64,000 nt of DNA, taken from Noviherbaspirillum saxi. GTDB taxonomy: Bacteria; Pseudomonadota; Gammaproteobacteria; Burkholderiales; Burkholderiaceae_D. A model generated the notes under the pieces. It did not search any database. It was not told the origin of the DNA and saw nothing but the letters and a program-made list of their open reading frames with translations. The DNA is taken from assembly GCF_003591035.1 (NCBI RefSeq), contig NZ_QYUO01000001.1:2356001-2420000 (forward strand). The letters run 5' to 3'. This document shows, piece after piece, positions 1 through 64,000 of this stretch (positions are counted from its first letter, which is position 1; the number at the start of each line of letters is the position of its first letter). The translations under genes and the position numbers were made by a program.

Positions 1-74
1 TCGAAAAGCGCGAGTGCGTCGAGAACGGTGTCGGGAGTGAGGTCACGGAAATGACCCTCAATTTTTATGGTCAT
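1..74 (-). CDS. srkA: Stress response kinase A-like protein (N-terminal fragment)
   Basis: Only the first 24 codons are in the window; the gene continues past the left edge. Reading from an ATG at 74 gives MTIKIEGHFRDLTP followed by DTVLDALALF. This resembles the start of E. coli SrkA/YihE, where a short lead-in is followed by LHPDTIMDAL. SrkA is a cytosolic Ser/Thr kinase that protects stressed cells from MazF-linked death. No strong ribosome binding site precedes the ATG. The identification rests on about 20 residues, so it is probable rather than certain. The gene is divergent from the pilus operon. Confidence 0.6.
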   Translation of the reverse strand, partial: MTIKIEGHFRDLTPDTVLDALALF

Positions 75-377
75 TTATTCAAGGTCGGTTGCGGGTGCAT
101 AAGCGCAGAGTCTACATGGAAGTCGATGTCATCGACGCTCACTGAATTGCAGGCTTCGCGTATATATCGCCGAGCGATTCCGGATTGCAACGCAACTACC
201 TGCTTTACCATTCGGCTGCTAAATTCTGCCGTTCGTCAACGGAGCTTTTGTTTCCGTATGTCATTGCTATAGAGTAACTTTACACGCCGCTCATGACATA
301 ACGGACATAACGCGCATTGCATATGGGAAAGCGCAGTAGCCTGTCAGGATGGCACAAGGACAATAAAGGATAACGCA
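75..377. promoter_or_regulatory. Divergent intergenic region upstream of the pilus operon
   Basis: This 303-bp non-coding stretch lies between srkA (leftward) and pilE (rightward) and should hold both promoters. A perfect tandem 9-mer, gacataacg, occurs at 295-303 and 304-312, about 65 bp before pilE, and could be an operator. I found no convincing sigma-70 pair and no sigma-54 -24/-12 element; tggcac at about 349 lacks its TTGC partner. A purine-rich ribosome binding site, aaagga, precedes the pilE ATG. Confidence 0.35.
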
Positions 378-824
378 ATGAAGCAAGAAAAAGCGGTAGT
401 TCGCCATGACGGATTTACTCTGGTTGAACTGATGATCGTCGTAGCCATAATCGGCATTCTCGCTGCGGTTGCATTGCCGTCCTATAGCGATTACGTCACA
501 CGCGGGAAAATCCCTGAGGCCACCGCCACCCTGGCGGCAAAACGGGTGGAAATGGAACAGTTTTTCCAGGATAACCGCACCTATGCCAACGCACCGGCCT
601 GTACATCGGACACCACCTCGAGCAAATACTTTACGTTTGATTGCTCAGTTGCCGGTTCGGCTTCGGCATTCGAACTTCGCGCGACCGGTAGCGGTTCAAT
701 GACGGGCTTTAGCTTCACTGTCAATCAAAACAACGTCAGAGCCACAACAATCGGCGGCGGCGCACCCTCCGGCTGGACCGGCAACGCATCCTGCTGGGTC
801 ACGCAGAAAGGCGGCGCATGCTGA
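378..824 (+). CDS. pilE: Type IV pilin PilE-like protein
   Basis: A 148-residue prepilin. A short basic leader ends in Gly12 and is followed by [24 protein letters not shown], the class III signal with Glu at +5 that PilD cleaves and N-methylates. The C-terminal half has the Cys pair region (PAC...FDC and SCW...GAC) that forms the pilin D-loop. An aaagga ribosome binding site precedes the ATG. As first gene of the cluster it is probably a minor pilin of the PilE family that joins FimT, PilV, PilW and PilX in the priming complex; the major pilin PilA is not in this window. It overlaps fimT by 7 bp, so translation is probably coupled. Confidence 0.9.
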
Positions 825-1393
825 AAACTGTTGACATGCAGCGCGGCGTCAGCCTGATTGAAATCATGATCGGGCTGGCCATCGTCGCGATGCTGTTTGC
901 AGCCGCGGCGCCCAACTACGCCACGTTTATCCAGAACAGCCAGGTGCGGAACGCAGCCGATGCGCTGCAAACCGGACTTGGCTATGCAAAGGCGGAAGCC
1001 GTCCGCCGCAATACCTTCGTACAGCTTGTCCTTGGCGCGGATTATTCATGGACCGTCGGATGCCAGACGCCGGTGGTAGACCCGGACGCCGACGACGGCA
1101 TGGAACTCGATTGCCCGGCAACCATACAGACACGCAGTGCAAATGACGGCTCCCGAAATGCCGTCATCACACCAACTCCCGCGGCTCCTTCCACCATCGT
1201 TTTCAATGGTCTCGGTCGGACGACGCTTGCCGCCAATGCAAGCTATGACATTACCAATCCTTCGGGAGGAACCTGCGCGGCTGCGGGAGGAAAGATTCGT
1301 TGTTTGAGCGTCGTCGTAACGACCGCCGGCCAGGTGAGGATGTGCGATCCGGCGTTGACGATTTCCAAACCCACCGACCCGCAAGCGTGTTGA
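818..1393 (+). CDS. fimT: GspH/FimT family minor pseudopilin
   Basis: A 191-residue protein with a prepilin N-terminus: leader ...MQRG, then [17 protein letters not shown] with Glu at +5. The globular part fits GspH/FimT, including the [21 protein letters not shown] stretch typical of the family and a Cys-rich C-terminal region. FimT/FimU-type proteins sit at the pilus tip, and some bind DNA during natural transformation. The ATG at 818 overlaps the end of pilE; an ATG at 836 is a possible alternative start. Second gene of the pilus operon. Confidence 0.85.
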
Positions 1394-1400
1394 TCCGCCC

Positions 1401-1838
1401 ATGAACAGCCATTTCAATCATCTGAAACAGCAAGCCGGCATCGTGCTTCTTGAAGGGCTGATCGCCATTCTCATTTTCTCGCTCGGCATTCTCGCACTCG
1501 TCGGCACACAGGCTGTGGCAGTCAAGCAGTCGACCGATGCGCAATATCGCACCGAGGCCGGCCAATTGGTCAATCAGCTGGTTGGCACCATGTGGGCCTC
1601 CGACCGTACTACCGCCACTCTCAAGGCGAATTTCCAGACCGGAGGCGCTGGATACAACACATGGCTTGCCGATGTAAGCGCCACTCTGCCGGGCGTCGAC
1701 ACTTTCCCGCCGACGGTGGTAGTCAGCGATGTCGCCCCCAACGAAGGACTTGTGACGATTACGGTGTTCTGGCGCTCCCCTAGTGAATCGTCGACAGCCG
1801 CGCCGCATAACTACGTTTCCGTCGCACGGCTCAGGTAA
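1401..1838 (+). CDS. pilV: Type IV pilus minor pilin PilV
   Basis: A 145-residue protein beginning MNSHFNHLKQQAG, then IVLLEGLIAILIFSLGILAL. This is a prepilin cleavage site with Glu at +5 and the PilV signature of a hydrophobic N-terminal helix running into a GTQAVAVKQS-like segment. PilV belongs to the inner-membrane minor-pilin subcomplex (PilV-W-X with PilY1) that primes pilus assembly. It starts 7 bp after fimT and ends just before pilW, so it is clearly in the same operon. Confidence 0.85.
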   Translation: MNSHFNHLKQQAGIVLLEGLIAILIFSLGILALVGTQAVAVKQSTDAQYRTEAGQLVNQLVGTMWASDRTTATLKANFQTGGAGYNTWLADVSATLPGVDTFPPTVVVSDVAPNEGLVTITVFWRSPSESSTAAPHNYVSVARLR

Positions 1839-1842
1839 GGAG

Positions 1843-2961
1843 ATGAAATTGCTGCCGGTGTCCATATTCTCAACGCATCGCCATCGCGGCTTCGGCCTGG
1901 TGGAAATCATGGTGGGCCTCGTCATCGGCATGCTCGCTGCGGTCGTGATGCTGCAAGTGTTTGCCCTGTCGGAAGAGAGAAAACGCACGACCACCGGAGG
2001 CGGCGACGCGCTGACCAATGGCGCCATTACTTTTCATCAGTTGCAGCGCGATATCAGTCAGGCGGGTTACGGCTTCGTTGCGCTTGGTCTGCTCAACTGC
2101 AATATCCGTTGGCCGGTTGCCTCCGGCGCCAACATCGCAACCGCAGTTCGCCTAGCGCCGGTAACGATCAATCCGCCGAACGCGGTCATCCCCGCAGGCG
2201 ACCCGAATACCGATACCTTGCTGCTGATGTACGGCAATGCCGACGGCCAGCCTCAGGGAAATATCATCATGGGCCAAACCGGCAGTTTCTACCGGGTGCA
2301 AATGGCCAGCGCATTTTCCGTCAACGATAGAGTGATCGCCTCGCCGGCTGCCTGCGCGGGCGATCTGTTGATCGATCAAGTGACAGGACTGGGCAACGCA
2401 GTCGTACCAGGCGTCTCCGTGGCGACCGGCGCGGCCGGCTCCACCGCTCTCTACAACCTTGGCAATGGCCCGACAATTTCCGCATATGCCATTCGCAACG
2501 GGAACCTCACCGTTTGCAATTATCTCGTGAACGACTGCGGTCTTGCGGCAAGTGTCAACGACGCATCGATCTGGATGCCTGTTGCCAACAACATCGTCAG
2601 CATGCGTGCCCTTTATGCACATGACATCGATGTACCTATGGATGGATACGCGGAAGATGCGGCGGGTTTCGATCAAACCACGCCAACCACGAATTGCGGA
2701 TGGATGCGGACGCCGGCGGTTCATCTCGCCATCACGGCGCGCAACAGCCAGTTCAACAAGGAAGTCGTCACGAAGACCGGGGAAGGCGGCAATGCGCCGA
2801 GCTGGCAATGGGAAGCCGCCGCGTCACTGGTGGGCGCGAACGGCGCGCTCGGTCCCGACGCCGCGGCGGACGAGCCCTGGAAGCATTACCGCTATAAGGT
2901 CTTTCAAAGCCTCATACCCATTCGGAACGTCGCACTGGTTGCGCCGTCATCAACATGCTGA
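1843..2961 (+). CDS. pilW: Type IV pilus minor pilin PilW
   Basis: About 372 residues. The prepilin motif is HRHRG followed by FGLVEIMVGLVIGMLAAVVML (Glu at +5), then a large C-terminal globular domain with the ISQAGYGF and TDTLLLMYG segments usual in PilW. The reading frame is open upstream to 1783, but a start there would place about 20 extra residues before the leader. The ATG at 1843 touches the aaggag at 1837-1842, so a TTG at 1849, six bases from that site, is a real alternative start. The gene overlaps pilX by 7 bp. Confidence 0.83.
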   Translation: MKLLPVSIFSTHRHRGFGLVEIMVGLVIGMLAAVVMLQVFALSEERKRTTTGGGDALTNGAITFHQLQRDISQAGYGFVALGLLNCNIRWPVASGANIATAVRLAPVTINPPNAVIPAGDPNTDTLLLMYGNADGQPQGNIIMGQTGSFYRVQMASAFSVNDRVIASPAACAGDLLIDQVTGLGNAVVPGVSVATGAAGSTALYNLGNGPTISAYAIRNGNLTVCNYLVNDCGLAASVNDASIWMPVANNIVSMRALYAHDIDVPMDGYAEDAAGFDQTTPTTNCGWMRTPAVHLAITARNSQFNKEVVTKTGEGGNAPSWQWEAAASLVGANGALGPDAAADEPWKHYRYKVFQSLIPIRNVALVAPSSTC

Positions 2962-3581
2962 TCCGATATCCATCTCGCGTCATCTACCGGCCGCATCACT
3001 CGCAACAGGCGGGTGTGGTGCTGATCATCGCACTGGTGGTCCTGGTCGCCATGACACTGGCAGCCGTAGCCCTTGTGCGCTCGGTCGATACTTCGAATGT
3101 CATTGCCGGCAATCTCGCCTTTCAGCAGGCGGCAACGCGCTCGGCGGATACCGGCATCGAAACGGCCATCAGCTGGCTTGAAGCCAATAACGCCGGCGCC
3201 ATGTTGAATGACGACGATCAAACCAATGGCTACGCCTCCAACGGCGGCAATGCGGCCCAAAGTCCGGCCGCCAATGAATCGTGGGACGCGTTCTGGATGC
3301 GTTCCCTGGTCAACCGGTCGGTCAAGCTGTATGGCGGCGGAAAGGACAGTGCAGGCAATATGGTTTCCTATGTCATTGACCGCATGTGCAATAACGCAGG
3401 TGCGACGACCAGCGGTGCATCCTGTATCGCGTCCCCTGTCGTGACAGCGGCAACCGGCAATGCCGAAGAGGGGGGCGAAGTCCCGCTCGCGGCGCCCTCC
3501 GTGGTGTATTACCGGATCACGGTCCGCGTGGCCGGTCCCCGGAATACCGTCAGCTACGTGCAAGCGGTGGTTGCTATTTAA
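2955..3581 (+). CDS. pilX: Type IV pilus assembly protein PilX
   Basis: 208 residues. A basic leader with QQAG is followed by VVLIIALVVLVAMTLAAVALVRSVDTSN and then IAGNLAFQQAATRSADTGIE. This matches the PilX N-terminal domain, which replaces the usual pilin Glu-5 with a membrane helix and a conserved NxAF.xAA motif. It works with PilV, PilW and PilY1 at the pilus tip. The gene overlaps pilW and is followed by pilY1 after 79 bp. Confidence 0.85.
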   Translation: MLIRYPSRVIYRPHHSQQAGVVLIIALVVLVAMTLAAVALVRSVDTSNVIAGNLAFQQAATRSADTGIETAISWLEANNAGAMLNDDDQTNGYASNGGNAAQSPAANESWDAFWMRSLVNRSVKLYGGGKDSAGNMVSYVIDRMCNNAGATTSGASCIASPVVTAATGNAEEGGEVPLAAPSVVYYRITVRVAGPRNTVSYVQAVVAI

Positions 3582-3660
3582 AGACGCCGCATCACCGGGT
3601 TTCATCAACATGAAAGTCAGCGCTTGCGAAATGCAGGTACTTCAATATCAGGAGATCGCG

Positions 3661-6600
3661 ATGATCACCGCACGATTACTCAGAAAAACGATTTCGGTAC
3701 TGATGAGTCTGGCTTGGTCCGGCGGCGCATACGCTGCGGCGACAGACATCTCTACCGAACCGCTGAATACCTATTCCGCAACGTCTTCGACGGATGTCAA
3801 GCCGAACGTCATGTTCGTACTGGACGACTCCGGCAGTATGGCGTGGGACTTCATGCCCGACTGGGCCTGTGCTAGGCATTCCGTGGTGCGCCCCGAATGC
3901 GGCAGCCTCGGAGAAAATCCCTCGTCGCCACGATGGGAATATCTGTTCAGGAGCGCCGACTATAACGGTGTCTACTATAACCCGGCGATTCGGTACAAGC
4001 CTCCCGTTGCGGTCAATAGTGCGGGTGTGGCGACCACTGCCACCTATCCGAGCATGACAGGCGACTCCGCTGCAACCGGTGCGGATTCCTCCAGCAAACC
4101 GAACTGGAAGGCGGTCAAGAACGATGCGTTCGGTGTGCAAAGCACTGGAACATCGGATCTGAGTTCGACGTCTTCGAACGAAGCAAGCTTTTATACCGTC
4201 ATACCGGGCGAGTATTGCACGAGCCCCAATCTAAGAAGCTGCATTTCCACCAACGTTCAGACAACGACGCATCCTTATCCCGCCAAGGTCAGATGGTGCA
4301 ACAGCAGTGCGCTGACAAATTGCCAGGCGGCATTCACACCGACCTACAGCTGGGTGCGTACGCCCTCTCCGCGCACAGCGACGATCATTGTCTCGGCGCC
4401 CTCCAGTCCCACTACGACAAGCGTGAGCGGCATCACGATCGGCACAACCCAAATCATGGCGGGTACGGCCGCTGCGTCGACCAATCCGCTCACCCTTGCC
4501 CAGAATATCGTCGATCAGATCAATGCGTGTACAGTCCATAAAGTAGGCAATTGCCAGACAGTCGGCTACAGCGCATCGCGTATACAGCGCCGGGACTCCA
4601 GAGATTCCGGGGCGAGCTTTGGCGAATGGTATCCCGTCGGCTCTTGCACAGAGGACACCAGTGGCACCACGCAGAACCAGTGCCGGAACAACGTCATCGT
4701 GATCAGCGCACCGCGTAACGTGTCCGGCACGCCGTCGGTCAGCAAGGGCAATAGCGGAAATCTGTCCTTCGCGGTCACCGCATTTGTCGGCACCGACGTC
4801 CCGGGCGAGATCGTCCGCACCAGTATCACGGATACGATCACCGGTACAAGCTATCCCTTCCCCGGGAGCGCCGGCAAGGCGGCGGATCGAACCGACTGTG
4901 CGGGAAGTACCTGTACCTATACCGAGGAAATGATCAACTTCGCAAACTGGTGGACGTACAACCGTACCCGGATGCAGTTGATGAAAACCGCCGTCAGCCA
5001 GGCTTTTTCGAAAATCGATACCGATGCGGACATCGCGAGCGGGATGTCGCGGTTCCGTCTGGGCTATATGAGTATCAACAACGCGACCACACAAGATTTT
5101 CTCAATATCGATCAGTTCAAGACGTCGCAGAAACAGACTTGGTACGCCAAGCTCTTTGCGGCAAATCCGTCCGGCGGGACGCCATTGCGGCGAGCCTTGT
5201 CGGACGCTGGCCGCCTGTATGCCGGGAAATTGAATGGCGAAAGCTTCAATGGAAGTACCGTCGTCGATCCGCTGCAATACTCCTGCCAGCAGAACTACAC
5301 CATCCTGTCGACCGACGGTTTCTGGAATGGCGATGACGGATACAAGATGAACGGCACGAGCAGTGTCGGAAATCAGGACGCGCATCTGGCCCGCCCGTAC
5401 TACGACGGCGGCAATTCGCAACTCCAGCAACGCACCAGCCAGCTCCAGAAGCAAGACCTGACGCTGCAACTGCAAAGCAGGGCAAGCACCCTGCAGACAA
5501 GGACGATCACAAATACAGCGGCGCCCTCGATGCAGAAACGCGAGTCGTCGAATAGCGGCAGCACCTGGACTGAGTGGACCGACGTTACGTCCTGCAGCGC
5601 GGACAATAGCGGGTCATCCAGGCGTCAGTGTCGTTATCCGAACAGTACCTCGTCCGACAGCGGTGCTACCTGGACCAGCTGGTCCTACGAGAATGATTGC
5701 GACTCCGACAACTCGGGAACCAACCGTACGGCATGTTCTGGTACGGTTGCCGTGGCCAGCGACTGGGCCGACACGGCAAGTTGCACGGCGGCGGGCGACC
5801 GTCAATGCCGCTACTCGTCCTGGACTTCGTGGGCAAACGCAGCTTCCTGCTCCGCTGTATCGCAATCGCCCAGTTCTCCTTATACCGTTGGCCAAGCATC
5901 TGAATGCCGCACGATTGTTTCGTCCACCGGACCCTGGACAAATGCATCGTCATGCACGGTATCCGCAACCCAGAATTGCCAATACACCAGCTGGTCCAGC
6001 TGGTCCAATGCCACTTCCTGTACCAGCGCAGCGCAATCCGTCGCGCCGGGATATACCGTGGGCCAGGCGCGCGAATGCCGCAACAGTGCAAGCGGCGGAA
6101 CACTGGATACGCTGGCGGACGTCGCCGCGTATTACTACAGCACCGATCTGCGCAGTTCGGTTTCAGCAGATGGCACCGGGACGTGCGATGGTCCGGTTAT
6201 TGCACCCGCAACCATCCCCAACAACCTCTGCACGGACAACGTGCCATCAAATGGCCGGGACGTGGCGGCGACGCAGCATATGACGACATTTACCCTTGGC
6301 CTCGGCGCACAGGGACAAATGATCTATGCTCCGATCGACAAGAAGGATTACTGGAACGACGGCAGTGGCGATTTTTACGACGTAAAACAGGGCACCACAG
6401 CCAATGCCAGCAACGGCATCTGCTCGTGGCAAAGCAGCGGTTCGTGCAATTGGCCTACCCCGTCGGCCGATTCCAGCGCAAATATCGATGATTTATGGCA
6501 CGCGGCGATCAATGGGCGCGGAACCTACTTCAGCGCCAAGGATCCGGTGACCTTGACCACCAGCCTGACAAACACGCTCGAAGCGATCATCAATACGCCA

Positions 6601-8775
6601 CGGCCCGGCACAGCGGCAGCGGCGGCAAGCAGTAATCCGAACGTCAGCGCAAGCGACAATTATGTGTTCAGCTCTTCATACCGGTCCGTGGAATGGTTTG
6701 GGGAACTCATCCGGCAGCGCATCAGCGATAGCGGCGCATTGACGGCGCAGAACTGGTCCGCCATGAAACTGCTCGACTGCGCAATGACAACATGGACTCC
6801 ATCGACCAACTATGTCGTCGGTGCGGTGTTCCGTCATGGCGACAGCCCACGATGCTATTCCGTCACGACCGCTTACACCACGGGCGATTCGTTCGGCACG
6901 GCCGACACCGCGAATACCTCGATCGTGAACGTCGATGAAGCGGCGGATACCAAGACAGCTATCGAAGCGCCGACATCGCGCACGATCTATACCAAGGCCG
7001 GATCGGTTCTGATACCTTTCACCTGGCCCAGCATTCAGGCAGCCGGCCTGAGCTCCTACTTCACCAAGCCAACGATTGCCTATGTATCGGAAAGCGTAGG
7101 TCTGTCGCAGTTCTGCTCGACAGGGGGTACCTGTCTGAGTGCGGCCGCGCAGGATAATACGACCGTCGCCTCGGGAGGAGCGGCCGGAGAAGCGCTTGTC
7201 AACTTCCTGCGCGGCGAGCGCACCAATGAAGGCGGCTTCTTCCGTAAGCGTACTCATGTCCTTGGCGATATCGTTGCCTCCGAAGCAAGGTATGTGCAGG
7301 CGCCGTTGTTCGAGTATGCCGACGCGAATTACAGCCAGTTCAAGGCAAACAATCTGTCTCGCGCAGGAAGCGTTTATGTAGGCGCGAACGACGGCATGCT
7401 TCACGCTTTCGACGCGACGAACGGCAAGGAACTTTGGGCCTACATTCCCAGCCTCGTGCTTCCGAATCTGTACAAGCTGGCCGACAAGAACTATGCAAGC
7501 AAGCATCAGTTCTTCGTCGACGGCACGCCAGAGACCGGCGATATCTGTCCCAATGCCCCTGCATCTGCATGCACGGCGAGTGAATGGCGGACCATTCTGG
7601 TCGGCGGTTTGAATCGGGGCGGCAAGGGTTATTACGCTCTGGATATCACTAACCCGGCCTCGCCAGCCCTGCTATGGGAATTTACCCATGCGCAGCTCGG
7701 TTACAGCTACGGCAATCCCAAGATCACCAAGCTGAAGGACGGTACCTGGGTGGTATTGGTAGCATCGGGCTACAACAACGCTGACGGCGCAGGCCGCCTG
7801 TTCGTTTTGAATGCCAAGACCGGGGCGCTGATCGGTGACCCCATCCTCACAAGTGCCGGCACTGCCGCCACCCCCAGCGGTGTGGCGCGGATCAGCGCCC
7901 ATGTCGTCTCACCGCTGACCGACAACACGACATCGGCTGCTTATGGCGGCGACACGCTGGGGAATCTGTGGCGCTTCGATATCAATGGCGACATCGGCGC
8001 TTCAGGCCGTGATGCGCATCGCCTGATCACGCTGGTCGACGAGAATGGCGCCGCGCAGCCGATCACGGTTCGCCCGCTGGAAGCCACCATCAATGGCAAG
8101 CCGGTCGTATTTGCCGGTACCGGCCGCTATCTGGGAACCAGCGATGTGGCGAACACCGCCATGCAGTCTTTTTATGCCGTAAAGGACAATCTGGACGCGA
8201 CAAGCTATGCAAGTCCGCGGGCCGGCGGCAGCAACTTCGTCAAACAGACGCTGACCGCGGGCAAATGTCCATCGGGAACGCCACGTACGGTATGTACGGC
8301 CGAGCAACTGGTCCGGACCAGCAGCAAGAACCCGGTCGATTGGACAACCAAAAACGGCTGGTACATCGATTTCGTGACGCCGGGCGAACGCTCGGTTTCC
8401 GATCCGTCGCTGGGGCTTGGTACGCTTTTGTTCACAACGATCACGCCACAAGCGACTTCAGTCAGCGCATGCGGCGATACGGAAAACTCCTCACCAAGTT
8501 TCGTCTATGCATTGGATTATCTGACCGGGGGCGCGGTAGAGGGGGCAAATAATGTCAGTGGAGTAAGCGTGGGTTCCGGGCTTGTGACGCGGCCCGTCAT
8601 GATCAGGCAGACAGATGGTACGGTCCGGGCGCTGATTCGTACTTCCGGCGGAGGATCTGCCGCAGCGGGAAGCACCGATCAGGGCAATACGATTGTGATT
8701 GATCCGACCATCAGGCGTAGCGGCGGCACCGACACGCGTCGTGTCTCATGGCGCGAGCTAACCACAACCAAGTAA
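3661..8775 (+). CDS. pilY1: PilY1-type pilus tip adhesin with Trp/Cys repeat insert
   Basis: About 1704 residues, longer than the roughly 1160 of P. aeruginosa PilY1. The ATG at 3661 follows a good aggag site and opens a Sec signal ending near GGAYAAA; the frame is open upstream to 3460, but that overlaps pilX. A VWA-like metal site, MFVLDDSGSMAW, is at about residues 49-62. The C-terminal PilY1 beta-propeller starts near residue 1230 (GSVYVGANDGMLHAFD). Between them, residues 600-630 form a Gln-rich heptad-like stretch, and residues 623-810 hold six or so copies of a WxxW-x(4-6)-SC...RxC unit that looks like a thrombospondin type 1 repeat. A related copy sits near residues 307-340. PilY1 controls pilus extension, adhesion and surface sensing; the insert may set host or surface specificity. 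Confidence 0.88.
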   Translation: MITARLLRKTISVLMSLAWSGGAYAAATDISTEPLNTYSATSSTDVKPNVMFVLDDSGSMAWDFMPDWACARHSVVRPECGSLGENPSSPRWEYLFRSADYNGVYYNPAIRYKPPVAVNSAGVATTATYPSMTGDSAATGADSSSKPNWKAVKNDAFGVQSTGTSDLSSTSSNEASFYTVIPGEYCTSPNLRSCISTNVQTTTHPYPAKVRWCNSSALTNCQAAFTPTYSWVRTPSPRTATIIVSAPSSPTTTSVSGITIGTTQIMAGTAAASTNPLTLAQNIVDQINACTVHKVGNCQTVGYSASRIQRRDSRDSGASFGEWYPVGSCTEDTSGTTQNQCRNNVIVISAPRNVSGTPSVSKGNSGNLSFAVTAFVGTDVPGEIVRTSITDTITGTSYPFPGSAGKAADRTDCAGSTCTYTEEMINFANWWTYNRTRMQLMKTAVSQAFSKIDTDADIASGMSRFRLGYMSINNATTQDFLNIDQFKTSQKQTWYAKLFAANPSGGTPLRRALSDAGRLYAGKLNGESFNGSTVVDPLQYSCQQNYTILSTDGFWNGDDGYKMNGTSSVGNQDAHLARPYYDGGNSQLQQRTSQLQKQDLTLQLQSRASTLQTRTITNTAAPSMQKRESSNSGSTWTEWTDVTSCSADNSGSSRRQCRYPNSTSSDSGATWTSWSYENDCDSDNSGTNRTACSGTVAVASDWADTASCTAAGDRQCRYSSWTSWANAASCSAVSQSPSSPYTVGQASECRTIVSSTGPWTNASSCTVSATQNCQYTSWSSWSNATSCTSAAQSVAPGYTVGQARECRNSASGGTLDTLADVAAYYYSTDLRSSVSADGTGTCDGPVIAPATIPNNLCTDNVPSNGRDVAATQHMTTFTLGLGAQGQMIYAPIDKKDYWNDGSGDFYDVKQGTTANASNGICSWQSSGSCNWPTPSADSSANIDDLWHAAINGRGTYFSAKDPVTLTTSLTNTLEAIINTPRPGTAAAAASSNPNVSASDNYVFSSSYRSVEWFGELIRQRISDSGALTAQNWSAMKLLDCAMTTWTPSTNYVVGAVFRHGDSPRCYSVTTAYTTGDSFGTADTANTSIVNVDEAADTKTAIEAPTSRTIYTKAGSVLIPFTWPSIQAAGLSSYFTKPTIAYVSESVGLSQFCSTGGTCLSAAAQDNTTVASGGAAGEALVNFLRGERTNEGGFFRKRTHVLGDIVASEARYVQAPLFEYADANYSQFKANNLSRAGSVYVGANDGMLHAFDATNGKELWAYIPSLVLPNLYKLADKNYASKHQFFVDGTPETGDICPNAPASACTASEWRTILVGGLNRGGKGYYALDITNPASPALLWEFTHAQLGYSYGNPKITKLKDGTWVVLVASGYNNADGAGRLFVLNAKTGALIGDPILTSAGTAATPSGVARISAHVVSPLTDNTTSAAYGGDTLGNLWRFDINGDIGASGRDAHRLITLVDENGAAQPITVRPLEATINGKPVVFAGTGRYLGTSDVANTAMQSFYAVKDNLDATSYASPRAGGSNFVKQTLTAGKCPSGTPRTVCTAEQLVRTSSKNPVDWTTKNGWYIDFVTPGERSVSDPSLGLGTLLFTTITPQATSVSACGDTENSSPSFVYALDYLTGGAVEGANNVSGVSVGSGLVTRPVMIRQTDGTVRALIRTSGGGSAAAGSTDQGNTIVIDPTIRRSGGTDTRRVSWRELTTTK

Positions 8776-8793
8776 GGCTATTGTAGATAGCGC

Positions 8794-8818
8794 ATCGAGG
8801 GGCGCTGCGCCCCTCGAT
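8794..8818 (+). terminator. Perfect hairpin after pilY1
   Basis: An 11-bp perfect stem (atcgaggggcg / cgcccctcgat) with a 3-nt loop begins 18 bp after the pilY1 stop. No good T-run follows, so it may be a weak terminator or an RNA-stabilising 3' end rather than a classical intrinsic terminator. Confidence 0.55.
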
Positions 8819-8840
8819 AGATTTATTCGCGAGAAATTGT

Positions 8841-9560
8841 TTGTATTGTCCTCCACCCTTGCGTAGCCGCCTTTTTCAGCTGACTGCGCTTTTGCTGTCC
8901 CTGGCTCTTCACATCGGACTCAGCCTTGCGATTGGCAAGAGAAACCACGCCACTCCGTCAATACCTGCGAAGCAGATGGAAATCGGGCAGGCAATGACTG
9001 TTTGGCTGCATCTACCGACAAATGCTACCCACAATGAAATATCGTCTCCGGCGCTCCTGAACAACACAGGTATTCCGATAGAGCGCCCGATGCCGGATGC
9101 AAGGCAGGCAACCGTACAACCAAGCCCGTCCGAGCTTGCCGCTCCCTCCCTCACGTCGCCCATGGTTTCCGATACCGTTGCTGAGGAGCGGCTTGCGCCT
9201 GCATTGCTGGAAATCCCGGAGCCACCGTACCTGGAAATCAGCCAGTTGACGGAAAAGCCTGATCTGATCGAAGACATTCCTGCCGACAAGGTAAAACAGG
9301 TGACTGATGTTCCAGTGGAGCCGGTCATTGCGAATTTGTTGATCAATGAAGCTGGCGGTATCGACAACGTCGTCATCAATGACCCCGCGCTTTCGGAAGA
9401 AATCAGGCAATTTATTGTCGACTCTTTTGCCGGCGTACGTTTTCATCCCGGAAAAGTTGGCGCCTTGCCGGTCAAGAGCCAAATGGCTATCGAAATCAGG
9501 CTGGATCCACCCAAGCCGGCTCCCGCACCCGTACCGGTAATAGTACGGACCTTGCAATAG
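8841..9560 (+). CDS. TonB-like periplasmic protein
   Basis: About 239 residues with one N-terminal membrane anchor (LFQLTALLLSLALHIGLSLAI). A Pro/Glu-rich middle follows, then a C-terminal domain with INEAGGIDNVVINDPALSEE and FAGVRFHPGKVGALPVKSQM, which resembles the TonB C-terminal fold (x-G-x-V...f.P....G.pV.s). TonB proteins carry proton-motive energy to outer-membrane receptors. No ExbB/ExbD is nearby, so the real partner is unknown. The start is uncertain: only TTG codons with poor ribosome sites precede the anchor. It begins after the pilY1 hairpin and is probably not part of the pilus operon. Confidence 0.6.
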   Translation: MYCPPPLRSRLFQLTALLLSLALHIGLSLAIGKRNHATPSIPAKQMEIGQAMTVWLHLPTNATHNEISSPALLNNTGIPIERPMPDARQATVQPSPSELAAPSLTSPMVSDTVAEERLAPALLEIPEPPYLEISQLTEKPDLIEDIPADKVKQVTDVPVEPVIANLLINEAGGIDNVVINDPALSEEIRQFIVDSFAGVRFHPGKVGALPVKSQMAIEIRLDPPKPAPAPVPVIVRTLQ

Positions 9561-9618
9561 TGCTTTTGTCCTCTTTGTTATCAGCGGCGTTACGCAGGCT
9601 CAGTGCACTATGATCGGC

Positions 9619-9639
9619 ACGCCGGAATGCATCCGGCGT
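9619..9639. repeat. Small inverted repeat between tonB-like and yecA-like genes
   Basis: An 8-bp perfect stem, acgccgga / tccggcgt, with a 5-nt loop lies in the 130-bp gap. There is no T-tract, so termination is only a guess. Confidence 0.3.
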
Positions 9640-9698
9640 CGGATATGCGTCTACAATGACGCATTCGGCAGGCATGCTGCCACTCTCTTTTCATGATC

Positions 9699-10403
9699 AT
9701 GCATCTCGACGAACCCCTCTCCGATAAAGAATTCAAGGAACTCGACCAGTTCCTCCTCTCCGACCGTTGCGCCGACGATGGCATGACGATGGATTCGCTG
9801 CACGGCTTTCTGACCGCGCTTGCCATCGGTCCGGAAGAAGTGTTGATGGCCGAATGGCTGCCGGTCATCTGGGGATCGCATGGCGACAAGGGCCCTGCCT
9901 TCAAGAACGCGAAGGAAGCTGAGCGCATTACCGGCCTGATCGCGCGCTTCATGAATGAAGTGGCGATCACCTTCGAAGTCGCGCCCAAGGAATTCGAACC
10001 GCTCTACTGCGAGCATGAAGTCGATGGACGCACGCTGCTTGATGCCGATGCTTGGGCATGGGGTTTCTGGGAAGGGATCGACCTGCGCGCGGAAGCGTGG
10101 GAGCCGCTCTGGTCTTCCGATCTCGCCGAGATGGCGCGCCCGATCTATCTGCTTGGCGCAGAAGAGATCGAGGAAGAGGAAATGGCACTGGTGGACGATC
10201 CGGTCAAGCGCCACAAGCTTGCCATCGAGATGGAAGCTGCCATTCCGCATATTCACCGCTTCTGGCAACCGCATCGCAAATCCGCCGTTCAACAGGTGCA
10301 GCGCGACGCGCCGAAGGTGGGCCGCAACGATCCCTGTCCTTGCGGCAGCGGCAAGAAATACAAGAAATGCTGCGGAGCCGACCAGGCCGATCCCCAATCT
10401 TGA
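9699..10403 (+). CDS. YecA/YgfB (UPF0149) family protein with C-terminal SEC-C zinc motif
   Basis: About 234 residues. The N-terminal two thirds match the YecA/YgfB family ([30 protein letters not shown]). The last 25 residues are a SEC-C motif, [16 protein letters not shown], which binds zinc in the same way as the SecA tail. SEC-C proteins often contact ribosomes or the SecB/Sec pathway, but the role of this family is not settled. ATGs at 9693 and 9699 are both possible starts. Confidence 0.82.
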
Positions 10404-10484
10404 TATGCCGCCGTGAGCCCAAGGCCGTGTGCGGTTCACCCGTGCGGCTTGCTACTGCAGCTTTACCGCCGGACGACCAGGGCT

Positions 10485-12275
10485 TCAAATTCCATACTGC
10501 ATTTTCGCATTCGGCTTGACGTTGCGGGTCGCCGCATAAATGTCGGACAACGGCAGCTTGGGTGAACGGTCCGCGGTCAGCAAGCCGTTTGCCTCTTGAA
10601 AGGTGTCGGCAAACTGGGTGTAGCAGAATCCGCTGAACATCGGCGCTTCGTTAATGACTTCCAGCAAGCGCCGATAGATGCTCAGAAATTCCTGGTCGCT
10701 GTCGGCCAGCGAATACCCCCATACATTCTTGACGCCAGGCTCCGGCTGTTTGGCATAGGTGATGCCGCCGAATTCGGTCAGGATGATCGGCTGCCCGCGG
10801 TGCGGATAGCCATCCAGCGTCAGGATGCGGCCGCCGGGGCGCCTGCGATCGAACAATTCCTGCGTCGTCACCTTTGACGAATAGCGGGCCGCAATCCGTT
10901 CTGGATCTCCGTCATAGTCATGTATGCCGAGCAGGTCGGTCGCCGAGGCTTCCCAGCCATCGTTACCAATTACCGGACGCGTGGAATCGAATGTGCGCGT
11001 CAGATGATAGAGCGCTTCGACCGCGTTGCGATGGGCCTGAGTGGACGTCAGGTTCGGCACGCCCCAGGATTCGTTGAACGCAACCCAGACGATGATGCAG
11101 GGATGGCTGTAATCGCGCTCGATGACCTCGCTCCATTCGCGCACCATGCGGTTGATTGCCTGCGGCGTAAAACGATACGACGATGGCATTTCTTCCCACA
11201 CCAGCAGCCCGAGGCGATCGGCCCAGTACAGATAACGCGGGTCTTCGATCTTCTGGTGCTTGCGCACGCCATTGAAACCCATGGCTTTGGCCAATTCAAC
11301 ATCCTTGCGCAACGCAGCGTCCGAGGGCGCCGACAGCAGCGTATCGGGCCAGTAGCCCTGGTCGAGCACCAGCTTGAGGTGATATGGGCGACCGTTCAGC
11401 ATGAAGCGGTCCCGGTTGATGTTCACAGAGCGCAGCGCAGTGTACGACTTGATCTTGTCGATCACCTGATCCTCGTGCCACAGCGTGACGTCGACATCGA
11501 GCAGCGTCGGATGCTCTGGACTCCAGAGCAGTTCATTACGCGAATCGTCGATGCCCGGGTCGGACAAGGCGATCTTACGATGCGCTTCCCCCCCGATCAC
11601 CTTGTAATGATCGTCGGCGAGCATTTTTTGTCCATGCCGGATTTTGACTTCGACCGACAAGTCGTCTTCCAGATCGCCCGCGATAAAAGCCTCGCAACCG
11701 ATTTCAAACCCCTCGAAGTGCGGTGTCCAGCGCAGTCTCTGGATATAGGTGCGCGGCACGCGTTCCAGCCATACCGCTTGCCAGATGCCTGTGGTCCTTG
11801 GATACCAGATCGAATGCGGTTCGAGTTGCCAGTCCTGCTTGCCGCGCGGCTTAGCCAGATCGAGCGGATCATCTTCGACAAACACCGTGACCGTATGTCG
11901 GCTTTGCTCGCCCAGGGCATTGGTAATGTCTGCATAAAAGGAACTGTGACCGCCTTCATGTTCGGTGACCCTATGCCCGTTGACCCATACCACGGCACGG
12001 TAGTCGACAGCGCCGAAATGCAGCAGCACGCGTTCGCCCTGCGGCACGATGTCGAATTCGTTCTGGTACCAGCACGCGCGATGGAAGCCTCGATCCCCTA
12101 CCCCGCTGGCTTGCGATTCCGGAGGAAATGGCACCGTGATATCGTGCGTCCACTGGATGGGATTGCTGGGATGCGTGTATTTCTTTTCGCTATCGAAGGT
12201 AAATTTCCACTGACCGTTCAGCGATTGCCAGTGCTCACGTACCAGTTGAGGACGCGGGTATGCGGTATCAGCCAT
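10485..12275 (-). CDS. Glycoside hydrolase family 2 protein (beta-glucuronidase/galactosidase-like)
   Basis: 596 residues with the GH2 order: sugar-binding jelly roll (about 10-185), immunoglobulin-like middle (about 190-290) and TIM barrel (about 295-590). The proposed acid/base is Glu402 in AFNESWGVPN and the nucleophile is Glu501 in ILTEFGGITY; both are present. There is no signal peptide, so the enzyme should be cytosolic. Length and motifs fit the beta-glucuronidase branch better than the long LacZ type, but the substrate cannot be read from the sequence. It lies 129 bp downstream of the GH1-RmlD fusion on the same strand, and the two may be cotranscribed. Confidence 0.85.
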   Translation of the reverse strand: MADTAYPRPQLVREHWQSLNGQWKFTFDSEKKYTHPSNPIQWTHDITVPFPPESQASGVGDRGFHRACWYQNEFDIVPQGERVLLHFGAVDYRAVVWVNGHRVTEHEGGHSSFYADITNALGEQSRHTVTVFVEDDPLDLAKPRGKQDWQLEPHSIWYPRTTGIWQAVWLERVPRTYIQRLRWTPHFEGFEIGCEAFIAGDLEDDLSVEVKIRHGQKMLADDHYKVIGGEAHRKIALSDPGIDDSRNELLWSPEHPTLLDVDVTLWHEDQVIDKIKSYTALRSVNINRDRFMLNGRPYHLKLVLDQGYWPDTLLSAPSDAALRKDVELAKAMGFNGVRKHQKIEDPRYLYWADRLGLLVWEEMPSSYRFTPQAINRMVREWSEVIERDYSHPCIIVWVAFNESWGVPNLTSTQAHRNAVEALYHLTRTFDSTRPVIGNDGWEASATDLLGIHDYDGDPERIAARYSSKVTTQELFDRRRPGGRILTLDGYPHRGQPIILTEFGGITYAKQPEPGVKNVWGYSLADSDQEFLSIYRRLLEVINEAPMFSGFCYTQFADTFQEANGLLTADRSPKLPLSDIYAATRNVKPNAKMQYGI

Positions 12276-12404
12276 TCTTTTTCCTGTTCCGTTATGTGGT
12301 GAGTGCTACCACATTTGGAGTGAAAGCCGGCGTGGCTGTTCCCTGCGCGCCTAAAGATGCCATCGGGCAAACTGCCGGCATCGACTGATACAGCGTAAAC
12401 CAGA

Positions 12405-14612
12405 TCAGGCAGCCTCGCGCTCGGATGGCGCGTCGCTCCATGCGACCGTGTTTTCCTGCACATAGCGTTCTATTGCACTGGTAAAGCTTGGCAACAACAG
12501 GCCGCGCTCGCTGGTCAAGGCTGTCATGCCGCGTTCTGCGCCCTGCACCCTGATGAGCATGCCCGTATCAAGGCCGGCCTGGCGTGCAGCGCGCTCGGCG
12601 AACTCGTACCACGAGATGGTGCCTTGGTTGGCGAGATGCCAGATGCCGCCGACGCGATCAATCAGCAAATCGATCGTGGCATGGGCCAGATCGGGCACAT
12701 AGGTCGGCGAGACCTGGACCTTGTCGCTGGCTTCTACCGGACGGCCAGCAACAAGGTCGCGCAATACTGCATGGACGAAGTTATAGCGGTCCCACGGACT
12801 GAAAAAGGCACTGGTGCGCACGACCAATGCGTCAGGAAATGCCTGGATCACCCTCTTTTCCGCCTCTGCCTTGCTACTGCCGTAGACGCACAGCGGCGAG
12901 ACTTCATCGCTCTCTACATAGGCGCGTCCGAGGCTGCCATCGAATACAAGATCGGAAGAAAAAGTGACGTAGGGAATCCCCAGCTTTGCACAGGCATGTG
13001 CCAGCATTTCGGCGCCCGCCGCGTTTTCACGGAAGCAGCGTTCGGACTCGCGTGCCGCATCAGCCACGCGCACATAGCCGGCTGCATTGATCACAGCCCA
13101 GGGCCGATGCCTTCGCAACGCCGCTTCGACCGATGCGGTATCGGCAATATCCATTTCGTCGCGTGTCAGCAAGTCATGGGCAAGGCTGCGGTGTTCGCAT
13201 ACCCGTGCCAGCGCGCGTCCTAATGTACCGCGTCCGCCGGTAATCACCAGTTTGCGCGCGGACGCGCTGATATGGGGCGCGCCTATCGGTTGCGGTGGCG
13301 GCGCAAAGAAACGGTCTTCGCGATGCCACCAGCCGACTCCATCCAGCACCGGATGATCGAATGTCCCTTCGCGCACCAACGATGACACCGCGCCTGCCAG
13401 GGCGGTCGGACGTATGGCGCCGCCGCGTACGTCGAATACACCGCTCTCGTAGAAACCGTTTTGCTGGGTCAACAAGGTATTCCAGTCGACGCATCCAAAA
13501 AGCGACCATGCGGTGACAGCACGCACGTCCGCACCGTCGGCGCGCAGATTCTGCGCGGCCTGCCAAACCTGCCCAAGCCAGCGCAACTGGTCGTCGCGCG
13601 CACCGCCGAGATGAGCTTCGGTGACCACGATAGGCAACCGATAGCGCTCCCATACTTCACGCAAGCGCGCCTCGGGTCCTGTCAGTCCGATCGTCTGATA
13701 AGCGCGTGTGGCATGGACATCCACATAGGGCACCGCGTCGGTATGAAATGCCGGCGGATAATCGCGGAACCGGTGATCGAGAAAACGTTCGCTGGTGACA
13801 TAGTGATTGATGCCGATGAGATCTGGTACGCAAGGCTGACCGACAAACTCGGCCAGTTGCGCCGCATCGATACCGGCCTCCAGAAACGCCTGGTGCCACG
13901 GGTGCGAACGAGAAATCTTCCCGCACAACAAATCGAATGACAGCCAGCGACGCTCATTCTCAAAATCTGCCTGGTGTTGCAAGCGTGGAAGGCAAAAGGT
14001 TTTTCCCATGTCTTCGGTCTGCACCAGTTGGGCATCCGGGATGATGCTGCGGATGGCACGCATCGACAGCAAGATTCCGCGACATTCCTGATAAAGCGCT
14101 CTGAGCATGGCTTCCTGACTTCGGGCATGGGGATACCAGTGGCCATACAGCGCGCTGAATCGCGCCGTCGTCAGCGGCTCATTTACCGGAGTAAATAACT
14201 TGATCCAAGGATAGCGTTCAGCGACGCGCAGCGCATGCTTGGCCAGCTTTTCAGGGAATTCCGCATCTAACAAGCTCGTGTATGCCGGACCGCTGCCGTG
14301 ATGGACCAGTCCAGCGATCGGTGCAATACCCAGGCCATGGAGGTGGGCCATTCTTTCATCATGCCAACCCCAGTCGCAGACATCCGGATGGTCCGGTGCA
14401 ATCGTTTCCCAAAGGATCGGATAACGCAGTGTGCGAATGCCGAGGGCGGCAATGGCGTCGAGGTCGGATAGCCGGTTTGTGTGGCCGGTTTCAATGGCTT
14501 GGCTTCGGAATTTGTCTTGAATGCGAACGATGGTGCATTCGATTCCACCCCACAATTCCAGGGGCGCTTGGATAAGGGAAAAAGGCTTGCGATTCGAGGT
14601 GAGAAGAGTCAT
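12405..14612 (-). CDS. Fusion of GH1-type glycosidase and dTDP-4-dehydrorhamnose reductase (RmlD-like)
   Basis: About 735 residues from the ATG at 14612; the frame is open to 14687. Residues 10-425 form a GH1-like barrel with TPVNEPLTTARF (acid/base Glu145) and VVTEAHLGG (nucleophile Glu332). Residues 453-730 form an extended SDR of the RmlD type with ITGGRGTLGRAL for nucleotide binding, FSSDLVFDG, and the catalytic YGSSK (Tyr577, Lys581). Both halves keep their catalytic residues. The physical link of a glycosidase to a deoxysugar reductase suggests handling of a rhamnose-like or other deoxysugar glycoside. No ribosome binding site decides the start. Confidence 0.8.
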   Translation of the reverse strand: MTLLTSNRKPFSLIQAPLELWGGIECTIVRIQDKFRSQAIETGHTNRLSDLDAIAALGIRTLRYPILWETIAPDHPDVCDWGWHDERMAHLHGLGIAPIAGLVHHGSGPAYTSLLDAEFPEKLAKHALRVAERYPWIKLFTPVNEPLTTARFSALYGHWYPHARSQEAMLRALYQECRGILLSMRAIRSIIPDAQLVQTEDMGKTFCLPRLQHQADFENERRWLSFDLLCGKISRSHPWHQAFLEAGIDAAQLAEFVGQPCVPDLIGINHYVTSERFLDHRFRDYPPAFHTDAVPYVDVHATRAYQTIGLTGPEARLREVWERYRLPIVVTEAHLGGARDDQLRWLGQVWQAAQNLRADGADVRAVTAWSLFGCVDWNTLLTQQNGFYESGVFDVRGGAIRPTALAGAVSSLVREGTFDHPVLDGVGWWHREDRFFAPPPQPIGAPHISASARKLVITGGRGTLGRALARVCEHRSLAHDLLTRDEMDIADTASVEAALRRHRPWAVINAAGYVRVADAARESERCFRENAAGAEMLAHACAKLGIPYVTFSSDLVFDGSLGRAYVESDEVSPLCVYGSSKAEAEKRVIQAFPDALVVRTSAFFSPWDRYNFVHAVLRDLVAGRPVEASDKVQVSPTYVPDLAHATIDLLIDRVGGIWHLANQGTISWYEFAERAARQAGLDTGMLIRVQGAERGMTALTSERGLLLPSFTSAIERYVQENTVAWSDAPSEREAA

Positions 14613-15004
14613 ATCCACAAGTCGGTTAGATAAGAGATGGATTGAATGATCCGGACTTGTCTCCTGACCGTGGCTGATGAACATCAAGGCCGGACAAGAT
14701 CACTCGCGATTCCAGTCCGCGTGGCGCATGTCGTCGGGTATTCAGCAGATTGCCGGAAGCAGCCGTCTCGGTTGTCCTGGAGGAAATTCGGAGATGGGTC
14801 TTAGCAAGACAACGACGGATCGGCAAGCCTGTAGTGCCCTGCCCCGCCAGACTGGTCCGAATTACCCTCTGCTGCACATTGTGGGTGTTTCATTAACCAA
14901 GACTATGGAAGTCTGTTAAATGTTCCTTGATATTCGATCAAGAATGGCGCGAGGAGGACCTGATCGGAGCATGCTTTGGGCGCCGATAAGTCAGAAAGAA
15001 GGGG
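14613..15004. other. Non-coding gap, no supported gene
   Basis: About 390 bp between the GH1-RmlD fusion and the DUF2799 gene. Open frames on either strand are short and look composition-driven. The promoter of the GH1/GH2 unit should lie at the left end; I could not pick out convincing -35/-10 boxes. Confidence 0.4.
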
Positions 15005-15658
15005 TTAATAGCCGAAATCACGTAATTGTATTTGCAAATGATGCTGCAAACGGTTCGCTTCGCTATAAAGATAGTTGTTTTCGCGGCCAAGCGAGTTCTT
15101 TTGATCGAGCAGGCGATTGTAGTCGTTAAGCAGGGCCGCGCGCCGCTCGGCGGGCGGATTGTCCCTGTCCAGTTCACGCCGGATTTTTGCAATCTGTTCA
15201 TCGTTGCGTCGCATCTGGCGCTGGTTCCGTTCGATATGTGCATGTCGATTCGACAAATCCCGTTCCATTGCATGAACCTGCGTACCCCGCAGGTGCTGGT
15301 CCAAAAACCCATATTTCAGATGTTCCGGACAATCCCCGGCATTGGCTTCATTTCCGCGCCGGCCGACGGCAAAGCCGTTATCCGGCCGGCAGTATCTCAG
15401 CAGGCCTTGCTCACGGCCGCGAAGATAATCGTCGAGATGCGGTCGGATGCCATATTCGGCACATGCCTTCGCATGATCATTGATACGGCCGGCCGACACG
15501 CCGGAAGCACCGTCACCAAAACCAATCTGCCGCCAGTCCGCTGTCTTGCATTGCTCCGGCGACAGGCTCGCGCAAGACGACAAGAGCATGAAGGAGGCAT
15601 ATGCAGCGATGCGGCGCCAGGAAGGCGCAGGTGCATCGGAGAAGGGAAGATGCCGCAT
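15005..15658 (-). CDS. DUF2799-like lipoprotein
   Basis: 217 residues. The signal sequence ends in a lipobox, LLSSCAS (Cys29), predicting a lipid-anchored envelope protein. The body has SPEQCKTADWRQIGFGDGASG, KACAEYGI and YCRPDNGFAVGRRG, the pattern I associate with DUF2799. A long charged segment at about 125-205 is predicted coiled coil. Function unknown. It lies 67 bp upstream of, and on the same strand as, the glycine-zipper gene's 3' side. Confidence 0.7.
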   Translation of the reverse strand: MRHLPFSDAPAPSWRRIAAYASFMLLSSCASLSPEQCKTADWRQIGFGDGASGVSAGRINDHAKACAEYGIRPHLDDYLRGREQGLLRYCRPDNGFAVGRRGNEANAGDCPEHLKYGFLDQHLRGTQVHAMERDLSNRHAHIERNQRQMRRNDEQIAKIRRELDRDNPPAERRAALLNDYNRLLDQKNSLGRENNYLYSEANRLQHHLQIQLRDFGY

Positions 15659-15725
15659 GACGGATGTCTTTCGGTGATGAACAACGAGGGGGAGATCCAG
15701 GAGAGGCCTGAACCGGCCATCCCGA

Positions 15726-16226
15726 TTACATGCGTGGTGCCACCGATACGCGCACCCGCAGGCGATCGCCAGGGTCGTAAGGCATGATGCTGGTATAGGT
15801 ATGGCCGTGGTATTCGTAGGTCACCGCATAGCCGTTGTTGCGGGTTTGCCAGTTATCGATGGTCCGGCACTGACGTACTGGCTGCTGCTCGGTCACAATT
15901 GTGCCGTTGCTGTTTTCCATTCGGTCGCCAACAATGGCGCCGGCAATGGCACCGGCCGCAGTGGCAACGGTGCGTCCGCTGCCGCCTCCCACCTGGTTAC
16001 CCAGAATGCCGCCGGCCACACCGCCGACAATGGAGCCGCCCACGCCTCTTGACTGACGCTGTACCGGGACGTACTCGGTCCGGCATTCCTGCTGGGGATA
16101 ATTGACTTGCTCTACTTGCGGCGTAACACTCAGTACGCGCGCATAGTCTTCGAAATCGGCGGCTAGCGCCGTCGAACCAGTCGCAAATGCAAGCACGACG
16201 CCTGCTGCGACAGAAAATCTGGACAT
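15726..16226 (-). CDS. Glycine-zipper 2TM envelope protein (SlyB/17-kDa antigen-like)
   Basis: 166 residues with a cleavable signal (MSRFSVAAGVVLAFATGSTALAA). Residues about 68-100 carry the two-pass glycine zipper: VGGSIVGGVAGGILGNQVGGGSGRT and AGAIAGAIVGDRM. An ECRTEYVPVQRQ stretch lies just before it. The family includes outer-membrane proteins such as SlyB and the rickettsial 17-kDa antigen, which associate with the envelope by GxxxG packing. The signal lacks a lipobox Cys, so it is probably not a lipoprotein. Confidence 0.75.
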   Translation of the reverse strand: MSRFSVAAGVVLAFATGSTALAADFEDYARVLSVTPQVEQVNYPQQECRTEYVPVQRQSRGVGGSIVGGVAGGILGNQVGGGSGRTVATAAGAIAGAIVGDRMENSNGTIVTEQQPVRQCRTIDNWQTRNNGYAVTYEYHGHTYTSIMPYDPGDRLRVRVSVAPRM

Positions 16227-16360
16227 AATTTGCCTTTCGGTAAAAACGACAATGAAATGCTACGTCGTTCAACGTGCAAAGCAAATAAATGTACTACAGG
16301 AAAATGTAACGACATGTATCGAAATTTGCCTTTTCCGATATTGCCTGGCGACTACATTTT

Positions 16361-16591
16361 TTAGACGCCTGCAATGCCGGGTTGCGTTCCGACCGAGCGT
16401 GCCATTTGAACCAGCAAAGCGCCCTGCACCATCGAAAGCGCCACATTGCTGCCCATCTTGAAACCGCGCATCGCTGCCGCATCCATGAGCGTCAAAACCT
16501 GCTCATGCGTAAGATGCTGATAATCGTTTCGTCCAAACAAGACATCACGGTTGCGCGTATTGAGTTCACTGATAATTTCATCCGGCGTCAT
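16361..16591 (-). CDS. Small hypothetical protein (76 aa)
   Basis: The product begins MTPDEIISELNTRNRDVLFG, has no Cys, and ends in a hydrophobic helix (GSNVALSMVQGALLVQMARS) that could be amphipathic or membrane-associated. Its balanced composition and clean start support a real gene. I do not recognise the family. Confidence 0.5.
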   Translation of the reverse strand: MTPDEIISELNTRNRDVLFGRNDYQHLTHEQVLTLMDAAAMRGFKMGSNVALSMVQGALLVQMARSVGTQPGIAGV

Positions 16592-16815
16592 GTCGGCTCC
16601 CGAAGGTTCAATGACTTGTTGATCATGGTGCTAAATTGATAACAAGTTTGCTCCAGTAGTTGCCATGCGTTCTGCGCCAATTCGCATGCTCTGCATCGAA
16701 AAATTGTGAACGCTCAAAAATTGTTAAAACTCCAACAGCGGACCAACGTGCTCAGGCACAGCGAAACTGATCGAGTCGGATGAGAAGCCGGGCAAAGCAA
16801 CGATACCTGGCGGTA

Positions 16816-17022
16816 TCAGGCTGAAGGATTATTGAACGCTTCTTCTTCGACACGATAGTCATCTGCGCAGGATTTGTTGCAAAAGCGCTTGATGTTGTCG
16901 AGCGGCTGGTTGCAATACCAGCATGCGCCTTTAGGCTTCAATGCTGCGACGCTTATTCCGCCTGCAAGCTCGGTTTGCCTCCGAGGTTCGCTTTGCCCGT
17001 CAATATGATCTGCATCATTCAT
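16816..17022 (-). CDS. Small zinc-ribbon protein (68 aa)
   Basis: Two CxxC-type pairs at the C-terminal half, CWYCNQPLDNIKRFCNKSC, form a treble-clef or zinc-ribbon fold like those of FCS/DUF2116 fingers. The N-terminal 30 residues are low-complexity. It could bind zinc and nucleic acid or protein, but no partner is evident. Its start is close to the left MITE-like element. Confidence 0.6.
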   Translation of the reverse strand: MNDADHIDGQSEPRRQTELAGGISVAALKPKGACWYCNQPLDNIKRFCNKSCADDYRVEEEAFNNPSA

Positions 17023-17111
17023 GATTCAGCCGCCGCTCCAAAGCTGTTACCAATTGCGCCGAAAGACAAATTGCAGCCAGTATAGTGCTATATGACGCCG
17101 GCATCGAACAG

Positions 17112-17287
17112 TAATACCAGTCCCAACCCCTAACGTGATGTGACATCGCGTCTTTTTCCGGGGGCGCCGAGCCGCCTGCCTGCGTTGCACTCGTCGTCAA
17201 TAGCACCGCTATTGATTCCTCCTGCGCCATGCCGGTCGAAAAAATCCATCGATTTCATTTGTCCCGTTACCGGTCGGGATTGGTATA
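17112..17287. mobile_element. MITE-like palindromic repeat element, copy 1
   Basis: A 176-bp unit whose ends are imperfect inverted repeats: taatacca...cccaac at the left, gtcgggattggtata at the right. The centre is also palindromic (gtcaatagc / gctattgat). It matches copy 2 at 18944-19119 in length and layout, with scattered substitutions. It contains no transposase. This copy is more diverged at its ends than copy 2. Confidence 0.8.
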
Positions 17288-17476
17288 GGACAAAAATCCG
17301 GGACCGCTCGCATTCGGTCAGCCGGTGTAAACGCCTGGCCGATTTAAGCAGGATGCATCCAGCGGAACGCCTGCGAAACGTCGTGTTTCCCCAATGAACT
17401 TTTTTCGGCAGTGCCGCGTCCAACGACTCAAAATCCACAGGGAATATACCCCACATCATGATGCCAGGGAGGTCGC

Positions 17477-17884
17477 GTGTCAGCAGTACTTGATTCGAAT
17501 GAAATTGTGTCGACAGCCGGTTCCAGGTCGACAGCTATCGAAATCCGCGAAGGCGACTGGAAGGCCTACCTGTACTGTATCAATCGCAGCAAGGAGACTC
17601 CGGCAATCATCGAGCGCTATGGCAGCGCTGACGCTTACAAGCGTGCCTGCGCACTCGCCTATCTCGGCAAACGTGCCCAGCTTCATGGCGGCGTATGCAG
17701 CACCCGGCATCCGCATGTCATGACGCCGCAATTCATCGCCGACCTCGAATTGACAAATCGTACAGCGCGCTTCAACCGCTATCCGTGGTTACGTGCACTA
17801 ATGACGCTGCTTGCCGAAATCGAACAGATACAGGATCAGATATCGAGCACCAACGTCATCACTCTGGTGCCCTCGTCAAAGTAA
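17477..17884 (+). CDS. Hypothetical protein (135 aa)
   Basis: Starts at a GTG (ATGs are internal) and encodes a soluble protein with SRSTAIEIREGDWKAYLYCIN near the N-terminus, then helical segments. No family was recognised. The sequence is well mixed and the frame spans the whole gap between the first MITE and the next gene, so it is probably real. The start is not confirmed by a strong ribosome binding site. Confidence 0.5.
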   Translation: MSAVLDSNEIVSTAGSRSTAIEIREGDWKAYLYCINRSKETPAIIERYGSADAYKRACALAYLGKRAQLHGGVCSTRHPHVMTPQFIADLELTNRTARFNRYPWLRALMTLLAEIEQIQDQISSTNVITLVPSSK

Positions 17885-17968
17885 GCCCGCTCATTGGACG
17901 CGTAGACATCAACGAGCGATTGCCTCCTTCAGCGCGATTGACAACCCGTGTCCGGGCCCCGGCTTTAT

Positions 17969-18259
17969 TTATACGGCTGGCGGCCGCACCTCATGTTCAA
18001 CCTGCGCGGTTTCATCGCCGACCTTGCTCATCCACGCCTGTTCCCAATATACCTTCTGTTCACTAGTCGGTTCTTCAAACCAGACTACTATCAGCGTCCC
18101 CTTGTGATCGTGCAGGTGTGACAGCTTGCCAAGGAACTGCTGATCACCGACGCCATCGGCAACGGCCAATGCGTAACCGTACACACGGTTCAGGCGTTCA
18201 ATCCTGTCCGGCTCGGTATTGCTGTTGGTGGCACTGATTTTGGGGTGGTCCAGGTACAT
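17969..18259 (-). CDS. Hypothetical protein (96 aa)
   Basis: The product has MYLDHPKISATNSNT, then YALAVADGVGDQQFLGKLSHLHDHKGTLIVVWF. This looks like a small alpha/beta domain. A nearly perfect inverted repeat lies just upstream (18287-18313), in what would be its leader. No family was recognised. Confidence 0.5.
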   Translation of the reverse strand: MYLDHPKISATNSNTEPDRIERLNRVYGYALAVADGVGDQQFLGKLSHLHDHKGTLIVVWFEEPTSEQKVYWEQAWMSKVGDETAQVEHEVRPPAV

Positions 18260-18677
18260 CTTTTCGTCTCCATGAGAAGGCCAGATCCGTATGCGCAGTG
18301 GATGCGCATACGGAGGTGAAGTCTGTTCTGATGATGATCTGCAGTCGAGCCGCTTCGATCATGGTACATCTTGTGTTGCATTTGCCAGCATATCACTGTT
18401 CATATGATGGTAACGATTCCGGGAACGATCGCTGCGTCGGCCGGATATCCTTCGCCACATGTTAGCTTCAGACGAGCGGGAGCTGACGTTATTCCAGACT
18501 CCTGCATAAAAAGTGCGGCAGAGGCCCGTACCAATCGAATCATTCGTGCAGCACCTGCGCCATGTCGCATATATAGCGTCGAGAAGTTGAGTGGTGTCAA
18601 AACTTCCATGTATTGGCTCATTACCATCAAGCACATCGAGGTTCCGTTTCTGCAACCCTCAATCTATGGAGACAACG
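18260..18677. other. 418-bp gap with an upstream inverted repeat
   Basis: Overlapping open frames exist on both strands here, but none has good start signals or plausible composition. A 10-bp perfect stem, ccgtatgcgc / gcgcatacgg with a 7-nt loop, lies at 18287-18313. It could be an operator or a leader hairpin for the leftward gene ending at 17969. Confidence 0.4.
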
Positions 18678-18932
18678 ATGCACAGAACAATGTCGGAGCC
18701 ACGCGTCGCGGAAGAAGGCGTGACCTTTACGGTCGAAGTCGGTTTCGTCGATCGCGAATGCGTAGTGTCAAAGAATGCCCTCGCCCATCTGCGCCGCATG
18801 AAAGGCGGCCAGCTGGATTTCATGGAAACCTACCGCACATTCGAAGACCAGATCCATAGTGTGGCGCGCCGCCTCGTTGTGGCAGGCGTCAGCGGTTCCC
18901 CACTCGTATTGGGCGCAGCCTATTTCGTTTAG
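18678..18932 (+). CDS. DUF1488-like small protein (84 aa)
   Basis: A ggag site at 18668-18671 sets the ATG at 18678. The product has EEGVTFTVEVGFVDRECVVSKNALAHL and then HSVARRLVVAGVSGSPLVLG. This is the pattern of DUF1488: a beta-rich front in which an S/K residue precedes a helix, and a VARRLV helix behind. Function unknown; these short proteins are common as single genes in beta-proteobacteria. It ends 11 bp before the second MITE-like element. Confidence 0.55.
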   Translation: MHRTMSEPRVAEEGVTFTVEVGFVDRECVVSKNALAHLRRMKGGQLDFMETYRTFEDQIHSVARRLVVAGVSGSPLVLGAAYFV

Positions 18933-18943
18933 TTTGTTAGCTG

Positions 18944-19119
18944 TAATACCAATCCTGACCCATAACATGACATGAAATCGCGTCTTTTTCTGGGGGCGCC
19001 GAGCCGCCTGCCCGCGTTGCACTCGTCGTCAATAGCACAGCTATTGACTCCCTCTGCGCCTTGGCAGTCGAAAAAATCCATCAATTTCATTTGTCACGTT
19101 ATGGGTCAGGATTGGTATA
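18944..19119. mobile_element. MITE-like palindromic repeat element, copy 2
   Basis: 176 bp with near-perfect terminal inverted repeats of about 25 bp: ataccaatcctgacccataac at the left is complementary to gttatgggtcaggattggtat at the right. The core palindrome gtcaatagc-aca-gctattgac has perfect 9-bp arms. The whole unit could fold into one long imperfect hairpin. No transposase is encoded, so movement would need an enzyme supplied from elsewhere. Confidence 0.85.
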
Positions 19120-19312
19120 AGGCGTCGATTCGCATAAAAGCGTGTAATAAGCATACGCGGACTGACGCTCGTCTTTATCAGGTTGTACGCATTACGCAAG
19201 TACACACTCTCGGGCGGATGCAGAAACAAGCATCTCTGAGAATTATCAAAAAGACATCTGAGCGAATAGTCAGAATAAACCTCAGATCGAACCACAATGG
19301 GGAATAGTCCAC

Positions 19313-19621
19313 ATGAACCAAGCTAAAGAAATGAACGCGTCAGAACAGTTCCAATACGATCCCAATCATCTCTTGGAATCGTTGATCGAAAAGCTGAACC
19401 TGAAAAACGATGCGGCTCTCTCTCGCGCACTCGAAGTCGCGCCCCCACTGATCAGCAAGATCCGCCATCGCCGCTTGCCGGTCGGCGCCTCGCTTCTGAT
19501 CCGCATGCATGAAGTGTCGGATCTGAGTATCAGGGATCTGCGCCAGTTGATGGGCGATCGTCGCAACAAGTTCCGCATCAGCGACAAGCAGTTCAAGCCG
19601 AAGACCAGCTCGCCGTCCTGA
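19313..19621 (+). CDS. Cro/C1-type HTH regulator (small)
   Basis: 102 residues. The middle, LNLKNDAALSRALEVAPPLISKIRHRRLPVGASLLIRMHEVSDLS, is a five-helix lambda-repressor-like HTH with APPLISKIR as the recognition-helix region. It probably binds DNA as a dimer; the target is unknown. It stands alone downstream of MITE copy 2, whose right end lies 190 bp before the ATG. Confidence 0.7.
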   Translation: MNQAKEMNASEQFQYDPNHLLESLIEKLNLKNDAALSRALEVAPPLISKIRHRRLPVGASLLIRMHEVSDLSIRDLRQLMGDRRNKFRISDKQFKPKTSSPS

Positions 19622-20070
19622 CGTTCGCCATCCCCGCACTGGCGGCTACTGATCTTATGCCGCCGTGCTGCGATCGACGCAGTTGTCACAGCTTTTCGAC
19701 AAGTCCTCTGCGCCAGCGACAAGCGTACACGGAGTGGCGGTGGCAGGAGAGTTGCCTTTTCATGGCAAGGTTTTGGCAGGAACGTCTTTCTTGCGGTATC
19801 TCATGGGCTACTGCATGAATCTATGGCGGCAGCCCGGTCGCAGGCGGTGACTGCAGCGATATGATGCCGAAGTACCGGTCCTCAGCCATCGGCAGGCCAC
19901 CATTGATCTGCAAGCAACAGAAAACAACGCAAGACACGCGCGCTTTTTATGCGTCAGTGTGCAGACCGCCAACGGTATACCGCATGATGCAAATCTCCTC
20001 TTCACTGAGGTCGCTCAAGGTCTTCCTGTACAGGCGCGATACGATAAAGCCAATTGTATTGGAGCAGATC
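19622..20070. other. 449-bp gap, no supported gene
   Basis: Open frames of 60 to 80 codons exist here, but none has a ribosome binding site and plausible composition. The right part should contain the promoter for the small gene at 20071. Confidence 0.4.
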
Positions 20071-20211
20071 ATGTCGAAATTTGAAGATCATCAGGTGCCG
20101 CCAGACCCTGTCCCAGGCGATCCGCCGACCCCTGACCAGAGTCCCACTCCAGACGAAGACCCGGTCCCTGACCACAATCCGGTTGCCGCTGAAAACGCAA
20201 AGGCCAAGTAG
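20071..20211 (+). CDS. Pro/Asp-rich micropeptide (46 aa)
   Basis: A ttggag site lies 8 to 12 bases before the ATG at 20071. The product is almost entirely Pro, Asp, Glu and Thr/Ser (repeating DPVPGD, PTPDQSPTP and DEDPVPDHNP units), so it is acidic and disordered. I have an impression of similar short P/D-rich proteins in related bacteria but cannot name a family. Confidence 0.5.
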   Translation: MSKFEDHQVPPDPVPGDPPTPDQSPTPDEDPVPDHNPVAAENAKAK

Positions 20212-20404
20212 CCTTTTCCTTCCCAGGAAAAGTCGTCGTGGCGGACATAGAACCGCACAATGATTTTTCCCATGACGGTTTTATTCTTGCTTTGCACGCA
20301 CGGTCGCCGGCGTAATGCGCGCAAGCCAATCCTTCCCTTGCAATTGATGGACGATGCTGGCCATTCGTTGGCGTTTTCCATTGCATCGCCACCACCGTGA
20401 ATCG

Positions 20405-21547
20405 ATGAACAATCCCTCGTCGGAATGGCTCGATGCTATCGCACTCACTGTAGTGCCGTGGATCCTGCTCATTAATCATATGCCGTGGATCGGTGTCGTG
20501 GTCCAGCTGCTGATCGCCGTGCCGGTGGTAGCGGTGATACATAGCGTTGCGGTGAATATCCTGCAGCGCCTTGCCGCATCGCTGCCCTATTCGCGCCGGC
20601 TTGTGCAATATGGACATCGCGCCGCAGGCACGGTTCTTTTCCTGCTAATAGCACAGGTCTTGCTGCGCAATGCGGCCGATAGCCTTCCGGGTATTGCGAC
20701 GGCCAGACACGTTGCGGCGCTTGCATTGATCGCATCGGTCACCTGGCTGGGAGTTCGATGCGTACGTGCAGTGGCGCATACCATCATCGAATTCAATCCA
20801 GCCGATGTCCCCGATAACCTGCAGGCGCGTCGTATTCAGACCCAGACCCGGGTGCTGGCACGTTCGGTCATGGCAGTCATTATCCTTATCGGCACCGGCA
20901 CTGCATTGTCGACCATGCCCATCCTGCGCCAAATCGGCACCAGCCTGCTTGCCTCCGCAGGCGTAGCCGGCCTGGTGGTCGGCTTTGCCGCAAAGCCGGT
21001 ACTGGGCAATCTCCTCGCGGGAATGCAGATCGCATTGACTCAACCGATCAGGCTGGAAGATGTGGTCATCGTTCAGAACGAGTGGGGACAGGTTGAAGAA
21101 ATAACCGGCACCTATGTCGTCGTGCGTATCTGGGATCAGAGACGGATGATCGTGCCGCTGCAGTGGTTTATCGAAAACCCTTTTCAAAACTGGACGAGAA
21201 CGAATTCCGACATACTGGGTACGGTGACGGTATGGGCCGACTATCGCATGCCGGTAGAACCACTGCGCCTTGAAGCTGAACGCATCTGCAGCAAAGCACC
21301 TGAATGGGACAAGCGCTTATGCCTGACGCAAGTGGTCGACGCCGGTGAGCGCGCGATGCAGATACGCGTTCTGGTCAGCGCCGGCGACGCCGGCCGGTCA
21401 TGGGATTTAAGATGTCGTGTGCGCGAAGGGTTGATCGATTTCGTTCAACGCGAGTATCCGGAATACCTTCCGCGCATGCGTGCCGAAGTCCTTGCCGAAG
21501 GACCGATGCGCTCACCATCCGATACGGACGATGCAAGGTTGACGTAG
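20405..21547 (+). CDS. MscS-family mechanosensitive channel
   Basis: About 380 residues. Four or five N-terminal membrane helices lead to the pore helix TM3, ASAGVAGLVVGFAAKPVLGN, which has the Gly/Ala pattern of MscS. The beta domain follows: EDVVIVQNEWGQVEEITGTYVVVRIWDQRRMIVP, then a C-terminal alpha/beta domain. These channels open on membrane tension and release solutes in osmotic downshock. The frame is open to 20354; the ATG at 20405 begins MNNPSSEWLD just before the first membrane helix. Confidence 0.85.
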   Translation: MNNPSSEWLDAIALTVVPWILLINHMPWIGVVVQLLIAVPVVAVIHSVAVNILQRLAASLPYSRRLVQYGHRAAGTVLFLLIAQVLLRNAADSLPGIATARHVAALALIASVTWLGVRCVRAVAHTIIEFNPADVPDNLQARRIQTQTRVLARSVMAVIILIGTGTALSTMPILRQIGTSLLASAGVAGLVVGFAAKPVLGNLLAGMQIALTQPIRLEDVVIVQNEWGQVEEITGTYVVVRIWDQRRMIVPLQWFIENPFQNWTRTNSDILGTVTVWADYRMPVEPLRLEAERICSKAPEWDKRLCLTQVVDAGERAMQIRVLVSAGDAGRSWDLRCRVREGLIDFVQREYPEYLPRMRAEVLAEGPMRSPSDTDDARLT

Positions 21548-21608
21548 CGCAAATGCACCGAACTGATCGCTTGATACATTGCTTATCCGCACAGGGAGGA
21601 GCCATAAC

Positions 21609-21731
21609 ATGCAAACATACATCGACCAATACCAAACCGTCTATTCGTTCAATGAATATCTCATCAAATCCACCGTCGAATACTGGACGGCGGTAAGCTT
21701 CCCGGCAATTTATTTCGCCAAGTATTTATAA
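21609..21731 (+). CDS. 40-residue micropeptide with strong ribosome binding site
   Basis: The ATG at 21609 is preceded by agggaggag at the right distance, one of the strongest sites in the region. The product starts MQTYIDQYQTVYSFNEY and is rich in Tyr and Phe, with a slightly hydrophobic C-terminal half (AVSFPAIYFAKYL). It could be a small membrane-associated peptide. No homologue comes to mind. It sits 61 bp after the MscS gene and could be cotranscribed with it. Confidence 0.6.
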   Translation: MQTYIDQYQTVYSFNEYLIKSTVEYWTAVSFPAIYFAKYL

Positions 21732-21938
21732 GCTTCCCTTCAAGGCTTGCGTCTGGCTGCGACCCGGCCAGACGTCATGTCTGCTGCATCGAATTTGATC
21801 AGCGCCATCTTTTCTTTACGAATCAATGCCTTGCCATTGCTGACTGACGGTTATCCACAGGATTAACCACAACAAATGTGGGCAACTTGGCAAAGACATG
21901 GAACATGACGGCCAAATTTTGGCGCAGTACTGTCCGGT

Positions 21939-22202
21939 TCACGCAAATCGCCGTCGAATCTGCAACAATCCGAGAGGCAGCAAGAGACGCTTGCGCATTG
22001 CCGCCTCCTCTTCTGTAATGGAAGGGTCCACATCACCACTAACGGTCTGTGCCCCCGGCGCAGCTTCAAGCGCAGATTGAAGCACTATGCGCATGAGTTC
22101 CTGATTGATATGCAAGTCTTCCTGACGTGCATGTCGTGGGAGAAGCCCGGCTTCGGTCGCTTTCTTCACAGCGGCGTCGATCATTTGCATCGTTATGTTC
22201 AT
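21939..22202 (-). CDS. Hypothetical protein (87 aa)
   Basis: A ggag site 8 bases upstream supports the ATG at 22202 rather than the open frame to 22229. The product, MNITMQMIDAAVKKATEAGL..., is a helical protein with a long run LHINQELMRIVLQSALEAA and an acidic ITEEEAAMRKRLLLP tail. Function unknown. Confidence 0.6.
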   Translation of the reverse strand: MNITMQMIDAAVKKATEAGLLPRHARQEDLHINQELMRIVLQSALEAAPGAQTVSGDVDPSITEEEAAMRKRLLLPLGLLQIRRRFA

Positions 22203-22229
22203 CACAGTTCTCCGGTAGGCATTCGTCAT

Positions 22230-22597
22230 GCCAGTGCCTCGGTATCGTGACTGGTGCCAAGAGCCCTACACCCTTCATACCTTCAAGCATCGGCCTAACC
22301 AAGCGGACTCGTAGTGTGCAGGCTCTTTATGACGTGCAAATGAAAGCCTGTGAAGTATCCGCGCGATCAATTTCGGCTCAGGCTCGCGAACCGAATTGCC
22401 ATCGATCATTTGCAAAAATTATGCCGCTTCAAATGGGGAGCTTGACCTCGGATCGTGATTACTTTAGATCAACAGCCAGTGCATCTAGCCAGTGCATCTC
22501 CCATATCTATGGCTAGCCCGGTCCAGGTCGTGCGCGAATAATGTGCTTTTCTTCCTGTACTAAGCCAAGTGGCGCAAGCACCGACTTGCAAGAACCC
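22230..22597. other. 368-bp gap with a tandem 13-mer
   Basis: No supported gene. The 13-bp unit agccagtgcatct occurs twice in tandem at 22474-22486 and 22487-22499. It may be an operator, or the trace of a small duplication. Confidence 0.4.
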
Positions 22598-22891
22598 ATG
22601 CGCCTGATGTCATGCTTACAATGCCAATGCCGTCTTTCGGATCAAGCAAAGTCATGTCCTGACTGCGGTTATCCGGTGCCTGGCGAGAACAGTTCGAAAA
22701 TTTCAGACACTGATGCTATTTCGGAGCATCCGCTCCAACAGTATCGAACACTGCGCATCATCGGGTTAGCTGCAATGGGAAGTACCGTGGTAATCGCGAT
22801 GAATGAGTTTCACACCGCAGCAACTATCGCAGGCATAAGCGGTGCGACCACCTATCTGATCGGTTTGCTGAGTGCATGGTGGAATACCTGA
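22598..22891 (+). CDS. Zinc-ribbon membrane protein (about 97 aa)
   Basis: The N-terminus is CLQCQCRLSDQAKSCPDCGYPVPG, a zinc ribbon of two CxxC pairs. Two hydrophobic segments, IIGLAAMGSTVVIAMN and AATIAGISGATTYLIGLLSAWW, predict membrane helices. The ATGs at 22598 and 22607 are the usual starts for this type; the open frame extends to 22541. Such proteins are probably membrane-anchored with a cytosolic zinc head. Exact role unknown. Confidence 0.6.
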   Translation: MRLMSCLQCQCRLSDQAKSCPDCGYPVPGENSSKISDTDAISEHPLQQYRTLRIIGLAAMGSTVVIAMNEFHTAATIAGISGATTYLIGLLSAWWNT

Positions 22892-23065
22892 AACCGATTG
22901 CGTACTTCAGACTCGAAACAATACGCCGATAAGCCTCTGATGCAGATATCTCTTACCAAACCTGTGCATGGCATCATTCATGCGCGCTGAAATGCTCGAT
23001 GAGAATAGGTGGAGCAATGGGTGGAGCGCATTCATAACAGCGTCGTTTTCCCGCGAAGAAGCTTT

Positions 23066-23299
23066 ATGCAAATAGAAACTATCGGAAAGTATCAGATCCA
23101 TTTGCTTGCACATGAAGTTGCCGGGGGCAAACAATGGGATCCCTTTATTACGATCTTGAAATTTGATGACCTAGCCGGAGATTTTCGCTGTGTACTTGAA
23201 AAACGACGTGCAGCCGATACCCCTTTAGACACCTACGAACAGGCGATAGAAGTTGCCCGCCAAATCGGCACGATGATGCTGAAAAAAGGCGAAGTGTAG
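23066..23299 (+). CDS. Hypothetical protein (77 aa)
   Basis: A gaagaag stretch precedes the ATG at 23066; the open frame reaches 23009. The product, MQIETIGKYQIHLLAHEVAGG..., looks like an alpha/beta fold with a C-terminal helix (EQAIEVARQIGTMMLKKG). I do not recognise it. Confidence 0.5.
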   Translation: MQIETIGKYQIHLLAHEVAGGKQWDPFITILKFDDLAGDFRCVLEKRRAADTPLDTYEQAIEVARQIGTMMLKKGEV

Positions 23300-23446
23300 T
23301 AAGCGCTTTCGGCAAGACGACCGAAATCAATACGCCGCTTGATAAATTGCAATGGTATAACGTATCGTGTCACTTACCATGAATGCAAGATAAGGCTAAG
23401 CCGAATCACTAGATTTTTCATGTAACCTCTATCCGGATTGCCGCCG

Positions 23447-23881
23447 ATGGCACAGATCCACACGCATTACGACAACCTGAAGGTCGCACGCAACGCACCA
23501 CCTGAAGTGATTCGGGCGGCGTACAAGACGCTTTCGCAAAAATATCATCCTGATCGAAATAGCGACAATCCGGACGCGATCCGTGTCATCCAGATCATTA
23601 ATTCAGCGTATGCCGTACTATCCGATCCCGCCAAGCGACGGGAACACGACGAGTGGATAGCGCGCACGGAAGCGCAGAATCAGCATTCGGCCGCCGGCAT
23701 CGATGGTGTCGACTTTGTCATAGGCCGTACCATTCATAGGAAATCCCGCCGTTCGCGCCATCATTCGTCCGCAAGCAGTTTTCTTTCCCGGCGCGGTCAC
23801 TCGCATCCGATATTAAAGATGCTGCAAAAAGCCTTTGGATGGTGGGATCACCTGGGGCGCAAGCTGTTTCGAAAAGTCTGA
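23447..23881 (+). CDS. J-domain (DnaJ-like) protein
   Basis: About 144 residues. The N-terminal 65 are a J domain: YDNLKVARNAPPEVIRAAYKTLSQKYHPDRN, with the HPD motif at residues 34-36, then INSAYAVLSDPAKRREHD. This domain recruits and stimulates DnaK. The remaining 80 residues are basic and low-complexity, without the zinc or substrate domains of DnaJ, so it is a specialised type III J-protein. Its client is unknown. The ATG at 23447 is chosen over 23438. Confidence 0.75.
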   Translation: MAQIHTHYDNLKVARNAPPEVIRAAYKTLSQKYHPDRNSDNPDAIRVIQIINSAYAVLSDPAKRREHDEWIARTEAQNQHSAAGIDGVDFVIGRTIHRKSRRSRHHSSASSFLSRRGHSHPILKMLQKAFGWWDHLGRKLFRKV

Positions 23882-23968
23882 TCATCGCGTGCCGACGTCG
23901 CAAGCGTTCGCCACGTCCTGTTACATCACGCAATCTTCCATAGTCATAGAATGATGAGAGCTTGCTAG

Positions 23969-24286
23969 TCAATCCTCTTCTTCGGTGTCGATTCCGCGGT
24001 GCGAGCGCTCCACCTTCGCAAGCAACGATGCGACCGAGGCCACATTGACCAGTTGTTCATCCTCCGCATCGAGCTGACGTCCATTCTGCATTTCATGAAT
24101 AACCGATAGCAATTCAAGCACCAGGCCGTAATGACAGGCAGCTTCTACCAATATTTCAAGTTGTCTTGCAGTATGTTCAGCGGCAGGCATCGAGAACCCC
24201 ATGATCCGTTTGCACGTCATGTGTGCTTCGTACGGTAATCCTGATGGAAGTTCCGGTTCTTTATGCGATTTACAATTGTCTCGCAC
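23969..24286 (-). CDS. Hypothetical protein (about 105 aa or shorter)
   Basis: The C-terminal part is a helical protein, EHTARQLEILVEAACHYGLVLELLSVIHEMQNG, ending in a very acidic tail. Starts at 24286, 24220 and 24202 are all in frame; the shorter forms (MTCKRIMGFS or MGFSMP) seem more natural. Function unknown. Confidence 0.45.
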   Translation of the reverse strand: MRDNCKSHKEPELPSGLPYEAHMTCKRIMGFSMPAAEHTARQLEILVEAACHYGLVLELLSVIHEMQNGRQLDAEDEQLVNVASVASLLAKVERSHRGIDTEEED

Positions 24287-24610
24287 ATGGGTGCCATTGC
24301 ACGGCGGTTAAGTCCTGCCAATAAAAAACCGGCTCGTGGCCGGCTTATCAAGTCCCGTGTCTGGGATGGGGATAGGCAATAGTACACCATCCGGCAAAGG
24401 AAGCAAACATACCCCATGCTTCCGGAAGAAAGGCGATGATTTAGCGTCCATCCTTGTGACTTCAAGGACGTTTTTCATGAAACGGCTATTTTCGTTCAGT
24501 CTGATTGGCGCACTCACGCGGTATGCGTGTCCCGCATGCCTCTCAGGCGTACAAACCGTCCATGCTTTCCTTTAAGCCACATCAACATCTGGTTACTTAA
24601 AGGTTTCAAT
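24287..24610. other. 324-bp gap with a possible minus-strand terminator
   Basis: A stem, CCGGC / GCCGG with a 5-nt loop, flanked by aaaaaa on the plus strand at about 24324-24345, would act as an intrinsic terminator for minus-strand transcripts (CCGGC-cacga-GCCGG-tttttt). A 55-codon minus frame starting at 24475 (MKNVLEVTRMDAKSS) ends inside it; I cannot support it as a gene. A 32-codon plus frame at 24477 starting MKRLFSFSL is also unsupported. Confidence 0.45.
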
Positions 24611-24826
24611 ATGACTACATTCACTGAACGCCTTGGGGATGCTATGAATGAAGATTCCACATTATTGTTCATGAAAGTGATGTGCGTGGTGGCGTGGGTC
24701 TACATTGGAGCAGCAATCGCCTGTTGTTTTCCGTGGTTCTTTGGCGTACGTAAGTCAGGGCCAATACAAGCACAGCAACAGCGCACGGACGAAAAGCAAA
24801 TCCCAACCGAAAATGCGCAGATCTAA
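24611..24826 (+). CDS. Small single-pass membrane protein (71 aa)
   Basis: aaagg precedes the ATG at 24611. The product, MTTFTERLGDAMNEDSTLL, is followed by a clear membrane helix (MKVMCVVAWVYIGAAIACCFPWFF) and a short charged tail. It could be a regulatory micro-membrane protein. No family was recognised. Confidence 0.5.
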   Translation: MTTFTERLGDAMNEDSTLLFMKVMCVVAWVYIGAAIACCFPWFFGVRKSGPIQAQQQRTDEKQIPTENAQI

Positions 24827-24988
24827 TCGGCTTGGAACGAGACTTGCCATCGCAAGCTGCAGCAGCCTGCGATAAGGTATAGCCCGAGGATTAAAGGGAA
24901 TGTTTGGCGGAACCCACGCATGTATTGCCGTGGATGAGTCTTTGACTTGCGTTAGCAGGCATGTGCCTGCTCTTTTCATCTGGAATTC

Positions 24989-25064
24989 TGGCTCCCCGAC
25001 CTGGACTCGAACCAGGGACCTGCGGATTAACAGTCCGTCGCTCTACCGACTGAGCTATCAGGGA
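24989..25064 (-). tRNA. tRNA-Asn (anticodon GTT)
   Basis: Reading the minus strand, the gene starts tccctgatagctcagtcgg and has anticodon GTT in cggactgttaatccg, T-arm ggttcgagtcc, acceptor end tcgggga, discriminator G and an encoded CCA at 24989-24991. The acceptor stem tccctga / tcgggga pairs, with G-T wobbles. Confidence 0.95.
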
Positions 25065-25282
25065 AAGGAGGCGGAATTATAAGGTCGATCCTGCAGGCAA
25101 GTCAAAATTTTATTTCCTACCGTTCCCGCTTGGGGGCATTGGGGCGCTGCGCCATGCAGTAGCGCCCTATCTATCCTACAATTTCCGTCCACGCTGGCGA
25201 CCGGCGCGACAGAAGGAACCGCGCATCGCTTTAATTACCTAATTATCTCGGGGCTCACGCCCGGCAACAACGAACACGATCG

Positions 25283-25603
25283 ATGACAGACCGAAAACAC
25301 AAAGCGACGAACAGAGAAATCAGCCTGGACGACCTTGCGGCGATGGTTGAACAAGCGGCAGCGAAGATCATCCGCTTGCAGGAGGAAGTCGCCCGTCAAA
25401 ACAGACAGATCAAGGAGCTGGAACAACTGCAGGAAGCCGTGCGGCAGGACGCCGACTGGAGTCGGTGGTTCCGCCAGAAGTATCGCAATACCGTCTACTA
25501 TCCGGTGATCGAAAAGGCGTTCTTCGACGATCATCCGCAGCATTCAACGTCGGACGACCAAGCTCCGGCCGGTAATGACGCACAGTCGCAGCAAGAATTG
25601 TAG
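25283..25603 (+). CDS. Coiled-coil hypothetical protein (106 aa)
   Basis: A long helix, LDDLAAMVEQAAAKIIRLQEEVARQNRQIKELEQLQEAVRQD, predicts a coiled coil. It is followed by ADWSRWFRQKYRNTVYYPVIEKAFF and a disordered tail. It may dimerise through the helix. No family was recognised. Confidence 0.6.
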   Translation: MTDRKHKATNREISLDDLAAMVEQAAAKIIRLQEEVARQNRQIKELEQLQEAVRQDADWSRWFRQKYRNTVYYPVIEKAFFDDHPQHSTSDDQAPAGNDAQSQQEL

Positions 25604-25984
25604 ACATTGAGTCGATGCGGCGACAGATTTCCTGCGATCTTATTTGCAGCTTTTGACCGTCGTAAAGCGCATGCCGAGCGAGCATGCCGCCTTGTGCATT
25701 GCCAGTCGCAGTTTTTCTATACCCGGCAATAAGGATGTAGATTTGAGACGTATTTTGTTGTGCAGAGACCTTCCCATGATTTCCCCCTATATACATAAAC
25801 TTTTCCGATAGCTGAAATTATAGAAAGCGGCCCATGACGTGGATGTGACACCGAACACATTAGCGATTGACGCCGAGCAAATATATGCACACTCCGCCAG
25901 GATCCGCTGTTATGCCGGGCCCATCGCCGGGACAAATCATCTCTGTGATCCATATGTAGGTAATGCTCCGGTGGCGGTTATCGA
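25604..25984. other. 381-bp gap, no supported gene
   Basis: Minus-strand frames overlap here but show no convincing starts. The right part should contain the promoter of the YihY-family gene. I see no clear motif. Confidence 0.35.
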
Positions 25985-26965
25985 ATGGACACACGCAGTG
26001 CACCAGAACTCTGGCAGACGCAGGAAGGTATCGCGCTCAGGCCAAGTGCAGAACAGGTTCTCGCCATGCCGATAACCGACCGCAGAACCCGCCTCATGAT
26101 CGAGCGCCCGGGCGCCTTCGCATTACGGACGCTCAAGGGGTTTCGCGCCAATCAGGGATTGCTGCTGGCAGGTGCCGTCGCCTATTATGCCCTCCTGTCG
26201 ATCGTTCCCCTGCTGATCGTGACTGTCATCGCTCTCTCGCACGTTGTCGATCAGGGCGAGTTGCTGTTGACGATTGGCCGGTATCTGGAATGGCTTATCC
26301 CGGGCCAATCGCAGGCCGTGATCGAGGAACTTGCCGGATTCATGGCGCACCGCGAAGCAGTCGGGTGGCTGCTGCTTCTCACGCTGATTTTTTTCAGCTC
26401 GCTCGCATTCACTGTTCTGGAAAATGCGATGTCGGTAATTTTCTTTCACAGGGTATCGATAAGGCGCAGGCATTTCATGATCTCCGCCCTGCTTCCGTAT
26501 TGCTACATTCTGTCGCTGGGTATTGGCCTGCTGATTGCCACCCTCGTCGCCGGTAGCCTGCAAACGATAGGACAGGAAAGCGTCGACCTGCTTGGAAGAA
26601 CCTGGTCGTTGAGCGGATTGTCCGGCGTACTGCTTTACCTGCTTGGCCTGGTTGGCGAAATACTGATGCTGACCTCGGTCTATATGGTGATGCCGGTCGG
26701 CCGCCTATCGCTGCGCCACGCCTTGATAGGCGGCGTCACGGCGGCGCTGCTATGGGAGATCACGAGGCACATTCTGGTGTGGTACTTTGCCACCCTGTCA
26801 CAAGTTAGTGTGGTATATGGGTCGATGACAACAGCGATCTTCGTCCTGCTAAGCCTGGAAATCGCAGCAACTCTTTTCCTGTTCGGCGCGCAGGCAATTG
26901 CCGAATATGAACGAACGGAGGATGGAACCGATGAAGAAAGCGAAGAGGCTTTCCATACGGATTAA
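25985..26965 (+). CDS. YihY/BrkB family inner-membrane protein
   Basis: 326 residues with about six membrane helices. The family marks are LKGFRANQGLLLAGAVAYYALLSIVPLL at the front, SSLAFTVLENAMSVIFFHR in the middle and a GGVTAALLWEITRH segment near the end. The C-terminus is acidic (EDGTDEESEE). YihY/BrkB proteins were once misnamed RNase BN and their transport role is unsettled. The start could also be an internal ATG near 26066 or 26096. Confidence 0.8.
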   Translation: MDTRSAPELWQTQEGIALRPSAEQVLAMPITDRRTRLMIERPGAFALRTLKGFRANQGLLLAGAVAYYALLSIVPLLIVTVIALSHVVDQGELLLTIGRYLEWLIPGQSQAVIEELAGFMAHREAVGWLLLLTLIFFSSLAFTVLENAMSVIFFHRVSIRRRHFMISALLPYCYILSLGIGLLIATLVAGSLQTIGQESVDLLGRTWSLSGLSGVLLYLLGLVGEILMLTSVYMVMPVGRLSLRHALIGGVTAALLWEITRHILVWYFATLSQVSVVYGSMTTAIFVLLSLEIAATLFLFGAQAIAEYERTEDGTDEESEEAFHTD

Positions 26966-27041
26966 AGGCATCTCGGCCTGAGCAGACGATGAAATTAAAG
27001 CTCTGGCGAAAAGCTTTAGGAAGATATACGGCGGGAGGGAT

Positions 27042-27074
27042 GGTACGCCTCTCCATAGTTGGTCGAGGCGTACC
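27042..27074. repeat. Inverted repeat after the YihY-family gene
   Basis: A 10-bp perfect stem, ggtacgcctc / gaggcgtacc, with a 13-nt loop. The gap 26966-27262 otherwise shows nothing I can name. No T-run follows it, so a terminator role is weak. Confidence 0.35.
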
Positions 27075-27250
27075 GAACTGCCATCATGCATATCGGTTGC
27101 ATGTACAGCAGATGAATCAAGTGTATAAGACTCTTGTTACGAGAGCATGACTGGGCTCAAGGGAAATGCGAAGTCTGGAAGATTGCTTGAAATTGGCACG
27201 GTGTAATAGCCAAGGCATGCCGCTTCAAAAACGTTGTCCTGCCACCGTCA

Positions 27251-27284
27251 TGTGGAAAAACAAAGGCCTCCATACGGAGGCCTT
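27251..27284 (-). terminator. Intrinsic terminator, chromosomal side of the tRNA-Ser site
   Basis: A perfect 9-bp stem, aaggcctcc / ggaggcctt, with a 4-nt loop; on the minus strand it is followed by TTTGTTTTT. It sits directly beyond the left tRNA-Ser end duplication, so it was probably the terminator of the tRNA-Ser gene before the island inserted. Confidence 0.75.
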
Positions 27285-27292
27285 GCATGACC

Positions 27293-27320
27293 GGCGGAGA
27301 GGGGGGATTCGAACCCCCGA
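27293..27320 (-). other. Left attachment site: 3' end of tRNA-Ser (remnant)
   Basis: The last part of a tRNA-Ser gene (ggcggaga, G-run, attcgaacccccga on the plus strand) matches the end of the intact tRNA-Ser at 30619-30647 except for one fewer G in the run (6 versus 7). No anticodon or 5' half is present. This is the usual signature of integration at a tRNA 3' end. Confidence 0.85.
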
Positions 27321-27474
27321 AGTATCGCTACATTTCTAGTATTTGCAAAAATGCTGGCGAAAAGCTGGCATTTCATCATTCCTAATTTTTCTTTTTTCAA
27401 CGAAACGCGTCAGCTCCTTGCTTGAAAGACCGGCATCATTTATAAAGTATAACGTTGTCTTTTTTTCATCATTT

Positions 27475-28149
27475 ATGGATTACAAAGCTTATGCTGCCTT
27501 TCTCCGACAGAAAGTTAGAGACTTTCGCGGAATTGCCGCAGCGACAAACGGTGACCTGGAGGTCGAAGACCTGCACAACGAAGCATGGGTTGTAGCTGAA
27601 TACCATGGGGCTAAACGTGGGATACCAATCGACTGGCTAGACCCTGCGGATCAATCACTTATCTTGGGTACCTTGACGGTCAAATACGATTGGGAAAAGC
27701 GTGCGCAGCGGTCGCAGACAGTCAGCATTGACGCAGCAGGAATTGACGAGGACGGTGAGGCATTCACCCTGTGTGACTTGCTACATTCCGACGTAGCGAT
27801 TGACCCCCTGGATGAACTCGCTCACCGCCAGGAAGTAACCAGTGAGGCAGAACGGGCGAAGCGGGCGGCCGAAGAAAGGATTCTTGAATCGTATTCGCAG
27901 TCCGTGGCCTACAACGTTATTCTGTGGCATTTTGAAAACGTGCGCCGGCGGCTAGCCGGTTATCTCGCAATAGACCGAGGCACGCTGAGGCTCCGAATTG
28001 ACGCTGCGGCCAAACAGCTGAAGGTTCAGCCATCGCTTTTTGATCAAATTGAACGCATTGCGTCGTCATTTCGACCAGCACCAGGAAAGGAATATTGCAA
28101 GCGAATTGAACAGCACCGCGCAGGTAAACAATGGGCTTGGGAGTTCTAA
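27475..28149 (+). CDS. Island protein of unknown function (224 aa)
   Basis: The ATG at 27475 opens MDYKAYAAFLRQKVRDF; the frame is open to 27343 in AT-rich leader sequence. The segment LEVEDLHNEAWVVAEYHG resembles a sigma-70 region 2 signature, and SYSQSVAYNVILWHFENVRRRLAGYLAIDRGTLRLRI could be a helix-turn-helix. These are weak hints, and I would call it a possible DNA-binding or sigma-like island protein only. It lies between the left att site and the integrase remnant. Confidence 0.55.
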   Translation: MDYKAYAAFLRQKVRDFRGIAAATNGDLEVEDLHNEAWVVAEYHGAKRGIPIDWLDPADQSLILGTLTVKYDWEKRAQRSQTVSIDAAGIDEDGEAFTLCDLLHSDVAIDPLDELAHRQEVTSEAERAKRAAEERILESYSQSVAYNVILWHFENVRRRLAGYLAIDRGTLRLRIDAAAKQLKVQPSLFDQIERIASSFRPAPGKEYCKRIEQHRAGKQWAWEF

Positions 28150-28197
28150 TCAGACGAGGCTCTAAGGAATAAAGCAAGTGCAAATGACGAAGGACCG

Positions 28198-28416
28198 AAC
28201 CCCCGGTGTCAAACACGGCACACATTCGCCAGCATGATGCTCGCTGCTGGCGAGTCACCGATGTGGGTTGCACAGCAAATGGGGCACAAGGATTGGACGA
28301 TGATCGCCCGGGTCTATGGGAAGTGGATTAAGGACGCGCAGCCGGAGGCTGGCAATAAGGCCGTTGCAATGTTTGCTGGGTCAAATCAGAGAACGACACC
28401 CCAAGCGACTAATTGA
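28198..28416 (+). pseudogene. Tyrosine recombinase (integrase), C-terminal remnant
   Basis: The frame reads ...TRHTFASMMLAAGESPMWVAQQMGHKDWTMIARVYGKWI, which contains the Box II Arg (RHTFAS), the GHKDW His/Trp box and the nucleophile Tyr (RVYGKW). The N-terminal two thirds of the enzyme are absent: the frame upstream lacks a start and runs into the unknown gene. Only the end of the catalytic domain remains. It shows what drove integration at tRNA-Ser and that it is now inactive. Confidence 0.8.
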
Positions 28417-28993
28417 GTTGTGGCTGAGGAAAAACACCAGCAATGAACCTATTTGCCAAGTCACGCAGACTCAAACGGATGCTTCGCGTATGTGCCTTTT
28501 GGTGAACAAGTTCGCAGATGTCCGCATGCGAGCGATCTGTTTCTAAAGCAGTGTCATATACGCCAAAACCGCGAAGCGGAGCTGGATCAGTTTCAAATTG
28601 AACGGTAATTTGGCGAACATCAGCGCAAAGAAATTGGATTGTACCAAGGTACAGACGCTCCTTTTCGGGATTACCCTGATTGTGTCTAAATACTCTATTC
28701 TCACCGAGTTCTTCGATATATTCCTGTGACGCATGGGCTAGCCTATTCACAGACATACCGAAACTTGAAGCATCGGAAAACGCCGCCGCAGTAAGAGAGT
28801 TTGTCTCCGGGTCGTAGTGAACTGGACTCACAATTTGACGGCACAAGATTTCATTGTCCTGCACTGGACCAGGCGAGTGCGCGGACGCAGATTCACCTTC
28901 CCACCCAACTAGCTGTTCTTGGGAAAGTTTTTGCAGATCCTTGCATTTTTGTTTATTGCCGGAATTTTGAGAAAAAAACTCGATGCAATCCAT
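28409..28993 (-). CDS. Three-gene island operon, gene 3: unknown (194 aa)
   Basis: Last gene of the operon, 12 bp after its neighbour. The middle has EILCRQIVSPVHYDPETNSL followed by TAAAFSDASSFGMSVNRLAHAS. This layout (an Arg-Ile entry, then an S/A-AF..., then a SV motif) recalls a broad class of unassigned cargo proteins, but I cannot name it. No membrane helix or nuclease motif is seen. It overlaps the integrase remnant by 8 bp on the opposite strand. Confidence 0.65.
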   Translation of the reverse strand: MDCIEFFSQNSGNKQKCKDLQKLSQEQLVGWEGESASAHSPGPVQDNEILCRQIVSPVHYDPETNSLTAAAFSDASSFGMSVNRLAHASQEYIEELGENRVFRHNQGNPEKERLYLGTIQFLCADVRQITVQFETDPAPLRGFGVYDTALETDRSHADICELVHQKAHTRSIRLSLRDLANRFIAGVFPQPQLN

Positions 28994-29005
28994 CGACTAT
29001 TGCAC

Positions 29006-29584
29006 CTACGCGGCTAGAGCGTACCCATGCGGAATGAGTAGGTCGCCCAAGGTATCGAAATACCAATTCGAATTAATACTTGTTGTATCAATTGAATCGT
29101 AAAACTTCTCTTTTCCGGTCGAACGAATTTTGGAATATATAGATATCTTTCCTTCAGGTTCGAAGGCAATATCGATATATATGTCGTTATCGTCCCAGTA
29201 GAGGCCTAGTTCTCCACTTGCTGAAAGCATCGCCTTTGGCAAAGGAAGCACTGGCGGCATTGAAAGTACAAAATCCAAAGCCGCCTCAATATCTTGGCTT
29301 GCAGGAACAACGCTATCAGCACCGTCCCATCCCGGCTCTAACTTTGCGAATGAAGACAACTGCGACAAGACATCCCCTGTCGCCACTACATAGGTATTTG
29401 AGGTTTCAATTGCACTGAGTGGCGGCTCATAAGTCGCTTCAGGTGCAGCTGTATCAAAGTACATTTGAGTAAGAGACGTATCAATGCCTGCAGCTTTAGA
29501 CTTTTTCCCTGCACCCCAATTAGGTAAAGCAGTCGCAGGCAAAGCCAATGAGGCAAGCAACGCGATTGTCGAAAGTGGTTCCAT
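29006..29584 (-). CDS. Three-gene island operon, gene 2: unknown (192 aa)
   Basis: aaggg lies 8 bases before the ATG. The N-terminus is hydrophobic (MEPLSTIALLASLALPATAL) and could be a signal or short anchor. The body has SFAKLEPGWDGADS, then DIEAALDFVLSMP and SGELGLYWDD. This WDG-helix-beta order recalls small cargo proteins often found beside proteins like gene 3; that is an impression and not a search result. Function unknown. Confidence 0.65.
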   Translation of the reverse strand: MEPLSTIALLASLALPATALPNWGAGKKSKAAGIDTSLTQMYFDTAAPEATYEPPLSAIETSNTYVVATGDVLSQLSSFAKLEPGWDGADSVVPASQDIEAALDFVLSMPPVLPLPKAMLSASGELGLYWDDNDIYIDIAFEPEGKISIYSKIRSTGKEKFYDSIDTTSINSNWYFDTLGDLLIPHGYALAA

Positions 29585-29593
29585 TGTTATCCC

Positions 29594-30424
29594 TTAATTT
29601 TGGGTATCAGCTTGGTTCTTCAGCTTAATTTTTTCGCATACTTCTTCGGATAAAAGTTGTCCGAGAACCAGTTTATTTTCTTGGTGAAGTATGTTTTGAT
29701 ACTTTTCAATCGATTGCAGATAGTCTTTTGTCGCTATTCGCAATGGACTGTTTAGCGTCAGCTTGTGTGAGGTCAAAATTTGAATAGCCCGATCGTCTTG
29801 ATTATTGACGACACTGACATTTATATTGTCCAAACACGTACCATCTACTCCTTCCAAATCACGTATGAAGCCATGATGACAGTGCCACAAGCCCTTCTGC
29901 TCGAAACTATTAGGAGCAAGGTAGGGAGTGTCGGTTTTAAATACTTCACGCAGATTGAGATTGGCCGGTTCGTCCTTCCAGGTAAACATATCGTTATACT
30001 GTAAGGCAATAGAACCGATCGATTTCTCCCTAAGGATCGGAGGCAAAACAATCTTGTAGTATCGCATCACGGCTTCTAGAATTGCGTCCCAACGACTGTA
30101 CTCATTAATAGCAATGAGACAATTATTTCGAGAAACAACCATTTGGCTTGCAACTTGGCCAAATTTCCCCATACGTTGGAAAACAACTCCACCCATCGCA
30201 TCGCCGTTTTGCTGAATAGCAGGAGAACCACTTGTAGCTTGGTCAAGATTGACCATAACCACTTTTTGCACCGTGCTTATCGGAAAATGGGACTTTAAGC
30301 TTTGTCCAAGACTTTGGACTTCTTGCAAAGCTCTGTCAGAAATTTCGCCCTGCCATTCCAAGACAAATATCACGCTCTGAATTGCGTGTGACTCAGTAAT
30401 GGGAAATAAGTAATCCAAGCTCAT
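29594..30424 (-). CDS. Three-gene island operon, gene 1: TIGR04255-like protein (about 276 aa)
   Basis: First gene of the operon; its stop lies 9 bp before gene 2. The body has AIQSVIFVLEWQGEISDRAL, then VVFQRMGKFGQVASQMVVSRNNCLIAINEYSRWDAI, then LPPILREKSIGSIALQYND, and ends in an ENKLVLGQLLSEEV helix. This order fits my memory of the sporadically distributed TIGR04255 family (FEW-like strand, Y..W block, LrYiN-like strand, C-terminal helix). The family has no assigned function. ATG at 30424; GTG at 30430 is also possible. Confidence 0.6.
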   Translation of the reverse strand: MSLDYLFPITESHAIQSVIFVLEWQGEISDRALQEVQSLGQSLKSHFPISTVQKVVMVNLDQATSGSPAIQQNGDAMGGVVFQRMGKFGQVASQMVVSRNNCLIAINEYSRWDAILEAVMRYYKIVLPPILREKSIGSIALQYNDMFTWKDEPANLNLREVFKTDTPYLAPNSFEQKGLWHCHHGFIRDLEGVDGTCLDNINVSVVNNQDDRAIQILTSHKLTLNSPLRIATKDYLQSIEKYQNILHQENKLVLGQLLSEEVCEKIKLKNQADTQN

Positions 30425-30570
30425 AAGCACAACTATAGCATTTCGTTATTTTTATGCCTAACAATGCTGGCTGATTGATCTCAACGAGCGTCTAGGACTC
30501 TAAAAGGCTGGCGAAAAAGCTGTCATTCCAAAGCCCATTTCAACTCATTCAGCCCCACAAACACTAGACG

Positions 30571-30610
30571 AAAAAAATGCGTAAGTCTTTTTAATCAAGG
30601 ACTTACGCAT
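30571..30610 (-). terminator. Intrinsic terminator of tRNA-Ser
   Basis: A stem of 11 bp, atgcgtaagtc / gacttacgcat, with a 12-nt loop; on the minus strand it is followed by a T-run. It lies 8 bp beyond the tRNA 3' end, and was probably brought in with the island's copy of the tRNA end. Confidence 0.8.
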
Positions 30611-30617
30611 TGCTTCT

Positions 30618-30708
30618 TGGCGGAGAGGGGGGGATTCGAACCCCCGATAGGCTATTAACCTATACACGCTTTCCAGGCGTGCGACTTAAACCACTCATCC
30701 ACCTCTCC
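30618..30708 (-). tRNA. tRNA-Ser (anticodon GGA)
   Basis: Minus-strand gene: acceptor ggagagg pairs with cctctcc, anticodon GGA in cctggaaag, a long class II variable arm, T-arm gggttcgaatccc and an encoded CCA at 30618-30620. This is the intact tRNA-Ser at the island boundary; its 3' end is the right attachment copy. Confidence 0.95.
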
Positions 30709-30798
30709 TGGATTCTGGTTTCGCTTTCACGAAGCCGCAGATTATAGCAAACATTCGAAAATTTTCTCCATTTTTTCAGCAGGCAATATTTGATGCAA

Positions 30799-30838
30799 AG
30801 AAAAAGCCGGTGCAGGCTTGTGGCCTCACCGGCTTTCT
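30799..30838 (-). terminator. Intrinsic terminator of acsA
   Basis: A 10-bp stem, aaagccggtg / caccggcttt, with a 14-nt loop; on the minus strand it is followed by TT in a run. It lies 60 bp after the acsA stop codon. Confidence 0.8.
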
Positions 30839-30897
30839 TGTCTCCTCTCGGCTTTTTGCGGCGGGTATTCCGCGTATGGCTTATTCTTTCTTACTCT

Positions 30898-32880
30898 TTA
30901 TTGCGCTTCTTTCAATTGCTCCAGGATCGCGGGGTTTTCCAGGGTGGAGATGTCTTGCGTAATTTGCTCGCCCTTGGCCAGTACGCGCAGCAAGCGGCGC
31001 ATGATCTTGCCGGAACGGGTCTTGGGCAGATTGTCGCCAAATCGGATTTCCTTGGGCTTGGCGATCGGACCAATCTCCTTGGCCACCCAGTCGCGCAATT
31101 CCTTGGCAATCTGCCTGGCTTCCTCGCCGCTCGGCCGCGCCCGCTTCAGCACCACGAATGCGCAAATCGATTCGCCCGTGGTCTCGTCCGGCTTGCCCAC
31201 CACCGCCGCTTCCGCCACCAGCGGATTGGCCACCAGCGCCGATTCGATTTCCATCGTGCCCATGCGGTGACCCGACACATTCAAGACATCGTCGATGCGA
31301 CCGGTGATCGTGAAGTAACCGGTCTTGTCATTGCGCACCGCCCCGTCGCCAGCCAGGTAAATCTTGCCGCCCAGCTCTTCCGGAAAATAACTCTTCTTGA
31401 ACCGCTCCGGATCGCCCCAGATGGTGCGGATCATCGATGGCCAGGGCCGCTTGACCACCAGGATGCCGCCCTGTCCATTCGGCAAGTCGTTGCCGGTTTC
31501 ATCGACCACCGCGGCCATGATGCCTGGCAGCGGCATCGTGCATGAACCCGGCACCATCGGTGTGGCGCCCGGCAGCGGCGTGATCATGTGGCCGCCAGTC
31601 TCGGTTTGCCAAAAGGTATCGACGATTGGGCAGTGTTCATTGCCCACATTGCGGTAGTACCACATCCAGGCTTCCGGATTGATCGGCTCGCCGACCGACC
31701 CCAGCAGGCGCAGGCTGGACAGGTCGTATTTCTTTGGATGCACTTCGGCATCGGCGTCGGCGGCCTTGATCAGCGAACGGATCGCGGTGGGCGCGGTATA
31801 GAAAATGGTGGCCTTATGTTTGGCGATCATGTCCCAGAAACGGCCGGCGTTGGGGTAGGTCGGCACGCCTTCGAACACGATCTGGGTTGCGCCTACGGCC
31901 AGCGGGCCATAGGCGATATAGGTGTGGCCGGTGACCCAGCCGATGTCGGCGGTGCACCAGAAAATGTCGGTGGGCTTGATGTCGAAGGTCCACTTCATGG
32001 TCAGCATGGCCCACAGCAGATAGCCGCCGGAGGCATGCTGGACACCCTTGGGCTTGCCGGTCGAGCCGGAGGTATACAGGATGAACAACGGGTGCTCGGC
32101 ATCGACCCATTCCGGTTCGCAAGTACTGTCCTGGTTGGCGACGACGTCCTTTAACCAGCGGTCTCGGTCCTGCACGAAATTGATATTGGTGCCGGTGCGT
32201 TGATAGATCACGACGTTCTTCAAGTGTTCGCAACCACCCATGCCGATTGCTTCATCAACGATGGACTTCAAAGGCAGCTGCTTGCCGCCGCGCACTTGTT
32301 CATCGGCGGTAATGACCGCAACCGCCCCTGCGTCGATGATGCGTTCCTGCAGCGATTTTGCCGAGAAGCCGCCGAACACCACCGAATGGGTTGCGCCGAT
32401 GCGGGCGCAGGCTTGCATGGCGACGATGCCTTCGATCGACATCGGCATGTAGATCACGACGCGATCGCCCTTTTTGATGCCCAGCGATTTCAGACCATTC
32501 GCAAATTGGCAAACCTTGTCGTGCAATTCCTTGTACGCGACCCTGGTTACCTGACCGTCATCGGCTTCAAAAATGACGGCGGTCTTGTCGGCATTGCCGT
32601 TTTGCAAATTCCGGTCGAGACAGTTGTAGGAGACGTTGAGCTGTCCATCTTCAAACCATTTATAGAAGGGAGCATCGGTCTCGTTCAGGGTACGAGTGAA
32701 TGGCTTGCGCCACTCGATGTTTTCATTGGCCAGCTTGGCCCAGAAACCTTCATAGTCGTTTTCCGCCGCGGCGCACATCGCCTGGTATGTTTCCATTCCA
32801 GAGATGGTGGCGTTTTTGACGAAGTCGGTAGGAGGGTTAAAGATGCGATTTTCCTGCTTGAGGGTTTCGATGTCTGCCAT
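30898..32880 (-). CDS. acsA: Acetyl-CoA synthetase
   Basis: 660 residues, the usual length. It contains [14 protein letters not shown] (AMP-binding loop), [14 protein letters not shown] core segments, [10 protein letters not shown] and the C-terminal [11 protein letters not shown], whose Lys is the acetylation switch. The enzyme converts acetate, ATP and CoA to acetyl-CoA in the cytosol. It stands alone between two terminators or intergenic spaces, so it is probably monocistronic. No anomalies were seen. Confidence 0.97.
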
Positions 32881-33125
32881 GAGCGTCTCCCGCGAGATGT
32901 TAGTTTGCTACGAAGGTAAACTTTTACACTTACTCAAGCCTTACACCCCCATGGACGAACAGGTCCACACGCACCAAAGGCGTGCGAACGGTCGTGATCG
33001 GCTTTTTCAGATCGGCTTTTACCATGCCACATCCGGTCTGATCTTGCCATAGTTGCATCGCATGGAATACGCAAGAGCTTCATCGTTGACGCGTGTAAAA
33101 TGCTGGGGTTTTGTTTCACTCAAAA

Positions 33126-33758
33126 ATGACTAGCGACATGAAACCTCTCGAGCACGAAACCTCCAAGGCTTCCCGGCCCATCCGCCCTTTGCCGAACCTG
33201 ATTTTCATGAGCCGGTGGCTGCAGTTGCCGCTCTACCTCGGCCTTATTCTGGCGCAAGGCGTCTACGTGTATCACTTCTGGGTGGAACTGGTGGACCTGA
33301 TCGGCGCAGCCATGGGCAATCAGGCCGCGCTCGAGCATATCCTGAATGCAGTCGCCATCGATGGCGCCGTACGTCCGACCAAGCTCAATGAAAGCACCAT
33401 CATGCTGGTGGTGCTCGGCCTCATCGACGTAGTCATGATTTCCAACCTGTTGATTATGGTTATCGTCGGCGGTTATGAAACGTTTGTGTCGCGCATGAAT
33501 CTGGAAAGCCACCCCGATCAGCCGGAATGGCTGTCGCATGTGAATGCATCGGTTCTGAAAGTAAAACTCGCCACCGCAATCATCGGCATATCGTCCATCC
33601 ATTTGCTGAAGACCTTCATCAATGCCGGCGCATATGATGCCAAGACCCTGCTCGCGCAGACCGGCATCCATATCACTTTCCTGCTGTCGGCCATAGCGAT
33701 CGCGTATAGCGATCGTCTGATGGCGCACACCACGAGCCATTCCAAGCATTCCCACTGA
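33126..33758 (+). CDS. YqhA family (UPF0114) membrane protein
   Basis: About 210 residues with three or four membrane helices: LQLPLYLGLILAQGVYVYHF, TIMLVVLGLIDVVMISNLLIMVIVGGYETFV and FLLSAIAIAY. The motif SNLLIMVIVGGYE, followed by the SHVNASVLKVKLATAIIGISSIHLL block, fits UPF0114/YqhA. Function unknown. The ATG at 33126 is preferred over TTG 33111. The gene ends 26 bp before fumarase, so they may be one operon. Confidence 0.8.
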   Translation: MTSDMKPLEHETSKASRPIRPLPNLIFMSRWLQLPLYLGLILAQGVYVYHFWVELVDLIGAAMGNQAALEHILNAVAIDGAVRPTKLNESTIMLVVLGLIDVVMISNLLIMVIVGGYETFVSRMNLESHPDQPEWLSHVNASVLKVKLATAIIGISSIHLLKTFINAGAYDAKTLLAQTGIHITFLLSAIAIAYSDRLMAHTTSHSKHSH

Positions 33759-33784
33759 CCCTAGCCATCCTAGCCAATATCACC

Positions 33785-35323
33785 ATGACTACCATCAAGC
33801 AAGAAGACCTGATCGAGTCGGTTGCAGCCGCGCTCCAGTACATCAGCTACTACCATCCGGTTGATTACATCCAGCACCTGGCGCGCGCATATGAAAGCGA
33901 ACAGAGCCCGGCCGCGAAGGATGCGATCGCGCAGATCCTGACCAATTCGCGCATGTGCGCGGAAGGACGCCGTCCGCTGTGCCAGGACACCGGCATTGTC
34001 AACGTCTTTCTCAAGATCGGCATGGAAGTGCGCTTCGAAGGCTTCAAGGGCTCGATCACCGATGCGGTCAATGAAGGCGTGCGGCGCGGCTACAACCATC
34101 CCGACAATGTCTTGCGCGCGTCGGTCGTGGCAGACCCGCAATTCGAGCGCAAGAACACCAAGGACAATACGCCTGCGGTCGTGCACATGGAACTGGTTCC
34201 GGGCAACACCGTCGACGTGCAGGTCGCGGCCAAAGGCGGCGGCTCGGAAAACAAGTCCAAGTTTGTCATGCTGAACCCGTCCGATTCCATCGTCGACTGG
34301 GTACTCAAGACCGTGCCGACCATGGGTGCAGGCTGGTGCCCGCCAGGCATGCTCGGCATCGGCATCGGCGGCACCGCGGAACGTGCGATGCTGATGGCCA
34401 AGCAAGTGTTGATGGAAGACATCGACATGTATGAACTGAAGAAGCGCGGCCCGCAAAACAAGACTGAAGAATTGCGTATCGAACTGTGCGACAAGATCAA
34501 TGCACTCGGCATTGGCGCGCAAGGCTTGGGCGGCCTGACTACCGTGCTCGACGTAAAGATCATGATGCACCCGACGCATGCCGCATCCAAGCCGGTAGCG
34601 ATGATCCCGAACTGCGCGGCAACCCGCCATGCGCATTTTGTGCTCGACGGTTCCGGTCCTGCCTACATCGAGCCGCCTTCATTGTCCAATTGGCCGAACG
34701 TGCAGTGGACACCTGATACCGAACAATCGAAGAGCGTCAATCTGGACACCCTGACCAAGGAAGAAGTCACTTCCTGGAAGCCGGGCCAGACACTGCTGCT
34801 TAACGGCAAGATGCTGACCGGCCGCGACGCTGCGCACAAGCGTATCCAGGACATGCTGGCCAAGGGCGAATCGCTGCCCGTCGACTTTACCAACCGCGTG
34901 ATTTATTACGTCGGCCCGGTCGATCCGGTACGCGACGAAGTGGTCGGCCCGGCTGGCCCGACCACGGCCACGCGCATGGACAAGTTCACCGACATGATGC
35001 TGGAGCAGACCGGCCTGATTTCCATGGTCGGCAAGGCCGAGCGTGGTCCAGTCGCGATCGAGTCGATCAAGAAGCACAAGTCGGCCTACCTGATGGCGGT
35101 CGGCGGCGCGGCTTACCTGGTATCCAAGGCGATCAAGGGCGCGAAGGTGGTGGGCTTTGCCGACCTCGGCATGGAAGCGATCTATGAGTTTGAAGTCAAG
35201 GACATGCCGGTCACGGTCGCGGTCGATTCCAACGGCATCTCGGTGCACAACACCGGTCCAAAGGAATGGCAGGAACGCATTGCGACCGGCAATCTTGCCA
35301 AGATTCCCGTGACTGTTGCATAA
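33785..35323 (+). CDS. Fumarate hydratase, class I (iron-sulfur type)
   Basis: 512 residues, typical of the single-chain class I enzyme. The N-terminal alpha region has RPLCQDTGIVNVFLKIG, and the C-terminal region has VGPAGPTTATRMDKF and GKAERGP. Cys in LCQDTG and in NCAATRH are candidate 4Fe-4S ligands. It hydrates fumarate to malate in the TCA cycle. It overlaps the murI region by only a few bases, in a probable operon with yqhA and murI. Confidence 0.93.
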   Translation: MTTIKQEDLIESVAAALQYISYYHPVDYIQHLARAYESEQSPAAKDAIAQILTNSRMCAEGRRPLCQDTGIVNVFLKIGMEVRFEGFKGSITDAVNEGVRRGYNHPDNVLRASVVADPQFERKNTKDNTPAVVHMELVPGNTVDVQVAAKGGGSENKSKFVMLNPSDSIVDWVLKTVPTMGAGWCPPGMLGIGIGGTAERAMLMAKQVLMEDIDMYELKKRGPQNKTEELRIELCDKINALGIGAQGLGGLTTVLDVKIMMHPTHAASKPVAMIPNCAATRHAHFVLDGSGPAYIEPPSLSNWPNVQWTPDTEQSKSVNLDTLTKEEVTSWKPGQTLLLNGKMLTGRDAAHKRIQDMLAKGESLPVDFTNRVIYYVGPVDPVRDEVVGPAGPTTATRMDKFTDMMLEQTGLISMVGKAERGPVAIESIKKHKSAYLMAVGGAAYLVSKAIKGAKVVGFADLGMEAIYEFEVKDMPVTVAVDSNGISVHNTGPKEWQERIATGNLAKIPVTVA

Positions 35324-35339
35324 GCAGGATACTGAAGCG

Positions 35340-36188
35340 GTGAACGTCACTTCTCAAGCGACGAAGCTGATGGGGGCCGAGGCCCCCATCGGTATTTTTG
35401 ATTCCGGCATTGGTGGCTTGTCGGTCCTTAAATACATTCACGCCTGCCTGCCGAACGAACAACTGCTGTACTTTGCAGATTCCGGGTTCGCGCCGTATGG
35501 CGGACGTCCGGAAGAAGAAATCGTCGCGCGTTCGCTGGCGATTGCAGAGTTCCTGATGCAGTACGGGACCAAGGCCTTGGTCGTCGCATGCAACACCGCG
35601 ACCGCCGCTGCAATCCGTGCGATCCGCGAGCGCTATCCCACCTTACCGGTGGTCGGAGTCGAACCGGGTCTCAAGCCGGCTGCCGCGCTGACCAAGACCG
35701 GCACGGTCGGTGTAATGGCGACCAAGGGCACTCTGGCAAGCACCAAATTCAATTTATTGCGCGAGCAAATCACGGCTGCAAGCAACGTGGTGTTTATCCC
35801 GCAGCCATGCATTGGGCTCGCCGATCAGGTCGAAAAAGGTGAGTTGCATTCGGCGACCACCGCTACGCTGGTGCGCGGCTACGTTGCGCCATTGATCGAA
35901 CAAGGCGCCGACACGCTGGTACTGGGTTGCACACATTACCCTTTCGTTCAGCCCCTAATAGAAGAAGTGATTGCGCATGTCACCTCGAGGCCGATCACCA
36001 TCGTCGATACCGGCGAGCCGGTGGCACGACAACTGGTGCGTCTGCTGACAGAAAAGAAATTGCTGCGCCTGGAAGGAAGCGGGACGATGAGCGGTTTTAC
36101 GACGGGTAGCCAGAGCGCATTGCAAACTGCATTTGCCAAGCTGCTTGGATTGCATCCTCCGGTAATGCAGATTGCGACGAGTGCTTGA
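35340..36188 (+). CDS. murI: Glutamate racemase
   Basis: About 282 residues. Both catalytic Cys motifs are present: VVACNTATAAA and LGCTHYPF. The N-terminal GIFDSGIGGLSVLK is also diagnostic. It makes D-glutamate for peptidoglycan. The start is a GTG at 35340, 10 bases after a gcagga site; the open frame reaches a TTG at 35316, and an ATG at 35370 is possible. It follows fumarase by 16 bp, an unusual but plausible pairing. Confidence 0.95.
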   Translation: MNVTSQATKLMGAEAPIGIFDSGIGGLSVLKYIHACLPNEQLLYFADSGFAPYGGRPEEEIVARSLAIAEFLMQYGTKALVVACNTATAAAIRAIRERYPTLPVVGVEPGLKPAAALTKTGTVGVMATKGTLASTKFNLLREQITAASNVVFIPQPCIGLADQVEKGELHSATTATLVRGYVAPLIEQGADTLVLGCTHYPFVQPLIEEVIAHVTSRPITIVDTGEPVARQLVRLLTEKKLLRLEGSGTMSGFTTGSQSALQTAFAKLLGLHPPVMQIATSA

Positions 36189-36251
36189 AGATTCCGATGC
36201 GCTTACGATGAATTGCGTACGCATAAAATCACAGAGCCGTCGCAAGAAAGT

Positions 36252-36285
36252 AAAAAGCCTGGTTACAGAAACCAGGCTTTTTTTT
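36252..36285 (+). terminator. Intrinsic terminator after murI
   Basis: An 11-bp stem, aaagcctggtt / aaccaggcttt, with a 5-nt loop and a T-run of eight; the A-run on the other side makes it potentially bidirectional. Confidence 0.9.
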
Positions 36286-36360
36286 CAAGATCCCAGGACA
36301 CCTTAAGGGAACACCGAATCAGAATATCCCTTACTGCCTGAAGAGCTGGAATTGGTTATC

Positions 36361-36810
36361 TTACTTATTGTAGATGCCGCAGCCGACTACAAGATCATCG
36401 ACTTTTTGTACATACGTGGATTTATGCTCGATGGCCTTCGTATTCGGATTGACCCATTTATAGTCGGACCAACCGCTACCTTTTGCATTGGCCAAGTCAG
36501 TATATTCTTTGACAAACGGTTTGCCATCTGCGTCTTTTAAGTCCATCAAATCTTTACCGATCAGCTTTGCGTTCGCACCGTGCGCAAGCATTTTGCCTTG
36601 GACGTTTGTTACGAAAATATACAGTTCACCTTTTTTGAATTCGCCTGAAGGATTACTAAACTCTGCGAGCGCCTTTTCTTTACCATGGTCCTTGATATAA
36701 CTGACCGCTTTTTTCACCATCGCGGTCGCGTTGGCCGCGTCGTCAGCCAATGCGGACGCAGATATTGTCATAGCCGTCAAAACCAAACCGGCAAATTTTG
36801 TAAAACGCAT
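36361..36810 (-). CDS. Periplasmic Cache-domain protein
   Basis: 149 residues with a Sec signal (MRFTKFAGLVLTAMTISASALAD). The rest is a single Cache-type sensor domain: KAVSYIKDHGKEKALAEFSNP, GELYIFVTNVQGKMLAHGANAKLIGKDL, KEYTDLANAKGSGWSDYKWVNP and LVVGCGIYNK. There is no membrane or kinase part, so it is a free periplasmic ligand-binding protein that may serve a separate receptor. It converges on the murI operon. Confidence 0.85.
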   Translation of the reverse strand: MRFTKFAGLVLTAMTISASALADDAANATAMVKKAVSYIKDHGKEKALAEFSNPSGEFKKGELYIFVTNVQGKMLAHGANAKLIGKDLMDLKDADGKPFVKEYTDLANAKGSGWSDYKWVNPNTKAIEHKSTYVQKVDDLVVGCGIYNK

Positions 36811-36996
36811 GAGTGTCTCCTTATGGAAGTATGTCGGAAATCTGTTTCCGTAAGGAAATATTAGACTAGTATCTCTGGTATGTCATTGAAATCAGTCTGC
36901 ACAGGCATATACACAACAGTCGTGTTGCGTATTGTTAATGTGAAGTACATACCCAAGGATATTCCTCCAATTCATGCTGCCCGGAAGTGCCCCTGA

Positions 36997-37034
36997 AAAC
37001 AAAAAGCCCAGTCCGAAGACTGGGCTTTTTGTTT
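36997..37034. terminator. Bidirectional terminator beside tRNA-His remnant
   Basis: A perfect stem, aaaaagcccagtc / gactgggcttttt, with a 4-nt cgaa loop and A/T flanks on both sides. It lies just beyond the 3' end of the tRNA-His remnant and was probably that tRNA's terminator. Confidence 0.85.
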
Positions 37035-37042
37035 GAATTCTA

Positions 37043-37090
37043 TGGGGTGGCTGACGGGACTCGAACCCGCGACAACAGGAATCACAATCC
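37043..37090 (-). other. Prophage attachment site: 3' part of tRNA-His (remnant)
   Basis: Minus strand: ggattgtgattcc (anticodon GTG), the T-arm cgcgggttcgagtcccg, acceptor cagccac, C73 and encoded CCA (37043-37045). The 5' half (D-arm and acceptor start) is missing: the sequence departs from any tRNA at about 37091. The intact tRNA-His should lie at the other end of the prophage, past the right edge of the window. Confidence 0.85.
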
Positions 37091-37286
37091 CGTCTGCAAC
37101 TCGGCGCTGGGCCGCATGAATCCTCACTTCTCCAATTCGGATTTTCCAACGACGCACGAGTTATCCACAGCGATTTACGCTGGTTTCAGGCGAGCCGTTG
37201 GAAAATTTTAGCACCATACCAGGCGCCTCAATAGGTACTCTGACCTGCCTTATATTGCCATTTCCGAACCATCAAATGGATGAGAA

Positions 37287-37640
37287 ATGAGCACAGGAAC
37301 CTGCGACACCGACCTTGAAGAACTGATGCGCCTGGCGGATGCGGCGACGCCCGGGCCGTGGCAATGGTGGACAAGCAATAGCGTTCTTCGACTCTCCGGA
37401 GCCGATGGCAAGGATGGCGGAGTCCTATCGGCCGTCATGCACTCGAGCTGGCCAGACATACTCTGTAGCCCTGCCAATCAGGCGTTTATCGCCGCGGCCG
37501 ATCCGCTCGTGGTCGGATCCTTGATTGAACGCATCCAAGACCTGCAGCGCCTCCTCGATGTCGAGCGTGCCGAGAATTCTCGCCTTGAGGACGAACTTGC
37601 CGGCCTCCGTGCTGCGGCGCCAGCGAGAAAGGCGAATTGA
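37287..37640 (+). CDS. Prophage accessory protein (Ea22-like, 117 aa)
   Basis: Contains LMRLADAATPGPWQWWTSNS near the start and a C-terminal coiled coil (IERIQDLQRLLDVERAENSRLEDEL). The ATPGPW pattern with a trailing helix is common in lambdoid ead/Ea22-type accessory proteins. Function unknown. It is the first plus-strand gene after the attachment site. Confidence 0.6.
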   Translation: MSTGTCDTDLEELMRLADAATPGPWQWWTSNSVLRLSGADGKDGGVLSAVMHSSWPDILCSPANQAFIAAADPLVVGSLIERIQDLQRLLDVERAENSRLEDELAGLRAAAPARKAN

Positions 37641-37642
37641 CC

Positions 37643-38236
37643 ATGCACGCCGATATTGCATTTTCTGCCATGTTATTCGCCCGTGAGGTGCACAAGAACC
37701 AAGTTCGGAGATATACCGGCAACCCCTACTCCGATCATTTGGCCGAAGTCGCCGGCATCGTGGCGACTGCCGCGCACGCCTATCCACACCACATGCGTGA
37801 CCAGATGATTGCCGTCGCCTGGTTGCATGACTGCGTCGAAGATCAAGGAGTGCAGCACCATACCCTGATCGAGAAGTTTGGCATGCCAATAGCGGACGGC
37901 GTACGTTGGCTGTCTGACCTCGAGAAAGGCAACCGGCAGGAACGCAAGGCCGCAAGTCGCGCGCGGCTCGCTCGAGCGCCAGACTGGGTCCAGACGATCA
38001 AATGCGCCGATCTGATTAGCAACACATCCAGCATCGTCAAACACGATCCGACGTTTGCCGTGACTTACCTGCAAGAGAAACGCGAGTTGCTGGCCGTGCT
38101 GACCAATGTGGACATGGGCCTATGGCACTTGGCTGCCGCACAAGCGAACGTCCAAGCAATTTCAAAGAGAGAGAGAGAGAGAGAGAATGACAGAAAATCA
38201 GCCACGAAAGACATGGCTCTACTTCGGTTGCCATAG
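37643..38236 (+). CDS. HD-domain protein (MESH1/SpoT hydrolase-like)
   Basis: 197 residues from the ATG at 37643. The N-terminal part is an HD hydrolase: ARHVHKN-like segment at about 14, NPYSDHLAEVAGIV (His32), AWLHDCVEDQGV (His62, Asp63, Glu66, Asp67) and IKCADLISNTSSI. The HDxxED order is that of SpoT/MESH1 ppGpp hydrolases. No synthetase, TGS or ACT domain follows. The last 30 residues (KRERERENDRK) come from an AG microsatellite. It may reset alarmone levels during infection; its substrate is not proven. It overlaps the next gene by 50 bp. Confidence 0.72.
   Translation: MHADIAFSAMLFAREVHKNQVRRYTGNPYSDHLAEVAGIVATAAHAYPHHMRDQMIAVAWLHDCVEDQGVQHHTLIEKFGMPIADGVRWLSDLEKGNRQERKAASRARLARAPDWVQTIKCADLISNTSSIVKHDPTFAVTYLQEKRELLAVLTNVDMGLWHLAAAQANVQAISKRERERENDRKSATKDMALLRLP
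38166..38186 (+). repeat. (AG)10 microsatellite at gene overlap
   Basis: 21 bases of alternating A and G, ending directly before the ATG of the next gene. It encodes RERERE of the HD protein and also acts as the purine-rich ribosome binding site of the following gene. Gain of one AG unit, or loss of two, would fuse the HD protein in frame to the following protein. Confidence 0.85.
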
Positions 38237-38582
38237 AGAGCCCGGGCACTATCTGTTCGCGCCTGGGATGCGTCACATCTATGACCGCACTCTTCAAAAG
38301 CTTCAATACTTCGACGGCAAGCTGCCGTCTCAGAATGATACCACCGGCTATGTCGCCTCGATCTCTCGCTTGGGTGGCTGGGGAATGTCAGCGCTGGCCT
38401 TCTGGGATTATTCCGTCGACAAGCGCGGCGGTTGCAACAGCGTGTTCTATGCCCCGTCGCTGACGATCACACCAGAAGAACTCATGGCCGGCGCAAAGCA
38501 ACACTTTCCTGAAGTGTGGGCTCGGCTTCCTGAAGTCCGGCTTGCCGTCCCTCCCCTTCCCACACTGAGGCCAACAGCATGA
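38187..38582 (+). CDS. Prophage hypothetical protein (131 aa)
   Basis: Starts MTENQPRKTWLYFGCHREPGH, right after the AG repeat. A mixed alpha/beta protein with GHYLFAPGM and FWDYSVDKRGGCNSVFYAPSL segments. No family was recognised. Its frame stays open upstream through the microsatellite to 38106. It ends in an ATGA overlap with the next gene. Confidence 0.6.
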   Translation: MTENQPRKTWLYFGCHREPGHYLFAPGMRHIYDRTLQKLQYFDGKLPSQNDTTGYVASISRLGGWGMSALAFWDYSVDKRGGCNSVFYAPSLTITPEELMAGAKQHFPEVWARLPEVRLAVPPLPTLRPTA

Positions 38583-38959
38583 AAGTATTTGAGCTGAATG
38601 GCGTCTGGCTGGATTACTGGGTTGCGCGTGGCCATGACAAGATCGTTGCCCTGCCAATAGACGGCAGTCGGCAGGAAGTCGGCTTTGACTACATCCCGTG
38701 CTATTCCACGGATTGGAGTCTTGGCGGCCCGATCATCGAGCGGGGGAAAATTGTTTTGCTTCCGCCGCCAGCCCATGCGAAAGACTGCCAATGGTGCGCT
38801 TGCAGTGGCGCATACTTCGAGACGATCCACAGCATGGATGGCGCGCAAGAAGGTCCGACTCCGCTCATCGCTGGTATGCGTGCATTCGTGGTTGAGAAGT
38901 TTGGCGAAGAAGTCCCTCCTACCATAGTAGGAGATACCACCGATACAGCGGCAGATTGA
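38579..38959 (+). CDS. DUF2591-like phage protein (126 aa)
   Basis: The start MKVFELNGVWLDYWVARGH, the FDYIPCYSTDWSLGGPIIE block and MRAFVVEKFGEEV match my memory of DUF2591, an accessory family of lambdoid phages. Function unknown. Last of the four plus-strand accessory genes. Confidence 0.7.
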   Translation: MKVFELNGVWLDYWVARGHDKIVALPIDGSRQEVGFDYIPCYSTDWSLGGPIIERGKIVLLPPPAHAKDCQWCACSGAYFETIHSMDGAQEGPTPLIAGMRAFVVEKFGEEVPPTIVGDTTDTAAD

Positions 38960-39006
38960 TTGAAAAGGCTACGACAGCAGGAGGGATAGAACAAGGGCAG
39001 GGATTC

Positions 39007-39438
39007 TCATGCGGACGCCACATCGCGACGCACATCGATCACCAGCTCTTTGCCAAGCGCCTTCAATGCCTCTTGGATCGTGTCGATTTTTGTCGAGTGC
39101 GACAGATCCAAGAGGCGATTGACATCCTGCGGCCGAGTGCCAAGGCGCCGCGCCAACTCCGAAGGCTTTACACCTTGCGCCAACATCTCGTTGAGCAACA
39201 AAACCTTGGCAGATAGGCTCGCCGGAAGCTCGACAAACGGGAATTTCCCGCGCATCTTGCTTGGCAAAGGGACTGTCCGGCGATCCTCGAAATAAAACTC
39301 CATCGCCGTTGCCAGCGCATCGCGCGCCATTTCCATCGCTTCTTCTTCCGTGACGCCAGAAGTCAAAGCCTCCGGAATATCCGGAAACGACACACAAAAA
39401 CCGCCCTCGTCAGGCGTTAGATTTACTGGATAACGCAT
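39007..39438 (-). CDS. hicB: HicB-family antitoxin
   Basis: 143 residues from the ATG at 39438, which has ggag 5 bases upstream. The N-terminal half has the HicB RNase-H-like core: RYPVNLTPDEGGFCVSFPDIPEALTSG and EEEAMEMARDALATAME. The C-terminal half is an HTH (GVKPSELARRLGTRPQDVNRLLD) that should bind its own promoter. It neutralises the RNA-cutting toxin HicA. It is 60 bp downstream of hicA; toxin-first order is usual. Confidence 0.88.
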   Translation of the reverse strand: MRYPVNLTPDEGGFCVSFPDIPEALTSGVTEEEAMEMARDALATAMEFYFEDRRTVPLPSKMRGKFPFVELPASLSAKVLLLNEMLAQGVKPSELARRLGTRPQDVNRLLDLSHSTKIDTIQEALKALGKELVIDVRRDVASA

Positions 39439-39498
39439 ATGCACTCCATGGGTGCCGTGCTACATCGCGAGTCTTGGAAAGCCCCTTTCGGGGCCCTC

Positions 39499-39675
39499 CT
39501 ATTTGATTCCCAGCTGTTTCAGAATCGCCTGCCTTAGCCCCTTTGTTATTTCATGGCTGGGGTGCCTTGGCAGCGTGGTTTGCTTTCCATTTAGGTAGAC
39601 TTTCGTGTGACTTGCACCTTCTTTGAAAGTCGCCCCTTGGTCAGCGAGCCACCGTTTGAACTCGCTTTGCTTCAC
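39499..39675 (-). CDS. hicA: HicA-family mRNA interferase toxin
   Basis: 58 residues from a GTG at 39675 with a near-perfect gggagg site; the open frame reaches 39717. MKQSEFKRWLADQGATFKEG and then SHTKVYLNGKQTTLPRHPSHEITKG show the HicA double-stranded-RNA-binding-like fold with catalytic His23. It cleaves mRNA and arrests growth when free of HicB. Together with hicB it is a prophage cargo operon. Confidence 0.88.
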   Translation of the reverse strand: MKQSEFKRWLADQGATFKEGASHTKVYLNGKQTTLPRHPSHEITKGLRQAILKQLGIK

Positions 39676-39759
39676 CGCACCTCCCTTATTCGTTGAACAT
39701 GGAGATACTATAAACATTATTGTTTAATAATTCAATGATTTTTAAGCAATTTTGTTTAT

Positions 39760-40254
39760 TTATTGAGTCATATTTTCAGCAAAAATAAATGCTTGGCATG
39801 CCCTTCCAGCCGCAAATGCCTCTTCGACTTGGAGCTTCAGCGCATCAAGATCTCGTCCAATGTCTTCACGAACCAGCCGGCCTCCGGGATCGGCTGCATC
39901 GCTGCTGCCGGCGCTACGGGCTTCGGGCGTTCCGGAAGGCTGACCACAGATTGCGGGACCGACGCGCAGCCTGGGAGCACTGACAATAGAAGCGCGCACA
40001 CGACCCAACTCAAAATCATGAGCTTTCTGGATAAGGCGGTTGCTTTCACGGTTTTTCTCCCTTTCTGCTTCGTTTTCAGCATTGCGCTCAATGAGCGCCT
40101 TATTTTCGGCGGTGGCGCGTGCCGCGGCCGCTACCGCGCACTTGCCCTCTTCGATGTGGCCGCCCATGTAGAAGCCTGTAGCGAACAGGGCAATGCAGAA
40201 AGCGACCTTGGCAAACTTCAGCGCCGGTTCGATGAATGGCTTGAAAATATTCAT
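39760..40254 (-). CDS. Rz: Inner spanin Rz
   Basis: 164 residues. One N-terminal membrane anchor (FAKVAFCIALFATGFYMGGH) is followed by a long charged helix (TAENKALIERNAENEAEREKNRESNRLIQ). This is the i-spanin layout: anchored in the inner membrane, helix in the periplasm. With Rz1 it fuses the envelope membranes in the final lysis step. It starts in an ATGA overlap with the endolysin gene. Confidence 0.85.
   Translation of the reverse strand: MNIFKPFIEPALKFAKVAFCIALFATGFYMGGHIEEGKCAVAAAARATAENKALIERNAENEAEREKNRESNRLIQKAHDFELGRVRASIVSAPRLRVGPAICGQPSGTPEARSAGSSDAADPGGRLVREDIGRDLDALKLQVEEAFAAGRACQAFIFAENMTQ
39837..40019 (-). CDS. Rz1: Outer spanin Rz1, nested inside Rz
   Basis: 60 residues in a different frame, entirely within Rz. 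The signal MILSWVVCALLLSVLPGCAS has a lipobox with Cys18 as the lipidated residue, and the mature part is Pro-rich (PERPKPVAPAAAM), as in known o-spanins. An agaaag site lies upstream of the ATG at 40019; the open frame reaches 40091. Length and nesting match lambda-like Rz1. Confidence 0.82.
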   Translation of the reverse strand: MILSWVVCALLLSVLPGCASVPQSVVSLPERPKPVAPAAAMQPIPEAGWFVKTLDEILMR

Positions 40255-40901
40255 ATCAAAACTCCTATCGCGCGGGCGTAGATGTCCCGGCGCTCGGTCA
40301 TGCCATTGGTGCCACCATTGACGGCTTTGCTGATCGCGTCAATGTTGCCGGTATCAGCCAGGAAATTGAGATCGCGGCCAGCCGGATTCCCTTCGACCCA
40401 GAACCAGCCAAAAGACCGGCAGGCTATATCGGGACGCTCAATCAGTTCAGGCTGCGACACAAGATCAATGCCCAAGGCCGCGCCGCATTTAGCGTAGTTG
40501 CTTTTAAAGGTCAGATGGCCGGCGCCACCGCCCCGAAATTTCCAACCGTCGCCAGATTCCATCGGACCGTTTCCGTACCGGCCGGCGTATGCAATATTGG
40601 CAATCGTCTGCTGATCGGCTGAATGTTCCGCAGTGCGGCCGTAGCGGTATGCGTCCGTTTTTGTGAACCGGGTAACCTTGGACGTATTGAAGGTGCGCAG
40701 CAGTCCTTCCGGGCTGTAATTCAGATTTTCGCGAAGCTTCGACAGCCCTAACGTCTCATGCAAAATCTGGGAAAGAAAGGCCGCCTGACGCGCCGGTGTG
40801 TTGACGCTGAACTCCTGCATCGCAGCGCAAAGAGGTGTAAAAAAAGCCGCTAGGTGCGGCTTTACAGTAGGCCTGATGCGGATCAGATCGTCTTGTGTCA
40901 T
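40251..40901 (-). CDS. GH19-type endolysin
   Basis: 216 residues. The GH19 catalytic Glu is in SQILHETLGLSKL, followed by YSPEGLLRTFNTS and FRGGGAGHLTFKSNY. The last segment differs from the usual RGRGLIQLTGRANY: QLTG is replaced by HLTF. It should cut peptidoglycan glycan strands. No signal peptide is seen, so export depends on the holin encoded 4 bp overlapping upstream. Confidence 0.85.
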   Translation of the reverse strand: MTQDDLIRIRPTVKPHLAAFFTPLCAAMQEFSVNTPARQAAFLSQILHETLGLSKLRENLNYSPEGLLRTFNTSKVTRFTKTDAYRYGRTAEHSADQQTIANIAYAGRYGNGPMESGDGWKFRGGGAGHLTFKSNYAKCGAALGIDLVSQPELIERPDIACRSFGWFWVEGNPAGRDLNFLADTGNIDAISKAVNGGTNGMTERRDIYARAIGVLI

Positions 40902-41272
40902 ACCGTCTTCCTCACTTCCTCGGCCGCTTCGGCGATGTCCTTGCCGTTACGCTTGTGCAGCCATAGAGCTGCAGCGCGAGTCACCCACCAAGCCGGGGCC
41001 CCAACGAGCAGATATACCGCGCTACGGTTCTCGGCTAACGGGACGCTTGGCAGGTATGACACCAAGACATCAACCGCCAAGTCACCGAAAACCATGCTGG
41101 CAATTCCCGCGCATGCCAGCCGCACCACAAATTCCCGCTGATCGAATGTGCCGTCCGGCTTCACCGGGGGCAGCACGAAGTAAAGAAGCGCCGCACCTAT
41201 CATGCCAAGCCCTGCCTTCAATCCATAGAGTTTAAAAAATGCCAGCCCTGCCGCTTCGCCTGGTCCGTTCAT
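40898..41272 (-). CDS. Holin-like membrane protein (124 aa)
   Basis: Three predicted membrane helices (AGLGMIGAALLYFVLPP, LACAGIASMVFGDLAVDVLV, SAVYLLVGAPAWWVTRAAAL) and a charged C-terminus (KRNGKDIAEAAEEV). The position directly upstream of the endolysin with an ATGA overlap fits a class I holin. Sequence alone does not prove it. Confidence 0.7.
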   Translation of the reverse strand: MNGPGEAAGLAFFKLYGLKAGLGMIGAALLYFVLPPVKPDGTFDQREFVVRLACAGIASMVFGDLAVDVLVSYLPSVPLAENRSAVYLLVGAPAWWVTRAAALWLHKRNGKDIAEAAEEVRKTV

Positions 41273-41282
41273 GTGTGTCGCC

Positions 41283-41786
41283 TTATTGTTGTGGAGTCGT
41301 AAAAAAACCCGCCGAAGCGGGTTTGAGGATTGGAGATTTCGGGTAGTTACATTGTCGAAGGTCGTTTGGCGTCACCCGCGTTTTCTCGTCCGGATCGAGC
41401 AGCCATAACCCACCGGCACCGATCTGAGCGAAGTTGAGTTCGCTGCACCACCATTTGCTTTCATCCTGCCAGTTTTCCGATTGAAGAAACGGCAGACCGA
41501 ATGCGCCGGGGAAGTCATAGTCCTTGCCATGCTGCCGCTCGCCGAACTCGATAGCAGCATCGATGTCCGGTACCGGGACATACATGTCCTGGTAGTAGGC
41601 GACGCCCTGCATGGCCACGGCCTCATCGACAGCGCGGCAGCCGTGCGACATTGACGCCTCGTACGCGCGACCCCGGATGATGCTCATGGTATGACTCCAA
41701 CGACGAGAACCGGTGGCAATGGCAATCACTGGGCTGATCAGATTAGGCGGCCAGCGCGTTGTCGAACGTACAGTAATGATCTCCAT
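41283..41786 (-). CDS. Phage YiiX-like permuted papain-type protein (167 aa)
   Basis: The frame contains a His in RRWSHTMSII (about residue 32) and a Cys in KWWCSELNF, in the circularly permuted order His-then-Cys of the NlpC/P60-related YiiX/YebB (DUF830) class. The middle has DIDAAIEFGERQHGKDYD. It could be a peptidase or amidase that acts on the host envelope, or a virion-associated enzyme. The assignment is from motif order only. Confidence 0.65.
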   Translation of the reverse strand: MEIITVRSTTRWPPNLISPVIAIATGSRRWSHTMSIIRGRAYEASMSHGCRAVDEAVAMQGVAYYQDMYVPVPDIDAAIEFGERQHGKDYDFPGAFGLPFLQSENWQDESKWWCSELNFAQIGAGGLWLLDPDEKTRVTPNDLRQCNYPKSPILKPASAGFFTTPQQ

Positions 41787-41789
41787 GGG

Positions 41790-42356
41790 TCACCACACAA
41801 TCTCGTCAACTTGCACTTGTGTTGTTGCAGTCGCAAGTGCTGCCTTGAGCTGCTGCGACTTATTGAAGTTCGCCGTTCCCTGTGCCGCCATCGATGCATA
41901 GAACGTCTTGAAATGTTCGATGGTCGGCATCGGGATGATCGATTTATCCTTGGCCTTCCAGCCACCAGGGAAGTCCGGCGGGAAGGTGCCGAACAATGCA
42001 ATGTGACTGGCGGTCGATGCAATGTCTTTGAAGGACAGCGAATCGCAGGCAATCACCTTACCCTGGTGGGTGAACACGGTATTGTTTGCTTCCTCGCGCC
42101 ATTGATCGATCTGCGCGTTCTTCGCATCCTTAACTGATTGCGACACGGGCGGCGGATCTTTACGCACCAGCTGGCCATCGACATACAGGTAATCGCGGGC
42201 GGTAAAACCCTCGGGCACGTCAAGGTCGATAACCGCGAACTCACCTTGCACTTTGCAGAATACCGTTTCGCCCACGGTGTAGGTGTCGTCGGTTTCGACG
42301 ATGGTGTCCGCCAGTTCGTCGGCCAAGATAGTAGAACCGATAATAAGTAATCGCAT
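41790..42356 (-). CDS. Tail-fibre assembly-type protein (DUF4376-like)
   Basis: 188 residues. The N-terminal beta part (MRLLIIGSTILADELADT, then FAVIDLDVPEGFTARDYLY) is followed by NAQIDQWREEANNTVFTHQGKVIACDSLSFKDIA, the DUF4376 pattern. Such proteins usually cap the tail fibre or help it fold. It directly follows the fibre gene. Confidence 0.7.
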   Translation of the reverse strand: MRLLIIGSTILADELADTIVETDDTYTVGETVFCKVQGEFAVIDLDVPEGFTARDYLYVDGQLVRKDPPPVSQSVKDAKNAQIDQWREEANNTVFTHQGKVIACDSLSFKDIASTASHIALFGTFPPDFPGGWKAKDKSIIPMPTIEHFKTFYASMAAQGTANFNKSQQLKAALATATTQVQVDEIVW

Positions 42357-42359
42357 AAT

Positions 42360-44648
42360 TTAGACCTCGGCGAATTTGAAGCGGTAAAGGGTTGCATTCT
42401 TTCCAATTTGAACATCGTGATTTACGAGGCCGATCATTTCCGCGTTGCCCTGCACGATCGACCCGCTTTGCGGACTGCCGAATGAACCCTCGGCAAATTT
42501 GAACCCATCGCCGCGCATGACCCCGTGCCAGCGTTTAAGGCCCATGTTGGTAGAAATCGCTACGCGGCCATTAGACAATCCGATCGCCCCGCCGGACGCC
42601 CCGAACGTACCCTTCGAAAACGGCCCGAACGTAAGGTTGCCCGAAGCATCGATTGATATTTTCGTAAGATCAACAGAAACATCGTTGCTTGCGTTTGATT
42701 GGGCTACGCCTATCCGCTGATACGTGACGGATGAGGCGCCCGTACTATTCGAGAACGAAAAGGTTTGCCCGTTGAGTGGGTATTGGCCCGAGGCCGACGG
42801 TTCGAAACGATTCGACCCGATCGAAACGGTCGAGCCGCTTACCGCAAAACCCTTGTAGTGCGTTTTGGATCCGGACGCCGCATCAAGGTAATAAACAAGA
42901 CCTTTTCCGTCCAAGTCTGAAACGTTTTGCAAAGTGAATACGCGAGACGCGCCGGGCAAGGTCGAATCAATATTCCCGCTCAAAGAAAACGTTATTGCGT
43001 TTGTTTCTTTGTTCGCGGTAATGAGTTCAATTTTCGCCGTGTTCGCCGTTTGATACCCGGCTTGGACAATCGAGTTACTCGAAACGCGGAAAAAGACCCC
43101 GAGCATCGTAGTCGACGCGAGGGTTGATGTTGCGATAGCCGCCCACGTTGGCGTGCCGCCCGATGCAGGAAACTTCAGCAACCCGAACTTAATCGCGTTT
43201 GCGTCCTGGTAGTACGGAATCAAATAGCATTCCGCGTTACTTGTATCTTTACCGAGCGAAAAACAGTCGGGTAAGTGGGCCGAATTCGTGGTTATCAATC
43301 CGGTCGGGTCGCCGGCATCGCCGCCCCAAGTCAGCGTTGTCCCTGCGCGAACTACGCATCGCGCAATAGACCTCCAATACGAACCGTTGTTGTACCTGCC
43401 CTTTACCGCGGCGACGGTTGAATTAACCGCTACCGCCAAGTCGTAACCGTAGCTCGACGTCCCGGTATAACTTGATGTTTGAACCATTGCGCCCGCCGTA
43501 ATGGTCGTACCATTTGCGCCGCAATCAAAGCAAATGGCCTGTACCATTTGCGCCGCCGCGTTATACCCCAGTGCGACGACGTAACGATCATCTTGCACAA
43601 CTAAATGGCCGCCCCACGACGTAAGCGCCGATCCGTTATAAATTTGGGTTCGCGCGCCGACTGCAAGCGCCGCGCCAGCGGACCAATCAACAACAACGCC
43701 GTACGAGCCCGTTGTCGGCACGAACATGCGATTCGCGCCGAGCTTAACGCAGTAGGTCGTTTGAACGGATGATGCAGTTACCGCGTCTAGCACATACTCA
43801 TTGCCGACTGTTAGCGCAACGCCCGCCGGGTGTGAAACGTAGCGCACGCATGGAAGTGAAGCTTCGTTTTGATAAAACAGAAGCGAAATATTGTCGGAGA
43901 CATTAACAAGCGTTGCGCCATTCCAAGCCTTAAACCCCGCTTCCGCAGTTTGGAACCAAGGGTCCAAATTACCCTCGGTTTGCCATGCACCGGCCGCCGT
44001 CGTGATATTGGACAGACTGAACTTAACGCGGTCGTTTGGCAAGATTTGCCCGACGACTTGGCCAGCACCATTCAAGACGCCGATAGGGTATGAGCCGGCT
44101 ACGATAATGTCGAAATGCGGGCCGCCCTGGTCAAGCGTTGTAGCCGAGGGCAGTTGCACGTAGTAGCCGTAACCTGGCGCCGTCAAAACCTGCATACCTG
44201 GCGAGTCAGCGGTAAGCACCTTGTTCGCTGCAAGCGTTTCGGTGTTGGCTTCATTGATGCCGCTCCCCGATGCGCCAACAGCTTCCCATGTTGCCGGATC
44301 ATTGGCCGGATCGGTGTTGCTTACACCAGCCACGGTGTGGCGATACGTCTGGAAATCGCTCGGCGACCATACGGCCACCCCGAGAGCGTAATTAGTGCCA
44401 GATACCCATTGAACGGCACCGGCGACAGCGATGGCTGCAGCTGCAGCCGCCTCGGCAGTACTACGGCTAATAGCAGCCGCAGCAGCATCTTCGTTGGTCG
44501 CTGCCTGCTTGACTGTGACATCTGCTTGCAATGCATTCAACTCTGCGACATTGACCGCATCCCATGCAAGCCGTGCCTCGACATTTTCATTGAAGGTTGC
44601 GGCGTCTTGACCAGGAGACGGCGCGGTCGGTGGTGGTGTCAGTGCCAT
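42360..44648 (-). CDS. Tail fibre protein
   Basis: 762 residues. The N-terminal 70 carry phage-fibre repeats (Ala-rich ATNEDAAAAAISRSTAEAAAAAA) followed by a carbohydrate-binding-like WVSGTNYALGVAVW...TWEAVGA module. The long remainder is beta-rich, with many SGSxV, TYCVK and GSYGV elements and no enzymatic motif. It should bind the host surface and set specificity. The middle appears to have codon use different from its neighbours, which is common in fibres. Confidence 0.8.
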   Translation of the reverse strand: MALTPPPTAPSPGQDAATFNENVEARLAWDAVNVAELNALQADVTVKQAATNEDAAAAAISRSTAEAAAAAAIAVAGAVQWVSGTNYALGVAVWSPSDFQTYRHTVAGVSNTDPANDPATWEAVGASGSGINEANTETLAANKVLTADSPGMQVLTAPGYGYYVQLPSATTLDQGGPHFDIIVAGSYPIGVLNGAGQVVGQILPNDRVKFSLSNITTAAGAWQTEGNLDPWFQTAEAGFKAWNGATLVNVSDNISLLFYQNEASLPCVRYVSHPAGVALTVGNEYVLDAVTASSVQTTYCVKLGANRMFVPTTGSYGVVVDWSAGAALAVGARTQIYNGSALTSWGGHLVVQDDRYVVALGYNAAAQMVQAICFDCGANGTTITAGAMVQTSSYTGTSSYGYDLAVAVNSTVAAVKGRYNNGSYWRSIARCVVRAGTTLTWGGDAGDPTGLITTNSAHLPDCFSLGKDTSNAECYLIPYYQDANAIKFGLLKFPASGGTPTWAAIATSTLASTTMLGVFFRVSSNSIVQAGYQTANTAKIELITANKETNAITFSLSGNIDSTLPGASRVFTLQNVSDLDGKGLVYYLDAASGSKTHYKGFAVSGSTVSIGSNRFEPSASGQYPLNGQTFSFSNSTGASSVTYQRIGVAQSNASNDVSVDLTKISIDASGNLTFGPFSKGTFGASGGAIGLSNGRVAISTNMGLKRWHGVMRGDGFKFAEGSFGSPQSGSIVQGNAEMIGLVNHDVQIGKNATLYRFKFAEV

Positions 44649-45566
44649 TTAAGTAAGACTTTCAATGTTGATTGAGAGAAGTGATTCAGTCGTATATTGA
44701 ATTTCGGTTTCGTAGTCTTTGTAGAAGCCGTAATTGACCATGCACCCGTATAGCGGCGAGCCGATATAGACGACCGGCGTCGCCCGGTACCTCGCCAGCA
44801 GTTTATGGAGGCGGTCGATAAACGTGTTTTGCACGACGACCGTGAAGCTTCCGCGCTGGCTGTATGCCCGTTCGAGCACAGTGAGATTTCCGAACGCGTC
44901 CGGTGTCTTGGCGCTGTAGTCGGTCATACCAATACGTGCACCGAACTGTGTGTCACCAATTTCCTTTGCTTGACCGACCAGGCAAGCACCGCATAGTGCT
45001 GTACCACCCGGCCGGAGAATCGAAATCCGTAGAGTCACCCCTGCATATGGAGGCAATCCCGTAATAGCCAGATCCCGGATTCGGTCGCGGTCATCGAAAT
45101 GCCAGGAATAAAAGTCACTGATTCCAGCATGGTCGAGCAAACTGAACGTCTGGTCATACACCACGCCAGCTGTCGGACTTTCCATCTCAATATGCAGTTC
45201 GTCGCCGTCGGCATTCAAGATGGTGACTGCCGTGGCGCGCCCCTCGATCGCCAACTCGATCTCGATGCTGTTCGGATTGCTGGTCTGCGACTGCACCGAG
45301 CGATCGAACATCTTGTGTCGATTGGTAGCCCCAACGTCCTGCCACCAGTCCGTTGCCGTCGCAGGCAAGACTGGCAGCGGCTTGTTGGTGTTTGCCCCCT
45401 GCAACGACCGGTAGATGTGATGCGTGGTCGTACTGATCACATATGCATCTACCGCATAGGTCGTCGCAGTGCTGTACACCGGATAATCATTCTCGGCAAC
45501 GTTACTGCTTACCAGAATGTCGTCCGTGATCGCGATTGCCGGGATGATCGTAAAACCGTCACTCAT
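44649..45566 (-). CDS. Phage tail structural protein (305 aa)
   Basis: Beta-rich: MSDGFTIIPAIAITDDILVSS, then HHIYRSLQGANTNKPLPVLPATATDWWQDVG and the FGARIGMTDYSAKTPDAFGNLTVLERAYSQRG block. I recognise the protein class from other siphovirus tails but cannot name its role; a distal-tail or tip function is likely because it lies between the tape measure and the fibre. It overlaps the tape measure start of the next gene by 4 bp. Confidence 0.65.
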   Translation of the reverse strand: MSDGFTIIPAIAITDDILVSSNVAENDYPVYSTATTYAVDAYVISTTTHHIYRSLQGANTNKPLPVLPATATDWWQDVGATNRHKMFDRSVQSQTSNPNSIEIELAIEGRATAVTILNADGDELHIEMESPTAGVVYDQTFSLLDHAGISDFYSWHFDDRDRIRDLAITGLPPYAGVTLRISILRPGGTALCGACLVGQAKEIGDTQFGARIGMTDYSAKTPDAFGNLTVLERAYSQRGSFTVVVQNTFIDRLHKLLARYRATPVVYIGSPLYGCMVNYGFYKDYETEIQYTTESLLSINIESLT

Positions 45567-48500
45567 ACTGTTAGATCCCTTTCTGCTGGCAAGCCGTCAC
45601 CCTCCCAGCGCTCAAGTACCCGTGCACCGCGGCTTGTGTTCTGGGCGATTGCAATGTCGCCGGCCTTCGACTGTTCGCGGAAGGCGCGCAGTTCTGCTTG
45701 TACTGCTTGCAGACCGCTGGCCAGCACTGCACTGTTCTCATTGGGGCTGCTCAGACGCCGCATCAACTCGCGATTGTCGGCCGCTGGGATGACACGTTCG
45801 TCCTTATGAATCTTGGTGAACATGTCCTCCGGCACGCGGTTTGTTCCTACCGCCAAGCCCTTTCGTGCATTGACGATGTTCACCGAGTCCTGGAAAGAGG
45901 CCAGTACCGAGTCGTACGACTTACCCATGGCAAGCTGTCCGGTCCAGTAAGCCAGTCCTTCCGCATCGACCTGTGAGCCGATCTTTCCTGCGTATCCTGC
46001 ATACAGGCCAAGAACGCGATCCACATAATCACCAGAAGCGCCCGTAGTCGGGGGCACTGGATTCGACGTAACACCACCGGCGCCACCCGCCGCGCGGCTT
46101 CCCTGGTTGAAAACCGCAATCGCATCACGCACTGATAGAACCGATGTGTTGACGCCATTGATCGCGTCAATCTCTCGTTGCGCCGCAGCCAGGATGTTGT
46201 CGAGCCGGGTCATCTCGTCCCGGTATCCCTGCTCTGCAATCTTCTTTTGCGCCTCGATTGCTTCGAGCATTTTCTTCTCGACCGAAACTTGCGAGTCGGC
46301 CAGGTCCGCCAATTCAGCAATGGCATTTCTGTCCTGCAGGAAGTCGCGCTCGAAGTCGACAAACGATGCATACAGCTGCTCGGCCGGCTGTCCAATGACC
46401 GACAGTGCATTTTGCAGATCACCGGCTTCAGGGAACACTCCGCCCGCCTTGGCCAAGGCTAATGCGGTTTGAATCTGTGCCCTTGCCGACGCCCGGTCCA
46501 TGCCGGACTGCGAATCCAGCCGCATACCATTGACTGAAGAACGCAGTGCGCTCGACAGGCTGGATAGCTTGCTGATCGAGCTAGTCACACCTTCGATCTG
46601 CTTGGCCAGCCGGTCCATCACGCCCTGGTGGGCCGTTGTGATCGCCTTGCGTTCGGCTTCGACCGCACGCTGCAGCACCGAGAAAAGCGTGCTTACCGTG
46701 TTCTTTGCATTGGCCAGTGCCGTCGCCTCATCTTCCAGTGCATGAATACGCTCCAGCATCGGACGAAGAGACGCATCGATCCCGTCAAGCTCAATCTTGC
46801 GACGCGCGGCCAGTGCACCGGCCGCATTGCCGGTCAGCTCCATGATGCGGATTTCCATATCACGGCTCTGATTGGCCAATTCCTCAGGATCTTTCGCCTT
46901 TTCGGCAGATTCGTTAATAACGTCGAACAATCCATTGCTTAACGTTAGTGCCTGGGCGAGCAACGTACGGCCAGCGTCAGTTGTATCCTTCTTCAAGGTG
47001 TCGATCATCGTGCGATAACCGACGGTTGTCGCGGGCATTTCCAGGCCGAGGGCCTCAAACTTTTCTCCCATATAAGCCGTTTTCGCGGCCAGCTTTTCGC
47101 CATCAGTAAAGAAGTTTTCGAAATAACCGTCGAGCCCTTCTTGCAACGAATCCAAGCCACCAGCCCCGCGAATCATCGACCGTCCAAGGGCGTTTTTATC
47201 AATACCAACCATTGACAAAGAATCTTGCGCAGCTCTGAGATTGGCGTATGTCTCGGCTAGGTCGCTCGCGGAACCGTCGAGGTATTGCATGATTTCGCCC
47301 ACGCCGGTCAATGCGCCGCTTGTGCGTTCGGCGTTCATTACGGTTTGACGCACGATTTCGGCCCCAACATCCCCCTGCTTTTTGACAACGTCGGTATAGC
47401 TGACCGCCTGCAAGCCGAAGCGCTCCAGCTCGAACTGGGCAACCTCGACGCCATTGGCAACACGCACCAGCGTCTCGAACATCCCTTCTCCGACCTTGTT
47501 GAAAGCCTTGAGGGACGGCATTGCTTCCTTGGCCATGGTGTCACCCACGGCGCCAAGCACTTCGGACAGAATCTCGCTGATTTCGGTACCGCTCTTGCCC
47601 ATCAGGCTGATCTTGTCGAGCTTCAGATCATCCATGTCCAGATCCTTGATGATCTGCGACATGGCGGCACCATTGGCGCCCAGCGATGTCCCGGCCAGGA
47701 CAATGGCGTCCGTGGTGGCATTCAGGTTCTTGATGAACTCTTCGCCGAACTCGGGATCCAGCGAACTGAATACGTCTTTGACTTCGACGTCATCATCGAA
47801 CCATCCGTCCTCAGTACGCTTGACCGTGCCGTAACCGCGTGCCCACAGCATGCCGCTGGACAGGATGTCGCCGATCTTCTGGGCATACCACTGGTCATTG
47901 CCCTGCCCATCCTTGCCGACAAGCGCACGGTCGAAGACGATACCGCTGTCTTCAAGCGAGATTTCGACGTCCTTGAAGAAACCCTCTTCCTTACCGACGC
48001 CATACGAAATCTGATCAGCGTATGTGCCACGGATGCCCGCTGTCCGAGAAATGGATGCGGACATGCCGGCGATACCGACTTCGATATTGCGCAATGCCGC
48101 CAACATCTTGCTGGAATACTCAAGGGCAATGTTGGAGTTACCAGCAAGCAGCTCGGTTGCTTTGGCCAGCGACTCCGACTTCGCGTTTTCGTCGCCCAAC
48201 ACCGTGCCGGCACCCTGCTGCTTCTGGCGATCGGCGGCAGACATATACCCACCACCTCCTCCACTGCCGCCGCCACTGATTGCCACGCCCAGACCGGCCA
48301 CGACAGCCGCCATCGCAGCCATCCGACCGAAGGCGGTATAGGGGTCTCCGTTCGCCTGGTTCAGCACCGCATTGATCGCTTTGGGAACTGTTTCGGCGAT
48401 CGTCATTGCCAATTCGGCAGCGTGGAACGCCTGAGAGACCGCCATCAGTCCGCGATAGGCTGAGCTCTGCTCGTTGAAAAATGAGGCCGCCGCACCCGCC

Positions 48501-50557
48501 ATGTCGCCATAGCCGCGCATCTGGTTCTTTACATTTTCTTGGTCTATCTTGCCGATGGCTTCGAGGTACTGCTCTTCGGTCTTTTTCCCTCTAGCACGAG
48601 CTATCTCCGCATCTTTCCGAGCTTCATCGATTGCGGCCTGCCGCTTTCCAAAACGCTCAAGCGACGTAGTCAACTTGATCAGAGAATTGCCGGCGCCGTT
48701 GAAGGCGTCGCTCAGCGCGTCGCCGAAGTCAATTGCCTTGGTCGGATCAAGAAATTTGTCGAGATCTTCCGTAGCCTTTTTGCCTTCGTCATCACGGGTT
48801 TGCTTGGTGCCGCCTTCGCGCTGCCCGGACGCCAGGTCGCGCTTGAGCTTTGCCGCTTTTTCCAGATCGTCTGCATGCCGCAGATATGCACCGTGCAAGT
48901 CCCCGGCATAGGCCGCCGCATTGCGCATGTTCGCTGCAAGTTCCTCATCGGCAGCCGCAGCGAGTTCCAGCTTCTTGGCCGCCAGTTCGGCAACCTGCTC
49001 CTTCGACAAACCGATTTCCGCAATCTGTTCGCGCTGCTTGGTGACTTGTTCGGTCAGAGAGTCGATTTCCTTCTTGCCCGCGTTGCCGAGCTCGTCCGAC
49101 ATTTTCACGGCGTTGCGCTTGTTGTCGACCAAGGCGTCGAGCTGCTGTGCGCGCTCCAAATCAGCCTTGGCCATTGCATACTGCTGCGGCAACAGTTTGA
49201 TCAGACCCTTTTCGTAGTCGGTCGTGAGCTTGGACAACTCCTTTTCCGATGCCGACAGTGGCCTGCCAACATCCAATTCGGACTGAGCCAACGCGATGCG
49301 CTCTTGGATTGATTTGTTCAAGCTGTCGTAGTCATTGGCCGTCTTCTTCGCGGATTCCCCTTGTGCACCCAGCAGCTTTGCGATGGCTGCGGTGCGTGCT
49401 TTGCGGGCAGCGTCATCCTTCGCCGATTTCTGTTCGGACTCGCCAGCCTTCTTGTCCAGTGCATCAAGCTTTTCGTTGAGCGTGGTGGAAAACAGTTTGC
49501 GATTCAGAATTTCTTCTTTGTCTTCATGGAATGAATTAAGGACATTGCCCGCCGCCTTGAATTCGCCTTGTGCCACCAGGACCGCAGCGGCCGCCAGCGA
49601 GCCGAAACGCTTGCCGACGAGTTCGAACACGCGATAAACACCCTGCCCAGCATCGCCGACAAAGCCGATGGCCTTGGCAGCAGAAACCGCCCATTCGCGC
49701 AACGTGCCGTCTTTCTTGAGACGTTGCGCGCTCTGATTCAGGGAATCGGTACCGCTATAGGACTCCACCAATGCATCGCTGAACATGGCCAGCACCGGCA
49801 ACGAGGCTTCTGCAAGCTGGTTGAACGTGCCCTCGGTGATCTTTCCGAGAATTGTCAGGTTGTCGTTGAATTGTTCCGCACCGGGCAACACCTTGCTATC
49901 GACGACAAGACCGAACTTCTCCGCCTCTTCAGACGCTTTCTTGAGTGCTTCCTTGCCGCCATTCAGCGCCGGGATCATGTCGGTGCCGGCCTTGCCGAAA
50001 ATTTTTACAGCCAGCGCTGTCTTGGTGGCGCCGTCGTCCATACTTGCGAACACGTCGGCGATGTCGGCCATGACGTCTTCAGAGTCGCGCAAATTGCCGG
50101 CCGCATCCTTCACGTCAACGCCAATCCCCTTGAAAAGGGCTTGCTGTTCCTTGCCGCCGCCAGCAGCTTCGAGCATCGAGACGGATAGCTTCTTGAATCC
50201 GGTCGACAGTGCCTCGACGCCCACGTCGGCGAGCGCGCCGATATAGGTAAATTTCTGGACCGCGTCCGTAGTGATGCCGATCCGGGCTGCCATCTTGTTG
50301 GTAGCATCCATACCATCGATCGACGTCCTCAGTCCTTCTACGACCTTGGTGACACTGACATATGCCGAAATCGCACCGGTCGCACCAGCTAGTACGCCTC
50401 CGAAGAATTCGGAGGTCGCGGCCTTCGCCGTATCCATGTGCTTCTGGACGTTCTGAGCGAATTTCAGCGCATCCTGGTCAGACTTGGACAAACCTTTCGT
50501 GTACTCAGCGTACTCAAGTGCAAGTTTTACGACCAGTGATCCGAGAGCGCCTGCCAT
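45563..50557 (-). CDS. Tape measure protein
   Basis: About 1664 residues, long for a siphovirus (roughly 0.25 micrometre of tail by the usual rule). The N-terminus is helical with KFAQNVQKHMDTAKAATSEFFGG, then TNKMAARIGITTDAVQKFTYIG, the common tape-measure start. A Gly/Ser-rich hydrophobic patch ([15 protein letters not shown]) lies near 790, and the C-terminal part has a DUF4214-like segment (YWTGQLAMGKSYDSVLASFQ). The ATG at 50557 is chosen; the frame is open to a TTG at 50569. Confidence 0.88.
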   Translation of the reverse strand: MAGALGSLVVKLALEYAEYTKGLSKSDQDALKFAQNVQKHMDTAKAATSEFFGGVLAGATGAISAYVSVTKVVEGLRTSIDGMDATNKMAARIGITTDAVQKFTYIGALADVGVEALSTGFKKLSVSMLEAAGGGKEQQALFKGIGVDVKDAAGNLRDSEDVMADIADVFASMDDGATKTALAVKIFGKAGTDMIPALNGGKEALKKASEEAEKFGLVVDSKVLPGAEQFNDNLTILGKITEGTFNQLAEASLPVLAMFSDALVESYSGTDSLNQSAQRLKKDGTLREWAVSAAKAIGFVGDAGQGVYRVFELVGKRFGSLAAAAVLVAQGEFKAAGNVLNSFHEDKEEILNRKLFSTTLNEKLDALDKKAGESEQKSAKDDAARKARTAAIAKLLGAQGESAKKTANDYDSLNKSIQERIALAQSELDVGRPLSASEKELSKLTTDYEKGLIKLLPQQYAMAKADLERAQQLDALVDNKRNAVKMSDELGNAGKKEIDSLTEQVTKQREQIAEIGLSKEQVAELAAKKLELAAAADEELAANMRNAAAYAGDLHGAYLRHADDLEKAAKLKRDLASGQREGGTKQTRDDEGKKATEDLDKFLDPTKAIDFGDALSDAFNGAGNSLIKLTTSLERFGKRQAAIDEARKDAEIARARGKKTEEQYLEAIGKIDQENVKNQMRGYGDMAGAAASFFNEQSSAYRGLMAVSQAFHAAELAMTIAETVPKAINAVLNQANGDPYTAFGRMAAMAAVVAGLGVAISGGGSGGGGGYMSAADRQKQQGAGTVLGDENAKSESLAKATELLAGNSNIALEYSSKMLAALRNIEVGIAGMSASISRTAGIRGTYADQISYGVGKEEGFFKDVEISLEDSGIVFDRALVGKDGQGNDQWYAQKIGDILSSGMLWARGYGTVKRTEDGWFDDDVEVKDVFSSLDPEFGEEFIKNLNATTDAIVLAGTSLGANGAAMSQIIKDLDMDDLKLDKISLMGKSGTEISEILSEVLGAVGDTMAKEAMPSLKAFNKVGEGMFETLVRVANGVEVAQFELERFGLQAVSYTDVVKKQGDVGAEIVRQTVMNAERTSGALTGVGEIMQYLDGSASDLAETYANLRAAQDSLSMVGIDKNALGRSMIRGAGGLDSLQEGLDGYFENFFTDGEKLAAKTAYMGEKFEALGLEMPATTVGYRTMIDTLKKDTTDAGRTLLAQALTLSNGLFDVINESAEKAKDPEELANQSRDMEIRIMELTGNAAGALAARRKIELDGIDASLRPMLERIHALEDEATALANAKNTVSTLFSVLQRAVEAERKAITTAHQGVMDRLAKQIEGVTSSISKLSSLSSALRSSVNGMRLDSQSGMDRASARAQIQTALALAKAGGVFPEAGDLQNALSVIGQPAEQLYASFVDFERDFLQDRNAIAELADLADSQVSVEKKMLEAIEAQKKIAEQGYRDEMTRLDNILAAAQREIDAINGVNTSVLSVRDAIAVFNQGSRAAGGAGGVTSNPVPPTTGASGDYVDRVLGLYAGYAGKIGSQVDAEGLAYWTGQLAMGKSYDSVLASFQDSVNIVNARKGLAVGTNRVPEDMFTKIHKDERVIPAADNRELMRRLSSPNENSAVLASGLQAVQAELRAFREQSKAGDIAIAQNTSRGARVLERWEGDGLPAERDLTV

Positions 50558-50596
50558 GTGTATGCCCAATAAAAATGCCCGCCGAAGCGGGCTGTG

Positions 50597-50982
50597 TTAT
50601 CTCTTCTTTTCGCCGTCGTATTCAAGGACGGCAGATTCGATGAGGCGCAAGTCAGAAAACAGCGCTTTCCGGTCCCTTCGATGGATGCCATCCATCCACA
50701 TGGCCGACCCAATGCCGGCGTAATCCAGCTTTACCCGCACACTGTTTGTAAGGCCCGTCACGATCACCCATTGCGACTGCACCATCAGGTAGAACTGAAA
50801 CGACTGCCAGTTTTCCTCCCAGACGTAGCACACCGCCTCGTCTGGCTCCGGAGAAGCCTTAGCTTCCACGGACTGGATGACTTCGGCGGGTGCGCCGGCC
50901 AGCTCCAGCAACGACACGGTGGTCGCATTGAAACCAAAATTCGAAGGCGCCCGGTCACCCGCCCAAAACCGGGCCGCCTCTT
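50597..50982 (-). CDS. Tail assembly chaperone T part (DUF1799-like), made by -1 frameshift
   Basis: The frame between 50982 and 50597 has no ATG of its own: it runs open from the slippery site through LKEAARFWAGDRAPSNFGFN to VSLLELAGAPAEV. It then shows VWEENWQSFQFYLMVQSQW and the LDYAGIG tail typical of DUF1799. It is the counterpart of lambda gpT and would be made as a fusion to the protein encoded at 50983-51309. A GTG at 50917 could start it alone, but has no good ribosome site. Confidence 0.8.
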
Positions 50983-51309
50983 TTAGTTTTTTTCTTTCGC
51001 CTTGAAGATCGATGTCCAGAAGCCTTCAACCAAAGCTTCGAATGCCTGCGGAATCTTCAGCAAGGCGACACGGTTGACCGGATTGAACGGCACGTCATTG
51101 CCCGTTTCGTCGAGCAGCGACGACCAGCCCACCAGCACTCGTTCCAAAACTTCCTTCTGTGGCAGACGCTTCAGTTCTTCGATGTCGTCCATATCGACAC
51201 GAAGATATTCAGCCATGAAATCCGACTTGTCTTTACGGCCGTTTTCGTTCGGGATCTCGACGATGATCTTTTGTTTGTAGGTAGGAGTTTGTGCGAGTTT
51301 GAATGCCAT
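50983..51309 (-). CDS. Tail assembly chaperone G part
   Basis: 108 residues: MAFKLAQTPTYKQKIIVEIPNENGRKDKSDFMAEYLRVD, then PVNRVALLKIPQAFEALVEGFW. It is helical and of the size and position of lambda gpG, between tail tube and tape measure. It ends ...KAKEKN, and just before the stop comes A AAA AAC. A fraction of ribosomes should slip to make the GT fusion. Confidence 0.85.
   Translation of the reverse strand: MAFKLAQTPTYKQKIIVEIPNENGRKDKSDFMAEYLRVDMDDIEELKRLPQKEVLERVLVGWSSLLDETGNDVPFNPVNRVALLKIPQAFEALVEGFWTSIFKAKEKN
50986..50992 (-). promoter_or_regulatory. Programmed -1 frameshift site (A AAA AAC)
   Basis: The heptamer sits in the zero frame of the G gene as GAA AAA AAC TAA, i.e. A AAA AAC immediately before the stop. 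After a one-base backward slip the new frame is the T frame. I checked the codons through to 50917 and found no stop. Slippery site, phase and partner all agree with the known lambda G/GT mechanism. Confidence 0.85.
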
Positions 51310-51378
51310 TTGAATTCCAGTATCAAGAGATGGGAGGAAAAGAAAAAGGCCCGCGTTGTCGGCGGGCCCTGGTGGAAA

Positions 51379-52314
51379 TTACTTAACCGTGATGATGATG
51401 TCGTCGTTGCCGGTGTTCGGCTCCAACGAAAGATTGGTGCCCAGCATGGCGATACCTTCCGAGTCCGAGATCTGCGGATCGGTCAGCTGAACCTTTGGCG
51501 CATCAATCTGCACGATGTTGCCGGCGACGGTGCCATGCACGATTTGCAACGCATTCTTGGTATTGGCAATGACGGTCGCAAACCAGTCCTTTGCGGCCAC
51601 CGATGGCAATTCCATGCTGATGCTGCCGGTGATCTTGCGGTCGCGGATGGAAACGCCTTCGCGGCCGATCAGATTGCGATAGATGACGTCGTTGCCAAAG
51701 TCGAACGACAGCGATTCGACGGCGCCGGCATAGCCGTGCAGCGACCAGGTCGGTGTGTTCAGGTTGTTCACGGCGACCGGCTCGGTAAAGCCGCTGTAGT
51801 CTGTGCCAGCCGGGATTGGAGTATCGGTCACCGGCGAGTACAGGCCTGTCAGCTTGAACTTGAGCATCGGAATGCCCTTGGCGTTCATCGTGACCTGACC
51901 ATTCGCTTTACAGTCCAACATTTTGAAGCGCAGACCGTCGATGAAGTAATACCCGGTTACCATTTCCTGATTGGCGGTGATCGGGTTGTATTTCACATCC
52001 GTGCCGACCGTGATGGTTTCGGCAAAGCCGCAGGCGCGAATCAGCGGACCCCACTTCGGCGCGGTACCAGCGGCGCCAGCGCCGGCCAATTCCACTTCGA
52101 ATTCGGATTCGCTATGCACGTCGGTCAGCACCTTGCCGTTCTGGCCAAAGTACGGACGGACATTGTCGCGCTCGGCGAAATTGGCCACCACAGGCTGCGG
52201 CGTAACGCCTTTGCAGAGAATGGCGTTAAGCGCGGCGGTCGGATTGGAGTCCGTACCGGCAACGGGTTGAATTTTGACAAGCAGGAGAGCTTGTTTCATC
52301 AGCTTTGCAGTCAT
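51379..52314 (-). CDS. Phage tail tube (major tail) protein
   Basis: 311 residues, beta-rich: VKIQPVAGTDSNPTAALNAIL, SEFEVELAGAG, FRMKMLDCKANGQVT-type and LSLEPNTGNDDIIITVK. Position between the tail terminator region and the chaperones fixes its role as the main tail tube subunit. It overlaps the preceding small gene by 4 bp. Confidence 0.8.
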   Translation of the reverse strand: MTAKLMKQALLLVKIQPVAGTDSNPTAALNAILCKGVTPQPVVANFAERDNVRPYFGQNGKVLTDVHSESEFEVELAGAGAAGTAPKWGPLIRACGFAETITVGTDVKYNPITANQEMVTGYYFIDGLRFKMLDCKANGQVTMNAKGIPMLKFKLTGLYSPVTDTPIPAGTDYSGFTEPVAVNNLNTPTWSLHGYAGAVESLSFDFGNDVIYRNLIGREGVSIRDRKITGSISMELPSVAAKDWFATVIANTKNALQIVHGTVAGNIVQIDAPKVQLTDPQISDSEGIAMLGTNLSLEPNTGNDDIIITVK

Positions 52315-52499
52315 GTCGATTCCTTTTCAGGCTGGGTTTCAGGGACGGGAGTACGTTTGCCGGCGGCGGGGTCAAACACATACGATCCACCGCGCCCGGC
52401 GTGTTCGTCGGTGGCCAATACTTTGTGCGCGTCGCTCACGGGCTCCGTCGCTGGCTTCTTTTCACTGTTTGCTGTCTTGCTGGCGTCTGTCTTTTTCAT
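52311..52499 (-). CDS. Small phage protein (62 aa)
   Basis: From the ATG at 52499: MKKTDASKTANSEKKPATEP, then RGGSYVFDPAAGKRTPVPE. It is charged and probably disordered, with a short GSYVFDP motif. A gga-type ribosome site precedes it. A role in tail assembly is only inferred from its place before the tail tube gene. Confidence 0.55.
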   Translation of the reverse strand: MKKTDASKTANSEKKPATEPVSDAHKVLATDEHAGRGGSYVFDPAAGKRTPVPETQPEKEST

Positions 52500-52558
52500 G
52501 GCCACATTCCAAAAAAATGCCCGCATGAGCGGGCTGGATCGAGGGAGAAGGTGAGGCT

Positions 52559-52906
52559 TTACAGGGTTCGCGTCCGAATGCGGAAATTTTGGAAGTAGGC
52601 ATAGACCTCAGGGTCGCCTTCGTACTCGGAGTCACCCTCTTCCTCCGACCCCATATATCCCGGAATTACCTCCATAGCGGCAACGATCTGCGGGCGAAGC
52701 GCTTCCAGCTCCTCGACTGTCTTGGCCAGGCTGAAAACGCTGACGACATGCTGGTCGTATCTTGCTCCGGCACACCATCCTTTTTCCTCTTCGGTCGCGA
52801 CCTCAAACACCGTCGCGGGCCAAGTTGGCCGCTTCGGCAGTTCGACCGCCCAGCTGTTGGCCAGAACAGGCGTCAATGCCGCAGTGATCAGTTCCTTGAT
52901 CGTCAT
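52559..52906 (-). CDS. Phage tail terminator-like protein (115 aa)
   Basis: MTIKELITAALTPVLANSWAVELP, then RYDQHVVSVFSLAKTVEELEALRPQIVAAMEVI. Size, fold pattern and position between gp10 and the tail tube fit the lambda gpU or DUF3168 class that caps the tail. An ATGA overlap links it to gp10. Confidence 0.65.
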   Translation of the reverse strand: MTIKELITAALTPVLANSWAVELPKRPTWPATVFEVATEEEKGWCAGARYDQHVVSVFSLAKTVEELEALRPQIVAAMEVIPGYMGSEEEGDSEYEGDPEVYAYFQNFRIRTRTL

Positions 52907-53466
52907 GACTTGTTCGCTTTCTTAATGGCTGCTTCCAACCGCTGAACCATGACCGCCAGCGCTTCCTCGCGCTTGTTTTCGAGCGCTGGCGCCAAGAATG
53001 GCGTTGCCTCGGTGCCGGGATGTTTTACTTTTCGCGCGAACTTTGTCGGCTGCGGGATCTGTGTCCAGGCGAGTAACTTGCTGCCCTTTCGTGGTTCGAT
53101 GACATGTGGTTTGGCACCTACTTCAAGGATTACCCAGTACCACGGGTCGTTCACATACCGGGTCTGCACCCGACCGTTAACACCGACCACTAACTTCTTC
53201 TCAGCCTTCTTGCCGAGTGCCCGGCCATGCCGAACACCGAGGTTGTATTGCTCGATGCCTTCCGGCGTGCGCTCACGCTTCATGACAATATTGTTTAGTA
53301 GCGCGCCGGTGCGCCGTAGGCCAGCACCGGCCGCGATTCTCTTTGCCTCTTCCCGGATCACCTTTGCACCGGCTCCCACCATGCGGCGTGCAGTACGCCT
53401 GTGCAGATCCTCGTGCAGCTCCTTGAACGCGGCCGTTAGCGCGGAGGTATTTATACGGTCAGCCAT
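52903..53466 (-). CDS. HK97 gp10-family head-tail protein
   Basis: 187 residues with the helix LKELHEDLHRRTARRMVGAGAKVI followed by RRTGALLNNIVMKRER and VGAKPHVIEPRKGSKLL, all usual in the HK97 gp10 family. It helps join tail to head. It overlaps the head-closure gene. Confidence 0.8.
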   Translation of the reverse strand: MADRINTSALTAAFKELHEDLHRRTARRMVGAGAKVIREEAKRIAAGAGLRRTGALLNNIVMKRERTPEGIEQYNLGVRHGRALGKKAEKKLVVGVNGRVQTRYVNDPWYWVILEVGAKPHVIEPRKGSKLLAWTQIPQPTKFARKVKHPGTEATPFLAPALENKREEALAVMVQRLEAAIKKANKS

Positions 53467-53791
53467 CGTTCATCCCGGTGTCACAGGTCAGCACCATGAT
53501 GTCATGCTCGTCATTCACATCTTTGACATGCTTGATGTTGTAGTTTTTGCCCTTGTACTGGATCCGCATTTCTTCAGTAATGCCGAGTCGGTACCGGATA
53601 ATGAATTCGGTTCTGGCTTCCGATTTTTCGCCGCCATGATCGGTACTGCGGCGCTCATTGCCGGACAGTGGTGTCACTTTGGCCCAGACCTTCTTCCATT
53701 CGGCCCACGCAGTGGTACGGCCGCCGCTCGTGCCTCGTCCAACTGTCGGCTGCTGGATGGTTATCCGGCGATTGAACTTTCCGGCATCCAT
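53459..53791 (-). CDS. Phage head closure protein
   Basis: 110 residues: MDAGKFNRRITIQQPTVG, AEWKKVWAKVTPLSGNE and IRYRLGITEEMRIQYKGKNYNIKHVKDVNDEH. This is the family pattern of head closure protein (SPP1 gp16/HK97 gp7-like). Confidence 0.85.
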   Translation of the reverse strand: MDAGKFNRRITIQQPTVGRGTSGGRTTAWAEWKKVWAKVTPLSGNERRSTDHGGEKSEARTEFIIRYRLGITEEMRIQYKGKNYNIKHVKDVNDEHDIMVLTCDTGMNDG

Positions 53792-54346
53792 TCAAAACCT
53801 CGGAGGCGTACAAATAGGATCCAGCAGTGAATCGACGTATGAAGAAGGCATTTCCTCGACTTTCTGTCCGGTCAGAAGCAAGCCTCGCTGGCTATATGCC
53901 CAAGCACATGCCATGAGAATCCACTGCTTTACGCTCGGATACTCTTCGAGGTCAATGCCGGCTTCATACTCGATCTCGACCGTTCCGGAAGCCGGCCAAG
54001 ATGCGGATGGCGACAGGAGCGATTCTTTTCCCAGATTGATAAGCTGATAGGTGGTCGGATTGACAACCGCACCTCCGCATTTGAGCGAAGTGACCTCAGT
54101 TGCTTGCCCTTTGGACAAAGGAAATTCGTCCTCTGGGAAAGACCTGAGAATTTCCCGGTACGTGCCTTTTCGGATCGCGGCGCCAGAACGGGTTTCAGCG
54201 AGCTGGCGGGCACCCGGAATGATCAGCTTTTCGATCAGATCCTTTTCGGCTTCAGCATCATCTGCATCAATGCGACACTGAGCGGCCACGTCTGCAAGTG
54301 TGACCGGCTCATTTGCATCGGCCCAAGAAACCAGCACCGCTGTCAT
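53792..54346 (-). CDS. Head-tail connector (gp6-like)
   Basis: 184 residues. The N-terminal EPVTLADVAAQCRIDADDAEAEKDLIEKLIIPGARQLAE segment is the hallmark of HK97 gp6-like adaptors; the rest, EYPSVKQWILMACAWAYSQRG, also fits. It connects portal to head closure. Ends 1 bp before the closure gene start. Confidence 0.82.
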   Translation of the reverse strand: MTAVLVSWADANEPVTLADVAAQCRIDADDAEAEKDLIEKLIIPGARQLAETRSGAAIRKGTYREILRSFPEDEFPLSKGQATEVTSLKCGGAVVNPTTYQLINLGKESLLSPSASWPASGTVEIEYEAGIDLEEYPSVKQWILMACAWAYSQRGLLLTGQKVEEMPSSYVDSLLDPICTPPRF

Positions 54347-54349
54347 GAT

Positions 54350-54568
54350 TTACTTCCCAGCAGCCGGATCGACTGCCTTGTTGGAGTCGCTACCAGCGTC
54401 TTTCCCAGTGCCGGCGCCAGATTTGGCGGCGTCTTTCTTTGCCCCGTCCTTGTGTGGCTCGGCAATGCCGCTTTTGACCAAGGAGGCTGCCCGCTCTTCG
54501 TCGAAACCAGCGATGTCGCCCGGGCTATAGATCGACCAGGCTTTGAGGATCTTCACTGCAGTATTCAT
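54350..54568 (-). CDS. Small phage protein (72 aa)
   Basis: ATG at 54568 with an upstream cggag; an in-frame GTG at 54574 exists. The product, MNTAVKILKAWSIYSPGDIAGFDEERAASLVKSGIAE, is followed by a Lys/Ala/Gly tail. The front half recalls small head proteins that sit beside the capsid gene. Function unknown. Confidence 0.55.
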   Translation of the reverse strand: MNTAVKILKAWSIYSPGDIAGFDEERAASLVKSGIAEPHKDGAKKDAAKSGAGTGKDAGSDSNKAVDPAAGK

Positions 54569-54642
54569 GCTCACTCCGAAACTTGTTTTCGATTGCCGGC
54601 CCGCAGTGGGCCGGCGCTTTGGCTACCTGTTCAGGCTATGGA

Positions 54643-55962
54643 TCAAGCGCCCCAGGCGACACCGGTCAGAATCGCGACAGATTCAACGTGACGCGGGCCG
54701 AAGTCGTGCTTCGAGATGACGCGAATCAGGGTTTGATCGCGCTGGAAGGCGCTGATGACATTGCCTTCGCCATCTTTGTAGGTCGCCTCCTTCGAGTAGT
54801 CGATCATCAACTCTTCGTCCTCGCCGATGAAGCAATCGCCGAAGTCAACAAAGTAGATTTCCGACGCGTTGGTACCAGCACCCAAATTGTTCGGAATCTG
54901 AGTGGTCACTCCGACCGGATAGCCCTTCAGCATCTTGTTTGCCATTTCCGGATAGACCTTGTTGCCGTTGCCGTCACGCAGGCCTTCCAGGAAGCGGAAG
55001 GTGCGCGGGGACATCATCCAGCCCGGCTCTGTCATGTTCGCATCCACACCCTCGAGGGCAAGGATGAGCTTGTTCAGGTCGGTTTCGACCTTCGGGATGG
55101 TTGCGCCGTCAGACGCGGCAATCTTGTTGCCAGCGAGCGCCCAGAACAGCAGGCCCTTCGGAGTGTTGCCAGTACCGTCGTCACGGATGAATGCCTTGTC
55201 TTCACGGGCAGCCAGCGCACCAGTTAGGTCGCTGACCACGATGCGGTCGACGTTCGGATTGGCACCCGAATAGGACAGGAGGTCGTTGGAAATGGGCACC
55301 AGGGCCGACAGCTTCTTCGCCGACAGCTTCAGGTCGTCGAATTGCTGCTGGGTTGCCGGAACATCGGAATCGGAGCCGATATAACCAACTACAGCACCAC
55401 CCTTCAGGCGCGGCATGCTGACGTTACCGTTGTTCAGCGGGAGCGCACGGGCGCCGAGGCGGCGAACGACGGCTTTCGGGCGCATCAGTTCGATAACTTC
55501 GCTAGACAAATTCGTCGGTACCAGGACACCGCCGGCGCCAGATGTAAGGGTGTTCAGCGACATGGCGACGTCTTCACCGAAGCCACGGTCGATCGCAATC
55601 TTTGCAGCCATTTCGGGATTGCCTTGTGCCGCGGCCAGAGCGCGGACCATGCGGGACACCTTGGCGCCCGGCACTTCTGGGATGCGAGGAGTAGCAGGCA
55701 TGGAGGCTGCAGGGGGAGCGTTCGGTTGATTGGCTTCGGTGCCTGTCTTGTCAACCGGTACCGCGGCCATGGCAGCCAGACGCTCGGCTGCCATAGCGCG
55801 GTCGATCTGCGCTGTCAGATCGGCAAACTGTGCCTGCAAGTCGGTGAACTGCGTTGTCTGTTCGGCAGTAAGCTGACCACCATCGGCCTCGATTTTGGCC
55901 AGGGTTTGAACGGCATTGTTAATCTTTGCGCGTTCGCTGCGGAGTTCGTTAATTGTTGCCAT
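54643..55962 (-). CDS. HK97-type major capsid protein
   Basis: 439 residues. Residues 1-115 form a coiled-coil delta domain (ELRSERAKINNAVQTLAKIEADGGQLTAEQ...), which serves as internal scaffold. The mature part, with SGAGGVLVPTNLSSEVIELMRPKAVVRRLGARALPL, SKKLSALVPISNDLLSYSG and EGNVISAFQRDQTLIRVI, shows the HK97 fold. A ttaggag site precedes the ATG. Confidence 0.92.
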   Translation of the reverse strand: MATINELRSERAKINNAVQTLAKIEADGGQLTAEQTTQFTDLQAQFADLTAQIDRAMAAERLAAMAAVPVDKTGTEANQPNAPPAASMPATPRIPEVPGAKVSRMVRALAAAQGNPEMAAKIAIDRGFGEDVAMSLNTLTSGAGGVLVPTNLSSEVIELMRPKAVVRRLGARALPLNNGNVSMPRLKGGAVVGYIGSDSDVPATQQQFDDLKLSAKKLSALVPISNDLLSYSGANPNVDRIVVSDLTGALAAREDKAFIRDDGTGNTPKGLLFWALAGNKIAASDGATIPKVETDLNKLILALEGVDANMTEPGWMMSPRTFRFLEGLRDGNGNKVYPEMANKMLKGYPVGVTTQIPNNLGAGTNASEIYFVDFGDCFIGEDEELMIDYSKEATYKDGEGNVISAFQRDQTLIRVISKHDFGPRHVESVAILTGVAWGA

Positions 55963-56024
55963 GTAATGCTCCTAAAAGTAAAAAACCGCCCGAAGGCGGC
56001 CGGTTGCTTATTCCGCGAACGCGG

Positions 56025-56984
56025 TCAAAGTTGGTTCTGGATTGCCATCGCTTGAGCGCGAGCGGCAATCTTCGTTGGTTTGGGATTACGCTCTGCGCGG
56101 CGCTGCTGCACCTCGGCTGCGATCCGGTTGACGGCCATTTGCGGCGTTTCGATGCGGTCCGCCAATTGCAGGTCAATACCTTTTTGCCCGAAATAGACGT
56201 TTGCTTCGGTGGCGCGCACAGCATCGGCGGTCAGTCCGCGATATAGCGCCACGGCGCCGACGAACTGCTCGTAGTAGCCCTGCACCATGTCGTTCAGAAA
56301 CTGCAGAGACTGGTCAGAAAGAGGCTCATGCGGCGTCAAATCGTTCTTGTGCGCGCCGGCGTAGACGGTCGTTACCTTTACGCCCTGCTGTTCGTTTCGC
56401 TTCGACATGTCCATATGCTTGGCGATCACGCCGATCGAGCCAACACCAGACGTCCGACTGACTGAAATATCAGTGGCCGCCGATGCCAACAGATAGCCGG
56501 CCGAGAATGCACTGAAATTCACAATTGCGGTGATAGGCTTGATTGCACGCGCAGCATGAATGTCGTCAGCCAGCTCGAATGCGCCGTTGGTGCTACCACC
56601 AGGACTGTCGATGTCCAGCACAATATGCTCGACCGCCGGATCCGACAGCGCAGCGTTTAACTGCGTACGGAGCTGCTCGTAACTGGTCATCGTCTCGCAA
56701 AGGTTCAGTTGGGTGCTACGACTGACCAAGACGCCGTGGACTGGAATAACGGCCACACCGGTGTCGGCAATAGCTTGCCGGCGCTGATCGTCGCCGCGCG
56801 CAGCCTGCGCAGATGGATAGTCATCGTCCTCCATCATCTTCGCGCCTGTAGCACTAACGCTGAGGTTCAAGATATTCAGACTCAGCTGTTGATTTGCCCA
56901 ATGCGCCGCTTGGTCGAGCATGGCATCAGTGACCATCAACGGCTGGTTGAAGATCATCCCAGCAATCCGGAAAAAGTTTTTCAT
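56025..56984 (-). CDS. S49-family (SppA-like) prohead protease
   Basis: 319 residues. The catalytic fold shows HIVLDIDSPGGSTNGAFELAD, then NFSAFSAGYLLASAA with the candidate nucleophile Ser161, and SGVGSIGVIAKHMDMS. S49-type proteases mature the capsid by removing the delta domain. It lies between portal and capsid, as usual, and overlaps the portal end. Confidence 0.85.
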   Translation of the reverse strand: MKNFFRIAGMIFNQPLMVTDAMLDQAAHWANQQLSLNILNLSVSATGAKMMEDDDYPSAQAARGDDQRRQAIADTGVAVIPVHGVLVSRSTQLNLCETMTSYEQLRTQLNAALSDPAVEHIVLDIDSPGGSTNGAFELADDIHAARAIKPITAIVNFSAFSAGYLLASAATDISVSRTSGVGSIGVIAKHMDMSKRNEQQGVKVTTVYAGAHKNDLTPHEPLSDQSLQFLNDMVQGYYEQFVGAVALYRGLTADAVRATEANVYFGQKGIDLQLADRIETPQMAVNRIAAEVQQRRAERNPKPTKIAARAQAMAIQNQL

Positions 56985-58216
56985 TGCACTATCCCTTCGA
57001 TTTCAGCAACCTGTTCGGCCGTGGGCTTCACAGATGTTGGCGGCATTGCCGCATTGATCATGTTCAACGGCTGCAGGTAAACGTCGCCACCGGCGATGGG
57101 TGGAAGGTTTTCTAGACGTCGGATGTCATTGACGGACAGCCATCCCCACTGCCGAGCAACCGCATATGCAGCGAAACGCGATGACTGATCACCGCGCAGA
57201 AGGCCTGAAACGTTGAATTCGATGTAATACTCGGCCCGCTCGGATGGCAGCAGGAAATCGCGCATCATTGCCTGCTCGTGCCGCTTGATCCATGGCAGGA
57301 GCGTATAGATGACAAATTGGATAGCCTGGTGCTCAATGTTGGAAAACGTTGCCTTATCGAGCTCGCCGATCATGTGCGGCGGCACCTTGTAGATGCGCGC
57401 TATTTCCAACGAGGTCAACTTCAGCGCTGCGATCAGGTCCGCGTCGACGTTTGTCATCGACAGCGGCTTGAAGGTCATGCCCTCCTGCAGCAGGGCGACT
57501 TTCTTGGCATTTTCGCTGCCGCCATACTTCCTTTGCCACTCGTCCACCAGTTTATCAACGGCAGATTGTTCTTTGATCGGCGGGCTTTCGCGCGGGCGTT
57601 CGATCACTCCAGACAGCGCGGTGCCGTTCAGGAACGACTTGCCGGCGTACTGCCTGATTGCTTGAGCATGCCCGATTGCATTCGCATGCAGCACGATTGG
57701 CGACAATCCAAAATAGCTGTTCAGGCTTATCCAGCGGACGTGGTGCACCATCCGCTGTGGTATTGGCTCCGCACCATTGATGCGGTAATACGGCTTTCGG
57801 TCATTTCCGCGCAGGACCTGCACCGGATCCGTGACGGGATACAGCGCCGTGACGGTGCCGTCCGGATCCCGATCGATCAGGCTGATGGCATTCCCGCGCA
57901 GCCCTGCCGCAATTTGGCCTTGCTCCCGGTATTCAAATGGAGTTTGCCATTCGTTAGGTTCCCAAGCCAACACCCGATACAAAGAATGGTCTCTGGCGAC
58001 TTCGCGCTGGCCCTCTGCAGTGCGCCGATACAGTTCAAGCGGGAGTTGGGCGATGCTCTCAGCCAGCAAAGTGACACAGTTTTGCAGTGCGGTCAGCGCC
58101 AGCGCGGTATCAGGCGTAACGATTTGTCCAGCCTCCGAACGCGCTCCGCCTATACCGGAGAGCCATCCACCGCTACCAGGCGTGGACTGACTGCCAAAGA
58201 GCTGACTAAAAAACAT
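56981..58216 (-). CDS. Phage portal protein (HK97 type)
   Basis: 411 residues with ALQNCVTLLAESIAQLPLELYRR, then MVHHVRWISLNSYFGLSPIVLHANAIGHA and RIYKVPPHMIGELDKATFSNIEHQAI. These are the diagnostic portal motifs. It forms the dodecameric DNA channel. Confidence 0.92.
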   Translation of the reverse strand: MFFSQLFGSQSTPGSGGWLSGIGGARSEAGQIVTPDTALALTALQNCVTLLAESIAQLPLELYRRTAEGQREVARDHSLYRVLAWEPNEWQTPFEYREQGQIAAGLRGNAISLIDRDPDGTVTALYPVTDPVQVLRGNDRKPYYRINGAEPIPQRMVHHVRWISLNSYFGLSPIVLHANAIGHAQAIRQYAGKSFLNGTALSGVIERPRESPPIKEQSAVDKLVDEWQRKYGGSENAKKVALLQEGMTFKPLSMTNVDADLIAALKLTSLEIARIYKVPPHMIGELDKATFSNIEHQAIQFVIYTLLPWIKRHEQAMMRDFLLPSERAEYYIEFNVSGLLRGDQSSRFAAYAVARQWGWLSVNDIRRLENLPPIAGGDVYLQPLNMINAAMPPTSVKPTAEQVAEIEGIVQ

Positions 58217-58219
58217 CGG

Positions 58220-58381
58220 TTACCCCTTGCGACCAGCGCGCGCGACGGCGTACGACCATCCAAGGAGGCCGGCGCCAAGCGTTATCAGCCCTGCTGGAAA
58301 GTAGACCATGCCGGCGCCGACCGACAACAGCAGCAAGCCGACCACGCCTGCAATGAAAGTTGCCCAGTCCAGTTTTGTCAT
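58220..58381 (-). CDS. Small two-helix membrane protein (53 aa)
   Basis: Begins [20 protein letters not shown] and has two hydrophobic segments separated by MVYFPAG, with a basic tail (ARAGRKG). The ATG overlaps the terminase stop as ATGA and the stop is 3 bp from portal. A short protein at this site is common in related phages; its role is unknown. Confidence 0.75.
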
Positions 58382-60093
58382 ATGCCTACACCTTGGTCGT
58401 AAATTGATCCGCCGGTATCGCTGGCCATGGCGCGTCCGACGCCCATGATCAGCGATACCGCGCCGTCGATTTTGTTGTCGTTTCCCTGCTTCACCGGCCG
58501 GACAATGTCGTCACTGCCAGGCAGATTCTTCCCAATCACGTTGCCAATACACCAAGTCATGATCGGGTTGCCGTCATGATGGAACCGGCCAGACATGATC
58601 GCCGCCTCAAGCTCCTTCATCGGATCGCTCATGTTGGTGTAGTTCTGCGTCACCGTGACCGGGTTCAGCCCTTCATCGTCCAGTTCGTGAGCCAGCGCAG
58701 CTGCGCCAGTAGGATCCAGGGGGCACGACTGCACTGGCGTAAGCCGGTTAGCCTCGAGCGCTTCGGCTTTCACCTCTCGGTAGTCAATCTCTGCACCGTC
58801 GATTTCGATCAATTGCCCTGAGTTCACCCACGCCTGGTAACGCTCAGCCATTCGCTTGTTGTCGGAATTCTTGACCGTGTCCTCTGGCACCCAGAACCGC
58901 GGAGCCACGCTGTAGTAATGTTTTTTCCCCTCGATTTCACGCCAGAAAAGGCGAGCCATCGCGGTCAAATCCAGCTTTTTCGACAAGTCGAATGCGAGAA
59001 CGCATTCCTGTCCTTCGAACTGCTCGAGCGTGAGCGTCTTGTCTTCACACGCATGCCAGCGCTCGATGTTGAAATAGCCCGCTTTCGCTGACGTCCAGAC
59101 GTTCAAATGCTTTGTTTTGAACGTATTGGTGAATCGCGCGCTCCGTATAGCTCGCTGCTGCTGGCTTTCCAAATAATCCTGGAACACCGAAACGCCGATA
59201 TTGGGGTTGGCCTTCGCCAAAACCTTCGGGTCCGTCCAATCGTCACCTTCGTCGATGGTGAAAATCACCCCGAACAGCTCATCGTCGGGGACAGTGCCCT
59301 CGAGCATCTCGATGACCTGCCGTCGCTTGTCGTAGCAAGGCCCTTCAATGTTCGCGCCGGCGGTCGTGATGATGAACATCAGTGCCTGTCGGCGTGCACC
59401 CATTCCGGTCAACATGGTTTCGTACAACACTGCGCTGTCGTGCTCGTGATACTCATCGACGATTGCGCAAGATGGCGACGCGCCGTCGCCCGGGTTGCCG
59501 ATCAGTGGCTCGAACCGGCTGCCGTCTTCCGGCTTGTTCATGTTCTGCGCGTTGACCTCGATGCCGGCGGCCTCGATCAACATCGGGGACCGCTTGACCA
59601 TCAAGCGCGCTGGCCGGAACACCTCCCAAGCTTGCTTCTCGGTGGTTGCACCCGCATAGACCTCGGCGCCGAACTCGTCGTCTAGAATGAACATCGAGAT
59701 TCCAACGCCGGCGGCGATGACACTTTTTCCGTTCTTCCGGGGGACTTCCCAGTAACTCTCGCGGAACCGACGTAGCCCGTCCTTTTTCCGCTTCCAACCA
59801 AACGTACACGCGAGGCCGAACTTTTGCCAAGGCTCGAGCGTGACTAGCTGCCGCTTGAACGCCCACTCGCCCTTGGTATGAGGCATGAGTTCGATCAGCT
59901 TCAGCTTGCGCTCTGCCGCCGCAGGATCGAATCGGTACTTAAATCCCTTCGACCGGCTGGCCGCCATGTCGTCGAAGTGGCGCTGACATGCCAGCTTGGT
60001 ATAGCGGCACGCTGGCACCTTCCCGGCTATGACGTCACGTGCCCACTTCAGCCCAGCCTCAACGCGCGGGTACAGTTCTTTGCGCTTAGCCAT
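58378..60093 (-). CDS. terL: Terminase large subunit
   Basis: 571 residues from the ATG at 60093; the frame is open to 60135. Walker A is VPRKNGKS at about 117-124, and Walker B is AIVDEYHEH with Asp213-Glu214. The C-terminal nuclease domain starts with [13 protein letters not shown]. It pumps and cuts phage DNA during packaging. It overlaps the small subunit by 8 bp. Confidence 0.93.
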
Positions 60094-60565
60094 TGAGAAG
60101 TGCTGCGAACGGGTTGTCCAACTTCTTCTTGCCACCGCCCATTAGTCGTGTCCGACTGGACGGATCCAGACCGAGCAACGCACCGAAGGTGGCTAACTGT
60201 CGCGACGCCTCGTTGAATACCGTCGCCGCCGGGTTCTTTACCGGCCCACCCTGGGCACCAGAGACTACCAACCCGTTGCGCGCCATGTCGACGGCGGCAT
60301 TCCGGAAGTTGGCGTACGCCAGGCAGAACACCTCAACGTTGTGCAAATCACTCATCTGCAAGACCTTCTGTTTGCAGAGCAGCGGAACAACTCGCTCCCA
60401 CATTTCTCTCGCCAAGCCATCAATCCATTCAGGCGGATCGATGTTGGTTACTTCCCCGAAATTGGGCTCTTCCTTGTTTAGCGCCCGCTTGCCGGGGTTA
60501 CCTGCTGCCACCTTCCGCGACGTCGGCTTGGGTTTGCGGCCGGAGCGCCCGGCGACACCAGGCAT
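60086..60565 (-). CDS. terS: P27-family terminase small subunit
   Basis: 159 residues. The N-terminal basic [29 protein letters not shown] is the P27 mark, followed by [32 protein letters not shown]. It recognises phage DNA and starts packaging. Confidence 0.88.
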
Positions 60566-60708
60566 GTTGAACTCCTATCTCTGTTGCAGCCAAGCACCAC
60601 CCCAGCGGGAGGCCCGCCGGCCAAACTTTAAATTTTATTTTTCGCGGGTACGTTTTTTCGACGGAGCGGGCAGTGTTATAGGAAATCGCTCCAGATATTT
60701 GCCTCCCC

Positions 60709-61389
60709 TTACCCCCATGATGCCGCCCCCATGGCTAATGCGCTTTCAAACCGGTCGCGTTTCGCCAGATTGCATTGACGACAGATGCAACGGGTATTGC
60801 GGTACGAATGCTCACCACCTTTTGATACAGGGCGAATGTGATCTAGCTCTGCGGAGTTGGGCTTGAACGGAATTGATATTGTCTTTACACCGCATTCTTG
60901 GCAGACCCAATAATCACGGTCAAAAACCTTTTTCCTATCAACTGCTTCGACGAATGCCGCCTTTATCCGCTCACGTCTTACCCTAACCCATCGGTAGCCA
61001 TCTTTCTCCTCACAGTCGGCGCAATGACTTGGAGCCGAAAAGAAGCCATACAAAGGGCAAAAGGAGTTCGCGCACGCACGGCATTGCACGACCAACGGTT
61101 TCGCCTTGTATTCCTGCTCTCGCTTCGCCCGACGCCCAGCTATCAACGCACGTAACGCACAAGTTTCTCCGCAATATTTCTTCTTGTGTTCAGAAAGGAA
61201 CTTGCTTGAGCAATGCGCGCAAGCGAATTCTCTCAATCCCTTGCGAACGGGAGCCCGACGCTCACTGCTGGCCTTATCCTTACACTTGTCACTGCAGTGA
61301 CGCCTCGGTCGTCCTCGGCCAATTGGCTGATGGATAAACGAACCACATGCGCAATAGGATGCCCTGCTGCTATACTCAGCTTCAGTCAC
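60709..61389 (-). CDS. HNH endonuclease with Cys-rich N-terminus
   Basis: 226 residues from a GTG at 61389, with cgagg seven bases upstream; the open frame reaches 61443. Residues 1-100 contain several zinc-finger-like Cys pairs (CACGS, CAHCSSKF, CGETCA) and a further pair CRACANSFC. The C-terminal HNH is ELDHIRPVSKGGEHSYRNTRCICRQCN. It may help cut or package DNA next to terminase, as seen with HK97-like HNH proteins. The two upstream zinc ribbons are unusual for such a small nuclease. Confidence 0.78.
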   Translation of the reverse strand: MTEAEYSSRASYCACGSFIHQPIGRGRPRRHCSDKCKDKASSERRAPVRKGLREFACAHCSSKFLSEHKKKYCGETCALRALIAGRRAKREQEYKAKPLVVQCRACANSFCPLYGFFSAPSHCADCEEKDGYRWVRVRRERIKAAFVEAVDRKKVFDRDYWVCQECGVKTISIPFKPNSAELDHIRPVSKGGEHSYRNTRCICRQCNLAKRDRFESALAMGAASWG

Positions 61390-61424
61390 TGTGATACCTC
61401 GGATATTGCAGATGAATAGAAGCC

Positions 61425-61453
61425 GGTGAGTGTTTGCACACACTCACCGGCTT
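61425..61453. terminator. Hairpin between the two HNH genes
   Basis: An 11-bp perfect stem, gccggtgagtg / cactcaccggc, with an 8-nt loop. The better T-tail (ttgttgtttt) is on the plus strand. It may act on minus transcripts as a weak attenuator between the genes. Confidence 0.5.
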
Positions 61454-61465
61454 TGTTGTTTTGAA

Positions 61466-61819
61466 CTACTTGATGCGCTCCCGCGCCGTCTTTATTTTGT
61501 GGCAGTCGCCACAGATCGACTGCAAGTTGCTATCGTCGTCAGTGCCGCCTCGAGCCCTATTCAAGACGTGGTCAACTTCAGTTGCCATTGATACGCGGCC
61601 GGCTCTCAGACATTCTTGGCACAACCCCCGATCACGCTGCAGAATGCGTTCTCGCTTCTTCTTCCACGCCCATCCATACCCGCGCTCTTCGGCCGACTTG
61701 CCCCGATTACTGCGGCGCCATCCAGAAGCTTGGTCTTTATGCCGCTCGCAATGGCCAGGGGCGTCGATCAGCGCACCGCAGCCGGGCTGCCTGCAGATGC
61801 TTCTAGGTCTACGCGCCAT
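61466..61819 (-). CDS. HNH endonuclease
   Basis: 117 residues from the ATG at 61819: MARRPRSICRQPGCGALIDAPGHCERH, then ERGYGWAWKKKRERILQRDRGLCQECLR and the HNH core ATEVDHVLNRARGGTDDDSNLQSICGDCHKIK. A typical phage HNH beside terminase. The frame opens upstream to 61858. Confidence 0.85.
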   Translation of the reverse strand: MARRPRSICRQPGCGALIDAPGHCERHKDQASGWRRSNRGKSAEERGYGWAWKKKRERILQRDRGLCQECLRAGRVSMATEVDHVLNRARGGTDDDSNLQSICGDCHKIKTARERIK

Positions 61820-61911
61820 ATATAGTGTGTCGCCGCCCACGCCGGTGAACGACCGCAATGCGCTGCGGGAGGAGTCCCAGCCTTCGATATGTCAACGACT
61901 GCGGCCGTTAC

Positions 61912-61945
61912 CAAGCCCGCCACTAGTGCCGCACCGGCGGGCTTG
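61912..61945. repeat. Inverted repeat before the HNH operon
   Basis: A 10-bp perfect stem, caagcccgcc / ggcgggcttg, with a 14-nt loop. No T-run follows. It may be part of the terminator region at 61957-61988. Confidence 0.4.
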
Positions 61946-61956
61946 CCTACTTCAAA

Positions 61957-61988
61957 TAAAAAGCCCGCGAACCGAATGGAGCGCGGGC
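61957..61988 (-). terminator. Intrinsic terminator after the 82-aa phage gene
   Basis: gcccgcg / cgcgggc stem with an 12-nt loop; the minus strand continues TTTTTATTT. It ends transcription of the gene at 62023-62271, or attenuates late read-through. Confidence 0.7.
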
Positions 61989-62022
61989 ATGAAACCAACC
62001 TGATGGCTGGCAGAGACATTCT

Positions 62023-62271
62023 TTAATCAGGTGCCTCGGTGAACGTGACGTAATATTTCTTCCCCGGCTTGAAGAAGGTGGCCGCTGGTGTGCCCTCGGT
62101 GATGCCCATCTCACAGCTGCCCCAAGGGGTATACTTTGTGAAGTCCGCGTTCTCACTCTGGTCGTTCGAATAGACTGCACCGAGGGCTACCTTATTGACT
62201 CCACGGCCGTTTTGATCAGCGCCAAACAAGGTATTGCAGATCATCTTGGCACGTACGGATGTAATAGACAT
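62023..62271 (-). CDS. Phage hypothetical protein (82 aa)
   Basis: MSITSVRAKMICNTLFGADQ, then KVALGAVYSNDQSENADFTKYTP and FFKPGKKYYVTFTEAP. I recognise this small beta-rich protein as a type seen in many phages, but not its role. It is the first late gene after the putative Q-terminator region. Confidence 0.65.
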   Translation of the reverse strand: MSITSVRAKMICNTLFGADQNGRGVNKVALGAVYSNDQSENADFTKYTPWGSCEMGITEGTPAATFFKPGKKYYVTFTEAPD

Positions 62272-62574
62272 GGTGCGACTCCTATATAAGAAATGCCTTT
62301 TGGCTGATATAGAGGGTTTGTCTTACAGTCTTGCGCCCCGAACAGAAAATGCCATCTGGCTTAGGCGGCATCCAACTAGATAGGTCCAGAAGGGCCGGAA
62401 TTTTGGGAGGATAACTGCCTGACCGGATGACGCTTATCTTGAATGCATTTCGAACTTCCAAAGGCAAAAGGCCCCGCAAACTTTTGCTTGCGAGGCCTAG
62501 CGACAATAATCCTGTGTATCAGAATCGTCACTTTACCGCACAGGTTTGTGCGGCGTCAAATAATCACGAACACG
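62272..62574. promoter_or_regulatory. Putative late control region of the prophage
   Basis: About 300 bp between the Q-like gene and the first late gene, with no supported gene. It contains the terminator at 62462-62498. In lambda the corresponding place holds the late promoter, the Q-binding site and the terminator tR'. No specific promoter could be read here. Confidence 0.4.
62462..62498 (-). terminator. Possible tR'-like terminator
   Basis: Stem aggcctcgcaa / ttgcggggcct (one internal mismatch), followed on the minus strand by TTTTGCCTTT. It follows the Q-like gene, as tR' does in lambdoid phages. Confidence 0.6.
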
Positions 62575-63153
62575 TTACGCCGCCGAGTATCCGCACATGC
62601 TCCCAAGGTACTCATCGATCTTTGTCCTAGCTGTTTTGTCATGATCGATCAAGACAGTTTCTATCTTGGTCTTCATGTCATATGCTGTGCGCCTGGCCAC
62701 CTTAAGTCGGTCGGCAGCCTGTCCGATAGATAGGCGCTCCGCAGCCTTTTTTGGCTCGAAGTAATTCCGGATTATGGCGTGACGCATCTGACGAAGAGTA
62801 ATGCCAGTCAATGCGGGAAGTGCAACCACGTCATCGAGAAAGAGTATCGCTTTCCGGTACTCTTCAAGTATGAATGTCCCGCTGCAGCAGCTGTTTCCGC
62901 ACTTGCATGCTGTGAAGCGCTCAGAATACCGACAGACGATGCAGGCCTGCTGGATCGGAGTTAGTCGACGCACATTCGCGAGGATTAGACCAGCCTGCGC
63001 AGCACCATCCAACGAAACTAATCCACGACCATTGCCAACGACGCCAGACTTCATCAACTTAGCCGTCGGCGATATTGCGTATTGCTCGGTTGCGAACCTG
63101 AAGGCAAAGATTAACGCCTCATTATGGCTCTTGAAAAGTACGTCGTCGGTCAT
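62575..63153 (-). CDS. Q-like late antiterminator (zinc finger and HTH)
   Basis: 192 residues from the ATG at 63153, with a weak agggtgg site. A Cys cluster, CIVCRYSERFTACKCGNSCC, suggests a zinc finger as in lambdoid Q proteins. The C-terminal half has a helix-turn-helix (RLSIGQAADRLKVARRTAYDMKTKIE). The downstream terminator and late genes fit a Q role. I could not match it to a named Q family. Confidence 0.55.
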   Translation of the reverse strand: MTDDVLFKSHNEALIFAFRFATEQYAISPTAKLMKSGVVGNGRGLVSLDGAAQAGLILANVRRLTPIQQACIVCRYSERFTACKCGNSCCSGTFILEEYRKAILFLDDVVALPALTGITLRQMRHAIIRNYFEPKKAAERLSIGQAADRLKVARRTAYDMKTKIETVLIDHDKTARTKIDEYLGSMCGYSAA

Positions 63154-63232
63154 TGTGTCCACCCTGTATGAAGCCCGCCTGAAAACATGGCCTATTTTAT
63201 TGCTGCTTCACATGCATATTGAGGCGCGGGCG

Positions 63233-63517
63233 TCACGCATAGAATGTGGCGAGATCTTCCCTGACCTGCCGTGCGTCCGCATTCTGATCGTAGACGCCGA
63301 CCAGCAAGTTTGCATGGAGAGTGGTCTTTCGCTCAAACGCATCGGAACTCTTCTTGGTACCGGTTACCTGTCCGGCAAGCATAAAGATGGCGACTGTGCA
63401 GCCATACCCATCAATGATCTCCATCGCCCGCTCGACTGCATCACGTAGGGGAACTACCGGTTGCTTAAACTCGCCTTTACGTGCCATCTGCTGTATCGCC
63501 TCTATGCCGACATCCAT
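63233..63517 (-). CDS. Prophage hypothetical protein (94 aa)
   Basis: MDVGIEAIQQMARKGEFKQPVVPLRDAVERAMEIIDGYG, then LLVGVYDQNADARQVREDLA. It is probably helical at both ends with a short beta middle. No family was recognised. It precedes the Q-like gene by 79 bp. Confidence 0.5.
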   Translation of the reverse strand: MDVGIEAIQQMARKGEFKQPVVPLRDAVERAMEIIDGYGCTVAIFMLAGQVTGTKKSSDAFERKTTLHANLLVGVYDQNADARQVREDLATFYA

Positions 63518-63526
63518 CGTGTTTAA

Positions 63527-63730
63527 TCATGCCGCATTTTTGCGAGCGGCATTGATTTCGGCAATCAGTCGGTCGCGCGTACTGTATCCGCTTCGGTCGC
63601 CGTAATCGTTGCTAACTGAGTGGCCAACGCCGCCCTTGGTGCGCACGGTGATGTTTCCGTAATCGCTTACGGTGACTTCCGCAATCTGCTCGGCGGCCAC
63701 ATGGCAACCATGGCTCAGTTGGATCATCAT
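63527..63730 (-). CDS. Small prophage protein (67 aa)
   Basis: A beta-rich front, IQLSHGCHVAAEQIAEVTVSDYGNITVRTKGG, and a helical tail (RDRLIAEINAARKNAA). No family was recognised. It begins directly before the stop of the next gene. Confidence 0.5.
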   Translation of the reverse strand: MMIQLSHGCHVAAEQIAEVTVSDYGNITVRTKGGVGHSVSNDYGDRSGYSTRDRLIAEINAARKNAA

Positions 63731-64000
63731 TCAATTTGCTCCCGACAAGCCGAGCAATTCAACGTATCGATTGATAAACATTTGGTATGCAGCTTCATGG
63801 TCCACCGGTTGGATTCTGGCATCCATTGGATGAACGCCGTCCAGGCAGTGCCAGCTCGCGCCATCATCCGGCATCAAATCCCGGCGCTCAGTAGCAAGCA
63901 TGACCATGTCGACATGCTTTACAGCGTCTGGCAATGGATTGCTTACATGGAAGCGGGCAAATACCGCATCCTCCACACGCTTCTCGATCGCCTTGAAATC
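63731..64000 (-). CDS. Prophage hypothetical protein (3' part, cut by window edge)
   Basis: The frame runs open from the right edge (DFKAIEKRVEDAVFARFHV) and ends at 63731. An in-frame GTG at 63976 could start it, but the sequence before that looks coding, so the gene probably continues outside. It contains HVDMVMLATERRDLMPDDGAS and QMFINRYVELLGLSG. Function unknown. Confidence 0.5.
   Translation of the reverse strand, partial: DFKAIEKRVEDAVFARFHVSNPLPDAVKHVDMVMLATERRDLMPDDGASWHCLDGVHPMDARIQPVDHEAAYQMFINRYVELLGLSGAN

Follow-up and report, generated by a model that had tools for sequence, protein, structure and literature searches.

Three-component toxin-antitoxin modules such as omega-epsilon-zeta and paaR-paaA-parE have the gene order regulator-antitoxin-toxin, and omega and PaaR are transcriptional repressors of their modules. 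In CmdTAC and other TAC systems, the toxin and antitoxin are joined by a third partner that stabilises or senses. CmdT belongs to the ADP-ribosyltransferases and the phage capsid is sensed by CmdC (PMC11618068), and chaperone addiction is transferable to other toxin pairs (PMC5105189). The same three-protein scheme is proposed here for a locus of Noviherbaspirillum saxi, which differs from the TAC systems in that no SecB-like protein was recognised and in that a gene of the TIGR04255 family comes first and the proposed toxin gene last.

The locus lies on a small island within the window, by which we mean the whole stretch of 64,000 nucleotides that was analysed. Its features are as follows:
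27293..27320, far copy of an attachment-like repeat, 28 nt, with no second copy in the empty site L111
27475..28149, plus strand, open reading frame of 224 aa
about 28150..28416, plus strand, remains of the C-terminal end of a tyrosine integrase (left-hand limit judged by eye)
28409..28993, minus strand, gene 3, proposed toxin, 194 aa, predicted ADP-ribosyltransferase-like fold
29006..29584, minus strand, gene 2, proposed antitoxin, 192 aa (from a PDC-M32A domain match, the family alignment and pairing with gene 3)
29594..30424, minus strand, gene 1, TIGR04255 family protein by profile, 276 aa, ATG start, AlphaFold model with pLDDT 93.3
30576..30611, minus strand, inverted repeat directly after the tRNA-Ser 3' end, with 15-nt arms (93%) and a T run on the minus strand
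30618..30708, minus strand, tRNA-Ser (GGA), the integration target (ARAGORN)
30619..30647, tRNA copy of the attachment-like repeat, 29 nt, formed by the 3' end of tRNA-Ser

The original prediction had described two tRNA-Ser 3'-end copies enclosing 3.35 kb, and these were located as the two repeats listed, which differ solely by one G within a G run. We read the inverted repeat as the tRNA's own terminator. In a relative from the same genus (G008, locus L111), a YihY-family gene, tRNA-Ser and an acetyl-CoA synthetase gene follow one another without the island and with one repeat copy. In the window, the YihY-family gene is to the left of the island and the acetyl-CoA synthetase gene is to the right, both named by eye. 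This empty-site comparison rests on G008, as the other 13 stretches from the genus stop short of tRNA-Ser, and the gene 3 profile had no matches in the 14 other genus genomes. The three tightly packed minus-strand genes were found as predicted, with gaps of 9 bp (genes 1 and 2) and 12 bp (genes 2 and 3) and a possible alternative GTG start for gene 1 located 6 nt upstream of the ATG. Their predicted AT-richness is of moderate degree, with a GC content of 42-49% versus mostly 50-62% in the flanks (500-base windows). The accompanying claim that the rest of the island is decayed held for the integrase, of which a C-terminal scrap is left (matches over 28234-28416 to phrog_1, 9.2e-8, and phrog_216, 0.0013), but not for the plus-strand reading frame, which is open, has a 40% identical relative in another member of the genus (G012) and shows no more than a very faint likeness to sigma factors (E 0.11).

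The suggested resemblance of gene 1 to NCBIfam TIGR04255 was borne out by a score of 37.3 bits, above the curated cut-off of 30, over model positions 4-247 of 252. Since it went undetected when the six-frame genome searches used this model (G000, 0 matches), gene 1 is a divergent member of the family. The family was detected in at least 27 of 274 and at least 29 of 398 sampled genomes by such six-frame searches, and these counts are undercounts because the window's own member went unlisted. A full-text search of an open-licence paper collection for the family name was empty and yielded no role for TIGR04255. SecB was sought by several routes: gene 1 had no SecB match in Pfam at E 1, and none of 48 gene 1 relatives had one at E 0.1. 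SecB was not among the 50 structural matches listed by VIA-align 2, the sole source of the fold results for genes 1 and 3, though gene 1 may still have a SecB-like fold. Homology to SecB was also rejected by hhalign with 65 TIGR04255 and 30 SecB sequences (probability 0.1); comparisons of one half of TIGR04255 with the other and of the halves with SecB were both empty. By sequence profile, TIGR04255 is not recognisably SecB.

The claim that the three genes act as a unit agrees with their conserved order in all four genome loci matched by gene 3 in one scan of genome contigs, and also in locus L007 and on L078, a prophage-like contig. No close relative of gene 3 was found in the plasmid collection, nor one of gene 1 in the phage collection. 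More broadly, TIGR04255 genes are usually first in a three-gene operon, with a downstream partner in 58 of the 59 loci read. A 60th locus (L040) was left out for stop codons in gene 1, and places without a locus (7 of 37 in the 274-genome search; 1 of 31 in the 398-genome search, later read as L158) stand outside the count. When profiles trained on the 59 loci were applied to 21 new ones, a partner was recognised in 20; as the classes were defined on the 59 loci themselves, these 21 are the independent test. The window's pair is the commonest (23 of the 59 loci, plus one marginal case), and all 23 loci that have the gene 2 domain contain both of its families, as do 13 of 14 from the new loci. 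In L017, L030 and L061 gene 2 was positioned manually, as was the PIN gene in L030. At other loci the third gene encodes a PIN (two loci), YhaV, PemK/MazF or, on one plasmid, zeta toxin, and the second and third genes change together. Because known toxins hold the third place elsewhere and the pair changes as one, gene 3 is most likely the toxin and gene 2 most likely its antitoxin, and the survey favours the original suggestion of a defence or toxin-antitoxin cassette. Around TIGR04255, 297 PADLOC families were matched at E 1e-10 in 10 stretches (150 ORFs) versus 79 in 10 controls (143 ORFs), a hint of a defence context given by redundant models and stretches hand-picked from long contigs; defence genes (Wadjet, GajB-like) were present in the controls as well.

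It is possible, if unlikely, that TIGR04255 is simply the module's transcriptional repressor, like omega or PaaR, with no sensing role. The order regulator-antitoxin-toxin is the same, down to an operon reading TIGR04255-hypothetical-zeta, and the structural matches to gene 1 include the nucleic-acid binders TBP and RepDE. Those fold matches are at about background level, however, and the proteins, of about 250 aa and likened to omega and PaaR by gene order, are mostly acidic (median pI 5.66; 52 of 65 below 7 and 8 above 8.5; net charge -6 in the window). Moreover, in the HTH class a helix-turn-helix region is already present in gene 2, as weak Pfam matches below the cut-off.

Judged by sequence, the gene 2-gene 3 pair is related to the PADLOC phage-defence candidate PDC-M32. 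Gene 2 matches PDC-M32A at positions 249-348 of 375 only (E 1.8e-5), PDC-M32A ending in the gene 2 domain. Iterated profiles place PDC-M32B in the same family as gene 3 and are the sole basis of that homology, as the PDC-M32B model itself did not match gene 3 at any E up to 1. Both families occur together at 8 of 8 PDC-M32B places. The systems differ in that the window genes match neither model over its whole length and PDC-M32A carries another N-terminal domain. TIGR04255 was not found in the stretches fetched for the eight places, where some contigs end close by, and the idea that PDC-M32A is a TIGR04255 fusion was dropped when the one A protein examined (L008) did not match the TIGR04255 profile. 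An infection-activated effector complex, with gene 2 as scaffold or co-effector and gene 3 activated rather than released by gene 1, would accommodate the joining of the same pair to a different N-terminal domain in PDC-M32, the type I restriction genes that neighbour it in 4 of the 8 places and the lack of a match between gene 2 and any known antitoxin family. We nevertheless regard such a complex as improbable, for classical toxins that depend on an antitoxin (PIN, YhaV, PemK and zeta) occupy the third place elsewhere.

The N-terminus of gene 2 is hydrophobic, and this is conserved within the window's subfamily in the family alignment, as might be expected if gene 2 were exported and the trio had a role in stress or in the envelope that had nothing to do with toxins or phage. 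That explanation is very unlikely: in the window no positive residue precedes the hydrophobic stretch, the feature is missing from most of the class, and the swapping of toxins is at odds with it. The idea that gene 2 generally bears a hydrophobic addiction tag was likewise rejected, as the feature is not general across classes. When the N-terminal 80 residues were measured against the remainder, a peak of at least 1.6 was found in 7/30, 7/14, 0/4 and 9/15 proteins by class (controls: 7/65 for gene 1, 9/61 for gene 3), and 1, 3, 0 and 3 exceeded shuffles at 0.05.

By sequence, relatives of known structure were not convincing for any of the three proteins, with broader alignments also tried for genes 1 and 3. 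The AlphaFold model of gene 3 is confident (pLDDT 95), and its four best matches are proteins of the ADP-ribosyltransferase fold at modest Z (5.6 or less). The best, the RNA 2'-phosphotransferase Tpt1/KptA, is matched over chain residues 80/86-180, corresponding to the NAD lobe, given as residues 86-182 of the Clostridium enzyme in PMC6333775. Gene 3 is probably an ADP-ribosyltransferase-fold toxin, and the description of genes 2 and 3 as small cargo proteins undersold them, as they behave as a cognate pair.

We favour, with somewhat better than even confidence, the reading that a small mobile island carries the trio as a toxin-antitoxin-like module of three parts. It draws on conserved gene order, the near-strict pairing of genes 2 and 3, the exchange of downstream pairs, four known toxin families among them, behind TIGR04255, the locations in a prophage and at tRNA, and the two structure models that are confident; from these we infer which protein of the window's pair is toxin and which antitoxin, that the toxin acts as an ADP-ribosyltransferase, that TIGR04255 holds the antitoxin and that phage provide the trigger. 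Gene 3 would be the toxic enzyme and gene 2 its antitoxin, and gene 1, the third component and common to the modules, would bind the antitoxin, keep it stable and relay the trigger. If gene 1 were captured or diverted, for example by a phage protein, the antitoxin would fail, the toxin would act and the infected cell would stop growing. We propose, by analogy with CmdC in CmdTAC, that TIGR04255 holds the antitoxin and releases it upon infection, and the trio is probably anti-phage. The transferability of chaperone addiction (PMC5105189) fits the exchange of pairs behind TIGR04255.

At about even odds, TIGR04255 may be a sensor, or a protein that holds antitoxins, which has so far gone unrecognised and is not recognisably SecB. 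It would then have been equipped with at least five unrelated toxins (PIN, YhaV, PemK, zeta and a predicted new ADP-ribosyltransferase-like family), along with several uncharacterised ones, and the three-part anti-phage toxin-antitoxin systems built on it would form a large new class, with PDC-M32 as a sister using another sensor domain. The link between TIGR04255 and exchangeable toxin pairs provides a function for the family that can be tested. It also predicts several new families of toxins, among them gene 3 and the two SCD types, and hints at what the PDC-M32 pair of PADLOC might do. If true, it would be of general interest as a second way, not recognisably SecB, of making an antitoxin dependent on a sensor.

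The three minus-strand genes of the window lie in a small island at a tRNA-Ser gene, as the original prediction proposed from two copies of the tRNA 3' end and from an AT-richer composition, and both observations were borne out. The 3'-terminal 29 nt of the tRNA-Ser gene are repeated as 28 nt at 27293-27320, a single G in a run being the sole difference, and between the two copies lie the three genes, separated by 9 and 12 bp and with a GC content of 42-49% against mostly 50-62% in the flanks. Two further features belong to the locus:

30618-30708, minus strand: tRNA-Ser(GGA), located with ARAGORN
27475-28149, plus strand: open ORF of the island, 224 aa

A C-terminal scrap of a tyrosine integrase begins directly after the stop codon of this ORF and in the same frame. 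A relative of the ORF, at 40% identity, lies close to the end of a contig in the genus relative G012, and a plasmid search returned no match to the ORF. Near-identical 16-nt repeats (94%) at 27348-27363 and 30502-30517, inside both island ends, are possibly integrase arm sites; they may also be a chance occurrence, because a weaker copy at 26997 sits outside the island. In another genome of the genus (G008, locus L111) the island's left-hand neighbour, a YihY-family gene (recognised by eye), is followed by the tRNA-Ser gene and then by the island's right-hand flank; one repeat copy is present and the island is absent; this empty-site comparison rests on G008, as the other 13 fetched genus stretches end short of any tRNA-Ser. 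The gene 3 profile had no match in the other 14 genomes of the genus; with the empty site, this marks the locus as a small island that is anchored at a tRNA gene and occurs sporadically. On a viral contig (L078), the trio lies between an S24-type repressor gene and genes for DUF2303 and deoxynucleotide monophosphate kinase, which is a usual site of prophage accessory genes. A weakly controlled PADLOC comparison of TIGR04255 neighbourhoods with control stretches points in the same direction.

Gene 1 scores above the TIGR04255 cut-off, which upholds the suggested resemblance; the window's own copy is missing from the results of the six-frame genome search with that model. Gene 2, the proposed antitoxin, matches part of the PADLOC model PDC-M32A (positions 249-348, E 1.8e-5), and gene 3, the proposed toxin, has no family match in four profile libraries. 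The same trio was sought in other genomes and recurs in the same order at the four genome loci that the search with gene 3 returned (Methylobacter, two Paraburkholderia and a Rhodospirillaceae MAG), and likewise at L007. At two of the four (L003 and L005) a tRNA-Arg gene lies no more than 1.2 kb from the trio. Matches of all three proteins share two contigs (3488 and 5005 long), and a third (2423795) is common to two of them.

What else lies behind TIGR04255? The family was present in 27 of 274 and 29 of 398 genomes in two samples, from the window's class and phylum. Sixty loci were fetched and 59 read, L040 being left out because its gene 1 is broken. Classing profiles were derived in steps, starting with the window families and representative downstream genes; we coined the names SCD, papain-like and HEPN-like from motifs seen by eye.

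Genes behind TIGR04255 in 59 loci
Both the gene 2 domain and the gene 3 family: 23
Gene 3 with only a marginal gene 2 match: 1 (L041)
HTH gene, then "long SCD" gene: 13
HTH gene alone, at contig end: 1 (L062)
SCD gene alone: 1 (L043)
"Short SCD" gene: 8 (L039 among them, without visible gene 2)
Papain-like pair: 4
HEPN-like gene: 2
Unclassified pair: 1 (L066)
Nothing clear: 1 (L054)
Missed by all these profiles, each with a known toxin: 4 (L022, L030, L028, L051)

The known toxins are PIN at L022 and L030 (the latter also VapC-like by TIGR00028, below that cut-off), YhaV at L028 and PemK/MazF at L051. On a 12-kb Vibrio parahaemolyticus plasmid record, a zeta toxin (Pfam 3.1e-12) stands third, after TIGR04255 and a hypothetical gene (L077:158-2105). 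The SCD genes (L020, L053 and kin) fall into two families that recur in third place and show, by eye, a Ser/Thr-Cys-Asp motif; one scanned member per family had no convincing Pfam match. Both are predicted to be new toxin families behind TIGR04255. Papain-like third genes (L017, L019, L047, L048, L159) show HVGI ... GLTCATF motifs by eye; the second gene that stands between them and TIGR04255 is conserved and forms the other half of the pair.

Another 21 loci, none of them in the window's class but all from classes already touched by the phylum sample, were searched with the unchanged census profiles, known toxins being added as single queries. Window-type whole trios were found in 13, and L173 has the gene 2 domain without a gene 3 match; three others are HTH/long SCD and one each papain-like, HEPN-like and SCD, so that 20 of the 21 were recognised. 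Nothing was recognised at L174, whose gene 1 is a fragment.

When the cargo label (the gene pair behind TIGR04255) is mapped onto a tree of 65 gene 1 proteins, 13 changes are required against a shuffled mean of 32, and none of 200 shuffles was as low; thus the cargo is inherited with gene 1. Short SCD, PIN, PemK, HEPN-like and other cargo nevertheless occur side by side within a single clade of 12 that has good support; single placements on this tree are unsure because it was made quickly and has many long end branches. The cargo is passed down with gene 1, yet it is also swapped. Genes 2 and 3 change together, gene 3 accompanying the gene 2 domain in 23 of 23 loci of the first sample and 13 of 14 of the second.

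The pair also occurs without TIGR04255. The PDC-M32B model of PADLOC has matches at eight places in 7 of 396 genomes; the gene 2 domain lies just upstream at all eight, and TIGR04255 is absent from the fetched stretch at each, therefore the same kind of pair occurs under two different upstream domains. It sometimes stands beside defence genes: a type I restriction specificity gene (HsdS) lies downstream in at least four places (L150, L151, L155, L156), at L155 with a RhuM-family gene in between. PDC-M32A was considered as a TIGR04255 fusion and rejected for L008, where it had no match to TIGR04255. In open-licence papers PDC-M32 was met in one study, which lists it as a PADLOC hit in prophages (PMC12429752).

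How might the three proteins work together? A three-part toxin-antitoxin module is the best explanation because the first protein is constant, the cognate pairs are exchangeable and known toxins occur in third place. In CmdTAC, newly made capsid protein draws off the chaperone CmdC, whereupon degradation of the antitoxin sets an ADP-ribosyltransferase free (PMC11618068). Other toxin-antitoxin pairs can be made subject to chaperone addiction by transfer (PMC5105189). With CmdTAC as a working model, TIGR04255 would stand in place of CmdC, although it is not recognisably SecB-like. The hydrophobic start of gene 2, conserved in the window's subfamily and missing from most of the class, might be a contact for TIGR04255. 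It is possible that gene 1 is instead a repressor. No mention of TIGR04255 was found in a collection of open-licence papers without preprints, and among the titles and abstract openings listed there for three-part toxin-antitoxin systems, which cover TAC and related systems, nothing concerned this family. A recount of the pairing (L173, L039) slightly lowered our confidence, and we consider it somewhat probable that the trio is a three-part toxin-antitoxin module in which TIGR04255 would take the part of CmdC.
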